A program made the position numbers and the translations under genes. A stretch of 64,000 bases of DNA, from positions 22,169,501 to 22,233,500 of the forward strand of contig CM027382.1 of NCBI GenBank assembly GCA_015680905.1, read 5' to 3'. Below the pieces are notes generated by a model, which was given only the letters and a program-made list of their open reading frames with translations, was not told where the DNA came from and ran no database searches. Shown here piece after piece: positions 1-64,000 of the stretch (position 1 is its first letter; every line of letters starts with the position of its first letter). The stretch comes from Coptis chinensis. Its lineage: Eukaryota; Streptophyta; Magnoliopsida; Ranunculales; Ranunculaceae.

Positions 1-747
1 GAGGAGGTGTTTTCGACATTGTGGACAAAATTAACGGACAGACCTTATGTGGGTGTAGTACTATCACTGCTTGCCAGGTTAGTATCCATTACTCTTCTGT
101 GGGGTACTTCATTAAGTTTTACAGACAGTCGATGCAAGTATGCAACACTACGGAGGGACAACAATTAAAGAGATAAGAGAGGGTCCATACAAATTAAGTG
201 GTTTGTAGCAACTATTTCTAGGCCTCTTATTCCTATTTGTATTAGAGATTACTGTATCCATGCATCTAGGTTCTGCTCTTTCCTTCTTTTGGATGAGTAA
301 GTTTAATTGCACAATTACATGACCAGGAGGGACTTTTTTCCTTTGTGATACTAGTTAAGCACATCTTTTTAAGTCTCAGATCTCCTCATTGAATAACACC
401 ATTAATTTTTCTTTTAAATCTGTTTTCTCGTTTTCTTCTTTCGCTAGATTTGTGGCCTCTTTAAGGACAGTAAATTTTATTTCCTCTGTAAACATGGATT
501 CTCTCTAATGGTTAATGGGTGTCCACTCTGTGATAGTAACTTCCTTGACGGCATTTTGTAGGCTGGAGCACCACTTGGAAATTGCAAGAATGATACTGCA
601 CCTGCTAGAAATCCAACTGCAATGACAAGTAATAGTGGCAGTTTCTCTGGATCAGTACAGTTATCAGGATCTGCCTCAGTAGCCTATTGTCTGAATCTGT
701 TGGTTCTCAACCTGTTTGCTCTTTTATCAGTGGTGTTGTTTCTATGA
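1..747 (+). CDS. 3' end of a probable GPI-anchored secreted protein gene, 5' truncated by the window edge
   Basis: Two exons can be read: 3-77 (the upstream border is outside the window) and 562-747, joined in phase 0 by an intron with a GT donor at 78 and a TAG acceptor ending at 561. The joined frame is open to a TGA at 745-747. The first exon encodes a Cys-containing stretch with the motif CGCSTITAC, and the second starts GAPLGNCKND. The tail is Ser/Gly/Thr-rich, then has about 20 hydrophobic residues (LNLLVLNLFALLSVVLFL) and ends at once. A small-residue omega region followed by a terminal hydrophobic segment is the usual layout of a GPI-anchor signal, so a cell-surface location is inferred. 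I do not recognise the family. A plain C-terminal membrane anchor is the alternative. Confidence 0.5.
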
Positions 748-2062
748 CTTATCCTTCTTTCCATCATCTGGGTAGATGGTTAGTGAATTACTATGTTAGA
801 TAGGGTTCTATAGTATCTTCACATTAGATCCGGTTGACTTTATATCAACCTTGGCCGGTTGACTTCATCACATAGCATTCAGAGTTCAAAAATCTGAAGT
901 TATGAATTGGATTGAAGGTGGTACTTATTTAAAGTTTACAGCGAAGACTCAAGGTTTCAAGTGCATGGGACTATGAGATATATAGGTAGATACTGTTAAT
1001 GAGAGACAACGAAGTTTTCAACATCTTGAGTGCTGACTCAGGTGACTCAGGTATGATTTGTTTTGAACTCTTAGAACGGCAACGTTTGTGTTGTGATTTT
1101 GGTAAAATTATACCGTTTCTAGTATGGCATGTAAATTGTCTAAAGTTTTTTTCCTGAACAAGTTTATGGGAAGTGGTTTATATGTGAAATATTTTGCATC
1201 CATTATTCTTTAATTGACAGATTGAGTTTCTCTCTATTTTATCTTTCTCGATTTCAATTTTCTTTCCGACCTGAGATTACTCACAATCATCTAGTTGATT
1301 CATATTTATTCCCATTGTTTAGGTCCCATTATTTGTGATTATATCGATTTCCTGTATTGATTGGTCTGTTTTTGTTTCCAAACGTTTCTTGTTTGGTATA
1401 TACTTAAATGTTAAATCATGTGCATCATAATAGCACAAGTTATTAATAAATTATGTTATTGAAACTCAAATATTCAAGCCGGTAATCTATGGTTATTTGT
1501 CACTTGAATAAGAATTTGCCATGTTGGACCCTGTTTGTCCCAAGTTTTATCCGGACATACAGGATTGAGTATCTTGTATATTCGATATGTAGATCAGTGT
1601 CTAGGTCACTTTCTATCTATTTTGAACATTGACATTGTGTGTGTCTCTTTTTTCAATAGCTTAAGAGGTATGGATGCCAGGTTACTAAACCAGTGGCATT
1701 TCATCAGTTTCAATTGCCCATTGTGCTAAACTGTGAACCTACTAGGTTTGTAGAAGGTTGAGTTTATTCCTCACCCATGTACGTAAAGTTCATTTTATGT
1801 GCAAATTAACTATCTCAAATGACTACATAATTGGAACAACGAATGCGAGAGTCATAACCGAGTTTTTTTTCTTCTGGAGTTTGCTTTCATATCCAATGAG
1901 TATTTTCTGCTGATCAGACTATTGATATAGCATATTAGTTGTTATAGTTGTTATGTCTTCTCATGTTTATAGAGGTTAAGAGTGATTCCATATTAGGGTT
2001 ACATTTTCTAATAAACACTAGAAGAACATATGTCCCACTGGATGTGGAAAATCATCGTGTGA
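748..2062. other. Intergenic stretch, no gene recognised
   Basis: AT-rich sequence downstream of the GPI-type gene. Only short chance reading frames are present, and none has a recognisable motif or splice structure. The first few hundred bases probably include the 3' UTR and terminator region of the upstream gene, but no decisive poly(A) signal stands out. Confidence 0.5.
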
Positions 2063-2070
2063 CAATGAAC

Positions 2071-2248
2071 CATTGTCACTAAATTCGGTGTTTTTGAAAA
2101 AAACGCGTTTAAAACCCGAGATATTGGCAAGGCGTCTGGTTCCAGTTTAAAACCCAAGTTTTTCAAAAAAAACCCGTTTTAAACGTTTTAAACGCGTTTT
2201 AAACTTAAAAAACGTTTAAAACCCGAGATTTTGAAAATCTCCCGTTTA

Positions 2249-2289
<41 letters not shown>

Positions 2290-2844
2290 TAAAAGAAAAC
2301 ACGAAGAAGAAAAAAGGGTTTTGGAATTTACCTTTTTGAAGAGTGGGAGTTAGATTGACTTATTGAGACAGTTTTATTTTGTTTTGGACTATTAATAATT
2401 AATTATAAATTTAAAAGTTATTAACTTATTTGTAGAACTTGATTATGCCATTATGGTTGGTAATTAGTAGTATCTTATTTAGAGTCGTGTTTTGGTACTG
2501 AATCTAAAACTTCTAGTATTTGGATGAGTAATGATAATTTGATACTTTCATGTATTTGAATTTTCTTTTATTTGTATTATTTTTATTTTTATTTTATGTG
2601 TAAATTCTTTTTTCCACTCTTATAAAAAAAATCAAATTCTTTATCTATTATATTCTTTATCATCGGTTTTTACCGTTTCTTTTACGTATTATACGTTTTA
2701 AACCCGTTTTAAACCCGTTTTTTATGCCCCACGTTTTTTTACGCTTTTTTTTTCCGTTTTTTTCTCAAGACGTTCCGTTTAAAACACGAACTAAGTTTTT
2801 TTCAAATACACCGTTTTAAACCCGTACCGTACTTGGTGACGATG
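2071..2844. mobile_element. Non-coding hAT-type MITE, 774 bp, with 8-bp TSD
   Basis: The element is flanked by an identical 8-bp direct repeat, caatgaac, at 2063-2070 and 2845-2852. The left end starts cattgtcactaaattcggtg. The reverse complement of the right end starts catcgtcaccaagtacggt, so the ends form imperfect terminal inverted repeats. An 8-bp TSD is the hallmark of the hAT superfamily. The interior has no coding potential. It holds a long T tract near 2250-2284 and about ten copies of a GTTTAAAAC/GTTTTAAAC motif, clustered in both subterminal regions. Such repeated near-palindromes could be transposase-binding sites (inference). Confidence 0.75.
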
Positions 2845-2852
2845 CAATGAAC

Positions 2853-4189
2853 CACCCCTCATTCTAATTAGAAACTTGGGGCTTATTATATCGGTAGTGT
2901 GTTATTTCGTTATAAACCTTTAAATTAAGCTTCTAGAATCTATAGGCTGATAGTTATTTATGACTTGCTCATAGATAACATATGAGATACAGAGATAGCA
3001 GATTATCGACTGACTGACTCCATGTCTAGGAAATGGTGTTACTGGTTTGCTACTTGACTATGAAATACAGTTATCTGATGATAGATATAGGCTGATAGTT
3101 ATTTCGAAAATGGTTTCTTCACAGAACTCACCATTCCTTTTATATGATGTAAGATCACTTTGTTTTTCTAAGCCTAACGTTTAATTTTTTTCCCTTTTGC
3201 TTGTTCTGTTTTTCAGGTTTCTTTCGAGGGCTATTAAAATGCAATTGTAAAGGTGGGAGTGTGCGGCTTAATGTAGGTAGAGACACTCGCACTGTGTTAT
3301 AGTGGTTTTCTCAGTTGGTATTTGATATTCTCAATCAAATTCCACAACTTGGATATGGTATTGTAATTTATTATTTGTTTCACTCATGCCCGTATATGCT
3401 ATTTGGATAGTTGTAATGTTCTTTTGCCTTCATTCATTAGTTTGCCCCCTAAATCGTCATGTTCATGGACTGATGGACTCCATCGTAACATAGGAGACGA
3501 AGATATCAGCTATTATGTAATTATGTATAGACACCTTGATGACTCACTTGGCATGAACATCTTAGCGAATTCCACTTTTTGGTGGGAATTTTTGTAGGAT
3601 AGAAAGCATATATAGGAAACGCATGGGGAGCTTTACCACCTTCAGTAACTTCTGCGGAGAAGTTTCATAGGATTATTTACGTCTGAAGGGAGGGCATGGA
3701 AGAACTTTTATGGGAGATATCTCCAATTTGTAAGGAACTATTATTCATTTGGACAAATTCCATTCTTCAACCAAACACACCATGAGCAAATGAGCAATAA
3801 ATTGACTTATTGTGTAGCCAATGGCCAGTCTTTTCTTCTAATCTGAAGAAACAACCACCTTCAATACTCTAATTGAAAACTTTGTGAAGTCACTATTGAC
3901 GCAACCTTTCAGACATGTTTACTAATTAGAAATGGTGATAGTGCATCGGTGCATGTTCCTACAAGTTTACAATCTCATTTTGAGAATGCACTTAACAGTT
4001 CAGCCAGTTCAGTGGTGTGGTTTGAGGTTGGCCCAAATTCCAGCTCCATAATTTTCCCGACATGCAACAGCCTTCAAAGGGAATTAAAATCCATCGTTAT
4101 AAAAGCCCATGAAATATGTTGTCAATTTGTCATTCAACTTTGCTTAGGCAATTACACGAATCACGAGGCATAAATCGGATCATTCTCGA
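2853..4189. other. Intergenic stretch, no gene recognised
   Basis: AT-rich DNA between the MITE and the duplicated exonuclease-like gene block. Short open frames near 3403-3597 and 3949-4173 have no recognisable motifs or supporting splice sites, and I treat them as chance. Confidence 0.45.
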
Positions 4190-4765
4190 ACCGAACAAAC
4201 CTGATACTTTTACCATCTTACCCTGACCAAAATTTAATAGAAAGACAGTTCCAGGCTCCAGCTCATAAAAAGTCATTTTCCTTTCCAACTACTTTCTCAC
4301 ACAGTCAAAAAAAACTTTCTGTTTCTTCTTCTTCAAGAAAACAAAAACGAGACCAGTCATGGAAACCGAAGTGAAGAGGTTAACAAAGGAGGCCGAGTCT
4401 GATAAGGAGACTTATTTCACCGACACTCTCGAATCATTCACCGTACAAATCGGCGACCGCAACAAAATCTTAACAATCTTCACTAGCGAGGAGTCAACAG
4501 CAAAAAAATGGATTACCCAAGTTCAGAAAGCTACCGTAACAAAAAGAAGAAAGCCCAACCACTAAGAAAGGTATCGAAAACAACCCTTATGACTACTTAT
4601 CACTCTGTATCGGTTCCCAATGTCTCGTTTACGAACTACCGAACCTAAGCTATAATAGTGGTGGTTACCGTGGGTATTGTCGTTATTATAGAGTTCCCCA
4701 AGTCATGAAAGACTTTTTTACTGATTCGAATGTGTTATTTGTGGGAATGGGTATTGATGTTGTGG

Positions 4766-7700
4766 CAGGGGCGGATCTAGGATTTTAGATAAGGGGGGCT
4801 GCCATGGAGTTAACCTTTAAAGATTTTTTTAGGAACCAATACCAATAAACTAGCATTGATAAACAAAAGAATTATCGCTTTTATTAGGGTTTTACCCAAA
4901 ATGGACAAAATAGTGTTTTCACTATAGACCTAGACAAATATAACAAAGAAATGTGCAAGAATAACATAGGCACATTAGCATCACACTAGTGAAGTTTTGA
5001 CTCTGTGGATTCTTATCAAATACATCTATTATTACATCCAAATCAACTTCTTTAGCAAATTCCCGCTCAATGTAAATAGTCATGCAAAAAAGAAATTCAT
5101 CCCCATCTTGTTCTTTTTAGTCGGTTGTTTTGAGCAATTTCATAGCCGAGAATGCTCGCTCAGTAGAAAAAGGGAAGTTTGTCAAGACAAGACGAATCAA
5201 TCTATCAATCAAATAATAGATATTGATCTTTCTTGTTTCAACTAGTCTTTGACATAATTGGGAGATGGTAGACAACTTAGAAAAAAGAGGATGCTTGAGC
5301 ACATCAAGTTTGTAATGTTGCGGTTGACTTCTTCAAAAGATGTATCTCTTGTTTCGTGAAGTCTCCACAATAAAACTTTTTTGCGAAGTTTGCAAATGTC
5401 ATCAATGCCAAGGACTTAAAAGCATCTTTCGGATCCAAAGCGTAACTAAATAAAAAGCTCTATTGTTTCTTTCTTCGGAAATCTGTTATTTAATTCCACC
5501 AATCTTGGTAATCTATTACAAAGATTAAATAACTTCGACGCCGTAGTGGTGCTCAATTGTAATGTAATCTTTCTGGCGGTGGTTTCGTTGAAAATTTGGA
5601 CGCCATGTGTCGAAAGCACCCATATCGGGCATATCAATGTCATGTTTTTGCAAAACAAAATCACATCACTAAGGAAATCCCAAGAAGATCCTCTTAATTT
5701 TGAAGAAGTGTTTTGTCGAGACTAAGCCGATATCATTTAAAATGTCTTGGGACTTTTTTTGAGGGGCTTTACACAAGACATTAGTAATTCCCATAGTCTT
5801 ATGCAATAAATGAAAAAGAAAGACAAACTCAAAACTTTTCATTGCAAGAATAGCACCTTTAGCTTCTCCACTATAGAGTTGCTTGACCCGTTCTTCATGA
5901 CGCTTTCGAACTATACAAATTGAATCAAACATCTCTTTCGGACTACAAACCAAGCAAAATGAGAACTCCATCTAGTATCTCCCTCGTTGGAAAGTAGAAA
6001 CTTGATTAGCTCCTTTTCAAAGAACAAGTTCACCACTAGCTACCAAAGCATATCAATTTCATTTTTCCGGTATCTTCCAACTCCCTGTTTTAAGGCATTT
6101 TGAATAAAAATGAAGATTAACAATAGAAGCCAACTTGGAAAAAATAACCAAACATCGAAACATCTTTATTGAACTAGAGCAAGTTGTAGACGATGTGCAA
6201 AGCAATGCACATAATATGCATATGGACACTCCTTTTAAACAATGCCCATAATCCATTCCATTGACCACGATATTGCTAGCACCATCATAACCTTGACCTC
6301 TCATATTTATAATATGCAAATTATGGCGAAAGCAAGGATATTGCATATAGCTTCTTTCAAAGTTAAAGCACAAGTGTCTTTAACACTAACAATACCAAGA
6401 AAAATACTCTCTAACAAAACCACCTCTATCAACAAATCTTAGGACAATCGCCATTTGCTCCTTGTTTGAATTATCTTGTGCTTCATCAACAAGGACACAA
6501 AATTTTGCATCACCAATTTCCTCACAAATTCTCTCTCTCACTTTATCGGCATAGATATGCAAAAGTGTCTTTTGAATTGAATGTGAGGTATATGTGGCAT
6601 TTCTCGGAGCATCTTTTAATAATTCTGCAACCTTGTCATTCAACATTGCTTTATGCAAATCCCAACACTTTTGAAATTTCCACCATTTTTGACTTTTGGA
6701 CTCGTCATGGCCTCTAAAAGAAATCCCTTTTTAGTGCAAGAAATTGAATACACATGAAGAATAGCTTTGACTAGCAAAGCGGTTCTTAACAACCTCTTCT
6801 TTAGATAATGTATTTAACATATTATCTATATGTCGGAAGGATTCATGAAATTTTCACAAGCTATCATCACGACCTATGAGGTGAGCATGGACTTCCTTCA
6901 TGTTGCAAAAGGAACACTTCTTTCCATTATTAATCTTCTTCCAACATTTAAAACCTTCAAAAAGTGAATGCGGGACGCTTGCGGATTTGTTTCAAATATA
7001 AAACATGGAAAACAATAAGCTCTATCATTATGGAGTGAGTACTCTAGCCAAGGAAATAGTGTGAACCAAGAGGAGTTGAACCGGGCGAAGTTTGCTTTCG
7101 AATATGGTGGATGGATACTCTTTTCACCGAAGTTCAAGTAACCAACGCCCCTTTCCAAGAAAAGCCTCGTCGAACATCATCTTGTTGATTAACCGGTAAT
7201 TATATATTGAGCACGCGTTTGTGGGATCACGTTCAAATAAAGATGTGGAGTCAACTTCTTCAACACTAACTCTTTGGGCTTGAGGAGAAGGTTCAACTTT
7301 GCTCAATTTCAACAACTTGAACTTGTGAAGGAGGTTGGCCATCTCTATCAAGTCTTGAAATATCAAGACTAGATGATGTAGAAGTTACATCATTTTCGGG
7401 TGACATCTTTGGGTTTAAAGAAGGAAAACATGGTTTTCATTTTTCTTACTTAACTTGATGTTTGACATTCTTACCTAAGATAAATCATAATAATTTCATA
7501 ATCAATAGTTTGCTCTATACTAAAACAAAAAAAAAATATCACAATAATAACTACAATAATATTCAACTAATTAAATAAGACAAAAATTAAATGACAATCT
7601 AATACTCCAATATAAACTATAAGTTAACAAGGCAATAAGTCAAATAGAGAACACATTAGTATTTGAAAATTGAAAAACAATAACTAAATAAAAATATAGG

Positions 7701-8194
7701 CATAATACAAAACAATTTACCTTAGTCCTTAGCTAATGAATAGCGAATATGAAATAAAATGATAAATAGATTAGGATGAATTGGAACTCCGATCATTTGG
7801 AAGAAGATAATAATATAGAACAAAATTTTCTTTTGTGAATAGTACCGGATCTGACGAAAGAACAATTGGACACAAAAAGCGAAGGAATTTTTTTTTTTTT
7901 GGTTGACCTTTCGGTTTCTTTTGTTCGGTTTTACTTTTGGAGAATCTCTTATTGTAAATTGTGAGAAACTGGAATAGACAGATAGTGATGGGCGGTGGGC
8001 CTCTATTATGAGTTGTGATTTTTTTTTTTTCTTTGTTTTCGCTAATAGAAAGTTGGGAAGTGGGAGTTCAAAACAAACAAACAGACGGTCAAACCTGGAA
8101 TTGTGTGTGTTTGTCACTTGTGGGCCTATGGCTAGGCGGCTAGTATTCCTACTACTATTTTTTTTTTGGGAGAAGTTTGGGGGCTCAGCCCCTG
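4766..8194 (-). mobile_element. hAT transposon, 3.4 kb, inserted in the exonuclease-like pseudogene
   Basis: The left end begins caggggcggatctagg, a sequence common at plant hAT termini, and the right end finishes gcccctg, giving a short perfect inverted terminus that soon degenerates. The flanking host sequence is duplicated in an unusual way. A 20-bp stretch ending at 4765 recurs exactly at 8207-8226, but 12 extra bases (8195-8206) lie between the element end and the second copy, so there is no simple 8-bp TSD. The decayed transposase reads on the minus strand between about 7440 and 5117. The remainder (7441-8194) is AT-rich and non-coding. Confidence 0.8.
5117..7440 (-). pseudogene. Decayed hAT-family transposase (TTF zinc finger, DUF4371 and dimerisation regions)
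   Basis: Read on the minus strand, the order of recognisable pieces matches plant hAT transposases. A start near 7440 (MKTMFSFF) is followed by a frameshift, then a TTF-type zinc-finger region near 7158-6898 with AYCFPCFIF. A DUF4371-like stretch near 6658-6386 contains VLVDEAQDNSNKEQMAI, followed by RGQGYDGASN near 6300. At the end, near 5302-5117, is the hAT dimerisation signature with LIRLVLTNFPFSTERAFSAM. The pieces lie in different frames with several stops, so no functional transposase is made. It would have catalysed cut-and-paste transposition of the surrounding element. Confidence 0.85.
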
Positions 8195-9245
8195 TTGATA
8201 ACACTGAATGGGTATTGATGTTGTGGCCAAGAAGATTGAAAAGGACCAAGAGCTGTTGAGGTTAAGGATTTGGCTGAGAGAGTTAATGGGAGAGGGATAG
8301 ATTATGTGAAGAAGAGTGGGGATGAGCTGAGTAGGATGTTGTTGGGGAAGGAGAATGGTATTCTGATGAGAAATGAGGCTGTGTTTAAGAATGAGCTTGA
8401 GAAATGGCAAGATGAGAATAACTTTGGGATTACTAGTGAGGAAGCTATGGATTTGACTGTTGATGCTTGGGTTTATCATGAGGTTGGAATGGAGTATCTG
8501 AATCTCATTATCAAGGTGCATGGTATTGTCTTGGTTATGTTAGTTAGTATGGTAGGTTATGTTGATCTGGAATGATGATGAATCGATTTGATGGTTGGAA
8601 ATGGTAGCAGGTGGTGTAATTTCATTGGTTTGATGACGTGTAAAGTAGGATTCTCTGTAACCTGCAAATGAACAGCACACACAGTCCGCACCACTTTTCT
8701 TGCTGCCCAAGGTGCCAAGGAAACTGCAGTACACTGGTTCTGGCACCATATTCTGTGGTCCATGGACTCTAAGTCTGGTTCTCTTTGATCAGTTGATCAT
8801 ATCATGGAGACGTGGACTCGTGGTGTGTATTTCAAAATTTCAAGCTAACACAATCCCCACTTTCACATTGCTTGAATTGATCTACTGGATGAGAAAATTA
8901 AATAGAACCTCGCAAGGGATTAGAAAGAATTTCAGAACTCAAATTATTATAAGCACTTGTTACTTGGACCTAAAGGACATTGAATTAGGCGTTTGTGGCT
9001 TTTGATGAGGGATGACAGTTTGCTTGGCATTGCACTAGCTTACTTGATCGCCAATTGCGCACTGTGAGCAAAATTCTCCCACTTAATTAAATGTATAAGG
9101 TTTTTGCATCCAACAATGAATAATGAAAAAGCACAGATGTGAGGAATGGGATTTTTATGTATAAATGATGTATTGACACTTGAAACTTAGGTGATGACCA
9201 GAATGAAGCCTGAGGTGCGCAGTCTACTTGCAGAGATAATTGTAA

Positions 9246-9335
9246 GAGTTTTTCTACGGCAACACACATTATGAGCCGAATGGGCAAACACAATGACGTG
9301 GCAAGGGAAACTCACGTGCCTTAATATAGTCTTTT
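9246..9335 (+). repeat. MULE left terminal inverted repeat
   Basis: Imperfect inverted match to 14648-14732. Shared blocks in order are tttttcta, gcaacaca, gaactga or gagccga, acaca, gatgtggca or gacgtggca, and ctcacgtgcc or ttcacgtgcc. Identity is roughly 70 percent by eye. A long T tract follows at 9331-9351. Confidence 0.8.
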
Positions 9336-9529
9336 TTTTTTTTTTTTTTTTTATCTTTATTTGTTTTAGACATTTAAGTCACTTAGTTTATGAAAAATGT
9401 TCAACTTCTCTTCTCTCCACTCTCCAGTACATGAGAGCAAAATGTCTTCTCTCTCTCTAGCTAGTTCTCACCATCAATGTCGTTAGTTGTCGAACCCATT
9501 CCTTCTTGCTTTTCTATGATCGATAAGAA

Positions 9530-12290
9530 ATGGATAATGAACCTCTTTGCTTTGACTTGAATAGATATCATGATGATGTTGAAGGAGATGCAATGGAAAA
9601 TGTAGAATTTCGGAGGGAAAATGAAAGAGATGAAAATGATGAAGTTACTCAAGAGACCTTGAATAAACCAGAAGTGGGAACGACATTTGACATTGTTGAT
9701 ATATTGGAGTACTACCAAAAATACGGCAATGAAAAAGGATTTCCCGTGAAGATTAGGAGTTCAAGAAAATATGATAATGGTGTAACAAGATATATTACTT
9801 TGACGTGTTGTCTAGAGGGCAAAGCAAGGAGTAAAGGTCAGAATGTGTTCAAAACGCAACCCATATGCAATACTAACTGCAATGCTAAAATCTGTGTTGT
9901 ACGTTCTGTGTCCTGATAGAAAATGGAAACTTAATACCGTTTTTCTTGATCACAATCATGTGGTGAGCCCGGAAAAAGCACGATATTTTAAGTAAAAGAG
10001 AGAAGTACCTCCATCGGCAAAAAGGCAGCTTGTGTTACATGATCAATCAGGTATTCAAACAAGTAAAAGTTATTATTCAATATTGTTAAAAAAGAAAGAC
10101 ACTTGAGACTTGGGTATGGGGATGCCGAAGCTATCCAAAATTACTTTATCAAAATGCATGAAAACAATAGTAATTTCTTCTCTTTGATGGATTTTGGTGA
10201 TGATGGTAGATTGAGAAATTTATTCTGGGCAGATGCAAGGAGCAGGGCGGCATATGAGGAGTTTGGTGATGCTATAACGTTTGACACAACATATTTGACA
10301 AACAAGTATGACATGCCTTTTGCCCTTTTTGTTGGGGTGAATCACCATGGTCATTCAATATTGTTTGGATGTGGCTTGATTTCAAATGAGGATACAAAGA
10401 CTTTTACTTGGTAATTTTCCAAGTGGCTTTCATGTATGAAAAGTCGTTCCCCAAATGCAATAATAACTAATCAAGATAGAGCCATGAAGAATGCTATTGA
10501 AATTGTCTTTCCGAAGACAACAAGACATAGATGGCGTTTGTGGCACATTATGAAAAAAATTCCTGAGAAGTTGAAGGGGTATAAGGAATATCAGTCAATT
10601 AAGAGTTGTATGAAGTATGAAGTCTGTTGTTTATGAATCTTTAACTACTGCTGGGTTTGAAAACGAGTTGGATTAAGTTCGTTGAGAAATTCAGCCTTGA
10701 GAAAAATGAGTGATTGAGTGGTTTATTTACTGAGCGACATCATTGGGTTCCTGTTTTTGTAAAGGATACATTTTGGGCGGGGATGTCTACCACTCAAAGA
10801 AGTAAGAGCATGAATGTGTTCTTCAATGGGTATGTTAACTCAAAGACTACTTTAAAGTAGTTTGTCGAATAGTACGAGAATGCTTTGCGAACAAAGGTGG
10901 AAAAGGAGAAGAAAGCTGACTCAGATACTTTTAGAGCTTCTATTCTTTGTATAACTAAGAACAAGATTGAGGAACAATTCCAAAAATGTTACACCAATGA
11001 GAAATTTTTGGAGGTTCAAGATGAGATGAAGGGTAAGCTTTATTGTATTTTGTCACGCATTGAGGAAAATGGAGACATTGAGAGGTATGAAGTTAAAGAG
11101 AACTTGGTTGGAGTAAAACAGCAAGATGTCACTTTTACTGTTATGTTTAACCTTGTTGATTGTGACGTTAAGTGCATTTGTTGCTTATTTGAATTTCGAG
11201 GGATCTTATGCTGGCATTGTTTAACAGTCCTAATTTACAAAAAGTTTGAAATTGTGCCAGAAAAATATATCATTCGCCGATGGAGAAAAGATGTGGATAG
11301 ATGTCACACAAAGATTAAAATTATTTACTCAGATTGGACTATGAATCCTGAGAGTGAGCATCGTGATAGATTGTGTAATGCATTTTATAAGAGGGTAGAG
11401 TTGGCTATAGAAAGTGAAGATACTACTCAAATGGCAATGGGTTGGATTGAATCATTTATTAATGAGTTGAAGAACAATTATGGAAAAAATGCAAATAGTC
11501 AACTAACTTCATCAACTAGGAGAGCTATTGATTGTAATAGCAAAGGAAGTGCTACCCTTCTTGATCCGCTCTCGGTTCATCGTAAAGGTTGACCATGCAG
11601 CAATAGGATTGTAGGAAGAACGGAGAAATATGTGCAGCAACAACATAAGAAACAAAACAGTAAAAAGGTGCGTAAACTAGTCAATTATGTTATACTTTTG
11701 TTCTATGTATTAATTTTGTATATTATGAGCTATGCTTCTTATTAGTTCATTTTATTTATAATTACTAAAACCGTAGGATGATGAAAATGCATCTCAACTC
11801 CCTCATGGTAGGTTCAGAAGGCATTTCTAGCCATTTTCAGTTCTTTGCATGTGAATTTGATCACTTTAGTTCTATGTAAATTCAATTATTAAAAAAATTA
11901 AAGTAAGTTTGTTTTTAAGTGATGTTTTTGTATTTATTAATCTTCCAAGAGAAAGAAATCGAATCTCATATCCCTCATTGTTCACAAGATGTATCTAGTT
12001 GTCTCGATGCAAATCACGATAAGTTATCTATCCAATTTGATGCTTCCAGAGGGATACCTAGCCAGTTTGCTGTTTCGCATAATAATTTTCCAATGCCATC
12101 ATCTATGATCAATCAAAATTATGTCGAGGTATCATTTGTTACTAATATGATTGTTTTGTTTTGTGTACTTCATTTAATCAATTTTATTTAGTAACAAGCA
12201 ATGTCATTCTCACAATGTTGTAGGCTCATGATTACACATTTTGGAAGGGGTTTTTGAATGAGATGAATAATGATCCAAACTTATGAATTG
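9530..12290 (+). pseudogene. FAR1/FRS-type MULE transposase, frame-broken
   Basis: Pieces appear in the order expected for a FAR1-related transposase. At 9530-9916 is an acidic N-terminus and a FAR1 DNA-binding region with ITLTCCLEGKARSK and a Cys-containing NTNCNAKICV. At 10103-10414 the MULE transposase core includes LFWADARSRAAYEEFGDAI and TFDTTYLTNKYDMPFA, with the conserved Asp in FDTTY. At 10436-10636 is IITNQDRAMKNAI, the second Asp region, and RHRWRLWHI. At 10885-11592 a SWIM zinc finger can be read (CICCLFEFRGILCWHCL). Several stops and frame changes separate these pieces. The host homologues FHY3 and FAR1 are transcription factors domesticated from this family. Here the terminal repeats and TSD show a transposon copy rather than a host gene. 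Exon-like material continues to about 12290. Confidence 0.88.
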
Positions 12291-12354
12291 ATGAGTATTT
12301 TGAACCAAACCCAACACCATCACTGTTAAAAAGAATATTGAGCAAAAGAAGAAT

Positions 12355-12693
12355 ATGGGTGTGTTTGTACTAGTACTAGTACTACTACTTCTTTTGGGTG
12401 GCCAGCTCTTTATGCTTCTGTTTTATTTGGTGCTATTTTTGGTTTTTTTTTCTATGGCTGCTGCTCTTGCTATTGCTATACCTGCTACTGTTGTAACTTG
12501 GATCACTGTTTTAGTACTACTTGCTTTTGCTGGTAAGCCTAGAAGAGCACTTGTTCTTGAAGGAAGGAAAATTACTAAAGATATTGTTGGGTTTGTGATC
12601 AAGATTGTTATTAAAGAGGGTAATATTGTTGTAGCTATTTGTGTTGTGATTGGGTATTTTGCTCTTACTGGTAGAAAGAGTAGAGATGATTGA
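12355..12693 (+). CDS. Small multi-pass membrane protein, intact 112-aa ORF inside the MULE
   Basis: A single uninterrupted frame of 112 codons. It has an N-terminal hydrophobic segment (residues about 3-33), a second hydrophobic region (about 34-60, AIAIPATVVTWITVLVLLAF), a basic loop with GKPRRALVLEGRKITKDIVGF, a third hydrophobic helix (about 89-106, NIVVAICVVIGYFAL) and a short basic-acidic tail RKSRDD. It resembles small conserved plant transmembrane proteins of unknown function that share the GKPRR..LVLEGRKIT pattern (from memory, unverified). It lies between the dead transposase and the right end of the MULE, so capture of a host gene is a reasonable inference. Its intact frame contrasts with the broken transposase next to it. 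The start codon lies just before a short gtacta repeat that encodes part of the first hydrophobic segment. Confidence 0.6.
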   Translation: MGVFVLVLVLLLLLGGQLFMLLFYLVLFLVFFSMAAALAIAIPATVVTWITVLVLLAFAGKPRRALVLEGRKITKDIVGFVIKIVIKEGNIVVAICVVIGYFALTGRKSRDD

Positions 12694-13177
12694 TGGTGTT
12701 AGTTTGGTTTTAACTAATTTTAAAATTAACTTTCTTGTTAGATGTATGTTTCTTGTTAGATGGGTAAAGGCTGATCATGTGGGGGGCACAACACAAATGT
12801 TGGTAAAAAAAAAAGGGTGGGTTTGGAGTCAATCAAAAAACGAGTGGTAACCATTTAAGTGTTGGTGGTATATATCAATTAACCTTTTTTACATATATGT
12901 CAAAAATTAAAAATCACAAAACATACCGACTTACTGGTGACTTAGTCAGGAAATATTGAAACAAGGCTATCTGTAATTGCTCACTGCGAAGGGCTCCTGC
13001 CATAGTTCAGAGCACCTGCTGCAAATAGCTCTAAACTTGAACACTAAGAATATTCAAGTGAGGGAAAATTCAAAAGAGTTAACTAATTGTAAAGAGAATT
13101 AACTCGACTTCAAGGACAAGACACAAGAAACCAAATACATGCCATCAATACTAATTTGGCATTTGTTTCAACTCCAA
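12694..13177. other. Non-coding MULE interior
   Basis: AT-rich sequence between the small membrane-protein ORF and the tRNA-like stretch, with no recognisable coding or structural signal. It probably includes the 3' flank of the captured ORF. Confidence 0.4.
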
Positions 13178-13272
13178 CGATCTTAGTGGATTTGAACCAC
13201 CATCTCTTGGGATATGTATTTGTGTGTGCCGCATATTGATCCCAAGCGCTTTGCCTGTTAAGCTAAAGATCC
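13178..13272 (-). pseudogene. tRNA-like sequence (tRNA pseudogene or SINE head)
   Basis: On the minus strand the sequence can fold like a tRNA. A 7-bp acceptor stem (ggatctt with aagatcg) has one mismatch. A 4-bp D stem (gctt/aagc) encloses a loop with agg, and a T arm carries the canonical loop ttcaaat closed by ggtgg/ccact. Internal pol III promoter-like boxes are visible: box A tagcttaacagg and box B ggttcaaatcc. The anticodon arm is abnormal, with an 8-bp perfect stem (cttgggat/atcccaag) closed by a loop of about 25 bases instead of 7. That rules out an ordinary tRNA. A SINE-type tRNA-derived head or a decayed tRNA fits better. Confidence 0.4.
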
Positions 13273-13780
13273 ATTTAGCAATCATTGTTTAAATCACATG
13301 TTCAATTCCAAGAATATCAGTGTAAATTGTCTCAAGTAGAAACATACACATAAGGACTGCCATCAACAAGCTTTTCAAAGAACTTTAGAAGAACTAGTAA
13401 CAACATTTTCCACTTATTCCTTGGAATGATAAAATGAACAAGTTTTTAAAATTATGCACAATTAGTATAAAGGAAATTCAAGTAGCAGTAGCTTAACAAG
13501 ATACTCTATGAGCAGCATTGTTAACTCTCAACACTAACAAATATAAAAGTAAGAACTTAAAGAGCATATGTAAAATACATCAAGATGGGCATAATAACCT
13601 TCAAATTTGGAGAGGTAACTCCAATTAGATGGGCGAAGAGCTGAAAGGGGCGTTTAGCCTCCCGAGCGTACATGAGAAGATCATCATCATGACTGGGCTG
13701 CAAGAAGTTGTTATTAGAAAAGTATAATGCCTCATCAACAGAGATGAAAGACTTGTAATGGAAGGCTGCTGCGGCGAGAT

Positions 13781-14073
13781 ATGCATTAGGCTCTTGAGCC
13801 ATTGTTGTCACTCACCATATGTATTCCATGCCCCTTTATCCATATCTAGCTACTGACTATGGTACATAACTTTCGTTGTTCACGCATCACATGTGGATCG
13901 GTGGATTTCTCATAGTTGGTGCTGATGCAGCCATTTTTATGGTAAGAGACTATGATCCAACTACTCGATACAATGATCTCTTAGATCGTGTACTTAGGCA
14001 CCGCGACACAATCATATCACATCTGAACTGGGCATGCATTTTTCTAGGCTTTCAAAGTTTTGGTTTGTATACA
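13781..14073 (+). pseudogene. psaA: Fragment of plastid psaA (photosystem I P700 apoprotein A1) in nuclear DNA
   Basis: The plus strand encodes recognisable PsaA segments: HHMYSM near 13813, YPYLATDYGT near 13839, then from 13882 [31 protein letters not shown] and DRVLRHR..IISHLNW. The match is lost shortly after SFGLY near 14070. Differences from a working gene include stop codons in the ALGS and DYGT regions and a small deletion that shortens the Ala-rich segment before AIFMVRD. It is a nuclear copy of plastid DNA (NUPT), about 290 bp, covering part of one of the eleven membrane helices and its loops. It lies inside the MULE, either captured by the element or inserted later. It cannot make a photosystem protein. 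Confidence 0.9.
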
Positions 14074-14647
14074 AATAGCCTACAATGACAATCAAATAAT
14101 CTACAAAGAAGAGAGGATAGGAGGAAATCAGTCAAACAAAAACTCACATTAAATTAGATAATCGCCTAGCGGCTAGCCTTCATTGGACTAGGCGAGGTAC
14201 CATTAGCTCCTCTCATCTCAACTCACATTGATCTACAACCGACACAAACAATTAATTAATACAATAAAAGAAACCCCATCAACTTTCAATTATCAATTCC
14301 AAACTTACAAATTCAAATTTACCTCAACTACAAGCCAAAGATCGAAATAAATCACAAAATAAACCAAATTAATTGTGGATTAATTGTACCTGAACTACAT
14401 ATCAATGGGAAGTAACAAGGGGATAGCAAGGGCAGCAACAATAGAGAAGAATTGGTGATATGATGACTGATTGTTGGAGAGAGCGAAATTGAGAGTGATT
14501 CCTCTTTCGGTCCTTGGCCGGGTTCTCTTTTGGAAAGGAAAGAAACACAAAAAAAAAAAAAAGAAACGCACGTTTTATTTTAAGGAAAGAAACACAAAAA
14601 AAAGAAAAAAAAAAAAAAAAATAAGGAAAAGAGATAGTAAAAGAGTA

Positions 14648-14732
14648 AAGACTAAAGGGCACGTGAACTCAAGTGCCACATCAGTGTGTTCACAAGTTTC
14701 AGTTCATTTTTTGTGTTGCTATAGAAAAATTG
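14648..14732 (-). repeat. MULE right terminal inverted repeat
   Basis: Inverted partner of 9246-9335. The outer 20 bases read caatttttctatagcaacac on the minus strand, followed inward by the shared gtggca and cacgtgcc blocks. It is directly followed by the TSD copy at 14733-14741. Confidence 0.8.
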
Positions 14733-14741
14733 TAATTGTAA

Positions 14742-15815
14742 ACATAATGGGTTGAAGCATTTTGATGGGGATTGGGGAATGTAGGTTGGGCCTAAAAATT
14801 CCATTGGTAGAAGTTTAGAACATTAATTAGAATTCATTTCGGGAAAAGTAGCATAACGATAATTTACAGCACATATGCGCTCATGGCTTCCCCAATTTGT
14901 AGCTTTTTTTTCACATAGGGGACGTTTTCATGACAAAATTCCAATAAAACAAAATTTCTCTAGCATTTTTCTCTTTTACAAAAGACTGTAGACATAATGG
15001 TGCCATGACATCTGGATGTATTTCAAGTTGGGGTTTCTTTCATATCAGGCTTTAGGGTGTGGACTTTGTGGATTGATCCCATAAAGTCAATTAGCAATGC
15101 CGATAAAATAGAATTACATTGGCAAATTGGTCCTTCAACTAGCCATTTGGCCCGGCCTATGGCCGGACTTGCTACATAGATAGCTAATGACTCAAAAGCC
15201 TAAAGTCCACTTGAATAAATTATATATGTATATTAATAGCTAATGATTCATTGCATACTTTGTTTGAAGGGTTTATGTTTTTCTATTTTTTTTAAGAGAT
15301 TGCAAGCTCTCAAACCTTGATCTGGTAAGTGTAATGCATTAAATTTTTAAGGGTCGATGCATTAGATGAGCTTGAAAAGACAAATCGATGTCAATTTCAA
15401 ATCTAGATGAATATCATGATATAGGTGACAATGAATGTTTGTTTGTACATCATATTGCACCATTTGCAATATTGAAGTATTGAGACAAATAATAGTTATC
15501 ACAACAAAAATGTAATTTATTTAGATTCCCAAGTCAATTTGATCATTCAGGTTACCTGCTTTGGAGATTGACATTTGCTCCATCAATTCCTTGTACTTAA
15601 GACTACTTCAGGAAACTGTTATACATGACAGCTGAATTCTAGTCTTACAAAGTAGATGCAACTTTAAGAGCTTGTCCTTGAGGCAGTTATTTTCGAGACC
15701 GGGTTGGGCTAAGATAAGTCACATTTGCACCACACAAATGTTTGCCATCTGAATGTAATTGAAGTTGTGATATTATTCTCTAGTCACTTGGAATGGTATG
15801 TTGTTGTGAATACCG
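14742..15815. other. Intergenic stretch, no gene recognised
   Basis: AT-rich DNA following the MULE, with no coding or structural signal that I can support. Confidence 0.4.
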
Positions 15816-15963
15816 TCTCATTTATCTGTGGGCGTGTCAGAAAATTAGAGTTAGAGGCCGTTTGGTTTTTTAGCCTCTGAATGCAATGTGCTTCTCATTT
15901 ATCTGTGGGCATGTCTGAAATTTAGAGTTAGGGGCCAGTTTGGTTTTTTTAGCTTCTGAATGT
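15816..15963 (+). repeat. Tandem duplication, about 77-bp unit, two copies
   Basis: Copy one (15816-15892) and copy two (15893-15963) both run tctcatttatctgtgggc, then tgtc.gaaa.ttagagtta, then a tttggtttttt block and tctgaatg. About ten positions differ. The ggcc(ag)tttggttt block resembles ends of plant hAT MITEs, but no inverted partner was found. Confidence 0.7.
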
Positions 15964-18146
15964 GCCACCCTCTCCTACCTCCGAAAGCCTTTGAATGCAA
16001 AGCTTTGAATGTTGTAAACATGTTTGTTTTGTTTATGTCAACTGAACCTCTTAGTAAATGCCGAGTACAATGTATGATAACTAAAGAAGTTACACAATCG
16101 GATGTAACTAAATGAAAGAAACAAAAACAGATAATAAACCTACAATGTAAAACTATTACAGTCTAAAAACAAAGATGAAGAAACAAAATGCAAGGTTAAG
16201 ATAAACAAAGTGCAAAGTTAAAAGAAAGGCACTGGAGCGTTAATAGCATGAAAAGGATATTGCCTTGGCACAGTTGACCCAAATGAAAGAGATGTGACTT
16301 CAAAGTTCTGCAATTGGCAATGAAATCATATTCACCTAAGTGGCCTAAAATGAGGGTACAATCCGTTAAGCGCGTATAAATTTTAAAGGGATTACAGAAA
16401 GGTATAATACCTCAAGTGTAATCAATGTCTACCTCACTTACATAACTGAAAGCCAAACAAAAATATTGACCAAATTGGTATAAATCTTAACACACACGAT
16501 TATGCAATAAGTAATTAAGTTTATTACAGAGTCTAGGGAACAACATGGATTTACGAATTTCTTTTTTAGGAGGGGAAGGTATCAAAAGCTAAAAGAGAAC
16601 AAAGTGATCGACATAGGTAGTTGGAGAATATTTCAATTCAACAGGAATGTATATGCAATATTAGTATAATGATACCACTTTGTAACTCCCCAAATCTCAT
16701 GCAATTACATACCTAAGATACGTGGCTTTTCTAGTAAAATTTCGACAGAGTCTCCTTTGTATATTCGACATTTCATAAATATAAAACTGTCATAACCTGG
16801 AAATTTAATAAGAATACATCCAAACCAAATATAAAACCTCATACCTCAGTCGTAAATTCAACTACTAAAAGATATACGGATTCGTAGAACCAGCTACTTA
16901 ACCATCTCGACTAATGTCAGTTAAGTCAAGTAACCAATCCTCGAATAAAAAGAAAACTATATATATACACACATCCCAAAAATCCTAATACACGACTTAT
17001 ACAGTGCAACTAACATGCATACATCTCCACGTTACAGATACATTCAAATCTCACCGAAGCAAAAAAAAAAAAAAAAACATCACAGATTATAGATGATGTT
17101 GTTGAGAGTACAACCAATACTTGGTGCCATTTCACTTGGAAGATGCACCAAATACCCATTTGTCCTGCAATTCCAAAAGAAGCTCAATATACCACACCAA
17201 TTCAAAAGTATATACAAAAACCTAAGCTATATGCTTATACATATCGATTTTGAGTGTGATATATTACTTGGAATTGCAAAAGTTAAATTTGGTAGTCTGG
17301 TGGGTGAATATGATATGTGGGTATAATGTTTCAACTACATTAGAACGTACATAAGTTCTTGGACTACTATGTGATGTCATCAGTACATACAATTTATGAG
17401 AATTTTAACATATATATATACCAAACCAATTCCCTGCTAAAACTCATCTCATATGATGCAGGCTTTCACAGTCCACAATTTAAAGCAACTTTTAAAATGA
17501 ATTCATCATAGGCTTAAGGGAAAAGTACTTGCTTACAATTCCTAAGTACTTGGTCTCCATGTATACATGCCCAACTTTAATTGAATTCTCATTTTCACCT
17601 TGTTCAGAAAACCTATTTGTATAATTGTGTATATCTCAAAAATAAGAACATATCTCTCTCATTATCAATCTAATTTTGGAGACATGAAGTGTGTTAGTAA
17701 CCATAGTAGGTCCTCTATAAGACAACTTCTTTCTGACTCTTATTAATAAGAATATTTTTGACAGTGCATAGATGTATAGTATCCCATCCACAAATGTCTT
17801 GCCTTGGCTAATCAGAAATGTATAGTAAATATCCAATTCTCCTGGAATAGTCTAACTATATATATCCATAATGCCTCACAAATTTAAAGCAAGACATTAT
17901 TTCTAAAACAATAAACATGGATTATAAATGAAAAGTAGAGACGTACCGTTTCTTGCGTCCGCAGTGGTCAATGCAGGACAAAGTGTGTCTTTATGCTTTT
18001 GATGAATTCTCACAATGGCTCATCAATCTTAACATATGCCATATAGAACCTTGATAGGATACCAGGAGGAAATGCTACCTTGAACTGGAAAGAAGAGATC
18101 TAGGTCATTTTTATTTTCACATACAATAGAAAATTCACACAATTAG
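15964..18146. other. Non-genic stretch with a possible LTR fragment
   Basis: No gene is recognisable. The part near 16680-17085 (from tgtaactccccaaatctc through the cgacagagtctcctttgta block) resembles LTR sequence common in plant Ty3/gypsy elements, judged from memory only. No partner LTR, TSD or coding region was found with it. A weak open frame at 17093-17326 has no family signature. Confidence 0.3.
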
Positions 18147-19033
18147 GGGTGTAATACGGGCGGGGATGGGGTCAACAGCGGATCAAATAGTGATGACTGG
18201 ATATTAGTATGGGCGGGTTAGGGGATACAAATCAGTGGTCCCCGGTCAGGGTTGAAGTGTCATGTCTTAGTACCATCAATGAATAGGGGTCAAAGGGGAC
18301 GGGTTGTCTTTGAAAATTATCATTTTAACCCAATTTCACTAAAAAAAACTTTTTTAATTCTGCAAGTAATATATTTGAATTCAAAGCATAGAGAAAAATA
18401 GAATCAATCAATAAAAAATAAAAATAAATAAAAAAACTTGAATTTGAATCCAAAACCATATTTGTAAATTTGAAACTTATTTATTGATTTACCATTTGTA
18501 AATTGATTATTTTCCATAGCATGATAAAATGAAGATGGGACTACTATGTGATGAGGATCTATGGTACAAAACAATAAAATATAAACTAAAATAATTCAAA
18601 ATGAATACAATGATGAATGATTTATCTTCTCCAAAATTCAAAAAGTTGAATTTGAATTTTCGATATTTTCCCAATGTTCAAACTTGAATATGTGAAATTG
18701 ATATTGAACTCATAAGTTTGTATTTATATCTCTCAAATTTCTACAAAAGTTAAAAGAAATTATAAACAAAATACAAAAAATATTAGAGTTAGAGTCTTGA
18801 AATTGTGCGGTCAACGGGGTTGGGTCAACGGCTTTTCACCTTGGCTAATCAAAAATGTTAGGCTTGGAATAGTCGGGTTTGAACATAGAACCTACACCCA
18901 TAGCCCAATAAACCGCAAAACGGCGCTTGGGCGGCCCGGGTCTATTTTATGGGTTGGTGCAATGGTTCTTGGTGGCGGGTGAAGACCGGGTACCCTACCG
19001 AATGATGGGTCAATGGTTTTTTTTTACACTCCT
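18147..19033. mobile_element. Possible MITE or non-autonomous DNA element
   Basis: The left border reads aggggtgtaa, and the right border ttacactcct is its near-perfect inverse complement. Between them are GC-richer ends (gggcgggg near 18161, ggcggcccgggtc near 18928) around a very AT-rich core. No coding capacity is seen. No convincing target-site duplication flanks the ends, so the element class is unassigned. Confidence 0.4.
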
Positions 19034-19312
19034 ACTTACAATGCACTACACCACAATATGATATTTGCAACACGCACTTTTTTGCTTTGCAACGGTTATT
19101 TACCGTTAGTAATTTGTCAACGCTATATAAGCTTTAGCAATGTTGTAAAGTGTTACTTTATTTTGGTGAATTTTACTAACGCTTGATAATCGTTTGAGAA
19201 GTGTTACAAATCTTAAAAACCAAAACAACAAAGAGGGAAACAAAAAAGAAATCGCGCTCGGTATATAGAAAACCTCTCTTTCTTTCTCACAGCCGCTAGG
19301 TTAGGGTTATCC

Positions 19313-20697
19313 TTGCTGGTTCTTATCGATTCAACAAAGACTCCAGAGAGGGATTACATACTTAAATTTTCTGCTTTGGAGATTTGCAATGAAACTGTCA
19401 TAGAATTGTTGAATCGAGATTCTGGCCCTCTTCGGCTTTTGGATGATCCTGAGGTATTTTGGAAGATGATTTTACTAATACGTAGTTTTAACGAGTGTTT
19501 TTTGTATAAGTCGTCTGAGTTTGAAGTTCATTTTTGAATCACGAGAAAGGGGGGAGAAAAACAAATTTAAGAAGTAGCTAAAGACTTTCAAAATTTGAGG
19601 AACTTAATTGCAATTTGTGAAGGTGACCATGTTTTTGTAGGTAATTTTATCAAGAGCTGCTCACTTCTATCATCTACGTGACTTTACCCGGCACATCCGT
19701 AGGACTCTCTACACTTATCAACCATTCTTTGATACATTTTTTTTGTCCAAGTAAAAAATACAAAATAGACAAATTATTGTCTTTTAATTGAAAGTGGAAT
19801 GTCGTATTAGATTAGAAAGACCATTTAATTGGATCAAATGTTGTTGTTATCGTATAGTAGTAGACTCATTCCATTGATGATCGATGGTCATGGTTTTTGG
19901 ACGAAAGTGGAATGCTGTATTAGATTAGTGAGACCATTTAATTGCATCAAATGTTGTCATTATTTTAAAGTAGTATACTCATTCCATTGATGATCGATGG
20001 TCATGTATTTTGGATTTTTTGCTACATTGCATGACAAATACACAATTGCGCTCCGCTTGTGTGTGTGTGTTATTTAGCTGATGTCCTTTAATAAGTATCT
20101 ACTCGCATTTTGTTTTTCAATTTCCAGCTCAAAGGCAAGTGGGGGAAACTGCACAAAATCATAAAAGCTCAAGGTCGCATCAGATAATTAAGCTGGTGAG
20201 TTATATTAATAAAATCTATAGATGAGGTCTGCTGCCTCATGCTTCATTTGAAATCATATTTTGGTGTATGCCTCTAGTAGTCTAGTAAACCTTGACACCT
20301 TAACATCACCATATACATATATAGTTTGAGTAAGCCAACCTGAGGTTAACACTTTTTAACATGCTGCTTTCCCCTTTGATTTCAGATTGCAGAGAGCGGA
20401 CTCATGAATACTCGAGGCTCTGTGGAAATCTTATATAGCGGTCCGGTATTCCCTCTTCTTCTTCTCCTCATACGTGTTTGTCTTTGTTTTGGGGTTAAAG
20501 ACTTGAAGTAACCCTTTCTTTGTTTTTTCTCTGGAGTTGATTATGTCTCATCAACTATCCACGTTTTTGCAGAATCTAGTGGACCTTGCAGGAAGTGAAC
20601 GTGCCTTGCAAACGAAGGTGGTTGGTATTAGGCTCATGGAAGGTTCTCATATTAACCGCAGCTTGCTAACACTGACGACTATCATTAGGAAACTCAG
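19313..20697 (+). pseudogene. Captured kinesin-7 (NACK-type) motor-domain exons
   Basis: Four exon-like pieces keep canonical GT-AG borders. The first ends at 19453 ([17 protein letters not shown] through LLDDPE), followed by 20128-20195 (QRQVGETAQNHKSSRSHQII), 20386-20445 (IAESG..) and 20573-20697 ([15 protein letters not shown] through [17 protein letters not shown]). SSRSH and DLAGSE are switch I and switch II of the kinesin motor ATPase, and the overall pattern matches plant NACK/CENP-E-like kinesins. The exon that should link LLDDPE to QRQVGE is missing, the P-loop region is absent, and the reading stops after the switch II part. It therefore cannot make a motor. Its position inside a CACTA element with splice sites preserved indicates capture of genomic DNA rather than of a cDNA. 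Confidence 0.88.
19790..20015 (+). repeat. Tandem duplication, about 113-bp unit, in a captured kinesin intron
   Basis: Two adjacent copies (19790-19902 and 19903-20015) share gaaagtggaatg, gtattagattag, gaccatttaattg, atcaaatgttgt and attccattgatgatcgatgg. They differ by about a dozen substitutions and small gaps. They lie between the first and second kinesin exons. Confidence 0.75.
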
Positions 20698-20757
20698 GTC
20701 AGTGAATGTCTAAACTTAATAGATCAAGTTGTAATATACTTTGTTTTATTAAAGGTA

Positions 20758-20880
20758 CACTATGTCAAAACATAATTTTTTTGACTGTAAGGCCGGGCAA
20801 TATTTGACGGGTACTAACTGTTAAAAAAAATATGACGGGCTTTTCGGTAATTGACGGTCCATGACTGTGGAAAACTAAAT
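20758..20880 (+). repeat. Possible second, internal CACTA-type 5' terminus
   Basis: Sixty bases after the last kinesin exon the sequence reads cactatgtcaaaac, followed by several tgacgg-type repeats (tttgacggg, atgacggg, attgacggt), a layout like a CACTA terminus and its subterminal repeats. No matching right end (gttttgacatagtg) was seen. It could be a relic of another element that contributed the ORF at 21797-25350. Confidence 0.4.
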
Positions 20881-21796
20881 CGTCAGTTTATACCGGTCAA
20901 CTATTTTTCCCCAAAAAATCAACTTTGAGCGCGAATCCTTCCCCCCAATCTTTCCATTTCCCCAACTCATCTCTCTCTCTCTCTATCTTTCCATATCTCT
21001 CTCTATTTGACGGTTATTTCAGCTGATCGAAGACATCTTGCACAACTTCAATTCTCTCTCTGTTATCGCCATGAACAAGTCCTCTCTCTCTCTCTCTCAT
21101 GGAATTCAACAGATTCACATGGTCTTGGAATTAAAATGTTAAAACTTTATGTTGTTTTGGAACTCTTAGTTTAATTTGTGCGTTTCGCTCATTCAAAATG
21201 AAAGGGTATCAAATTTTGAGACTTTAACAACGCTATATTTCTTTCAAGTTGAAATATAGTGCACGCAAGTAGTTGTGGGATTTGCATACTTGTACCTTAG
21301 CTCCTACGTCTTCTGGTCTTTGCTAAATCCCAATTCTTCTTTTCAATCTTTGCATACTTTTGATGTTTATATATGAAAAATGTATTTTTTTTTAATTGTA
21401 GGGTTTGTGTTTTATGTTTTTGCAAAGTTGTTTATGCTGGATTAACACTTCTTGTTATTATGGAAGACGATGAAATTTCATAGATAGTCAAACCGAAATC
21501 ATATTAGGGAGCAAATTCAGTACTTCGCTTTTTTTTTTGTCTGTTTGTTGGTTTTGTTTTTCTATTTTTGTATCAATTTTCTCCTTTTTTGCTACTAGGA
21601 GGTACAAATGCAAAGATCATGTTTTGGTAATGTCTGTTACTTGGTTTCATGTAAGTCTAACTTATTTGAATATATAGTTAATCTTGAATGGTATGCTGTT
21701 TTTCTTTCTTCGTGACTTGATTATTTGGTAATGTCTAAACTTATATTTGGTAATGTCTGTTACTTGGTGACTTGATTATTTAGTTTGGAATCAATC

Positions 21797-24700
21797 ATGT
21801 CGCAAAGCGGATCTAGTCATCCTAGTGACTTTGAGGAAACCGACTCACAACTTGGAGAATGTGAGTCACAACCCAAAGGTAACCATATAATATTCATTTG
21901 TTTCACATGTTGTCATTGTTTGGTAATTTAAATTTCTGAACTCCCATGGATATATCTAAATCTTTAGGTCCAAAAAAGCAAGTTCGATTCAACGGTAGTG
22001 GGCAACCTGTTGGTCCTGGTTCTGCACAATATGTTAGTTTTATAGGTAAAATGGCTAGACGGGATTGTCCACCTACTTATGCTGATTGGCCCACTATGAC
22101 GAAAGAAATAAAAAAACACCTTTGGGAAAACGTCTCAGTAAGTTCAATACTTTATTTCTAAATTCCAGTCTTTTTTTCTTATAAAGTTTAATGAAATTTT
22201 TCTCTTTTCATGTATCATATTTAAGGATGAGTATGATCTTACACTGATCGCGAAGCAGGGGTTTTACTAAAAACCAACATAGCTTGGAAAGGATGGAAAT
22301 ACAGACTTCGGAAGGTATATGATGCATATTCAACTAATGCCGAGCGTATAGAAAATATACCAAAGCGTATAAAGAAAGAAGATTGGGAAAGATTTATAGA
22401 AATTTGCTCGATGGATGAAGAGCAAATTAAGCGAGAAAAAGGCAAGTCTTCTAGGGAAAATATGAGGTTGCCACACACATCTGGTAGACATGGATGTGCT
22501 AGGATTGAAGATGATCTGGTACTGTTTATTATTTACTAATATCTTCTAGACTTATTGCAGTAATGTTATATGCTTATGGGTTTGTTTATTCGTTTTAGAT
22601 TAAGGAAAGTCCGGATGGTAAGGTCACAAGGACGCAGATATTTGTCGCTCACATACAAGCAAGGATGGTTCCTGTTTTCCAGCAGTGAAGCTTAGTCTGG
22701 TAAGGTTTACCTTATATATTGTTCTTTATCTGTTTTCATGTTTTACCGGAAGGTTCTTTTTCTGTTTTACTTTTTAATTTGAAGTCATTTGCATTTAGAT
22801 TATTGTATATGATTATAATTTTTGTTTATAGGATGAAATCAAGCGGCTTGTGAGTCTTGACCCTTTCTTGGGAAATAAAGATTTAGATAATGACCCTGTG
22901 GCAAAGGTATATCCTTTTAAACCTTTAGTTTTCCCTTGCATAAGTAGTGGTACATGTAAATGCATGTGGTCTGGCTTTGAATGTTTAAATGAGTTCACTG
23001 TTTGGTTTCTTTCATATGGGACCTACTTGCTGCACACTAGGTCTATGTGTTCAATTTCTATGATGCTTGTTGTTTGTATAGATTCATTTTCCCATCACAT
23101 GGTATATGTATCTTATCTATGCAGTTTAAGCACTGCTTAATCGGCGCATAATAGCTATAAGCTACTACACCAATGAAATGAAGTTGGATTGAACTTGGGC
23201 AAATTCCCACTTCTATTCCCAAGAGAAATTGGTACTGGATTGGTACTGGACCTTATAATCGAGATTCGAAACATCAAAAGACAAATATGTTACTGATTCA
23301 CGCTTAATTAAACTGCACAATATCTTATATGCAGTATTGTTAGGGTAATTCTTGTCTGAATTTGTTCATTTATTTCCTCTTTGGTTAGGTTTTAGGTCGT
23401 GATGGCAAGGGCCGAGTTTGAGGATTAGGAACTGGTGTTTCAAAGGCAGTTGTACATGCCGCAGCTCCTTACAATCGAATTATTGAAGAAGAAAAGAGAA
23501 AGTGTGAAACAACAGATGGAAACTTCAGACTAGTGATGCAACGACTTGATGAAGAGTCGAGGGCGCGTAAGATTCTGGAGGAAAAGTTGGAGGTTTACGC
23601 ACGTGACCCACCAGAGTTTGAAAATATTTCGCAGGTACTTATAGTTGACAATAAGACACCTCTTTATATATATTACTATATACCAGCCTACATGAGTTAT
23701 TTTTGTGTTGTTTTTGCAAGTTCCTTCGAGTATAGTCTTACTAGTTTTATCCTTGGTGCCCTTGGTAACCTGCTATTAGTGTTCTTATTTCTTTCTTCCT
23801 TTTGGTTAATGTCCATCTCTATCTCAATTCTAGGTGCTTATATTGAAATGACATTTCTAATTGTTACTAAATTTATGTCTAAACGGTTGAATTAAGTGTA
23901 TGCAGAAGTCCCTGAATGTATTCTAACCATTTGAACATTGAACACAGTTTTTGTAACCTTGATGTAGAGTTATAGGATAAGTTTCTACACTTCTAAGTAG
24001 TTGAAGTTTGATCATTGTGAACACACATTGAGGGCCTGGGAATGAAATTTCACTTAGTTTGGTGTTAGAGTCCATCAATCCAAACAATTTAGGCTATCTA
24101 ATAAGGAGTAACTACAAAATCCAAGAAACAATTTCTGATTTTAATGGCACCATTTTGCATCCTTTTCATGTCTAGCTCTTCACTTCAAGTTCAAGAAATA
24201 TGTCCATGTGCATGAGTTGGAGTTTGAATTTGGATCAAACATTTTGACATGAAGAGCTTGCCTTTTTGCTAGCTTGTCTATCTGTTGTTATCAAAATTGC
24301 TCTTGGATCTTTACCAAACACTTCCCGATTATATACTAGGGCATGAATTAGAAACCTTGATTAACAAAAGATACATGGATATTCTAGAGCAACAAGGATC
24401 AAGAGAAATATCCTTCAACTTGCTTTTTGTTTTTAATAAAGAAAACATATAAACAATTATGCCATGAAAGTCATGTACAAAGCTATATTACATTACTCTT
24501 TGTTGGTAACAATATATAAATGTTGTATACATATTTAAGTGTAAATGGCATTGCCAATGCATCTTTTGCCCTTGCAGGTCGAAAGGACGCACATGACCCA
24601 TAGAATGCAGTCTAAATTTTTAGGTGCAGCTTGGTGGGTTCAAACACTGGTAATTACCCGAGATAGGTTGCTTGGATGTAGGAATGTCATTGGCATCCAC

Positions 24701-25350
24701 ATATCTGACTTCTCCGGGACCAAAAGATAGATCACTGTGTCTGCCAATGGCAAATGCAAGTATTTAAGATCATATCTACATTGACAACTAAATTCTGTAT
24801 AAATATAATCATAACTACTCTGAAGTGGTAGTAGTTAATCAAGCTTACTTGTGCAGGTCCAGTCCTACTAAACTACTCTGGGTTTCTATAACCGACATGA
24901 GCTGTGTTACTCGAACACATACATCAGATACACTCCCGTTTGGAGTTCCATGGTCGCATGCTACACATATCATCTCCCCGATATAGTACTCATATACTAT
25001 ATTGGTTTAAATAGATAGAGCATTGTTATGAAATATATAGCTTATGTGAATTGTGAAGTACGTGCATTCATGAATACTCTTATATGTTTTAGGCAAGATG
25101 TCGTTCACCCGTTGTTGATGAAGAATCAGATGTTATGCCATTCGGACGATGTCTATTGAAGAACTTCAAGAGAAAATCTGTTGCACTTGGGAGTGTGTCT
25201 AGTGATTTTACTTCCGCAGATTCATATAGTATCACAGTTGACGACATCTTTGATTATACTACCGAGTTGTATATTGGGGAAAGAACACTTGGCGATGTTT
25301 CAATCTGCAATACAATCAAATGGTCCAAGACTTTTGTTGAGCCGATTTGA
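21797..25350 (+). pseudogene. Decayed En/Spm (CACTA)-associated ORF, plant transposase Ptta/En/Spm-like
   Basis: Likely exons with GT-AG borders are 21797-21878 (MSQSGSSHPSDFEE), 21968-22137 (QVRFNGSGQPVGPGSAQYVS and ARRDCPPTYADWP), 22226-22518 (NIAWKGWKYRLRKVYDAY and KRIKKEDWERFIE), 22599-about 22700 and further pieces near 22831-22908 and 23389-23634 (a charged helical stretch with RLDEESRARKILEEKLEVYA). A last piece lies near 25093-25350. The G.GQPVG pattern, the aromatic W.Y helix and a long C-terminal helix are typical of the second ORF of plant CACTA elements (Transposase_24/Ptta-En-Spm type). Frameshifts occur near 22250 and 22640, with a stop near 23420. The product would have helped bind element ends; it is not functional here. 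Confidence 0.7.
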
Positions 25351-25614
25351 TAAAGGTTGGTTAACTTTTATGTGTAGCCAATTTTCTTTTGGATATTTTG
25401 TACACTTGAAGATCATACGAAGTGTAGGAAAAACTCAATGTTAAAGTTATATTCTAGAATATTTTGGTGTTTTGAAGAATGAATGGAGTGTATATTTTGA
25501 GATGTTTGTTTCAATATAGAACAAGTAGTGTTATTTTTGCAGGTTAAGTGCGTCCTGATAAAATGGGGCAGGTTTAGCTGGTTGCTACAAAATATGAGAT
25601 TTTTTTTTTATTTG

Positions 25615-25817
25615 CAACCTATCAGTAACGGTTCATAACCGTTACAAATTTATAAACGTTGCTAAAATTTTGTACAAAATAGGCATAAACAAGCGTTACA
25701 AATAATATTTGCAACGCTTATTAACCGTTGCAAAAATTTCCAACACTTTACCAACGCCATTGCGAAAATGATTAGCAACGGTTTTTGCTATTGCAAATAG
25801 CCTGTTATGGTGTAGTG
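25615..25817. repeat. CACTA right subterminal repeat region
   Basis: Multiple copies of an aacggtt/aaccgtt motif occur, including the inverted pair taacggttcataaccgtta near 25626 and gcaacgcttattaaccgttgc near 25711. The left end has the related gcaacggttatttaccgttag near 19098. Such clustered subterminal motifs are the usual transposase-binding sites of CACTA elements. Confidence 0.75.
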
Positions 25818-25820
25818 ATG

Positions 25821-27252
25821 TAAACTTATTTCGCTTGCCGTTGTTTGTTTAAATTACCTATTGAACAATGGTATATAAGTCGGGTGTTAGTGTACATGTT
25901 ACAATATGTTTTTACATATGAGCTTTTAGTTTTATTGAGAGCACTATTTATTGAAAGACTAAATACGTACCATTTCCGAATAATTCTCTTCAAGCAGACA
26001 AAAAAAAAATATATAAAATAAAAAATTATTCACTGTATAAAATCAAATAGTATATTATATGAGTTAAATATACCTACACACAGCGATGAAGATGTATTGC
26101 CGAACATAAACTTATCTCCAAATATTTCAGCACATAAACCAATTATCGTGCATTTTTTTTTTATTACAATGGTCTAGCATATGATTGATCAAATTAAAAA
26201 CTATTCAACACTCTCATGCAAATTCTGCCAAACAATCGAATACAATTTTGAAGGTTTTATATATCGAAATCCTTGGGTATATACAAATAGGGGAAAAAAT
26301 TGTTATTGCCAAATAAATTCTAGTGAATTAAAGAGGACAAAGAGAATACCTTGATGCTAGACCAATGTGATTATCTGAACCTCATCGATGATCGAAAAAT
26401 CTCGTATGCTGATTATAATTTGTGCTTTAAGAGAGAGAGGGGGATCGATATTTTTTTTTTCAAGTTTTGGGTATATGAGAAAAGGTTTTTTGAAGCTAGG
26501 TGAACGAAAAGATATTAAGATCTAGATAATGGAACCTGATAATATTCGTGAATATTGAGATGACGGGGTGAGTTTTTATCAAGAAGCATGATGTTCTTAA
26601 AGATTAGACCCATTTTCAAATTTGTGATAAAAAAAAAACTCATTATCAAGGAAAATGAAAATTGGGTTACTTCCTTTGTCCATATGTGGAGGAAGGAAGA
26701 AATTGCCGAAAAAAAGATGTGACGGAAGGAGATTAGGATATGCTTTCTTTTTTCTTTCTTCTTATTCATGGGCGTTGTGTTTCTTAAGTTTTTTGTTTTT
26801 TCGTTTTTTATGCGTAAAAGCTGAGGTGTCCACCTTACATAAAAAAGGGGGAAAAACATTAATGGCGCAACCCCATTGCATGAAATTTATCTCTTAAGAT
26901 TAGCAGAGAATCAAGCTGAGAACCAAGCTAGATATGGCCGAAAATTTAGGGGGCAGGGGAAGAGGACGGGCTTAAAACGTGTTGGATTATTCAGCTTGAA
27001 CAATCATATTTTTTTTATGGATAAAACCATTGAGCTAGAGCAACACCAAAGCAAATATAGCTTAGGTAGCCATTGATCACATACATGCATAGTCTGAATA
27101 GAGATCAATGTCGATACTTGGTAACTAAATTTATAAAAACCAACTGATGATCAAACATTGATAATTAAAAGCCAAAATACATTTGTTAAACATTGTGTAC
27201 TTGAACAGTAGTTAATTGAAGGTGAAACGCAACTGATTTCAAGGTTGGGAGA
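25821..27252. other. Non-genic stretch with a dispersed repeat copy
   Basis: No gene is recognised. The part near 26724-26870 resembles 39010-39185 in the same orientation: the ggatatg.tttcttttttctttc block, cttattca..ggg, then aaaagctgaggtgtc.acctta. In both places it lies close to borders of the large insertions. It may be a short unclassified repeat or duplicated promoter DNA. Confidence 0.4.
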
Positions 27253-27918
27253 TCAATGTCGATGCTCAGTAGTCAGTACTATGATGGAAAGGCAACAATC
27301 CATCGTTTTGTTTTGCTGGAAACAATTTTCTATTTTCCATACCTTCCCAGCCTTGTCAAGCAGCTTGAGTGCTCGTTTCACATCAGAATCCATTAATGTA
27401 GCATAACTATCTTGCTTTTCTAGTACGACCATAGCAGATACACTTAAGATCAACGACTTGCAAACCATAATGTTATTTTCTTCCTCTTCACCACTGATTG
27501 CTACACCATAGAATTCAGATGCCAACTCTAGAAATTCAGTACATATTTCATGCCGGCTTCTCTACCCGGCTCTTGTCCCGGTGTTCCATGAGTTTACTAC
27601 AAACCAATTTCTTTCCGTCTCGACCTCCCCCTTCCCAAAGAACTGCTTTCGGGGCTGACCTCAACCATACGTGCTTTCGGGCCCGCTTTGTGAACTTGAG
27701 GACTTCACGTTCATTGCTTGGCCCCCGTGAGATGATTGTGACCGAGTGCGGATTACTACTACTTCTGGTGTAGGCATTGGTTTTCCTGGAGAATATAAGC
27801 TTAGCAGATTGGATAGAGAAGCAATGGCAACCGTAAGGGCCTTTGAGGCAATGGATTCATGGGCCGACAAAGTGAGGAAGTCTGATGTGATGTCATGGCA
27901 AGATTTCATAGACTGCAA
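27253..27918 (-). pseudogene. Remnant of an unrecognised protein gene
   Basis: Two minus-strand stretches look protein-like rather than random. One (27918-27661) contains SAHESIASKALTVAIASLSN and a Ser/Pro-rich segment with RTRSQSSHGG. The other (27525-27253) contains ASEFYGVAISGEEEENNIMV and DVKRALKLLDKAGKVWKIE. Between them the frame is broken by a stop near 27660 and by shifts. Base composition here is higher in GC than the flanks. I do not recognise the family and assign no function. Confidence 0.3.
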
Positions 27919-28413
27919 CTGACTAATGACACCTTTTTCGTCATTTTTCTGAAGGTAGATATTGAACTACAAATGTCCAAAATAACAATTTAAGAATTAA
28001 AAGAGAGAATTGGGTTTTAACACCTTCTACCGCACATAAAAAAAAAAATATTAGCAAACTGAGAAGTTAGTGAGAATAGTGAGAAAAAATTGGCAATGCA
28101 AGAGTAACTCAAGGCGACAATCAAATTAAGAATTTAAAGATTTTTATCCAATAAAAAAAAAAAAAAAAGTGCCAACGTTTGTTACTATTTCTCTGATGAC
28201 CAAGCGAAATCATATATTCTCACCCCAGATGGCTTACAAATTAATTAACTTTGCAAAATCATATACTTACTGACGATCGCCATAGACGGGAGAGAGGAAG
28301 GGGTGTGTGCGGCAAGCTGTTAGCTTAGGTCAGGACTCGTGAGAAAAAAAAATTGTTTAAACTTTCAAAAAACGATTAACAAATAAACCAAAGGGATATT
28401 AAACAATAATAAA
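27919..28413. other. Short non-genic flank of the retrotransposon
   Basis: AT-rich sequence with A tracts directly left of the LTR element. If the retroelement lies in a lipoyl synthase intron, this would be the continuation of that intron. No lipoyl synthase exon 2 could be found here on the minus strand. Confidence 0.4.
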
Positions 28414-28418
28414 TCAAC

Positions 28419-28817
28419 TGTATTAGCCTATTTTAGGACGATCGAGGTGGCATGCTCGCGGGCCGAAAGTAAGATAAGGGAGTGGAGGCACGAAACACCA
28501 GATCATGTCTGCGACACCCTAAAGGGGGACAGGCCGTATAAGAGCAGAAGGAAAAGGACGGTCAGAGTCAAAGAGGAGGTAACTTAGTAGAGAAGAGACA
28601 GGGGTACAGTAGCAAGGTCGTGGACTAAGAGGACAGGTGCCTCAGTGTGGACCAGAGGATAAGGGGCGATCAACGGATGAGAAAAGAGGAGGAGGGATAT
28701 AAGTAGGAACAGTATGAGTAGAAGTAGAGAAAAAAAAAACAAAAGGAAAAGAGAAAGGAGAGAGGAGTGAGAGGATTAGGACATAGGATAATATATGCTA
28801 GAACTTGTGTTCATACA
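28419..28817 (+). repeat. 5' LTR of the 10.1-kb element
   Basis: 399 bp, from tgtattagcc to ttcataca. It matches 38143-38544 along its length, with scattered substitutions and a changed block around 28625-28637. It contains a TATA-like gatataag near 28696, a plausible element promoter, followed by an A tract. Confidence 0.93.
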
Positions 28818-28836
28818 TTTGGCGCTGTCTGTGGGG
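28818..28836 (+). promoter_or_regulatory. Primer-binding site of the 10.1-kb element
   Basis: The sequence tttggcgctgtctgtgggg lies directly after the 5' LTR. The tggcgc start matches the usual minus-strand primer site of plant Ty3/gypsy elements. I do not assign the tRNA species. Confidence 0.75.
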
Positions 28837-28871
28837 ACGAAGTAGGTCCACGATTTGGGAAGTTTTAAAGC

Positions 28872-30259
28872 ATGGCCCCAGCTAAGAGAGGAAGAGGTCG
28901 AGGAAGAGGTAGAGGACGAGGGAGAGGAAGGCTGGTGAGGGAGGAGGCCGTACAAAACGAGACAACTAGTGTGTAAAACATAGAGGTGGGGGAAGAGGAA
29001 GTCGAAGATTCAGTGGCTGAGACAACTAGGTTGCTCCAGGAGGAAGTAGGTAGACTTAGAGAAGAAAATGAGAAGTTGAGGAGAGAAAGGGAAGGCACTC
29101 AGGAAGAGGCGGAAACTACCGTACCTGCGGGTAGTGAAATGGGAGAGCAGAGTGAGGACCTTTGTCAGGAAACCGGAGGGAACCATGCAGGGGGTATTAC
29201 TATGGAAATGGTGCAGGCGATGATCAAAAAGACAGAGAGGCTAACCGCGCTATGGAAAAGGAGAAACACGGGGCGGCCAAGAAGGTGGTGGACAGCCTGA
29301 ATCAGAATCCCTTTGCTGACTCAGTTTGGAATTCAGAGGTACCCAAGAGGTTTACACAGCCACGGTTCAAAAGGTATGGCGGAAAAGGAGATCCGATGGA
29401 CCATTTGCATCACTTCCGGCAGTAGATGCCGCTGTGGCAAGAGGCGAAGTATGATGGCCTCCGTTGCATGGTGTTTCCTACCAGTCTGAAAGGGGGAGCA
29501 TCTGACTGGTACTATCGGTTGGCATCGCAGAGCATTCAAAGGTTCAAGGAGTTAGAGCAAGCTTTCATGGGTCACTTCATCCATCAGAAGAAGAGGGTAG
29601 TGGACGTAGTGGATCTCTTTAATGTTAAGCAGAAGTCCACAGAGACACTTAGAGATTTCCTATGCCGATTCAAGGAGGAGACGCTAAGGGTGGAGAGTTT
29701 GGATGAGCGCACCGCGGTCATAGCATTCCAGCATGGGCTGAAATAAGGGACCCGAGAGCATGAGTCAGTGTCTAAAATTGAGGTTACCACCCTACATGCT
29801 TTGTACTTGGAGGTAGAAAGATACATCATATATGAGGACATTTTGCGGAGAAACAGTAAGGAACACAAGAAACCTGAAAGGTTAGTACATGTAGTGGTCG
29901 CGAAGGTACAGAAAGACAAGGACAGGGTCGCGGCTAGAGAGAGAGGAAATTATAGAGGGGAGGCACAGAGAGCAGAAAGGGGCAGGGAACAAATCCGAAG
30001 GGAATACAGGGAGAGAAAGCCTTACCGCGAAGTGGATGTAACTCCGTTGAACAAGCCGTTGGAGGAAATCCTGCCACTGATCAAGGGACAGCGGCATGAA
30101 GAGGAACTGCGGAGTTCACCCAAGGAGATAGAGGGAAAGCCATTTTGTGCGTACCACCAGGTCAGAAACCATGCTACCAATGAGCGCTTTGCTTTACAGT
30201 GGTTGGTAGAGAGGATGATTGGGAGAGGATTGCTTAAGGAACATGTTAAGGAAGTTTAG
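28872..30259 (+). pseudogene. gag of the 10.1-kb element, frame-broken
   Basis: The start at 28872 gives MAPAKRGRGRGRG, a run of Gly-Arg repeats, then an acidic coiled-coil stretch (near 28986-29110, LLQEEVGRLREENEKLRRER). A frame change follows near 29230. The capsid region (29426-29746) contains the Retrotrans_gag-type pattern GGASDWYYRL, then FMGHFIHQKK and TLRDFLCRFKEE. Stops end it at 29425 and 29746. The last part (29768-30259) is basic and ends in a zinc-knuckle-like FCAYHQVRNHATNERFAL in which the later Cys is lost. Gag would form the particle that packages element RNA. At least three frame breaks make it non-functional. Confidence 0.85.
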
Positions 30260-30379
30260 CCAATCGAAAGGGTTTCGATTGCGGCCAGAATCTTGGGCAC
30301 TATAAATGTCATATTCAGCAGAGAAACACTGGGAAGGAACGCCCACAGGGATAAGGTGAGGAAGAGAGCTAGTCTGTAC

Positions 30380-33300
30380 GACAGATAAACGAAGTGGTGA
30401 GTAGCCCGCGGCCAGTCCCAGGGGGTAGCAAAGGCAATGCCATGATAGAGTTCACTCCAAAGGGTCTGGAGTCAGTGAGTTCGCCACACGAAGATGCGCT
30501 GGTAATTACCATAGCGATGGGGAATTACATGGTGAAGTTGGTGGATTTTGTGGATTTCTTTGTTTCGTAGCGATGGAAGAAATGGGCATAGAAAGGGAGT
30601 AGATGAAGCCTTCGCGGACTAACTTGTTTAGGTTCAACGGCAGTATGACTGAGCCATTAGGAGAACTAGTACTGCCAATGATCGCGGGGCGGCGACCGTT
30701 TTCACCAAGTTCATGATAGTGGACACTAACTCGCAATACAACAATCCTGGGGAGAAAGTGGATTCATGAGATGAAGGCAATCCCCTCTACTTATTACTAG
30801 GTGATCCGTTTTCCGACGAATGGGGGAATGTACGAGATAAGGGGTGATCAGGTCGCGGCTCAGAACCTCCACCAAGTAACCGCGAGGGATCTTGTTCGCG
30901 TACCTGGTGGCAAGGCACCAGAGACAGGGGACAAATGAGCATAGCAATTACAAACCGCGGCCGAAGAAAAGAGGTCGCTCGTTGGGGACAAGACAATGGA
31001 TGAGATTGAGGTTGTGAACATCGGAGTGGCCGAGGAGGAGAAGTTTGTGAATGTGGGGGCAAGCTTGTTAGAAGATTGGAAAGCAAGACTGATTGCCTTG
31101 TTGGCTGAAAACAGCGATGTATTCGCATGGACGATCGAGGATCTGGTGGGTTTGGACCTGGAGTTCGTGTGTCACAGGTTGCATATGCGGGAAGGGGCCC
31201 ACCTAGTCCAGTAGAAAATGAGGGGTATGAAACCACAGTATGCACAAGGTGTTCTAGAGGAGGTAAAGAAGCTTAATGATGCGGGTATCATCCGCGAATG
31301 CAAGTTTACTGAATGGCTGTCGAATGTGATAGTGGTGCCTAAAAAGAATGGGAAGTAAGAATGTGCGTGGATTTCACAGACGTCAACAAGGAATGTCCGA
31401 AGGATTGTTATCCGATGCCGCGGATAGATGAATTGGTGGATCGTACTGTAGAGTATAAGTTCTTCTCATTCATAGACGCGTCGATGGGCTACAACCAAGT
31501 GATGATGCATGGCCCGGATCAAGAGAAGACATCATTCATAGTGGAAGGAGGAACTTACTATTACACCAAGATGCCCTTCGGTTTGAAGAATGCGGGGGCA
31601 ACAGTCCAAAGAGTAGGGGAGAAGATGTTCGAGAGTAAGATCAGAAAGCGGATGGAAAGTTATATAGACGACATGGTGGAGAAGAGTATGACCGAGGACG
31701 AACATTTGGCGGGGCTGAAGGAAACATTTTCTATATTACGAAGGCACAAACTGTGATGTTGAATCCAGAAAAGTGCACGTTTGGGGTGACATCTGGGAAA
31801 TTCCTAGGGTATATAGTCAAGTACCACGGAATAGAAGCCAACCCAGACAAAATAAGGGCATTGTTGGAAATGCCCTCTCCGCAGAACGTAAAGGAGGTTC
31901 AACGGTTGGCCGGCAGGGTCGCGGCACTCAATAGGTTCATTTCTAAGTCCTCAGATAAGTGCCGACCCTTGTACTTGTTATTGAGAAGGACAACCAACTT
32001 TCAGTGGACGGAGGCATGTGAAAAGGCTTTCCAGGAATTGAAAGAATATTTGGGGAGGGCCCCGATCCTGTCGCGGACAGGGCAGGGGGAGAAGTTGTAC
32101 TTATACCTAGGGGTGTCAGAGGGTGCAGTGAGTTTAGTGTTGATCAGGATAGTGAACAAGGCAGAAAGACCGGTGTACTTCCAAAGCAAAACGATGTTGG
32201 ACGCCGAAACGAGATATATTAAGATTGAGAAGTATGCCTTGGCTCTGGTCTTCTCGGCACTCAAGCTGAAACCCTATTTTGATGCTCATTTAGTGGTAGT
32301 GGTGACCAACCTGCCACTCAAGCAGGCATTGAAGGCAGAGAAGTCGGGGAGAATGTTGAAATGGGCTGTGCTACTGAGCTCGTATGACATTGAGTATCAA
32401 ATCAGAACCGCAGAGAAGGCCCAGACAATGGCAGAGTTTCCGGCCGATTTCTCGGCCGAGGACCCTACATGGGAGGAGGAGATGGTCATGGAACAGGAGG
32501 CAACCCCGAACCAAGACCCCATGGACCCATGGGACATGCGAAACGGATGGAGGGTCTTCGCAGATGGGTCTGCTACTTACACTAGTAATGGGATTAGGGT
32601 GGTGCTGGTCACCCCCGAGAATACTCGCCTGGAACTGTCAATGAAGCTGGGGTTCGCTACCTCAAACAATGAGTCAGAATATGAGGCAGTGATTGCAGGG
32701 TTGGACTTGGCCAGAGACTTGGGCGTGCGGGAGCTGAAAGTATATTCCGATTTGAACTTGGTGGTAAGTCAGGTCAATGGGGGGTTCGTGGCTCGATGTC
32801 CTAGAATGGATAAGTACTTAGAGGTGTTGCAGCGAAGAGCTGACCATTTTGAGAAAATCAGTTTCATTCATCTGAGTCGGGGAGAAGAGTGCATGCCGGT
32901 ATACGGCATATATTGTCGCGGTGCTATCAGGAACAGAGGGTAGATCCATTGAAGTCCGGGTACTAAGCAAACCAAGCATTGCAGAAAACCAGGGGGTGTG
33001 GTTAGCCACGGAGCAAGAGCCCGGATGGGTGGAGTCCATAAAAAATTATCTCACGGGGATAGAAATAGAGGACAAGGGGGAAAGAAAGAAAATGGAACAG
33101 AGGTCGCGAAGATACATTCTGCTAGATGGTGAATTATATCGGCGGAGTGTCAGTGGACCACTCTTGAAATGCTTGGGACTGTGGAAAGTGTAAGAGGTAT
33201 TGGGTGAGGTTCACGAAGGAGATTGTGGGAGCCACTCGGTGGGAAGGACAACTGCTCATCGGCAACTATCACAGGGGTACTTTTGGCCTCACATGAAGAG

Positions 33301-34254
33301 GGACGCTACTAAGTATGCCAAGAGATGCCAGAAATGCCAGATCTTTGCGCCATTGATACACGCTCCTGCAGAACCTCTGCACAAAGTTCTCAGCCTATGG
33401 CCGTTTGCTATGTGGGCTGGATGTCGTCGGACCTTTGCCTATGGCCAGCGGGAAAAGGAGATTTTTGCTAGCCACGACCGATTACTTTACGAAATGGGTT
33501 AAGGGGGTGGCTCTGCAGCAGGTGAAAGAGGAACAAGTGAGAAAATTCTTGTGGGAGAATATAATATGCAGATTTGGGTTGCCGCATACCATCATCGCGG
33601 ACAACGGAACTCAATTCACGGGGGGAAAGGTGAGAGTCTTTCTCTAAGCCTTCAAAGTGAAGGAAGGTTTTTCTGCCCCTAATAACCCAGAGGGGAATGG
33701 TTAGGCAGAGTCCTCCAACAAATAATCATGGATAATTTAAAGAAGAAGCTGGAGGAGCGCAAAGGGTGCTGGGCGGATGAGTTGAACCATGTACTGTGGG
33801 CATATCGCACTACGCCGTGGACATGTACATGAGAATCCCCGTTCGCGATGGCCTATGGAGTGGAGGCAGTGATCCCGGTGGAAATGATGGCTCCAACGAC
33901 TAGGACCAAGGCAGTGGAGACGGGGGTTAATGAGAAATTGTTGGCCGAAGAGCTGAACCTCACGGAGGAGAGAAGGGACACCGCTCGCATCAGACTGGAA
34001 GAGTACCACAGGAGGCTGCAGAGATAGTACAACAAACGTGTGAAACCATGGAGGTTCATGGTTGGTGACCGAGTACTTCGGAGGGTGACCCCATCCACCA
34101 AGGAGGAGACCGACGGGAAGCTGGGTCCCAACTAGGAAGGACCTTATACCGTGGTGGAGGCCGAAACATCCGGAACCTACAGACTGCAGACAGCACTAGG
34201 GGAGGACATCAAGCGGTGGTGGAATATCCAGATGTTGAAGAAATTCCATGAGTG
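30380..34254 (+). pseudogene. pol of the 10.1-kb element (protease, RT, two RNase H, integrase), broken
   Basis: The protease part (about 30440-30950) is too decayed to show its active site. RT begins near 31000, with FVNVGASLLEDWKARL and NSDVFAWTIEDLVGLD. The core reads MCVDFTDVNKECPKDCYPMP, MPFGLKNAGAT and the catalytic YIDD near 31665. RNase H 1 follows with AEKPVYF-like and YALALVFSALKL motifs. RNase H 2 reads WRVFADGSATYTSNGI and NNESEYEAVIAGLDLA near 32550-32710. Integrase shows an HEGDCGSH..T and CQKCQ zinc finger near 33215-33345 and the core ATTDYFTKWV and IIADNGTQFTGG near 33475-33625, ending near 34254. The frame is broken at 31214, 31756, 32943, 33190, 33400, 33647 and later. Confidence 0.9.
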
Positions 34255-34440
34255 ATTTTGTCACTAGTTTGTCTTTGTCTTGTTCAAGTTTAAGAAAAAA
34301 ACATGCGCGTTTTGTAATGATATTTTGAATCAGCTAATATATCAATGAAACCAGTAGCAATATTCATCCATCTAATGTATGTAAATTCATTCCTGATTTA
34401 GGCCAAAGGCAGCGGACAGGGGGCTCCAAGTTAAAAGCAA

Positions 34441-34980
34441 ACTGATGGCCTACTGAGTGGCTCGGGCATGCTCAGTGGCCCTCAACCTCTCCACGGTCAA
34501 CTTGGCGGCGCGCTGAGTGGCCCGGGCATACTCAGCGGTCCTCCACATCCCCGAAGTCAACTTGGGGGTACGCTGATTTGCCCGGGCATATTCAATGGCC
34601 CTCAACATCTTTGAAGCCAACTTGGGGGCACGCTGAGTGGCCCGGGCATACTCGGCGGCCCTCAACATCTCCAAAGTCAACTAGGGGGCATGCTGAGTGG
34701 CCCGGGCATACTCAGCGGTCCTCAACCTCTCCAAAGACAAATTGGGGGCACGCTGAGTGGCCCGGGCATACTCAGTGACCCTCAACGTCCCCAAAGTTAG
34801 CGTGAGGGCACGTTGAGTGGCTCGGGCGTACTCAGCGGCCCCCAACATCTCCATGATCACCTTGGGGGCACGCTGAGTGGCCCGGGCATACTCAGCGGCC
34901 CTCAACATCTCTAAGCTCAATTTGGGGGCACTCCGAGTGGACTAGGCACACTCAGCGGCTCTAACGCCTAGGGGGAGCGT
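34441..34980 (+). repeat. 60-bp tandem repeat, nine units, in the 3' region of the retroelement
   Basis: Nine adjacent units of exactly 60 bp carry the pattern gagtggcccgggcatactca, then cggccctcaac, tctcc and a gtcaacttgggggca block. Units differ only by substitutions; I see no indel. Since 60 is divisible by three, the minus strand reads as a 20-residue peptide repeat (around EYARATQRAPKL) from 34920 to 34450, with one stop at 34681-34683. The last unit (from 34921) is more diverged. Tandem repeats downstream of integrase are known in the Tat lineage. Confidence 0.92.
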
Positions 34981-35244
34981 TGGATAAAAGGCTAGGTCAG
35001 GCAAGCTGCAATACAATGCAAATGAGTCAACAAGTGCGGAAATAAAGGCGTTCAGTACGCAAAAAGAGACATGTATATCACCCAGTTAAGTGGGGGCAAA
35101 TTGTTGTGCTAGAGGCGCATTCATCCGTGGCTTGCTGGGACTACCCAGAAATCCAAGCCCGCAAGTTGCAACAAAAAAGAAATCGAGTTCATAGAAGTAC
35201 ATGACCAGACAAACAAACATTTAAAAGCTGAAAACAGGCAAGCA

Positions 35245-37518
35245 TCACTTAGGGTCCTCCGAGGCATCCACCGACAGTCGATCCTCCTCCGCGGCCTTAG
35301 TGACTTCATCCACATCTATAGGGGAGGATGACACGCCAGGCTGGATAGCGCCCGTGGTCCGAGCGGGAGAGGCGACCCGGATTCGGGGGGCGAGCAGTGG
35401 TTGGTCGGAAGAAGCGAGACGCCAGCCGGTGTGAGGGCTTCTACGCTGCCTCAGCTCCCTGGAGATCTTTGGAGGCCAAGGTTTTGAAATGTTCGGCGGC
35501 ATCCTTCAATGATTGTTCCAGGTCCCTCTTAGCCGCGGCCCTATCCGACTCCCTCTGCCGCTCCAACTGGGAAGTGATGCCGGCCGCATAGTCTTGATGC
35601 GCCTGTTCTGCATGCTGGAGCTCCTTGTGGTGTTTGAGGGCTGAAAGGCGGGCATCATCTCTCTCGGCTTCCATTTTAGCATATTTGGCCTTTCATCCTT
35701 CGGGCTCGTGGATTTCCGCCTTCACCATCTCAAGGGCATCCAAGGTGTTGGTAAGACCGGGGATAACATAGCCCACATCAAGGCTCATATGAAAAAGGGG
35801 ACGAAATTAGGAAGAGCTTAAGTAGTAGAGAATAATAAAGGAGAAAAGGGGGGGGGAGGTATAGCCTCTCCCAGCTAGTATAAATTGCAGCTCGGTGGGA
35901 GGCAAAGGAGCTGGAGTCCCCGTAAGCCTGGTCCCGTGGGAGATGGGAGCTGAAGAATAGAGAGGCGGCTACCGCAGGATTATCTAGCGCAGAGTCCCTT
36001 GTTGTGATGTCGCGGTCCCTAGCCTTGAATTGAGGGTGCCAGAGTTCGATTGGCCCCGGAGGCAAGAGACCGATGGGATTAGCCTCTTTCCCAGGATGGC
36101 GGAGGGGAGCTACTGGCCGCGGGGGCTCAGACCGAGAAGTAGCAGGCTTCAAGGTGGAAGCGGCTGTCTTGGCCTTCTTAGCGGGAGGACCTTTGGCCAT
36201 GGTGTTAGAGGGAGCCTCGCCCTCGGAGTCACTCTCCCAGAGCTTCAGTTTGGAGACATCCATGTTGGCAGTAGGAGCAAAGTCGTCCTCCCAATCGGCT
36301 ATGGAAGAGTAGGAGCGGGGAACCGGGGCAGAAATGGGCACTGAGGAACCAGCAGGGGCCTTCCGAGTCTTGGCAGCCGCGGCCTTTTGGGCAAGGGCTT
36401 GACTGTGGGAGATTTTGGTGGTGAACCCAAAAGACCGATGGACCGGGCGCTTGCGTAGCCGGCTTTTAGGGGGAGAGAGTTTGGGTCTCCTCTCCTTGGG
36501 CGGCGGAAGAAGGTACAAAGGACCGCGGTATTTCTCGATATCTTTAAGGGAAGGATCTAGCAGAAGCGGGCTGCCCTTGTCTGGCTCGATGCCGAGGACA
36601 TTACACTGGGCCTCGCCTAAGCCACGGAGTCTGTTGAGAACTTCGGAGTTAACGCCAGCGTACACGTGGGATTGTGAGTCCGGGGACCAACCTGAAACAC
36701 ATAGAAACAAACTGGGTAAGAAGGGTATCACATTAAGGGCAAACTCAGTAGCTAACTAAACTCACCGTGATCAATGAAATGGGAGTGTCTAAGGGACAGC
36801 TCGAGAGAGAGATCTGCGGAAAGGAAATTCCCAGACACATACAGGGGGTAGTGGTGCCACACCTTGTCCGAGGTGGTGACCTAGATAACAAAGGACTTCT
36901 TCTGCAGCGCATGCAGAATGATTGATATCCTACACTCCCCTATTTAGTGCTCTTTTTTATAAAGTAATGAGCCGTGATATCATGCACGCCAATCCGCGGA
37001 GTATTCGTCCTGTTGTAATAGTTGGCGGCGTACATGATGCGCCAGAAGTTGCCAATGCCTTGGCACGGTGGGATGTTGAAGTGATTGCAAACTTCAACGT
37101 CCAGTAAGGATAAGGGGAAGCGGAGCCCGGCGGCGATTTGCCCCACAGTGGCCACTAAGCATCCAGGCCGCGGCGGAACAAGGTGGGGAAAGTGGGTGAC
37201 GCCTGGTACATGCTCTAACACCACGTCTCCCGGGATGCCATGTGCGGCTTGGACGGTGGCCAAGTTAGGCCTCCGATAATGAGAAGGCGGGGGAGGTAGT
37301 GTTGAGGGTCTCCCCGAGGTAGAGGGGGCTATGGAGGAGAGAGTAGGGGATTCCGACTGGTTCGCGGTGGACACAGACAGTTCAGATTGGGTGGGGGAGT
37401 CAGCGGATTTGGAGGGAGAATCCCTAGAGCTGCTAGATCTGGTAGCGGAGGAACCCCCAGAATGAGAGTCCAACATGGCGGTGACCAGTGGGTAATGGTG
37501 AGTTGGGTTTGGGATCAC
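35245..37518 (-). pseudogene. Antisense accessory ORF of the 10.1-kb element, PF04195-like (putative gypsy-type) domain plus coiled coil
   Basis: The minus strand shows a gene-like layout. The first exon (37518 to about 36772) has a Ser/Pro-rich N-terminus and a conserved segment with LRFPLSLLDVEVCNHFN and GNFWRIMYAANYYNR, which resembles the plant PF04195 putative gypsy-type domain. It is interrupted by a stop near 36940 and continues (WHHYPLYVSGNFLS) to a GTGAGT donor near 36771. A TTTCAG acceptor near 36694 opens the next exon (GWSPDSQSHVYAGVNSEVL), a Pro/Lys-rich, acidic linker to 35778. A coiled-coil end (35674-35245) finishes ..VDASEDPK. Similar antisense ORFs occur in other Tat-lineage elements; their function is unknown. 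Confidence 0.7.
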
Positions 37519-38129
37519 AAAGAATGCACAAGGGTGAAGGAAGTGAACAGAGGAGGAAAATAAACGCGTGTAGTAAACGAAAAAAGAAAGAGAGCACTTA
37601 CGAACGAAAAGAGAGAAAGTGAAAACACAAACCTGATGAAGGAGAAGCTGAACATGATGATGTTATACGGTGAAACAAGAGCAAGAAGGATGTACAGCTC
37701 GCCGGAAGAGAAGGAAAGAGGGAGGTGGATGGCGTAGGGGCTAGAGAACAGGTGAGGCAGTCGCAAGGAGTGGAAAGGAAAAGATGGGAAGTGAGGAAGA
37801 TCAAAGGGGGAGCAAAGAGTTTTGTTTTAGGCGGGATTCGAAGAGGCATGGGTAGAAGTGGAAAAGAAAAAACAGGGAAAAAAGGGAACCACACCGGGTG
37901 AGACGCGTGTTCGCACGAAGCTCGAGGGACCAAAGGCGGTGGCGCGTGCAAGGAGAGGCACATGCTATGAGACACGTGTTCGGTGACACATGGTTCGAAG
38001 AAAGCGTGGAAGCAGGGATGTCAGATGCAATGATTCCTCAGAGGTGAGCGACAGGACCTTGGATGGGACAACACCTCAAGTAGTTAGCTGGTGAGTCTCG
38101 GCCCATGGACCCAAGCGGATCCAAGGGCC
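37519..38129. other. 3' untranslated region of the 10.1-kb element
   Basis: Between the start of the antisense ORF and the purine tract lies GA-rich sequence without coding motifs. It would contain the promoter and leader of the antisense ORF. I cannot mark a definite TATA box. Confidence 0.45.
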
Positions 38130-38142
38130 GAGAGGGGGCATC
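38130..38142 (+). promoter_or_regulatory. Polypurine tract of the 10.1-kb element
   Basis: The purine run gagagggggca lies just before the 3' LTR, separated by only tc. This is the expected plus-strand primer position. Confidence 0.7.
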
Positions 38143-38544
38143 TGTATTAGCCTATTTTAGGACGACCGAGGTGGCATGCTCGCGGGCCAAAAGTAAGATA
38201 AGGGAGCGGAGGCGTGAAACACCAGATCATGTCCGCGGCACCCTAAAGGGGGACAGGCCGTACAGGAGCAGAAGGAAAAGGACATTCAGAGTCAAAGAGG
38301 AGGCAATTTAGTAGAGAAGAGACGGGGGTACAGCAGCAAGGCCGCGGAACCCTAAGACGAAGGGTGCCTCAGTGTGGACCAGAGGATAAGGGCGATCAAC
38401 GGATGAGAAAAGAGGAGGAGGGATATAAGTAGGAACAGTATGAGTAGAAGAAAAAAAAAAAAAAAACAAAAGGAAAAGAGAAAGGAGAGAGGAGTGAGAG
38501 GATTAGGACATAGGACACTATAGGCTAGAACTTGTGTTTATACA
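38143..38544 (+). repeat. 3' LTR of the 10.1-kb element
   Basis: 402 bp, from tgtattagcc to tttataca, the partner of 28419-28817, and immediately followed by TSD copy tcaac. By-eye divergence from the 5' LTR is about 6-7 percent, mostly transitions. Confidence 0.93.
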
Positions 38545-38575
38545 TCAACAAAAATAAAATAAAATAAAGAAGAAG

Positions 38576-38863
38576 AACCTCTCCAATGTTGGGACACTGA
38601 GCTTCTTCACAAACAGTATTAAGTTTCAACTTAGACAAAGACTCCTTAACCTCTAAAAACCTCTCCCCTTGAGGTGCTTTCTGCCGTAACCATGCCAGCT
38701 TCTTCACATTCGGATCCCTTCCTGTATGAACACCCATTCCACCTGGATAATCAACAACTTCTGCTCTAACAATATTAAATCTCCTTGGATGTGAGTAATA
38801 ATGAATTAAGGATTTCAGTTTTGAATGTGTTGGAATTGTTATGGGTTTTGTGAGGGAAATCAT
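38576..38863 (-). pseudogene. LIP1P: Exon 1 of a plastid-type lipoyl synthase gene, orphaned in this window
   Basis: The minus strand encodes a 96-residue exon. A short basic, Ser/Thr-containing N-terminus ([19 protein letters not shown]) could be a plastid transit peptide. It is followed by [20 protein letters not shown] and [15 protein letters not shown], which is the diagnostic first cysteine region (CxxAxCPNxxEC) of lipoyl synthase, cut before its last Cys by a GT donor right after the GE codons. Lipoyl synthase is a radical SAM iron-sulfur enzyme that inserts two sulfurs into octanoyl groups on lipoyl proteins. The retroelement border lies 27 bp into the intron. No exon 2 was found to the left as far as the CACTA element. 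The rest may be lost, or lie beyond other insertions. The N-terminus is shorter than I expect for the family. Confidence 0.8.
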
Positions 38864-39552
38864 TTTGGGGCCAAAGAAAATAAAAATAAAAATTAGACTG
38901 AAAAATAATTTAAAAGGAAGTTAGTTTTATTTCGGGTCTTAAATTAAGAGATATTGATGAGGAAGAATGGAGGAGAATGAGGAAGAATGGAAGAGAACTC
39001 GGAGGTTTTGCTGGAAAGGATATGTTTTCTTTTTTCTTTCCTCTTATTCACTGGGTTTTGTTTTTTTATTTGGGTTACGAATAATTGAAATTGGGAAAAG
39101 TGTGAATAGAATTCCTTTTTTTCTCTCGAATTACTCTAAAAGCTGAGGTGTCAACCTTAGAGAAAAAAAGAGAGTTGACGTGGGTTCCTAGGAGCATTCT
39201 CAACTACTCAGTATTAACGGTCTTTGATTTCTATTGTTGCATTGTCAAACATATGTGCTAAATGTCGAAATGGTATTTTGGCACTTTGGTACCTATGTGA
39301 CGGGCTAAAATTGCTCATGTCTCATGTCCAGTTTCAGCAGTCTTCCAGTGCTCTCAACAGTAACATACGTATATCACGTAAGAAACAAGTCTATCCACCC
39401 TGGTCCTGTGATCTAACTTTCTGTAGGAATCATACGTACCACAACTCACAAGCTAGGCAAAGAGATCTTTCTGGAAACGAACCAATTCAGAAACTCTTAC
39501 CATTTTACCCCGCGGACTTCAAATTCCCATTAAACAAAAAACACAGCTCGGC

Positions 39553-39560
39553 TTATAAAA
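39553..39560 (+). promoter_or_regulatory. TATA box of the intact exonuclease-like gene
   Basis: ttataaaa lies about 70 bp before the ATG at 39629. The equivalent site in the upstream paralogue is cataaaa near 4264, about 95 bp before its ATG. Conserved position in both copies supports the call. Confidence 0.6.
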
Positions 39561-39628
39561 CGTCATTTCCAGCTCCCACCTCTCTGCCAAAAACTCTTTT
39601 TCTTCTTCCTCAAGTTTTAATTAAACAA

Positions 39629-40486
39629 ATGGAAACCGAAGTGAAAAGAATGAAGAAAATAGGCTCAAACGGAACCGAAACATACTTCACAGACGATCAC
39701 GAATCATTCACTGTAACCATCGGTCCAAACCGTATCTTAACAATCTTCTCGGACAACGAAACCACTGCCAAAAAATGGATAACCCAAGTCCAAAAAGCCT
39801 ACCGTAACAAAAAGAAGAAAACCCAACCACTTATCGTTGGTGTTCAAGTTTCTCGTGAACTCAACTACACTAAGAAAGGTGTCGAAAACAACCCTTATGA
39901 ATACTTAACACTCTGTATCGGCTCCCAGTGTCTCATTTACGAACTACCTGATCTTCGTTACCGAACTAGTCGTGGCTATTCTGGCTCTAAACTTCCTCAA
40001 GTTTTGAAAGATCTTTTCACTGATACTAATGTGATATTTGTTGGTATGAGTATTAATGTTGTGTCTGAGAAGCTAGAAGAAGATCATGATTTGAAGATGA
40101 GTAAAAAAGTAGAGATTAGAGCTTTGGCTAAGAAGGTTATTACTAGTGGGGGAGGTTATTTGAGGAAGATTATTGAGAAGGAATTTGATCTGAAGAGGAA
40201 TAAAAAGGTCAAGGTGGTGGGGGTTGAAGACTTGGGCAGGAGTTTTGTTCTTGGAATGAGAGGGTTGTTGCAGGGGAAGAATGTTGATGAACTGAGTGAG
40301 ATATTGTTGGGGAGAGAGAAGAGGATTTTGATGAGGAATGAAGTTGAGTTTAATAGCGTTTGGGATAGATTTGAAGACAGGGATGCTGGGATTACTAGTA
40401 AACATGCTATGGATTTGACTGTTGATGCTTGGGTTTTTCATCAAGTTGGAATGGAGTATTTGGATATCGTTCTCAAATGTTGCTGA
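39629..40486 (+). CDS. DEDD 3'-5' exonuclease-like protein with a degenerate active site
   Basis: A single-exon gene of 285 codons, intact. I chose the ATG at 39629 because the paralogous copy starts at the matching METEVKR and a TATA box sits about 70 bp upstream; an open frame extends further 5' but has no homology signal. Residues 1-60 (YFTDDHESFTVTI, TAKKWITQV) match the N-terminal part of plant Werner-exonuclease-like proteins of the RNase H fold. In the position of the first exonuclease motif (usually FDxEW) the sequence is VGVQVSREL, so the two metal-binding acids appear lost. The second motif region (FVGMSINVVSEKL) also lacks its Asp. The last motif keeps an Asp (LTVDAWVFHQVG). It is therefore probably not an active nuclease; a nucleic-acid-binding role is only inference. 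Confidence 0.8.
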   Translation: METEVKRMKKIGSNGTETYFTDDHESFTVTIGPNRILTIFSDNETTAKKWITQVQKAYRNKKKKTQPLIVGVQVSRELNYTKKGVENNPYEYLTLCIGSQCLIYELPDLRYRTSRGYSGSKLPQVLKDLFTDTNVIFVGMSINVVSEKLEEDHDLKMSKKVEIRALAKKVITSGGGYLRKIIEKEFDLKRNKKVKVVGVEDLGRSFVLGMRGLLQGKNVDELSEILLGREKRILMRNEVEFNSVWDRFEDRDAGITSKHAMDLTVDAWVFHQVGMEYLDIVLKCC

Positions 40487-41100
40487 TTGTGAATCCGAAT
40501 GTGGACTGGTTGGTTGTTTACTTGTTTTGTTATTAGTTTAATTTTGAAACTGATGTTACGTTGTTACTTTTTAAGTTTGGTTTATTTCGTTATGCTTGGT
40601 TAATTACATTTTAATGATCGATGAACTTGTTTGATGCTTGTTTACATTTTAATGGCGTCTGCTTTTGTGATGTGGTAGAAATAGTTAGACTGGAATGATT
40701 TTATTGGTTTGAGCTGTGAAGTAAGATTCTCTGTGCAAAAGACGTGGAATCATTTTCTGGCTGTGACAGTTGTGATTTGCTCGATATTGTACTGGTTCTT
40801 ACACCCTACTATACCGTACAGCAGTAGTGTGTGGTCCCAGTCTCCCTCGGTCTTTTTACTTCATGACCAAAAAAAAAATCAGTGTGAAATTGAAACGTGA
40901 ATCAAATAACTGCTTTTGCCCACAGTGCCCAGTGGATACTTTTTTTTTTTATTTTTTTTGGTAGGACAGTGGATACTTCTAGGCTTTTGTGTGTGGTGGA
41001 ACTAAATGAGACTGATTAGGCGGTTGTTCATTTTGTGTTGCATTTAGTAATTTGAGCGTGTCCCTATGAGCATTGTGAGCAAAATCCTACCAATTAGCCA

Positions 41101-43749
41101 ATACGGCAATGCACAAGTTTTCCACAACCATTGTTAATGAAACATCAGATATTACAGGCCCAATTTCCATACATAGAGCTTCAATTTATGGTGACGAACA
41201 CATAACGTACAAGAGTCATGACTACATAATTATCGAATAAAAAACAGTCATGATTCATGACTATATGAGGATGTATTTCATATTTTCCTGCCTGGTTGGT
41301 TTGCTTCAGCCTTTGGAAATGAAGACATGTAGGTTAACTCCAATTCCAATTTATGTAACTCCATTTTGGTTTTGGTCCCCAATGCTTGTCATTGCCTTCA
41401 ATACTTTGGGCCGACAGATAAATGCATAATGTTATGTAACCCAATTTTGGTCCCCGTGTCCCCATTGCCGTATACTTTGGGCCGACAGATAAATGCATAA
41501 TGAACTGTTAGACAATACACTAAAGCCTAAAGGATAAAGGACTTTGATCTTGTACCTCCTATTGTGGCGAACTTAACATAATTCGAATTAATAAGGACAC
41601 CTTTATCAAAAAAAATAAAATAATGACACTAAAATGTCATCACCTAGGTGTAGCATTGACTTGACCACATGTATTGATCGTGGTCCTGTGCAGTGGCAAG
41701 CATTCCCCAACATAATTAATCAGACAACATATTTTCTTTTTTGTTGTTTCAAGATTACTTTCTGATCAAGCCCAATACATGGATTCATGGAAGGACATGG
41801 TGGAACCCGATGTCCAGTGGCAAGATAGAATTAGTAATTTCTCCTTTGCGGAAATGCCATTGTATTTCAGTGCCACCTATGGATCCTTGTGGACCTTGTG
41901 GAGGGACAATTCGTGTTATTCTTGACTGAGTAACTCGTGCACACTTGAGTTGTGCAATTTCTCTTTTGTGTCTGATAGCAGCTCAAGATAGTGGGATTTA
42001 ATTGTTTGAAACTTCGTGCTGCCAGCCTGACACGGTTCTAGCTATATGAATCACTTATTGTCAAATGTCAGGATGTCTGTTACAAGGCCCAAAATATCGA
42101 TATCGATGAATATTGGTACCCAAAAATGAGATCGGGATTTGATATAGAAAATGGTTGTCCAAACTATTTAAAATTTCTTTTGGAGAAAGATCGGATATGA
42201 CGGAAATATATTGGAAATATCGGATTTATATTTTAAAATGGTCAAAAAAGTCCCTCGATTATATCGGAAAGGTAGACCTGAATCATTCATATATTTTTGT
42301 AGTTCTTTTTGTCGGAAATCTTTTATAGATATATAGAGCTGTCATTTTTGGTCCATGGTTTAAGGTATCTTGCTTTTGGAATGAGATCGGGTTTGATATA
42401 GAAAATGGTTGTACTTTTCTTTTGGAGAAGAGTTGACTACATAAGTCCCTTTAGGTAATAAGTTTTTGTAGTTCTTTTCTCTTTTTATACACAAGAGAGC
42501 GAAATCTTGAGCGTTTTTATAAAAGAATTTTTGATAAACTCGCTTCAACACAACGAGAGCAAATGATGATGTTGGGGAGATGAAAATGTTGGGGAGATAA
42601 TAACCAAGATAATGACTGCCTAAGTATCCAAGATCTACTATCTAGGGATCAAGTTTCAACGTGAAAAAATGGTTTTTATATGAATGAAGAGGTTGAGTCC
42701 TAAAAGGACTGTGTTTGTTTGTGTCAATTCTTATCTCTTTGAACTTTTATCCTTATTTTTTTATAATAATGAACCTGGATATATTCATAAATAGACTAGT
42801 TATTGGGTGTAGTCCCCATCCACCAAAGAGAGAGCGGTGTGTAGACCCCCACATTGGCGAAAGTCATAGTGAAAATTATTGGCGGAAGTTTATTAGCGGA
42901 AATAATTAGCGAAAATAATTGGCAAAAGTTATAAGCGAAAATTATTGGCGGAAGGATAGGACCCACTAAAAAAGTTTCAACTAGCATGCAAGTATGGTTT
43001 ATTTTTAGTAGTTTTTAAGTTTTTTATGGGTGGAATAAATTTTTAATTTAATGTTTCTTATGATTTTCTATCATAATGTGGTTTTTAGGTAGTCGATACT
43101 AAGTCATTCTTGGTAGGTTAGTACATTTCAAAGCAATGGAAATGAACCTAGCTTTCTTTTCCTTGAGGTGAGTTACATATTAACTTGGTCTTTTATAATT
43201 ACACTCAAGTTGCTGAAAAAAAATATAATTAACACTTTTACTTTCCACGGTAGTATTTTTTCATATTGTTACGTAAAAGACCAAACCCAAAATGGGTTTC
43301 ATATTCTCTTTTAGATCCTTTGTGAGTGTGCTATAGCAATCCCCAAAAAGGGTTTTTGCATTCTCCATATCTCTTTAAGATCCTCTGTGCTCTAGCAATC
43401 CCTTCATCAATCGCCTCCACTTGCAAGTCAGGTATGATTTTTTGGGGTATAACTAACAATCTTTAGATTTTTTAGATTGTCTTTGTATCACACTATGATG
43501 TTTTAAACGTGGTTTGGATTCAGTTTATCTGTGCCTGGACAAAAACTATTTCCACATTAACCTACTCTTAATGATTATTTGACACGCCAGGATGGGCTTA
43601 TCACTTCATAAGAAAAGTCTAACTCCCCTAGCAGATCTGTTAAAACTTAAAAGTAGTCAAAAGAAAAGATAGTTACATCAGAAACTACATCTGATCCCGG
43701 CATACTAGCACGTCAATAGTTCACCACCTTTAATTGTTAAATTACGCAG
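41101..43749. other. Non-genic stretch with small internal repeats
   Basis: No gene is recognisable between the exonuclease-like gene and the MIOX pseudogene. The stretch atgagatcggg(a)tttgatatagaaaatggttgt occurs near 42125 and again near 42380 with cttttggagaa nearby in both, indicating a duplicated fragment. Another small tandem block lies at 42853-42956. The 3' UTR of the upstream gene should be in the first few hundred bases. Confidence 0.45.
42853..42956 (+). repeat. Degenerate short tandem repeat (about 13-17-bp unit)
   Basis: Six or so variants of a gaaaattattggcg motif follow each other with one- to four-base changes. The version gaaaattattggcggaag occurs twice, at 42871 and 42937. 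This is typical of a slippage-derived array; no function is visible. Confidence 0.65.
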
Positions 43750-44231
43750 GAAATGAAGTATACACAAAAAATATCCCTAAGGATCCCAACAAATTGGAAT
43801 TAGATGAAGGTTTTGAAGTGCCTGACGATACCAAAGCATTTGGCCAAACATTCAGATCTCTATAATTTTTTTAAGAATTGTTCCAATCATTAAGTTTTCA
43901 TTGTGGTACAATATTTTGACGACGTTGACATGTAATTTATTTGACTACAGGGATTATGATGCTGATAGCGAAAGAAAAGAGTGCGTCGAAGAATTTTATC
44001 GGACCCAACACATAATTAGTCTTATGATTTCGTTAAAAATGACAAAAGAGTATGGCAAATTGAATAGAAGCGAAATGAACATATGTGGATGATGTGAACT
44101 TCTCAATGAGTTTGTGGATGAAAGTGATCCTGATTTGAACGAACCTCAAATTGAACATTTGTTACAAAAAATCTGAAGCTATCAGGAAAGACTATCCAGA
44201 TGAAGATTGGTTGCATTTTACTGGCCTTGTC

Positions 44232-44844
44232 TGTAAAGGAGCGTTTTGGTTTTCCTTAGTGTTTACGATGGGAGAGGGAAGAGGGTTGAGATTTTCTGGG
44301 TGGACCGAGTTCGCTTGTGAGCGAGCTGCCTACGTATCATCTTTTTTGGTATTTTCTCCTTTCCGGGAGAGAGGAATCAGGTCCGACGTAGTTCAAATAG
44401 GTGGTATTTATAGGCTTAAGGAAATGTCAATCCGGGGGACACGTGTGTCTCTTACGCACGTGTAAGGTGGAGATCGTGAATGAGTGTTGGGCTGGTTATA
44501 TTATTAGTCATGTGCTGATTGGGGGTTAGCGTGGTTGCCCTTATTTTCCGGTGGTGGGAAGTACAAGTAAGATTTTGGTAATGATTACCCCAGGTGGTGA
44601 TCCTATTCGAGGCGTTCTGTCTCTGGTCATGCGTTCGTACCGTGACATCTTTGTTCGTACCACCTACCTGAAAGGAGCTGCTCATAGATCAGTTTTGTAG
44701 GTCGATGTCTTGAGTTCGCTTATGCGGCGCGCATGTGTGTTCACAAGAGAGTTGCTCACAGGTCGGTCTTGGAGGTCGATGTCCTGAATTCGCTTATGCT
44801 CCACGCGTGCCTGATAACTTTATGAGGATATCACTCCCCTTACA
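44232..44844 (-). repeat. 3' LTR of the 13.4-kb element
   Basis: 613 bp and about 97.7 percent identical by eye to 56994-57605. On the plus strand it starts tgtaaagg and ends ccccttaca. Confidence 0.95.
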
Positions 44845-44861
44845 CAGCCCCCTCTCAGCAG
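44845..44861 (-). promoter_or_regulatory. Polypurine tract of the 13.4-kb element
   Basis: On the minus strand the sequence before the 3' LTR reads gctgagagggggctg, a purine-rich run ending next to the LTR start, as expected for the plus-strand primer. Confidence 0.6.
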
Positions 44862-45376
44862 AGTGTTTGTGTCACGGGAAACGTTCTGCTGAGAGAAAAA
44901 ATAGAAAAAGCGTGTGGAACATGAGCGATCTGTGGTGGACAATCCGACTGGGATGGCGCAACTTTTGAATCATGTGGCCTGACAATTTGGCGGGAAAGGG
45001 AAGTCGTGGTGTGACTTGCACGCGATGTAATCAGAGCGATTGAGGAAGAAGCGTGTCGGTAGCGTTATCTGAAGCTGCTGAAAAGACAGTATCTTGGAAC
45101 ACGTGTGCGGGCTAGAGCATAGGCTATAATCATAACTTCTTGGTAACTGAACGGGCGGTTTAGACAAAATCAAATTTGGGAGATTCAAAAAAGGTATTTT
45201 GTGTTTGCTGCTTCCGCAAAAATGTAAGCTAGGGTTCCTCAGGTGAGTGCTTCTGCTGCTTTATCTTTCGATTTTCACTTTGCATTCCTCTCTTTCAAGT
45301 GCGATTCGGTAAATACGTAGGTCATTGTAAGGTTGTAGGGTTTAAGCTTGAGTATTCGATAAAAAAAACTTGTTAG

Positions 45377-47731
45377 AATGTCTGATTCTGATGATACTCG
45401 ATCAGAGGAAGTTCGGGAGATATCATTAAGTTGCGGAGAGTATGAGGACGAAGAAGCAGTAAGTGTTGGCGTTGAGGTTGAGTTGGATGAGGAAGCTAAG
45501 GGTAGATGAGGGAAATACTCGATCTAGGTCAGAAGGTGGCGTGGCCAGTACGTCAGGTCGAGGGGAGATGTCGTCATCAAGTGATGTGCCTCTTAGAAGT
45601 GTAAATCGTCGTGCTGCAGACTCATTCCCCGAACTAAGGGCAGCGTATGGGATTAATGTCCCGGACCTGGAGATATACGAACCACGGTTGAGTGGAAAAT
45701 GTTCGTAGTGAGGATTACAACCCGCCGAATGGTGGAATAATAATCTGCGAGGGCCAACTGAGAGCGCATATGCAAATACCGTTCTCGAAACTGGTATGTG
45801 ACTTCTTGGCCCATTGTTGGAAGTCTCCTTGTCAGTTTGTTGGTAACACCTGGCGACTGTTGAAGGTGTTTGACCTGTTGAACGCGAGTGGGGCATACGA
45901 CATAGGGGTATCCGACATAGTGGAGCACTATGTGGTAAGGCGATCTGGAAATTTGAACTTTAGTTTGCAAACCATGACGACGCATTCTGCTGTGATCGAT
46001 GGTGTAAGCAATGAGGCCTGGACAAAGAGGCCATTGCTGCTAGTTGGCAACTACTGTGTGAATGGGTGTAGATTGCAAATTAGGATTTGTAACATATCCG
46101 GTGGGTAGGAATATTTTTCTGTTGTTGCTTTACTTAACGATTGACAGTTGTTCTAACTGGCCTTTGTATGGCTTTGGCTGCAGAGTTTTCTGTGAAGAAG
46201 CGAACTGATCATGGGGAGATAGAGAGGTTCGCGTGGCTAACTCGTGCAGAAAAGCAAGCGAAGTTGCCTGAAGTTGCACACTTCTTTGTGGAGAAGGGTG
46301 GGCCTGCGATCCTGGAAAAAAGGAAGGTGCAAAAAGATCGAGCTCGAGGTCAGACAAGGGAAGAAGTGATGGAGATGCAAATGAGTGACTTAATAACACG
46401 AGAAGAGAGGCAACGGGCGCATGGCGGCGCGAGGCGACCTGCTAGAGGTGGTGCCTCAGGAGCTGGAGGATCGAGCTTCCACCTTGAAGGGGGTTCGATC
46501 GATGCGCCAGTGGAGTTGGAAACGGTGCTTTTCAACCCTCGTGCAAGGAGCAGGTCGGAGAAGAGGCCGCGCGAGGCCTCTGAGCAAGACGTTGTCCGAG
46601 TTACGAAAGTGGCGCGACACGCCGCTTGGGGAGAGCTCAAGCGCAGGGGGCGGTGCTGATGGTGGCCAGGGTGGGGCTATGGTTTCTCGCCGGAGTGGGG
46701 CGCGACTTGAGCAAGTCATGGACTTGGCCACGTTTGGAGCGGGGTCTAGTGCTCCTCGACGGGGGCGTGAACCCAATCCGCTGGCGAAAACAAAAGCTCC
46801 GCGTAAAGCAAGTGGAAAGGTTGTTGCTGACGACCTAGAGGGACAATTTGTGTATCTGGACGAGCATGGGGAGCAACGATTTGTGAAGCGAAGTGATTGT
46901 AGCTTCAGATCGAGTAGGATATCGGGTTGCCTGTTAGAACAGATAGCGCTGGATGGCAACCACAAGGAGCTGGATGAGAAAGGGCTGGTTGATAATTTGA
47001 GACGAATGGAAATTGCACAATGCTTGGTATGCGTGTTTGTCTTCGTTTGATGTAACTGTTTACGTATACACACTGTTAATAAGGCTATGAACCATGTTTG
47101 TGTTTTGCAGCTGGTAAGTGGGTTTCAGAAATTGAAGGAGATTGCACAGTTCGCGGAGGCAGATAGAGAAGCGGTGGTGAAGTTGTCTGATGAGCTGAAA
47201 AATGTCCAGGAGGTCTCGAAGATGGAACGCGAGGAACTGGAAGATCTGAAGAAAGCTCATCAGGCGCTGAGTCTAGCCAAGATGTTGAAAGACATTGAAG
47301 CGGAAGAGCTGAGGCAAAAACTACAGGGAGCTGAAGAGAACATCTCGGCAGCGACCGTGGAAATTGGTAGGCTGAATGATTATACCTTGCACTGCAAGAA
47401 GGTTGCTTAGGATGCTACCAAAGCCTATGATGTGCTGGATGCAGACTTTGTTGAATTATAGGCGGACTACAACGCTTTGAAGACAGATCATGCACGCTGT
47501 ACATCTTTCATCGGGGTAGAACAGGTGTCGGGAGCAATTAGTGGCTCCGCCGCTTTCGCAGGTCATGCCGAGATTGCACTACCGCATGAACCGATGTTCT
47601 TTGCGTCGATGCGGTTGATGAGTTTAGACTTGGATGGAGTATCTGTGATGGTGATTGGGAGAGATGCTGAGATTGATGAGTCGCTCATGCTTGGAGAACT
47701 AATTATCGAGCCAAGAGATAGTGAGTTGTAA
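45377..47731 (+). pseudogene. Opposite-strand accessory ORF of the 13.4-kb element, PF04195-like domain plus coiled coil
   Basis: Plus-strand pieces form a gene-like order. An acidic N-terminus starts at 45377 (MSDSDDTRSEEV), followed by a shift. A conserved segment at 45692-45960 has GQLRAHMQIPFSKLVCDFL, GNTWRLLKVFDLLNASG and YDIGVSDIVEHYVVRR, resembling the PF04195 putative gypsy-type domain. An Arg/Gly/Ser-rich linker (46300-46800) leads to VYLDEHGEQRFVKRSD. A GT-AG intron (47024-47110) precedes a long coiled coil (KLSDELKNVQEVSKMEREELEDLKKA). The end is EPRDSEL at 47731. Stops and frameshifts occur near 45508, 45708, 46660, 47410 and 47460. It is the same type of gene as 35245-37518, in the same antisense position. 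Its role is unknown. Confidence 0.72.
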
Positions 47732-48554
47732 ATTTGTTGTGTAATGCTGTCAGCTTATAAGTTGTGATACAATAGAGCTGGTTTCCTGGGGTAACCTGGG
47801 CAGTTCGTTTTTTCATTTGTATGTGCCAGCACTGTGAGTGATCTGGTACCCCGTTCTGTTTTGGGGCATTCCTGTGAAGACGAATATTGTTTAGTCGGGT
47901 TGGATTTCCTGAGTAGTCTCAGCAACCCGGCTATCGTACTATGGTTCCAACGTGCTAGTACAGGTCGTTGTTTCGCGTGTATGTCATGCTTGTTGTTTGT
48001 TCCCGTATTATGTGTGAATCGCTTGCTTGACCATTGTTGTGTCTGTGTATAACAAAGCATAGCAAGTGCATTGCAGTGACCACTTCCCTGCCCATGACTG
48101 GTAAAGCATGAGCGTCTTGTTGTTAAATGGCTTGCAGCTGTAAGGTGTTGTTCGTAACGAGGTCACCAAGTCGCTGGACCTTGGTTCGTGAAAGAGGTCG
48201 AATCGTGTTGTGTTTAGTGCCGCTAACGCCAATGTTCCCTCGCGTGCGTGACACGTGGAGGGAGACGAGCGGTTCTAGGAACATAATGATGGCGGGTAGA
48301 TGGCGTTTGGCGTCTCAAGGTAATTATGAGGCACTTAGGAAAAGACGTTTCCTATTGCATAAAACTGCTCATCGAATACCGACAAAGTATTTGCTCGTCT
48401 TCTTGCCGAAGCTTAAGTCTGTCTTCTCGCTTTGCTCTTTTGCTGTGCATCACCATCGTTGCTGCTCGTTCAGGTACGTTCATTCTCCTCGGAGAGTGTT
48501 ATTTCATCGAGAAGAGTTTGGAATAAACTGTAGCTCATGTGACAGTACCTTTGT
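47732..48554. other. Spacer in the 3' region of the 13.4-kb element
   Basis: This follows the accessory ORF. It includes a stretch (47760-47945) whose agctggtttcctgggg.aacc and gttggatttcctgagtagt patterns recur near 49650-49790. No separate gene is recognised. Confidence 0.45.
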
Positions 48555-49870
48555 TTGCTAGGTTTTATTATGGCAAGGTGTTGTCCATTCATGAGGGGAG
48601 AAGAAAGCAGAAGAGAAAGGTCTCCTCTGATAATGGAGAGGATGGAATTTGAACCTCACGTGCATGGTGATCAAGGGAAGAGGAAAGCTACTGCTGTAGA
48701 GGCTAAGGGTCATAAACGACCTAGGAAAATTTGGACGATCCAACCGGGCGGCATTGTGTTTTAGGTCGCCACGGTGGTGGCGACAGCGAATCGATCGTCC
48801 ATTGCGGAGTGTAGCGACTGAGGCAAAGGTCGCCCGATCCGGTAGTGAGTTAGCCCCCGTATTTGTGGTGATGTGGGGAGCGAATTCTACTTCATGGGGA
48901 AGACGGGGAAGAAGCGTATGGTGAAACGCCGATCGGTTGTAGCTTCCACTTTCATAGCCCATAGCGACGGCGTTCTGAAGGGATCGTATTGGATGGTGAT
49001 AAGGCAGAGGTGAAAGATGAGGACATGGAGACGTTGCTGGGGACAATGGATATGGCCGCTTGTTTGGTAAGTTCAAGACACACTAGATTGTTATGTCGGT
49101 TACCCAGGTAAACTGACTCTTTGAGTTTGGTCGTGCAGTTTCTTGCAGGATATGATAAGTTGAAAGAAGTTGTTCAAAACACCGAGACTGATGATAACCC
49201 TCACGTCGAGCTAGGGTGTATGCGAGTTGCGTGGGGGGCTGACAAGAGAAAGCTGGAAGGGATGACTACCAAGTACCAGAACGTTATGGCTGAGAACGTG
49301 TTGTTGTTGACGGATGACGTGAACTAGAAAGGGAATTAGTTTGTGGTATTTGCTTATGCTAAGAAATGCGGAAGTGTGGCCGCATAAAGCCAAGAAGTCG
49401 TACACGAAGCTGTATAAACTACGTTGCTCACGGATGAGAAGTATGACGCCTTGAAGAAAGCTACTATAGGCGATGAACAAGGGGGGGAATGCGCGTGTGA
49501 TCTTTGAGATCGCCCGCATACCGCCCGACCGGTAGCAAACACCGGAAGATAAGCATGTCGTCACTGAGATTTGATGATGCGATCTACTTTGGTCTCTGTT
49601 AGCCAGAAATTGTAAGTGCTGTTTACATTTTCCTCTCTTATATGAGAGTTAACAATAGAGCTATGTCTTCAGGCTTGCCTGAGCAGTTCGCCTTTTTTAT
49701 TCAGAGAACTGGTTTCCACGAAAGTGGCAGTTCGATAGTTTGTTAATTTTTTTAATGAACACCGACTTGGATTTTCTGGGTAATCCCAGCAGGTCGTGTA
49801 TGTAGTTGTTGTGACGAGTGGTCATATAATGTTATTGGTTATATTCTGCATGCATGTTGCCGTGAACTTG
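48555..49870 (+). repeat. Diverged partial duplicate of the accessory-ORF 3' half
   Basis: A second, decayed version of 46600-47950 follows in the same orientation. It has a His/Lys-rich region near 48640-48730, a cag acceptor-like site and then FLAGYDKLKEVVQNTETDD (49139-49200), which parallels LVSGFQKLKEIAQFAEAD at 47111. Its downstream flank repeats the caatagagct, gagcagttcg and ttggattt motifs of the first copy. Frames are broken throughout. It suggests tandem duplication within the element. Confidence 0.6.
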
Positions 49871-49915
49871 TGTGTAACTAGCGTTCTGCTTATGATTCTA
49901 GAAACATGCATCCTG

Positions 49916-51140
49916 CCGTTTAGTCGACCTTAGTAACATAGGTCCTCGACGTGACAGGAATGGAAGAGGCTATGTAGCCTGTGAGCTCCAGAGAGCGTTC
50001 TCGTTTAGTCGATCCTAGGAATATAGGTCTTCGACGTGACAAGAGTTGGAGAGGCTATGTAGCCTGTGAGCTCCAGAGAGCTGTCTGCTCGCGGAGAGCG
50101 TTCTCGTGTAGTCGATCCTAGAAATATAGGTCCTCGACGTGACAAGAGTTGGAGAGGCTATGTAGCCTGTGAGCTCCAGAGAGCGGTCTGCTAGCGGAGA
50201 GCGTTCTCGTATAGTCGATCCTAGAAATATAGGTCCTCAACGTGACAAGAGTTGGAGAGGCTATGTAGCCTGTGAGCTCCAGAGAGCTGTCTGCTGCGGA
50301 GAGCATTCTCATGTAGTCGATCCTAGAAATATAGGTCCTCGACGTGACAAGAGTTGGAGAGGCTATATGTACCTGTGAGCTCGAGAGAGTCATGCGCTTT
50401 CGCGGAGCGTTCTCGTGTAGTCGATCCTAGAAATATAGGTCCTCGACGTGACAAGAGTTGGAGAGGCTATGTAGCCTGTGAGCTCCAGAGAGCTGTCTGC
50501 TCGCGGAGAGCGTTCTCGTGTAGTCGATCCTAGAAATATAGGTCCTCGACGTGACAAGAGTTGGAGAGGCTATGTAGCCTGTGAGCTCCAGAGAGCTGTC
50601 TGCTCGCGGAAAGCATTCTCGTGTAGTCGATCCTAGAAATATAGGTCCTCGACGTGACAAGAGTTGGAGAGGCTATGTAGCCTGTGAGCTCTCGAGAGTC
50701 ATGCGCTTTCGGGGAGAGCGTTCTCGTGTAGTCGATCCTAGAAATATAGGTCCTCGACGTGACAAGAGTTGGAGAGGCTATGTAGCCTGTGAGCTCCAGA
50801 GAGCTGTATGCGCGCGGGAAGCGTTCTCGTGTAGTCGATCCTAGAAATATAGGTCCTCGACGTGACAAGAGTTGGAGAGGTTATGTAGCCTGTGAGCTCC
50901 AGAGAACTGTCTGCTCGCGGAGAGCATTCTCGTGTAGTCAATCCTAGAAATATAGGTCCTCGACGTGACAAGAGTTGGAGAGGCTATGTAGCCTGTGAGC
51001 TCCAGAGCGGCGTGATGCGCTTTCGGAGAAGCGTTCTCGTGTAGTCGATCCTAGAAATATAGGTCCTCGACGTGACAAGAGTTGGAGAGGCTATGTAGCA
51101 TGTGAGCTCCGAGAGGCATGCGCGCTACGGAGAAGTGTTT
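49916..51140 (+). repeat. Satellite-like tandem array, 103-bp monomer, 12 copies
   Basis: The landmark ggtcctcgacgtgaca, with small variants, occurs at 49941, 50026, 50129, 50232, 50334, 50438, 50541, 50644, 50749, 50852, 50955 and 51062. The first step is 85 bp and the rest are 102-107 bp. Each monomer also carries ttggagaggctatgtagcct, gtgagctc and gttctcgtgtagtcgatcct. A variant linker with catgcgctttcgg follows the copies at 50334, 50644 and 50955, giving a three-monomer period of about 309 bp. Arrays of this kind in the 3' region of Tat-lineage elements are known to seed genomic satellites. Confidence 0.94.
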
Positions 51141-51331
51141 CGGTGTCTGAAAGCGTATGACGCGTTAAGCGTATGAGAGCGAGGGAAGGAGATTGGTCGT
51201 GGGTCGGATGCGAGCTGGAGGACATTTGGATGCCAGTAAATGGAATAGCTTATACTTAGGTGACATAAAAATTAAGCTGAAACTTATAATGCTTTTTAAA
51301 AAAAAAAATAGAATAGACAACAACACAGGGT

Positions 51332-54300
51332 TTATTGATAAAAACGTTTTAGCAGATAAGTATTCCATGGGCGAGGTAACGATTTTCCTTCTTGAGTCTT
51401 TATCCAGTACGCTCCGTTGCCCACAACACGTTCTACGATGTACGGACCTTCCCAATTAGGGGCTAGTTTGGAATCGTCTTGCGTCTTCTTGAGCACCAGA
51501 TCGCCAGGCTGGAATGATCGAGGATGCACTCATTTATTGTAGGAGTTCTTCAGGGTTTGTTGATAAGAGGCGACTCTGATGGTAGCTAAGTCACGCCGTT
51601 CTTCGAGCAAATCGACCTCTCGTGCTAGGACAGAATCATTGTGTCCGGTTTCCACGAGCTCGGACCGAGTCGTAGTGACTGTCAGCTCGGTGGGAATGAC
51701 AGCTTCTGTGCCATAACACAAGGAGAATGGAGATTAGCGATCTTGGACCCGGTTGTGGTGCGATGAGCCCACAAGATGTTCTCCAACTGGTTCGGCCATT
51801 GACTCTTGTTCTTTTCAATCTTTTTCTTAAAATTTTCTAAGATGGCCTTGTTGCTGGCTTCCGCTTGACCATTACTCTGAGCGTACTGTGGAGTAGAAAA
51901 TGCATGAACTATCTTCCATTTTGCGAGAAATTCTTTAACGGTTCAGCCTTTAAATTGGGGTCCATTGTCCATGATGAGTGTATGTGGCAACCCAAATCTG
52001 GTGATGATATAAGTCCAGATGAAATTGCGGACATGCGATTCTTTGTCATGTGCTAAAGGAATGGCCTCGACCCACTTGGTGAAATAGTCAGTTGCCGCTA
52101 AGACGAACCGAAAACCAGTGCTTTTCTGGGGGACGAATGGTCCCATAATGTCCATGCCCCACATGTGAAATGGCCATGGGCTTGCTATATTGATCATTTC
52201 AGCGTCTGAGCTGAATGATGTTAATGGCGAATGTTTGACATTTTAAGTACGCGAGAAGCATTATGCTTTGGCATCGGGTCTGCATCTGAGGCAAGAAGTA
52301 GCCTTGGGAAATTGCCTTGTGGGCTAAAGAACGACCTCCGGCATGGTTTCCACATTCTCCCTCATGGATTTCGGCAAATATCAATTGTCCCTGCTCTGGA
52401 GTAATACATCGCAAGTGCGGTCCACCAGCAGATTTTCTAAACAACTTATCATGTAACACGTAATAACGACGCACTTGATATTGGATTTGCCTGGCTCTGG
52501 CACGCTCTACAGGGAGCATTCCCTGTTGGATGTAGTCCATGAGGGGTTGCATCCAAGTCTGGCGCATCTGATCGGCGGAGAGAGGGAACATATCGGCTAT
52601 AACTAGGGTATGTTCGACCTGGTATGCAGGTCGATCGACTACCTCAATTAGGAGTTGTCGTGGAGCATAACTCGGTGTTTGAGTGGCTAGGTAAGCTAGG
52701 CTGTCTGCGTGACGGTTCTCATCTCGCAAAAAATGGTGTATGGTAGCTTTCTTAAAAGAAGGCAACAAATGATGAACGACCTGAAGATACTTCGAAAGGT
52801 TACCTTCCTGGGTAGTGTACTCCTTAGCAATCTGGCGAACGACCAGTTGCGAGTCACTAAAGACTTGGAGCTCTTGCACACTGAGTTGTAGTGCCATACG
52901 AAGGCCCATGATCATCGCTTCGTATTCTGCCTCGTTGTTGGAAGATGCGAAGTCGAGTCGAACTGATTTTTCAACCATAACTCCTTCGGGAGACACTAAG
53001 ACGACCCCGATGCCACTCCCTCCGGGGTTGCTAGAGCCATCTACAAAGAGAGACCAGATTGATTTGACATGCTCTTTGACAACAGCAAGCTCCATGTCGG
53101 CTTCCCAGTGTGGGTCCTTAACAGGAAAATCGGCGAGGAAATCGGCGACGACTTGACCTTTCTGAGAGATGCGAGGTACAAACTCCATGTGGTGTTCACC
53201 GAGCTCCTCGGCTCATATGGCCATACGAGTAGTTTTGTTTTCTTTGTGGAGGAGTTTCTTCAGTGGAAGGTCGGTCAGTACGTTGATCGGATGGGCTTGA
53301 AAGTACGGCCGAAATTTCCTTGCCGAATACACCAAAGCAAGTACGGCTCGTTCAAGGAAAGAATAATTCTTCTCAGCTGGCGTGACCGTCTTACTTGTGA
53401 AGTAGATCGGCTTTTCTGAGTTGTTCTCCTGTTTGAAGAGAACGGAGCTGATTGCGAAATCGATCTTGCGGGTAGAGCCCGGTGTCTCTCCATCTACCGG
53501 GTGTGGCTAAAACGGGAGGCGTGGTGAGGTATTCTTTGAGAGTGACGAATGCGTGATGGCATTGATCGTTCCATGAGAACTGCTCGCCTTTCTTGAGGAG
53601 TTGTAGGAACGGACTACACTTGTCTGACGCCCTGGATATGAATTGATTAAGTGCAACTACCATACGACAACGTATTCAGACCGCTTCTTTGCGTGGGTGG
53701 GGCATGTCTAAGAACGCTCTGATTTGGTCTGGATTCGCTCCGATCCCACGCTGTGACACCTGATATCCGAGGAATTTACCAGAGGACACTCCAAAGAGGC
53801 ATTTCTCGGGTTCAACTTCATTCGAAAGTCGCGCTTAACCGGAGAACGCTTGCTCAAGGTGAGTAATATGGTCGACTGCTTTTCTGCTCTTGACGACCAT
53901 GTCGTCGATGTAAACCTCCATGGTCTCTCCTAACATGTCCTGGAACATGTCAGTTACGAGACGCTGATATGTCGCTCCGGCATTTTTAAGGCCAAACGGG
54001 AGGATGTTATAACAATAAATTCCTTGTTCAGTAATGAACGAGGTCTTCTCTTGATCTTCCTCCGCGAGTAGGATTTGATTGTATCCGCTGTACGCATCCA
54101 TAAAGGAAAGAAGTTCATGGCCACAAGTCTGGTCGACAAGTCGGTAAATGCGTGGCAGGGGAAAACTATCTTTCGGTGTTTCATGATTGACATTCATGAA
54201 ATCGACGCAGAGACGATCTGTGCCATTCTTTTTGGGGACCGCCACGATGTTAGCGACCCAATCGGGGTATTCCACCTTTCTGATGAAACCGACTTGCTTG

Positions 54301-55760
54301 AGTTTGTCGACTTCGTCATTAATGGATTTCTGAAAGCGCAGAGATAACCGGCGAGATCGCTGGCGAACTGGCTTAGCATTAGGGTTCACATTTAATCGAT
54401 GACAGGCTACACTAGGGTCTATACCAGGCACATCGATATACGACCAGGCGAAAACATCTTTATTCATAGCCAGAAAGTTTACAAGTTGGGCCTTGAGTGT
54501 AGGGTCAAGGTTAGCCCCTACATATACAAACTTAGGGTCATTATCAGTTCCTAAGTTGACCCGCTCTCTGTCGACCTGTTGGGGTGCTGGCCTGGGTGGC
54601 GACGCTTCTTCTCGTGGAGTCACCGCAACGTCTTGAGGGGGAGTGCATATATTCACCTGGACTGGATCGGCAACTGTGGTGACGAGAACAGGAACTGGAA
54701 TGGCTTCTGTGGGCATACTAAGAGGAGCTGGAGTAACTGTCGGCAGGAAGACTTGAGGTGTAATACGTGTCTGTGAATCCATTGGAGCGGCAACGGCTGA
54801 ATTGACTTCTGGAGTGTAAGTGGACGACTTCCTCTTCTTACTGGAGCCCCGAGCGTGCTGCTTGGATATGTTGACTCTGACCTCTGCAACCAGGTCTTTG
54901 GCCATGGTATAATTGATGGGTTCGCTACTTGTGTGGACTGGTGTACTGTCGGTCTTTCCGGCTGACAAGATTTGGTTACAATGATATGCTTCTAGTTGAT
55001 TGCTTCTCAGCTCCATCAATCCTCTGGGGCCCGGGAAACGGAGAACTTGATGCAACGTCGAAGGTACAGCTTGCATTTGGTGGATCCATCGTTGTCCTAA
55101 TATGGCATTATAGGGCGATTGGATGTCCAGGACGCTGAAGCGCGTATTGCAGCTAACTTTGTCCTCTTTAGAACCCACTGAGACTGGAATGATGATATCA
55201 CCGACTGGGTCGGCTCTGGAACCATTGAAACCATAAAGAGGGGCAATCGGGTCTATCAGAACTGACTTGGGTAACCTCATTTCTTGAAGAGTGTGATAAA
55301 ATAAAATATCGCAGGAACTCCCCGGGTCGATCAAGACACGCTTCACTGTCCAGTTGCTAATCTTGACGTGGACGACTAGTGCATCATTGTGAGGAAGGCA
55401 GACCTTGTTGAGGTCGGCCTCTGTAAAAATGATATCTCCTGAATGGCGGCCTGAGCGACACGGAGCATGTTCTGCTTGGGAAGTAAAGTGATATACTTCG
55501 TGAAGAGCGCCAACATGACGTCTTTTCTCTCTTGATGAGGTAACTGAATCATCAGGGAAAGTAATCATGTTAATTGTGCGAGTATTGTCCCAATCTGAGG
55601 AGTGTTGTCTGCGCTCGTGACGAGAACGCTCTTGGGGACGTCCTCTACGGTGGGGACAAACTTGGAAGTCTTGATGATGACGGGAAGGGGGAGAGCGACT
55701 GCGCACTCGGCGAGGTGGAGATCGGCTGTGCACACGGCGAGCCATGAGCTTATGACGCAA
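51332..55760 (-). pseudogene. pol of the 13.4-kb element (protease, RT, two RNase H, integrase), broken
   Basis: The largest open piece, 55760-53835 (641 codons), holds an Arg/Ser-rich start, the protease with LIDPGSSCDILF, and RT with NKDVFAWSYIDVPGID, RLCVDFMNVNHETPKD, LPFGLKNAGATYQR and the catalytic YIDDMVVKS near 53890. It stops at the end of RT. The first RNase H (53800-53200) is frame-broken. The second (53188-52700) reads SLFVDGSSNPGGSGIG and NNEAEYEAMIMGLRMAL. The integrase zinc finger (HEGECGNHAGG) lies near 52370, with the later Cys pair partly lost. The core (52197-51943) reads LAATDYFTKWVEAI and LIMDNGPQFKG, and the chromodomain-less tail (PGDLVLKK..APNWEGPY) ends near 51332. The protease has DPGSS in place of the usual DSGSS or DTGSS. 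Confidence 0.9.
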
Positions 55761-55769
55761 ATCACCGTC

Positions 55770-56913
55770 AGGAATGTTGGTGTACTATTTAATGTGACCA
55801 GCTTCGACAAGGTCTTGAAGATAGTGCTTAAGCCCCCAGCACGCATTCGTGTCATGACATTTGGCTCTGTGGAAGGCGCAATATGGTTTGTCAGGTCGAT
55901 CTGGCCGGTCGCTTCCGCGTCGGGCTGGTCACGAGGTTCGTCAGATCTTGTCAAGGATGTAACTAGGAGAGCGAGTCAAGACAGCAAATTCTCTGTTGTT
56001 ATCTTGGCGGGTCCCCGCCTTAGGTGCCAGCTGACACTGGTCATTTGTTTTAGTCTGTAGTATGATTAGAGATCGCTGCTACCTCCTGGTTCTCGGCTAA
56101 ACCACTGGACTTCAAAGTTTCTTGCAACTTGATATACTTGTCAACACGGGCGTACAGTTCGGATAGCGTTTCCGGGCGTTCCTTCATGAGCGATCTGGAG
56201 AGGTCGGTATTACGCACTTGACAAGCATTAGAAAATGCGAGTGGCAAAAGACTCTTTCGATCCGCTTTCCATACCAACAAGATTGACCTTGAACCGTCCT
56301 AAGAATTGGCGAATGGTTTCATCTTCGAATGATAACTGGAACAGCTAATTGAGATCTGCCTTCTTACGTCTGTTATGCACGTATTGGCTAGCAAATAGGT
56401 CAGTAAGCTGCTCAAAAGTTTTAATAGAATCGGGTTCGAGAGAAAAACCAATCAAGTCGCCATCTTGAGACCGGGCGGAAATAATCGGCGGTGAAGATAA
56501 TCATACTCAGAAGAACTGTAGAGGGCCAAACTCTGAATGTATCGAGCCACGTGTTGACCGGGATAGGTGCTGCCATCATACATGGGGAAACGTGGCTGGA
56601 TAAAATCTTGAGGAGATGATTTTTCGAGAACGTCGGCGATGAAGCGAGGCCAGCGGTATGTCTTGAGCATTTTTTGAACAATTTGGGTTGCGTCTTTTCT
56701 GACTACACTTTGACCTATCCTATGTGACAATTTGTTAATCTGCTGATTAACCTCGTTGATGCCATTTTCAGCAACATTACCGACTGGTTGCTGTTGATAA
56801 GCGTCGACTTGGGCCCTTAAAGTAGCATTTTCTTGCCTGAGCAAGGAAATGCTTTCATTTGTGACACCCAGTTGTTCTGCAAGGTGTTGAACCTGAGCTT
56901 CGAGGCTGACCAT
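55770..56913 (-). pseudogene. gag of the 13.4-kb element, frame-broken
   Basis: From a start at 56913 the frame reads MVSLEAQVQHLAEQLG, a heptad-type coiled coil (SISLLRQENATLRAQVDAY). The capsid start follows (FIQPRFPMYDGSTYPGQHVARYIQ), stopping near 56450. A further capsid piece at 56280-56050 has ERPETLSELYARVDKYIKLQE. A zinc-knuckle-like YCAFHRAKCHDTNACWGLK can be read near 55880, in a frame different from its neighbours. At least three frame breaks are present. Its place just after the PBS and the pattern of motifs identify it as gag. Confidence 0.83.
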
Positions 56914-56977
56914 GCTTTGTGGGTTGAGAATTGGAGAATTTGTAGTTAGGGTAACGTGATTTCTCAAGTAATCGAAA

Positions 56978-56993
56978 CCACAGATGACGCCAA
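56978..56993 (-). promoter_or_regulatory. Primer-binding site of the 13.4-kb element
   Basis: On the minus strand ttggcgtcatctgtgg directly follows the 5' LTR. It is close to the PBS of the 10.1-kb element, tttggcgctgtctgtgggg. Confidence 0.75.
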
Positions 56994-57605
56994 TGTAAAG
57001 GAGCGTTTTGGTTTTCCTTAGTGTTTGCGATGGGAGAGGGAAGAGGGTTGAGATTTTCTGGGTGGACCGAGTTCGCTTGTGAGCGAGCTGCCTACATATC
57101 ATCTTTTTTGGTATTTTCTCCTTTCCGGGAGAGAGGAATCAGGTCCGATGTAGTTCAAATAGGTGGTATTTATAGGCTTAAGGAAATGTCAATCCGGGGG
57201 ACACGTGTGTCTCTTACGCACGTGTAAGGTGGAGATCGTGAATGAGTGTTGGGCTGGTTATATTATTAGTCATGTGCTGATTGGGGGTTAGCGCGGTTGC
57301 CCCTATTTCCCGGTGGTGGGAAGTACAAGTAAGATTTTGGTAATGATTACCCCAGGTGGTGATCCTATCCGAGGCGTTCTGTCTCTGGTCATACGTTCGT
57401 ACCGTGACATCTTTGTTCGTACCACCTACCTGAAAGGAGCTGCTCATAGATCGGTTTTATAGGTCGATGTCTTGAGTTCGCTTATGCTGCGCGCATGTGT
57501 GTTCACAAAAGAGCTGCTCACAGGTCGGTCTTGGAGGTCGATGTCCTGAATTCGCTTATGCTCCACGCGTGCCTGATAATTTTATGAGGATATCACTCCC
57601 CTACA
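56994..57605 (-). repeat. 5' LTR of the 13.4-kb element
   Basis: 612 bp, partner of 44232-44844. It should carry the element promoter reading toward lower coordinates. Confidence 0.95.
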
Positions 57606-57959
57606 TTATCCATGCATAGTATGTGCATCACCTATTCTACATTCATAATGTAGGATATTGCATAATACTAATTTTAAACGATTTTATTGGCTGTTTTGTT
57701 TATGCTAGTAATTTTTGTTGTTCCATGTTTTAGATTTAGGAAAGGTTCTTCTTCATCCTAGCTTTGGAGCACTACCTCAGTGGGTTGTAGTTGGTGATAC
57801 ATTCCCTGGTGGATGCACGCGCTTTCGACAAATCAAATATTCATCATAAGATTTTTATTTCTACCAAAGTCATATTTACACCTATGATATTCATTGAAAA
57901 ATCACATTTACACCTATGATAAGTTAAATCAGTATTCCTTGATTTCATTGGTTTTATAG

Positions 57960-60900
57960 GGGAGCCGCTAAAAGTATAACACCCCGTGTTTTATTTCTTA
58001 TATTTTCCTAATAATAATAATAATAATAAAGATAATAATAATAGATAATAGATAAAATAATATAGGATAACTATCAGCTTACGGATAAAAGCCTGTAAGT
58101 AATAGATAAGGGTTGTCCTTGTTTTTCGGGAGTTTTCTCACGTAGAGTTTTTGGGAAAAAAAACACAGCGAGGGTTTTAGAAAAAAAATGGGAGTTTTAC
58201 TGAAGGAAGGAAAGGAAGTTTTTCCTGGTAGCTGGTTGATAGTCGGAGCGCACTAAAGGTGAGTAGTTTAGCTTTTCTATTATTTTACGTCTATACAGAG
58301 ATAACTGTATGGTCTAAGATTTCCGCTCTTGTTTCCTTCTCATTCCGGTTGTTATTATGCGTATTTGCCGTAGGGTTAAAAGCTGGGAGTATTGTTAAAA
58401 CCACGTTGTATATTGGTTGTTGTTCTTAATTACCAAGTTTTATTTGAACTATTTGGAACCGAGCTCGTTAATGGCGGTGAGCCACAACCAATGATTGTTC
58501 GGTGTTTGTAGTTTTAACACTTGTTGATACATTAAATCTTGTTTGGGGTCGTTGGTTGATGTCAGGCTTTCGAAGCTCTGTCGAAGTTTTCGACAGACGC
58601 TAATGGCGTCGCCAAAACGAAACAGAGAAAACGCCCCCATGGTTTGCTTGGAACTTGTTGTTGGGATGGTTAGGATGTTGTTGTTTGGGCGAGGTGGTTA
58701 ACACTTGAAGGTGCTGCGGGAGCTTGGAGAAATCGTTAATGGCGTTACTGCCATTACTGTGTTACTGAAGGTTTTGAGATTTGTAGTTATTTTCGTGTTT
58801 GAACTGTTTAGGATTGAGTGTTGGGGTATTGGTTGAGTGATGAGGGTTGTCAAGTGGAGCTTGAAACAAGCTTTAATGGAGGTCGAAACCTTAGATCTAG
58901 TTGAAGAAGAGTATTGAATCACTGATATTAGAGTTATTGTCTTTATTAAAGTTGTATGGTTTTGTGCATATGAGTCAAACCGATATGAGGGAGAAGGGAT
59001 TAGTGGTGGCCGGCGTTTTGGTGGCTGGTGGTGGAGGATCTGTTGGAGAAGATGGCACTGTTCCATCTCTTGGGCCTAGGGTTTGGGCTTAGATGGCTGT
59101 TGGGCTGGGCCGAAATGTTTAAGTTCTTTGGGCCATTTTATATTTCTTTTGTTTTAGTTTTGGGCCCGATTTTGTTTGTTTTGTATGGGCCAGTTCTAAT
59201 ATTAGTCTATGGGCCCATTTCATTTGTTTTGATTGGGCGGTTTAGGTAAAATTTTCGGGCCGAACTCAGTTGTGTTTTGGGCCAGTTCAGTTTAAAGGTT
59301 TTGGGCCAATTTCTAATATTGCTTAGGGCCAGTCCATAGGACTTAATATAGATCCCAATTGGGTATAATAAATAAGTTGGTTTTAGACTTTCGGGTTCTA
59401 AGGTTTGGGCTTGGCCAGTTGGGTCCAAACCATTACCTTGGTCATGAGCCCATGAGCCATGCACATTGACCTTAGCCATGAACCATGGCTATGACCCTGA
59501 ACCTGTCGAACATGGAAATGACAGTTTGACTTTGACCATGATATGTTGACTTTGACGTTGATATGGCGTATTTTAGACACGTGACAAGATTTATATTTTA
59601 AGAGACATAGCCATAAAGACCTTTGACTTGGCTATGATTAAGTCTATTGGGATAGGTGCTTGACTTTAGGCTAAGACACGTATATATATCGTGTAATGCG
59701 TGTATTAACTATTATGTGATATTTCAATCTTTTATGATATGCAACGTTATGACACTTATACATCCATGAAATTAATAACGCGTAAACCAAAAATACATGA
59801 ATCAAGATACTCTTTTGTTCTCTGAAATAATATATGAAATAAAGTTCAATAATGCGTAAACAAATTTACCGCACTCTTTTAGAACTTTTCACGTCTCAAG
59901 TTTTGGAATTGAATTTTATGACTGTTGATGTCATAGGTTAGGTGGGCATTTATTGAATGTGCCATAAATGGCCCGTTAGCGTTATATATGGGTATTCAAT
60001 GAATGTGCCATGAATGACCCGGGTATCCATTGAATGTGTCATGAATGACCAGATTGTTTGGACTACCCTAGAGAGGAACTAAGGTATTCGCCTTGCGGGT
60101 TAGTTGTATTCTTTGATTATGCGAGTGTTTGGGTTTACTTTTGAATGCCTAATATAATATCTACAAAGGTTATATAGAAGTTCTAACTTTCTTTTGCAGG
60201 AGGGTAGGACTTAATAACATTTTGTGCAGGGACGCGGTCCTACCCTTATACAACAGTGGATATTGGTAAGTTTTAATTCAATGGTTTAGATATTAAAACG
60301 AGTTATTATAATGAGTTATATAATGGAAGTCTTGTTTGGGAAGAAATTATGCCGGTTAAAATGATGGAACTACCTGTCTTCCAAGCTGTGAATGATTAAG
60401 TTATGGGATAATATAAAGTGATTGTTTGAATAATTAAAGTATGATAATATTTATATATGGTTAGTCTACTCATACCAGCAAATTCCATTTTGCTGACCCA
60501 TGTTTGCTTTGTTTTGGCAACGTGGGTGTGTTCTTGGGAACACAGGTGGAAGGCAGTGGAACCGCGGCATGTGATTTGGATCCTGCCTGGAGCAGTCTGG
60601 GAGTTTAGTTTATTAGGTCTGATCTTTTGGAACTATGTAATAACGTAGTTTTTTTTTCATATGACATGAGAATCCAATGTTGAAGACATGTTATTCTTAG
60701 AGTGGTTTGATATTTTATTGGGATGGAAGAAAGTCTTTTAATAAAGTGATGGTTGAGGAATTTTGGAGATTTGTGTTGTTAAGATTTTTTTATGATGTGG
60801 GTTTTAGGTTTTGACACGTGTTGTATCCACCCCGTCATAGCCTGGGTTTTTAGACAATTGAATATAGTGATGTTTGATATATTTATATTTCAAATATTCA

Positions 60901-61597
60901 TTTTTTTTTATTGTTTAGAAATTCGGGCTGTGACAAAAAGGCTCCCGAACCTTTCATGGAAGCCATTCGAAAAAGACAAGTAATGCTATTCAGCGCCAAT
61001 ATCCAATTCAACTGTCCTACCTACTCAATTTACTTGAATTGTTTATTTTTTCATGTGATCAACTTATTTTCTACTGCTTCCTCTTTGCTTGTGATTGGTT
61101 GGTCTTGATCATTGGCTTTCCCATTTGCAGTCGGTCATGTTGATGAAAAGAAGCTAAAGTACATGGTAAGATGAGTCAAATTTTAAAATTAAGCATAGAA
61201 TTAAAATTATGAGTTTTGCATTAGATTTGAGTTTTAGCAAAAGTGTCATGTTAAAAATTATGTATAGAATTAGAATTATGTGGTTGAGCTAGATAAGTGA
61301 TGATGATTTTCTTCTATTGCCAGCTGCAATAAATAGATGTAATTCTGACCAAAAAAACTTTGTAAAGCCTAGGAGGGCAAAGTTTGTGAAGATAAAGTGT
61401 GAAAATCTTTAAAATAGGAATACACATGAAGTCATGATGCATTGATGCGCAGGAGGTTGGTTTCGTTTATATTGTTACTATATATATGACTGAATAGTTC
61501 TAGATTAAAAGTGTCTAAACAACTTTCTCTACTTTTTTTTATTTCAGCTCTTTCGCTTGCCACAAGAAGGAGATGGTGTTGATAACACTGTGAACAT
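57960..61597 (+). pseudogene. Three exons of an unrecognised host gene, first one split by a solo LTR
   Basis: Three exons can be inferred. The first is 57960-57974 plus 60941-60979 (acceptor ttttatag before 57960, donor GTAATG after 60979). The others are 61131-61165 (acceptor tttgcag, donor GTAAGA) and 61548-61597 (acceptor atttcag, donor GTAAGA). If the 3-kb insertion and one TSD copy are ignored, a single frame stays open across all three and reads GHVDEKKLKYM and LFRLPQEGDGVDNTVN over the last two. Consistent phase at both junctions supports a real gene. I do not recognise the family. With the insertion in the exon the gene is presumably dead. Confidence 0.45.
57975..60935. mobile_element. 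Probable solo LTR, about 3.0 kb, with 5-bp TSD aaaag
   Basis: The left border reads tataacaccccgtg and the right border ends cgggctgtgaca. They resemble the inverted LTR termini TGTAACACCCC..TGTTACA common in plant Ty3/gypsy elements, with the first TG changed to TA. The same five bases, aaaag, lie at 57970-57974 and 60936-60940. No gag or pol sequence is present inside. The interior includes a region rich in tttgggcc-type repeats (59080-59350), which is not protein-like. A single LTR left after recombination between two LTRs is the simplest reading; a non-autonomous element is the alternative. Confidence 0.65.
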
Positions 61598-61699
61598 GTA
61601 AGATTTTTCACACTAAACACTTCCCTTTGGTTGGAAACAAGGTGGGGTCTTTTGGAATATAAGTGGCTTATACTAGAGCTATAACGACATTCCTGGTGC

Positions 61700-61836
61700 A
61701 AAGGACTTGAGTAGTCCATTGTTATTTGGTCCTCCATCCTAATTTGGTTAAATTGATCGGTTACTGTATTGAAGGTGATCGGCGGATGTTAGTGTATGAT
61801 TGCATGCCTCGAGGAAGCCTGGAGAGCCATGATTGG
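61700..61836 (+). pseudogene. Fragment of a PBS1-like receptor-like cytoplasmic kinase
   Basis: The frame from about 61732 reads [20 protein letters not shown], then [12 protein letters not shown]. This is the part of subdomains IV and V common to plant RLCK-VII/PBS1-like kinases, where the usual sequence is close to HPNLV.LIGYC..G..R.LVYE.MP.GSLE.H. The preceding bases (61700-61731) still resemble the LSLLH segment but are out of order. No P-loop, catalytic HRD or DFG segments were found nearby, and the match ends at 61836. It is a scrap of about 130 bp left from a duplicated gene. Confidence 0.75.
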
Positions 61837-63159
61837 TAATAGTCACTATTCGCAGTTAGTGATCTTATCGAATATCAAAAGAATATTTCATCTATATGCA
61901 GTCATTATCATGTCTCCTTTGGGTACATCACTCCCTTTGTTTTGTTTGTTGAATTTTCATTTATTTTTTATTAGTTGATTGATTTTTAAGTTTGTTTTGA
62001 TATAGGTGCATAGAAGGAAAGAATGGGTTGACTTTTAGCAGTGAATGCATAGTGTCATGGAGATTGCCTGTTTGAGATGTTTGATTCTAATGTGTGCACA
62101 TGTAATTAATAAGTCGCTCTTAATCATCAGCTTATTTTATCTAATTTATCTTCTCAAAATTTTGATGTTGCATTTTAGTTATGTAATTATCATATTTCTG
62201 TCTCTTATTTTTGGAAGTTTTACGAAAGTTTGACTTACATTGATTACTTAAGTTACAAGACTTTGGAGGTTAAGTGGGAGTTGAATCCAGGTGAACAAAA
62301 GCTCATTTAGAATTTTGTTGAAGATCACACCTATACTAGCTATTAGTTCATTCAATATGCCTATATCATTGCAGCTAAAGCATATAGAGTGAATCCCATG
62401 CTAAAGCATCATGACATGACATGGTGAATTTCATGTTTGGAAGCTTGAGTTATTTACCTTTTGCCGCTTAGAACTATGAAAGTAAAGTGACCACTATCTA
62501 TTATAATAAAACAAAATGGAAAGACAAAGGGTGGTCCAAATTTTCTTAGGATCTGCGTTAGAAGAGGGACATGTGTGCGGTTGTGATCATTTTGAAACCC
62601 CTTTGAGACTAATTCTCAATGACATTTAAAAGGTTTACTTAGAGAATTAAAATGTTTTGTAAATGAATTATTACTCCCATAAATGGGTTTTATTAAAAAA
62701 AAATCAGTTACAAAAAAATAATAATTAAGCCTTCTTGAGTCATGACCCATCCCGTTCTCCCCTTTCTCTATACATGTGCAATTTTAAACAAATTGATCCA
62801 ACATTATTGAGAATTGTTATGTTCTTAAATAAAACATAATAAAACTTTTAATATAGTAGAAAATGTAAAGACGTTTCTATAATCTATATGCTGGTTTAAT
62901 TGCAAACTTTTCATACAATTTAATTTCCAGAAGGATGTAATAAATAGTTTAAATAGTTGGGCTCCAGACGTTGTCAGGTTGTCTGGTGCTTAATCCCCAA
63001 GCCTCGCCAACTTCAGATAATAAATAATTTGTTGCCTCTTAAATTCTTAAATCCGTTTCTAATTGGCGTTTGCGTTTCAGTGCTTCTCATTTCTAATTTC
63101 CAATTCACTGTAATAATTAAATTGTATATTATACAATAGCTAAAGAAAACCGATCCTTC
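61837..63159. other. Intergenic stretch, no gene recognised
   Basis: AT-rich DNA with only chance frames. A stretch starting tctattataataaaac at 62497 resembles the 5' end of some plant Helitrons, but no 3' hairpin with a CTRR end was found, so I do not call an element. Confidence 0.4.
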
Positions 63160-64000
63160 TCTTTCTAAACCCTAAACCTTCTACTTCTTATTTACTTGCT
63201 TAAAACGCCTATATCAACTAAATGAGCATTTAATATTTCTGTTCTCCTCTATTAACTCTCCTATTATTAAGCTATACCTCTCTCTTTCTCTCTCCACTCA
63301 GTTGTTCTTGATTTCTAATCATCTTCGGGATGGTCTTTAGAAGGTACGAACTTTTCCTAATTTTAGAATAACTATATTTGTTGGATTATTGTTTGGTGTT
63401 AGAGTATGGACATTGGTTTTTGGTTGAGCTGGTCTTACTAATATTTTGGTGCCGAATTTTTAACTTTGTCGATGAAGATTCAAGATTTTGGTTTTTTCAT
63501 GCGAAAACCAATAGTAATTTTGCTCACAACTGAGTTGTGATGAGTAGGCCGCAGACCACCCTTCTCTTTCATCTGCTTTATGTATACATTTGTTTTGTTG
63601 TCCGTTGAGTTTGATAGTTGATATCGGTGTCAAATTGTTTTCTTTCCGTGCAGCTTTGATCCACTAACCATAATTTCTTGTCGAACTCCAATACTCCATT
63701 CGTTGTTATTCATTATGGTAGATTGGAAACGGTTAGGCATGAGTATTTGCATGCTTTTTGTTTCTGTAACGCTTTTCTTGATCTTAACTATCGACTTTGT
63801 TGGCACTTAGGACATTATTATTTAGAAACTGGAAATTATTATTGATTTGGTGACTGATATCTTATTTGCACTGTTAGTGGAATTGGTAAGATACATTCCC
63901 TCTGCATGCGACACAAACTTCTTCACCAGGTGGCGTATCCCAAAAAAAGAGCAGCTCAGAGCTTGACCCATACTCAAAGAATACCAATATATGCATGGTT
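63160..64000 (+). other. Possible 5' end of a gene running off the right edge
   Basis: A telo-box-like aaaccctaaacc near 63167, then pyrimidine-rich tracts (ctctctttctctctcc near 63282), precede an ATG at 63330. The first codons (MVFR) run into a GTACGA donor at 63344. This is a common layout of plant housekeeping promoters and leaders. One frame is open from about 63880 to the window end, but I do not recognise it. This is tentative. Confidence 0.25.

Follow-up and report, generated by a model that had tools for sequence, protein, structure and literature searches.

A FAR1-type MULE of Coptis chinensis and the host-gene fragment, plastid psaA piece and tRNA-like module in its four copies

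The element and its closest described relatives

Pack-MULEs, reportedly the subject of Jiang et al. 2004, are in their strict and typical form without transposase sequence, and the uptake of DNA is usually explained by faulty gap repair where a MULE has been broken. Capture by transposase-coding MULEs has also been described. In the part of PMC2528002 that deals with capture, MULE families of grapevine carry captured sequence (ULP domains) downstream of the transposase, KI-MULE/Kaonashi elements of Arabidopsis are transposase-coding MULEs with captured sequence that are described as being without terminal inverted repeats, and PIF elements hold captured sequence common to several copies. A section of PMC3276141 presents maize Mu elements with fused fragments, and according to a passage in PMC13317346, captured fragments are mostly non-functional.

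We analyzed a window of 64,000 nucleotides from Coptis chinensis (GCA_015680905.1, contig CM027382.1, positions 22,169,501 to 22,233,500 of the forward strand). It contains a MULE at 9246-14732 that has an exact 9-bp target-site duplication, TAATTGTAA, at both sides (left, 9237..9245; right, 14733..14741; unstranded), in agreement with the exact borders of the original prediction. Matching terminal repeats of about 85 bp had also been proposed. Inverted ends of ~80-90 bp are present at 9246..9323 (left, + strand, the first 77-91 bp) and 14650..14732 (right, - strand), but they are imperfect and gapped. A genome search with the left end gave 39 scored matches besides the window's own (best 40 of 71 candidates), and these best matches include five inverted pairs with a spacing of 0.65-2.3 kb. 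Two elements, L076 (~0.7 kb) and L077 (~2.3 kb), have the same inverted ends and their own 9-bp duplications, TTGTCGTAA and TTTACTAAT, respectively. The word TAATTGTAA also occurs once inside the window element, at 13084.

Between the ends lie the remains of a transposase on the + strand. The FAR1 DNA-binding domain (9530..9913; PF03101, E 1.8e-6), the first half of the MULE domain (10067..10411; PF10551, E 3.3e-15), its second half (10415..10633; E 1.3e-10) and a SWIM zinc finger (10873..11589; PF04434, E 1.3e-4) were found on four separate open stretches of 129, 115, 73 and 239 codons (lengths counted as plain open frames). FAR1, MULE and SWIM all pass the Pfam cut-offs, which confirms the broken FAR1-type transposase noted earlier. 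Its transposase is dead, and the element is a FAR1-type MULE that we take to be of the Jittery/Hop kind. Its ~9-bp duplication, terminal inverted repeats and FAR1/MULE/SWIM transposase are those of a MULE, and it is not autonomous because the transposase frame is not intact. With a host-gene fragment inside and a donor identified at 96%, it belongs to the transduplicating MULEs or Pack-MULEs in the wider sense. It differs from typical Pack-MULEs in keeping transposase remains, which places it outside the strict, transposase-free class.

Like the grapevine MULEs and KI-MULEs as they appear in part of PMC2528002, the window element combines a transposase with host cargo downstream of it and occurs in a family. 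In contrast to the grapevine MULEs in that same part, its cargo is a broken membrane-protein gene fragment with psaA, with no ULP domain. The combination of a coding transposase and cargo, which had been considered less usual, is thus already in print (PMC2528002, in the part on capture). The element also resembles the Pack-MULEs of rice and maize in its inverted ends, 9-bp duplications and fragments from different places. As in a NUPT, plastid DNA is present (a 286-bp psaA piece); the difference is that here the piece has been multiplied by a transposon. Word searches of the open-access literature returned no description that we recognized of organelle DNA inside a MULE.

Four copies with the same cargo

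We searched the 936-Mb assembly (116 contigs) with the whole element and found three further near-full copies, on C1, C3 and C4, with the same cargo. Identity of the window element to these is 94-95% in the main block and 91-94% in the left one. All cargo pieces are present in 4/4 copies and their order is identical. Among the four copies, identity is 94.4-98.1% for the transposase, 96.3-97.8% for the gene fragment, 96.8-97.7% for the tRNA module and 95.1-95.9% for psaA. This similarity across the pieces indicates that the cargo moved with the element. The range is wider in 12753-13017 (88.5-98.1%). Near the element ends identity is 89.4-100%, with a top value that comes from 103 columns only and with C4 figures at the right end that derive from a sequence trimmed at that end.

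The copies differ in their state of preservation. In C3 both ends are present, together with a separate 9-bp duplication, ATGACAAAA. Neither C1, which lies within a poly-T tract, nor C4 offers a usable duplication; both copies are incomplete or split. The first 122 bases of C1 are displaced, and a left end that matches is found ~53 kb further along and equally oriented, consistent with a large nested insertion. For C4, no sequence past ~14434 was found within the 1.5 kb read beyond, nor was a right end. At ~10078, 58 bp of the transposase are missing from the window copy only and are present in the other three. The two longest transposase frames have 284 and 486 codons in C1 and 246 and 544 in C3, both still interrupted, and the C4 transposase is more fragmented than either. 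We also found an 85%-alike relative at C9:17231167, for which the ~3 kb read past the transposase contained no cargo match and no right end was found.

The plastid psaA piece of the original prediction (286 bp, 13786..14071, + strand) matches solved PsaA chains with a phmmer E of 9e-39 and lies inside the MULE in all four copies. The window's piece contains in-frame stops and has lost 6 bp. Outside the four copies, the nuclear assembly contains eight full 286-bp matches of 86-92% and several partial ones, and these are plastid DNA in the nuclear assembly. Compared with the C5 plastid insert, the four copies have five differences in common, some of which belong to the C5 insert itself, and 4-5 private differences each. 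The psaA uptake is older than the spread of the four copies. Nearby, a coding-like stretch at 13560-13811 (- strand) had no Pfam or PDB match, and we read the part of it that starts with 'MAQEP' as antisense to psaA. A 51-54 bp piece (13601..13654, presumably - strand) recurs at three other places with 96-98% identity and is possibly a further captured exon.

The host-gene fragment, its donor and the 112-codon frame

The captured host-gene fragment (12290..12752, + strand) extends from donor codon 3 into the 3' UTR. The donor was found in the same genome at C9:47670557-47671060(-), as one uninterrupted 168-codon frame that is 96% identical to the cargo and is the only full-length match among the 21 matches of a genome protein search. 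The alternatives of cargo confined to one site or of a fragment with no parental gene are at odds with the four copies and this donor. Two matches of 47%, at C4:84385386 and C9:34154771, suggest a small gene family; a Pfam scan of the 168-codon donor gave nothing at E up to 0.1. The first two codons of the donor are missing from 4/4 copies, and all four have a 98-bp internal deletion at ~12366, just after GTGTGTTT, which is frameshifting because 98 is no multiple of three. We also considered that the gap between the donor matches might be an intron and the cargo a retrocopy, and rejected this idea because the donor has coding sequence there, so that the gap is a deletion in the cargo. Over 449 columns compared with the donor, six changes are common to all four copies, each copy has 4-7 of its own, and a further 4 columns differ in two or three of the copies. 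From the shared and private counts, the interval from uptake to spread was not very different from the time since spread.

The original prediction had described the ORF at 12355..12693 (+ strand) as an intact, full-length membrane protein of 112 codons. This is contradicted by the donor, which has 168 codons, of which the start and 98 bp were lost, and whose frame the ORF follows only in part. The ATG of this ATG-to-stop frame, which is open only in the window copy, sits in a different frame of the donor. The ORF consists of ~30 codons off the donor frame followed by ~82 within it, and the last 79 codons run from the donor's internal Met. The donor frame is restored by an extra T in a T run that is found in the window copy only, at a point in the run that is arbitrary. 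Read from the same ATG, the frame has 112 codons in the window, 48 in C4, 46 in C1 and <40 in C3. Translated in the donor's frame from its internal Met, C1 reaches a stop after 54 codons and C3 is frameshifted by a 10-bp deletion; in C4, 81 codons of the donor frame remain open from a later ATG.

A Ka/Ks-type comparison with the donor revealed no visible constraint. In the donor frame, distinct changes relative to the donor amount to 26 nonsynonymous and 3 synonymous, against a neutral expectation of ~2.7 to 1; the counts are small, and a few of them, located where the deletion joins or in the T run, are possibly alignment effects. This ratio gives no sign of purifying selection. For the 112-codon protein, Pfam gave nothing at E up to 1 and solved structures gave nothing significant (best E 0.72), and the stop-to-stop version of 129 codons had two Pfam matches far under the cut-off. 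Judged from the sequence, the 112-codon ORF appears to be a chance open frame, an accident private to the window copy. It does not qualify as a functional captured gene, since the donor frame is neither kept nor under purifying selection.

The same donor gene was apparently captured twice, each time by another repeat family. At nine further places the match is confined to ORF bases 115-228 (±1 base), at 92-97% over 114 bp. At the three loci read (L006-L008), this 114-bp donor piece adjoins a serine hydroxymethyltransferase (SHMT) fragment, with a match of 6e-16 that was scanned for L006 only. One site separates the donor from the four MULE copies, and L006-L008 carry the donor's base (3/3). 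From this one diagnostic site, which is thin evidence, the second repeat family probably took its 114 bp from the donor separately.

The tRNA-like module and the history of the cargo

The tRNA-like stretch predicted beside the ORF is real (13177..13272, - strand; Rfam RF00005, 44.5 bits), but it is a dispersed repeat and not cargo specific to the element. Its stems fold, and its enlarged anticodon arm has a loop of 31 bases compared to 7 in the model. ARAGORN in default mode found no tRNA in it. When introns as long as 200 bases were permitted, the program proposed a tRNA-Met with a 22-nt intron, which we judged unconvincing; its anticodons for the family conflict between modes and between copies. 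A 111-bp query gave 40 scored matches (best 40 of 123 candidates), the four copies included, and the Rfam tRNA score was passed by 7/8 loci (not L036), 2/3 (not L050) and 9/10 (not L071). Some members, such as L064 and L072, have little in common beyond the tRNA core, and L063 and L066 are alike over 385 bp. The stretch is a member of a dispersed tRNA-like family, which is perhaps a SINE head.

The surrounding module (13018..13587, - strand) has whole or partial matches of 77-82% at 13 places outside the four copies. At C7 (L039 and L041), the frames next to the module carry MULE and SWIM domains and have only 27-41% protein identity to the window-family transposase, and the C7 module DNA is ~83% identical to the window module outside the tRNA core. 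Such a distant FAR1-type transposase beside alike module DNA means that the module moved between lineages or was separately taken up. L032 and L049 contain a stretch whose DNA resembles that of the C-terminal region at C7; this stretch itself had no Pfam match, is absent at L048, and in L032 has a mitochondrial-carrier fragment (PF00153, 5e-13) beside it. An SFT2-like exon in L039 was considered and dropped for want of Pfam support. Identity was higher in the core than in its flanks, with 85/90 versus 379/458 for L032 (Fisher p 0.004), 84/90 versus 372/457 for L033 (p 0.005), 85/90 versus 371/458 for L038 (p 0.001) and 82/90 versus 305/369 for L039 (p 0.05), four tests that are not independent because the loci are related.

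Alongside the observed borders, shared cargo, donor, shared deletion and frame loss in the sister copies, we hold with high confidence that the MULE spread the host-gene, psaA and tRNA-like cargo as a unit, and that the cargo was pseudogenic before the copies separated. In this reading, an old FAR1-type MULE acquired DNA in the stretch that separates the tail of the transposase from the right end, namely part of a host gene for a small membrane protein, a short length of plastid psaA and the repeat module with its tRNA-like sequence, likely as separate uptakes in the common ancestor; we infer both the mechanism and the order of these uptakes. The element, cargo included, then reached at least four sites, with transposase presumably supplied by itself or by relatives. 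With its start lost and the frameshifting deletion of 98 bp in place, the cargo was already a pseudogene at copy separation, and the four copies have drifted since without visible constraint. That host fragment, psaA and tRNA module are instead independent later insertions into one MULE copy is barely credible when 4/4 copies hold every piece in one order. The psaA region does differ in spacing, with 187 bp in the related module L032 and 698 bp in the window, which indicates that psaA and its neighbors were added to such a module sometime.

It is equally hard to credit that selection maintains in the element a functional, full-length gene for a small membrane protein. The 112-codon ATG-to-stop frame of the window copy has hydrophobic stretches, its last 79 codons are in the donor frame, and C4 keeps that frame over 81 codons; however, the donor has 168 codons, its start and 98 bp are lost in 4/4 copies, the ORF begins with ~30 out-of-frame codons, the donor frame is broken in C1 and C3 as well, and nonsynonymous changes outnumber synonymous ones by 26 to 3. 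That the cargo serves as a source of RNA acting on the donor gene seems very unlikely to us. The fragment is still ~96% identical to the donor, and passages in PMC2528002 and PMC13317346 discuss a regulatory role of transcribed captured fragments, but the gene fragment is in the sense direction relative to the transposase and there is no sign of selection. More broadly, FAR1-type MULEs of this plant might have a recurrent acceptor slot, from transposase tail to tRNA-like module, with lineage-specific fillings and a module that is exchanged and kept. The filling would be the membrane-protein gene piece with psaA in the window and the mitochondrial-carrier piece in the L032 family, and the module, which is more alike between lineages than its own flanks are, would have been exchanged between MULEs. 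We regard this idea as unlikely and put it forward tentatively; if true, the module would have been kept for a putative role, such as that of an internal start for pol III or of a site of recombination.

In conclusion, the window element is a well-resolved case of known MULE fragment capture, with a cargo combination that is particular but of a kind that is not new, and nothing here alters existing knowledge of MULEs. An open frame inside one transposon copy can be a private frame accident. With the donor, four daughter copies and their shared scars at hand, much of the order of events can be read.

Sequences flanking the plastid fragment

In the stretches on either side of the plastid psaA fragment (window 13588-13785 and 14072-14330), we observed that 51-54 bp recur at three other genomic places with 96-98% identity, that window 14105-14258 resembles two places on contig C4 at 78-79%, and that ~60 bp at window 14271-14330 resemble eight places at 92-96%. 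These matched pieces are perhaps further captured pieces or repeats.

The split C1 copy

In the MULE copy on contig C1, the left end lies ~53 kb away from the remainder in the same orientation (G000:C1:65847176 and C1:65900451-65900539), as if large nested insertions had divided the copy.

A dispersed tRNA-like family

The tRNA-like sequences form a dispersed family (window 13177-13272; loci L063, L064, L066, L068, L072 and others), with members both within MULE-like repeats and outside them. The stems are paired and, in the copies displayed, the anticodon loop has 23-31 bases, compared to the usual 7. Close to the related module at L032, a mitochondrial-carrier gene fragment (631-966, minus strand) sits in a repeat family alignable across up to ~2.7 kb.

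Donor-gene sequence in a second repeat family

We also observed 114 bp of the MULE's donor gene in another repeat family, at L006, L007, L008 and six more loci (for example, G000:C5:77120618-77120731). The three loci that were read, L006-L008, align across ~2.4 kb, and a serine hydroxymethyltransferase fragment adjoins the 114 bp in this family. The L006-L008 family seems to have captured the donor gene separately from the MULE.
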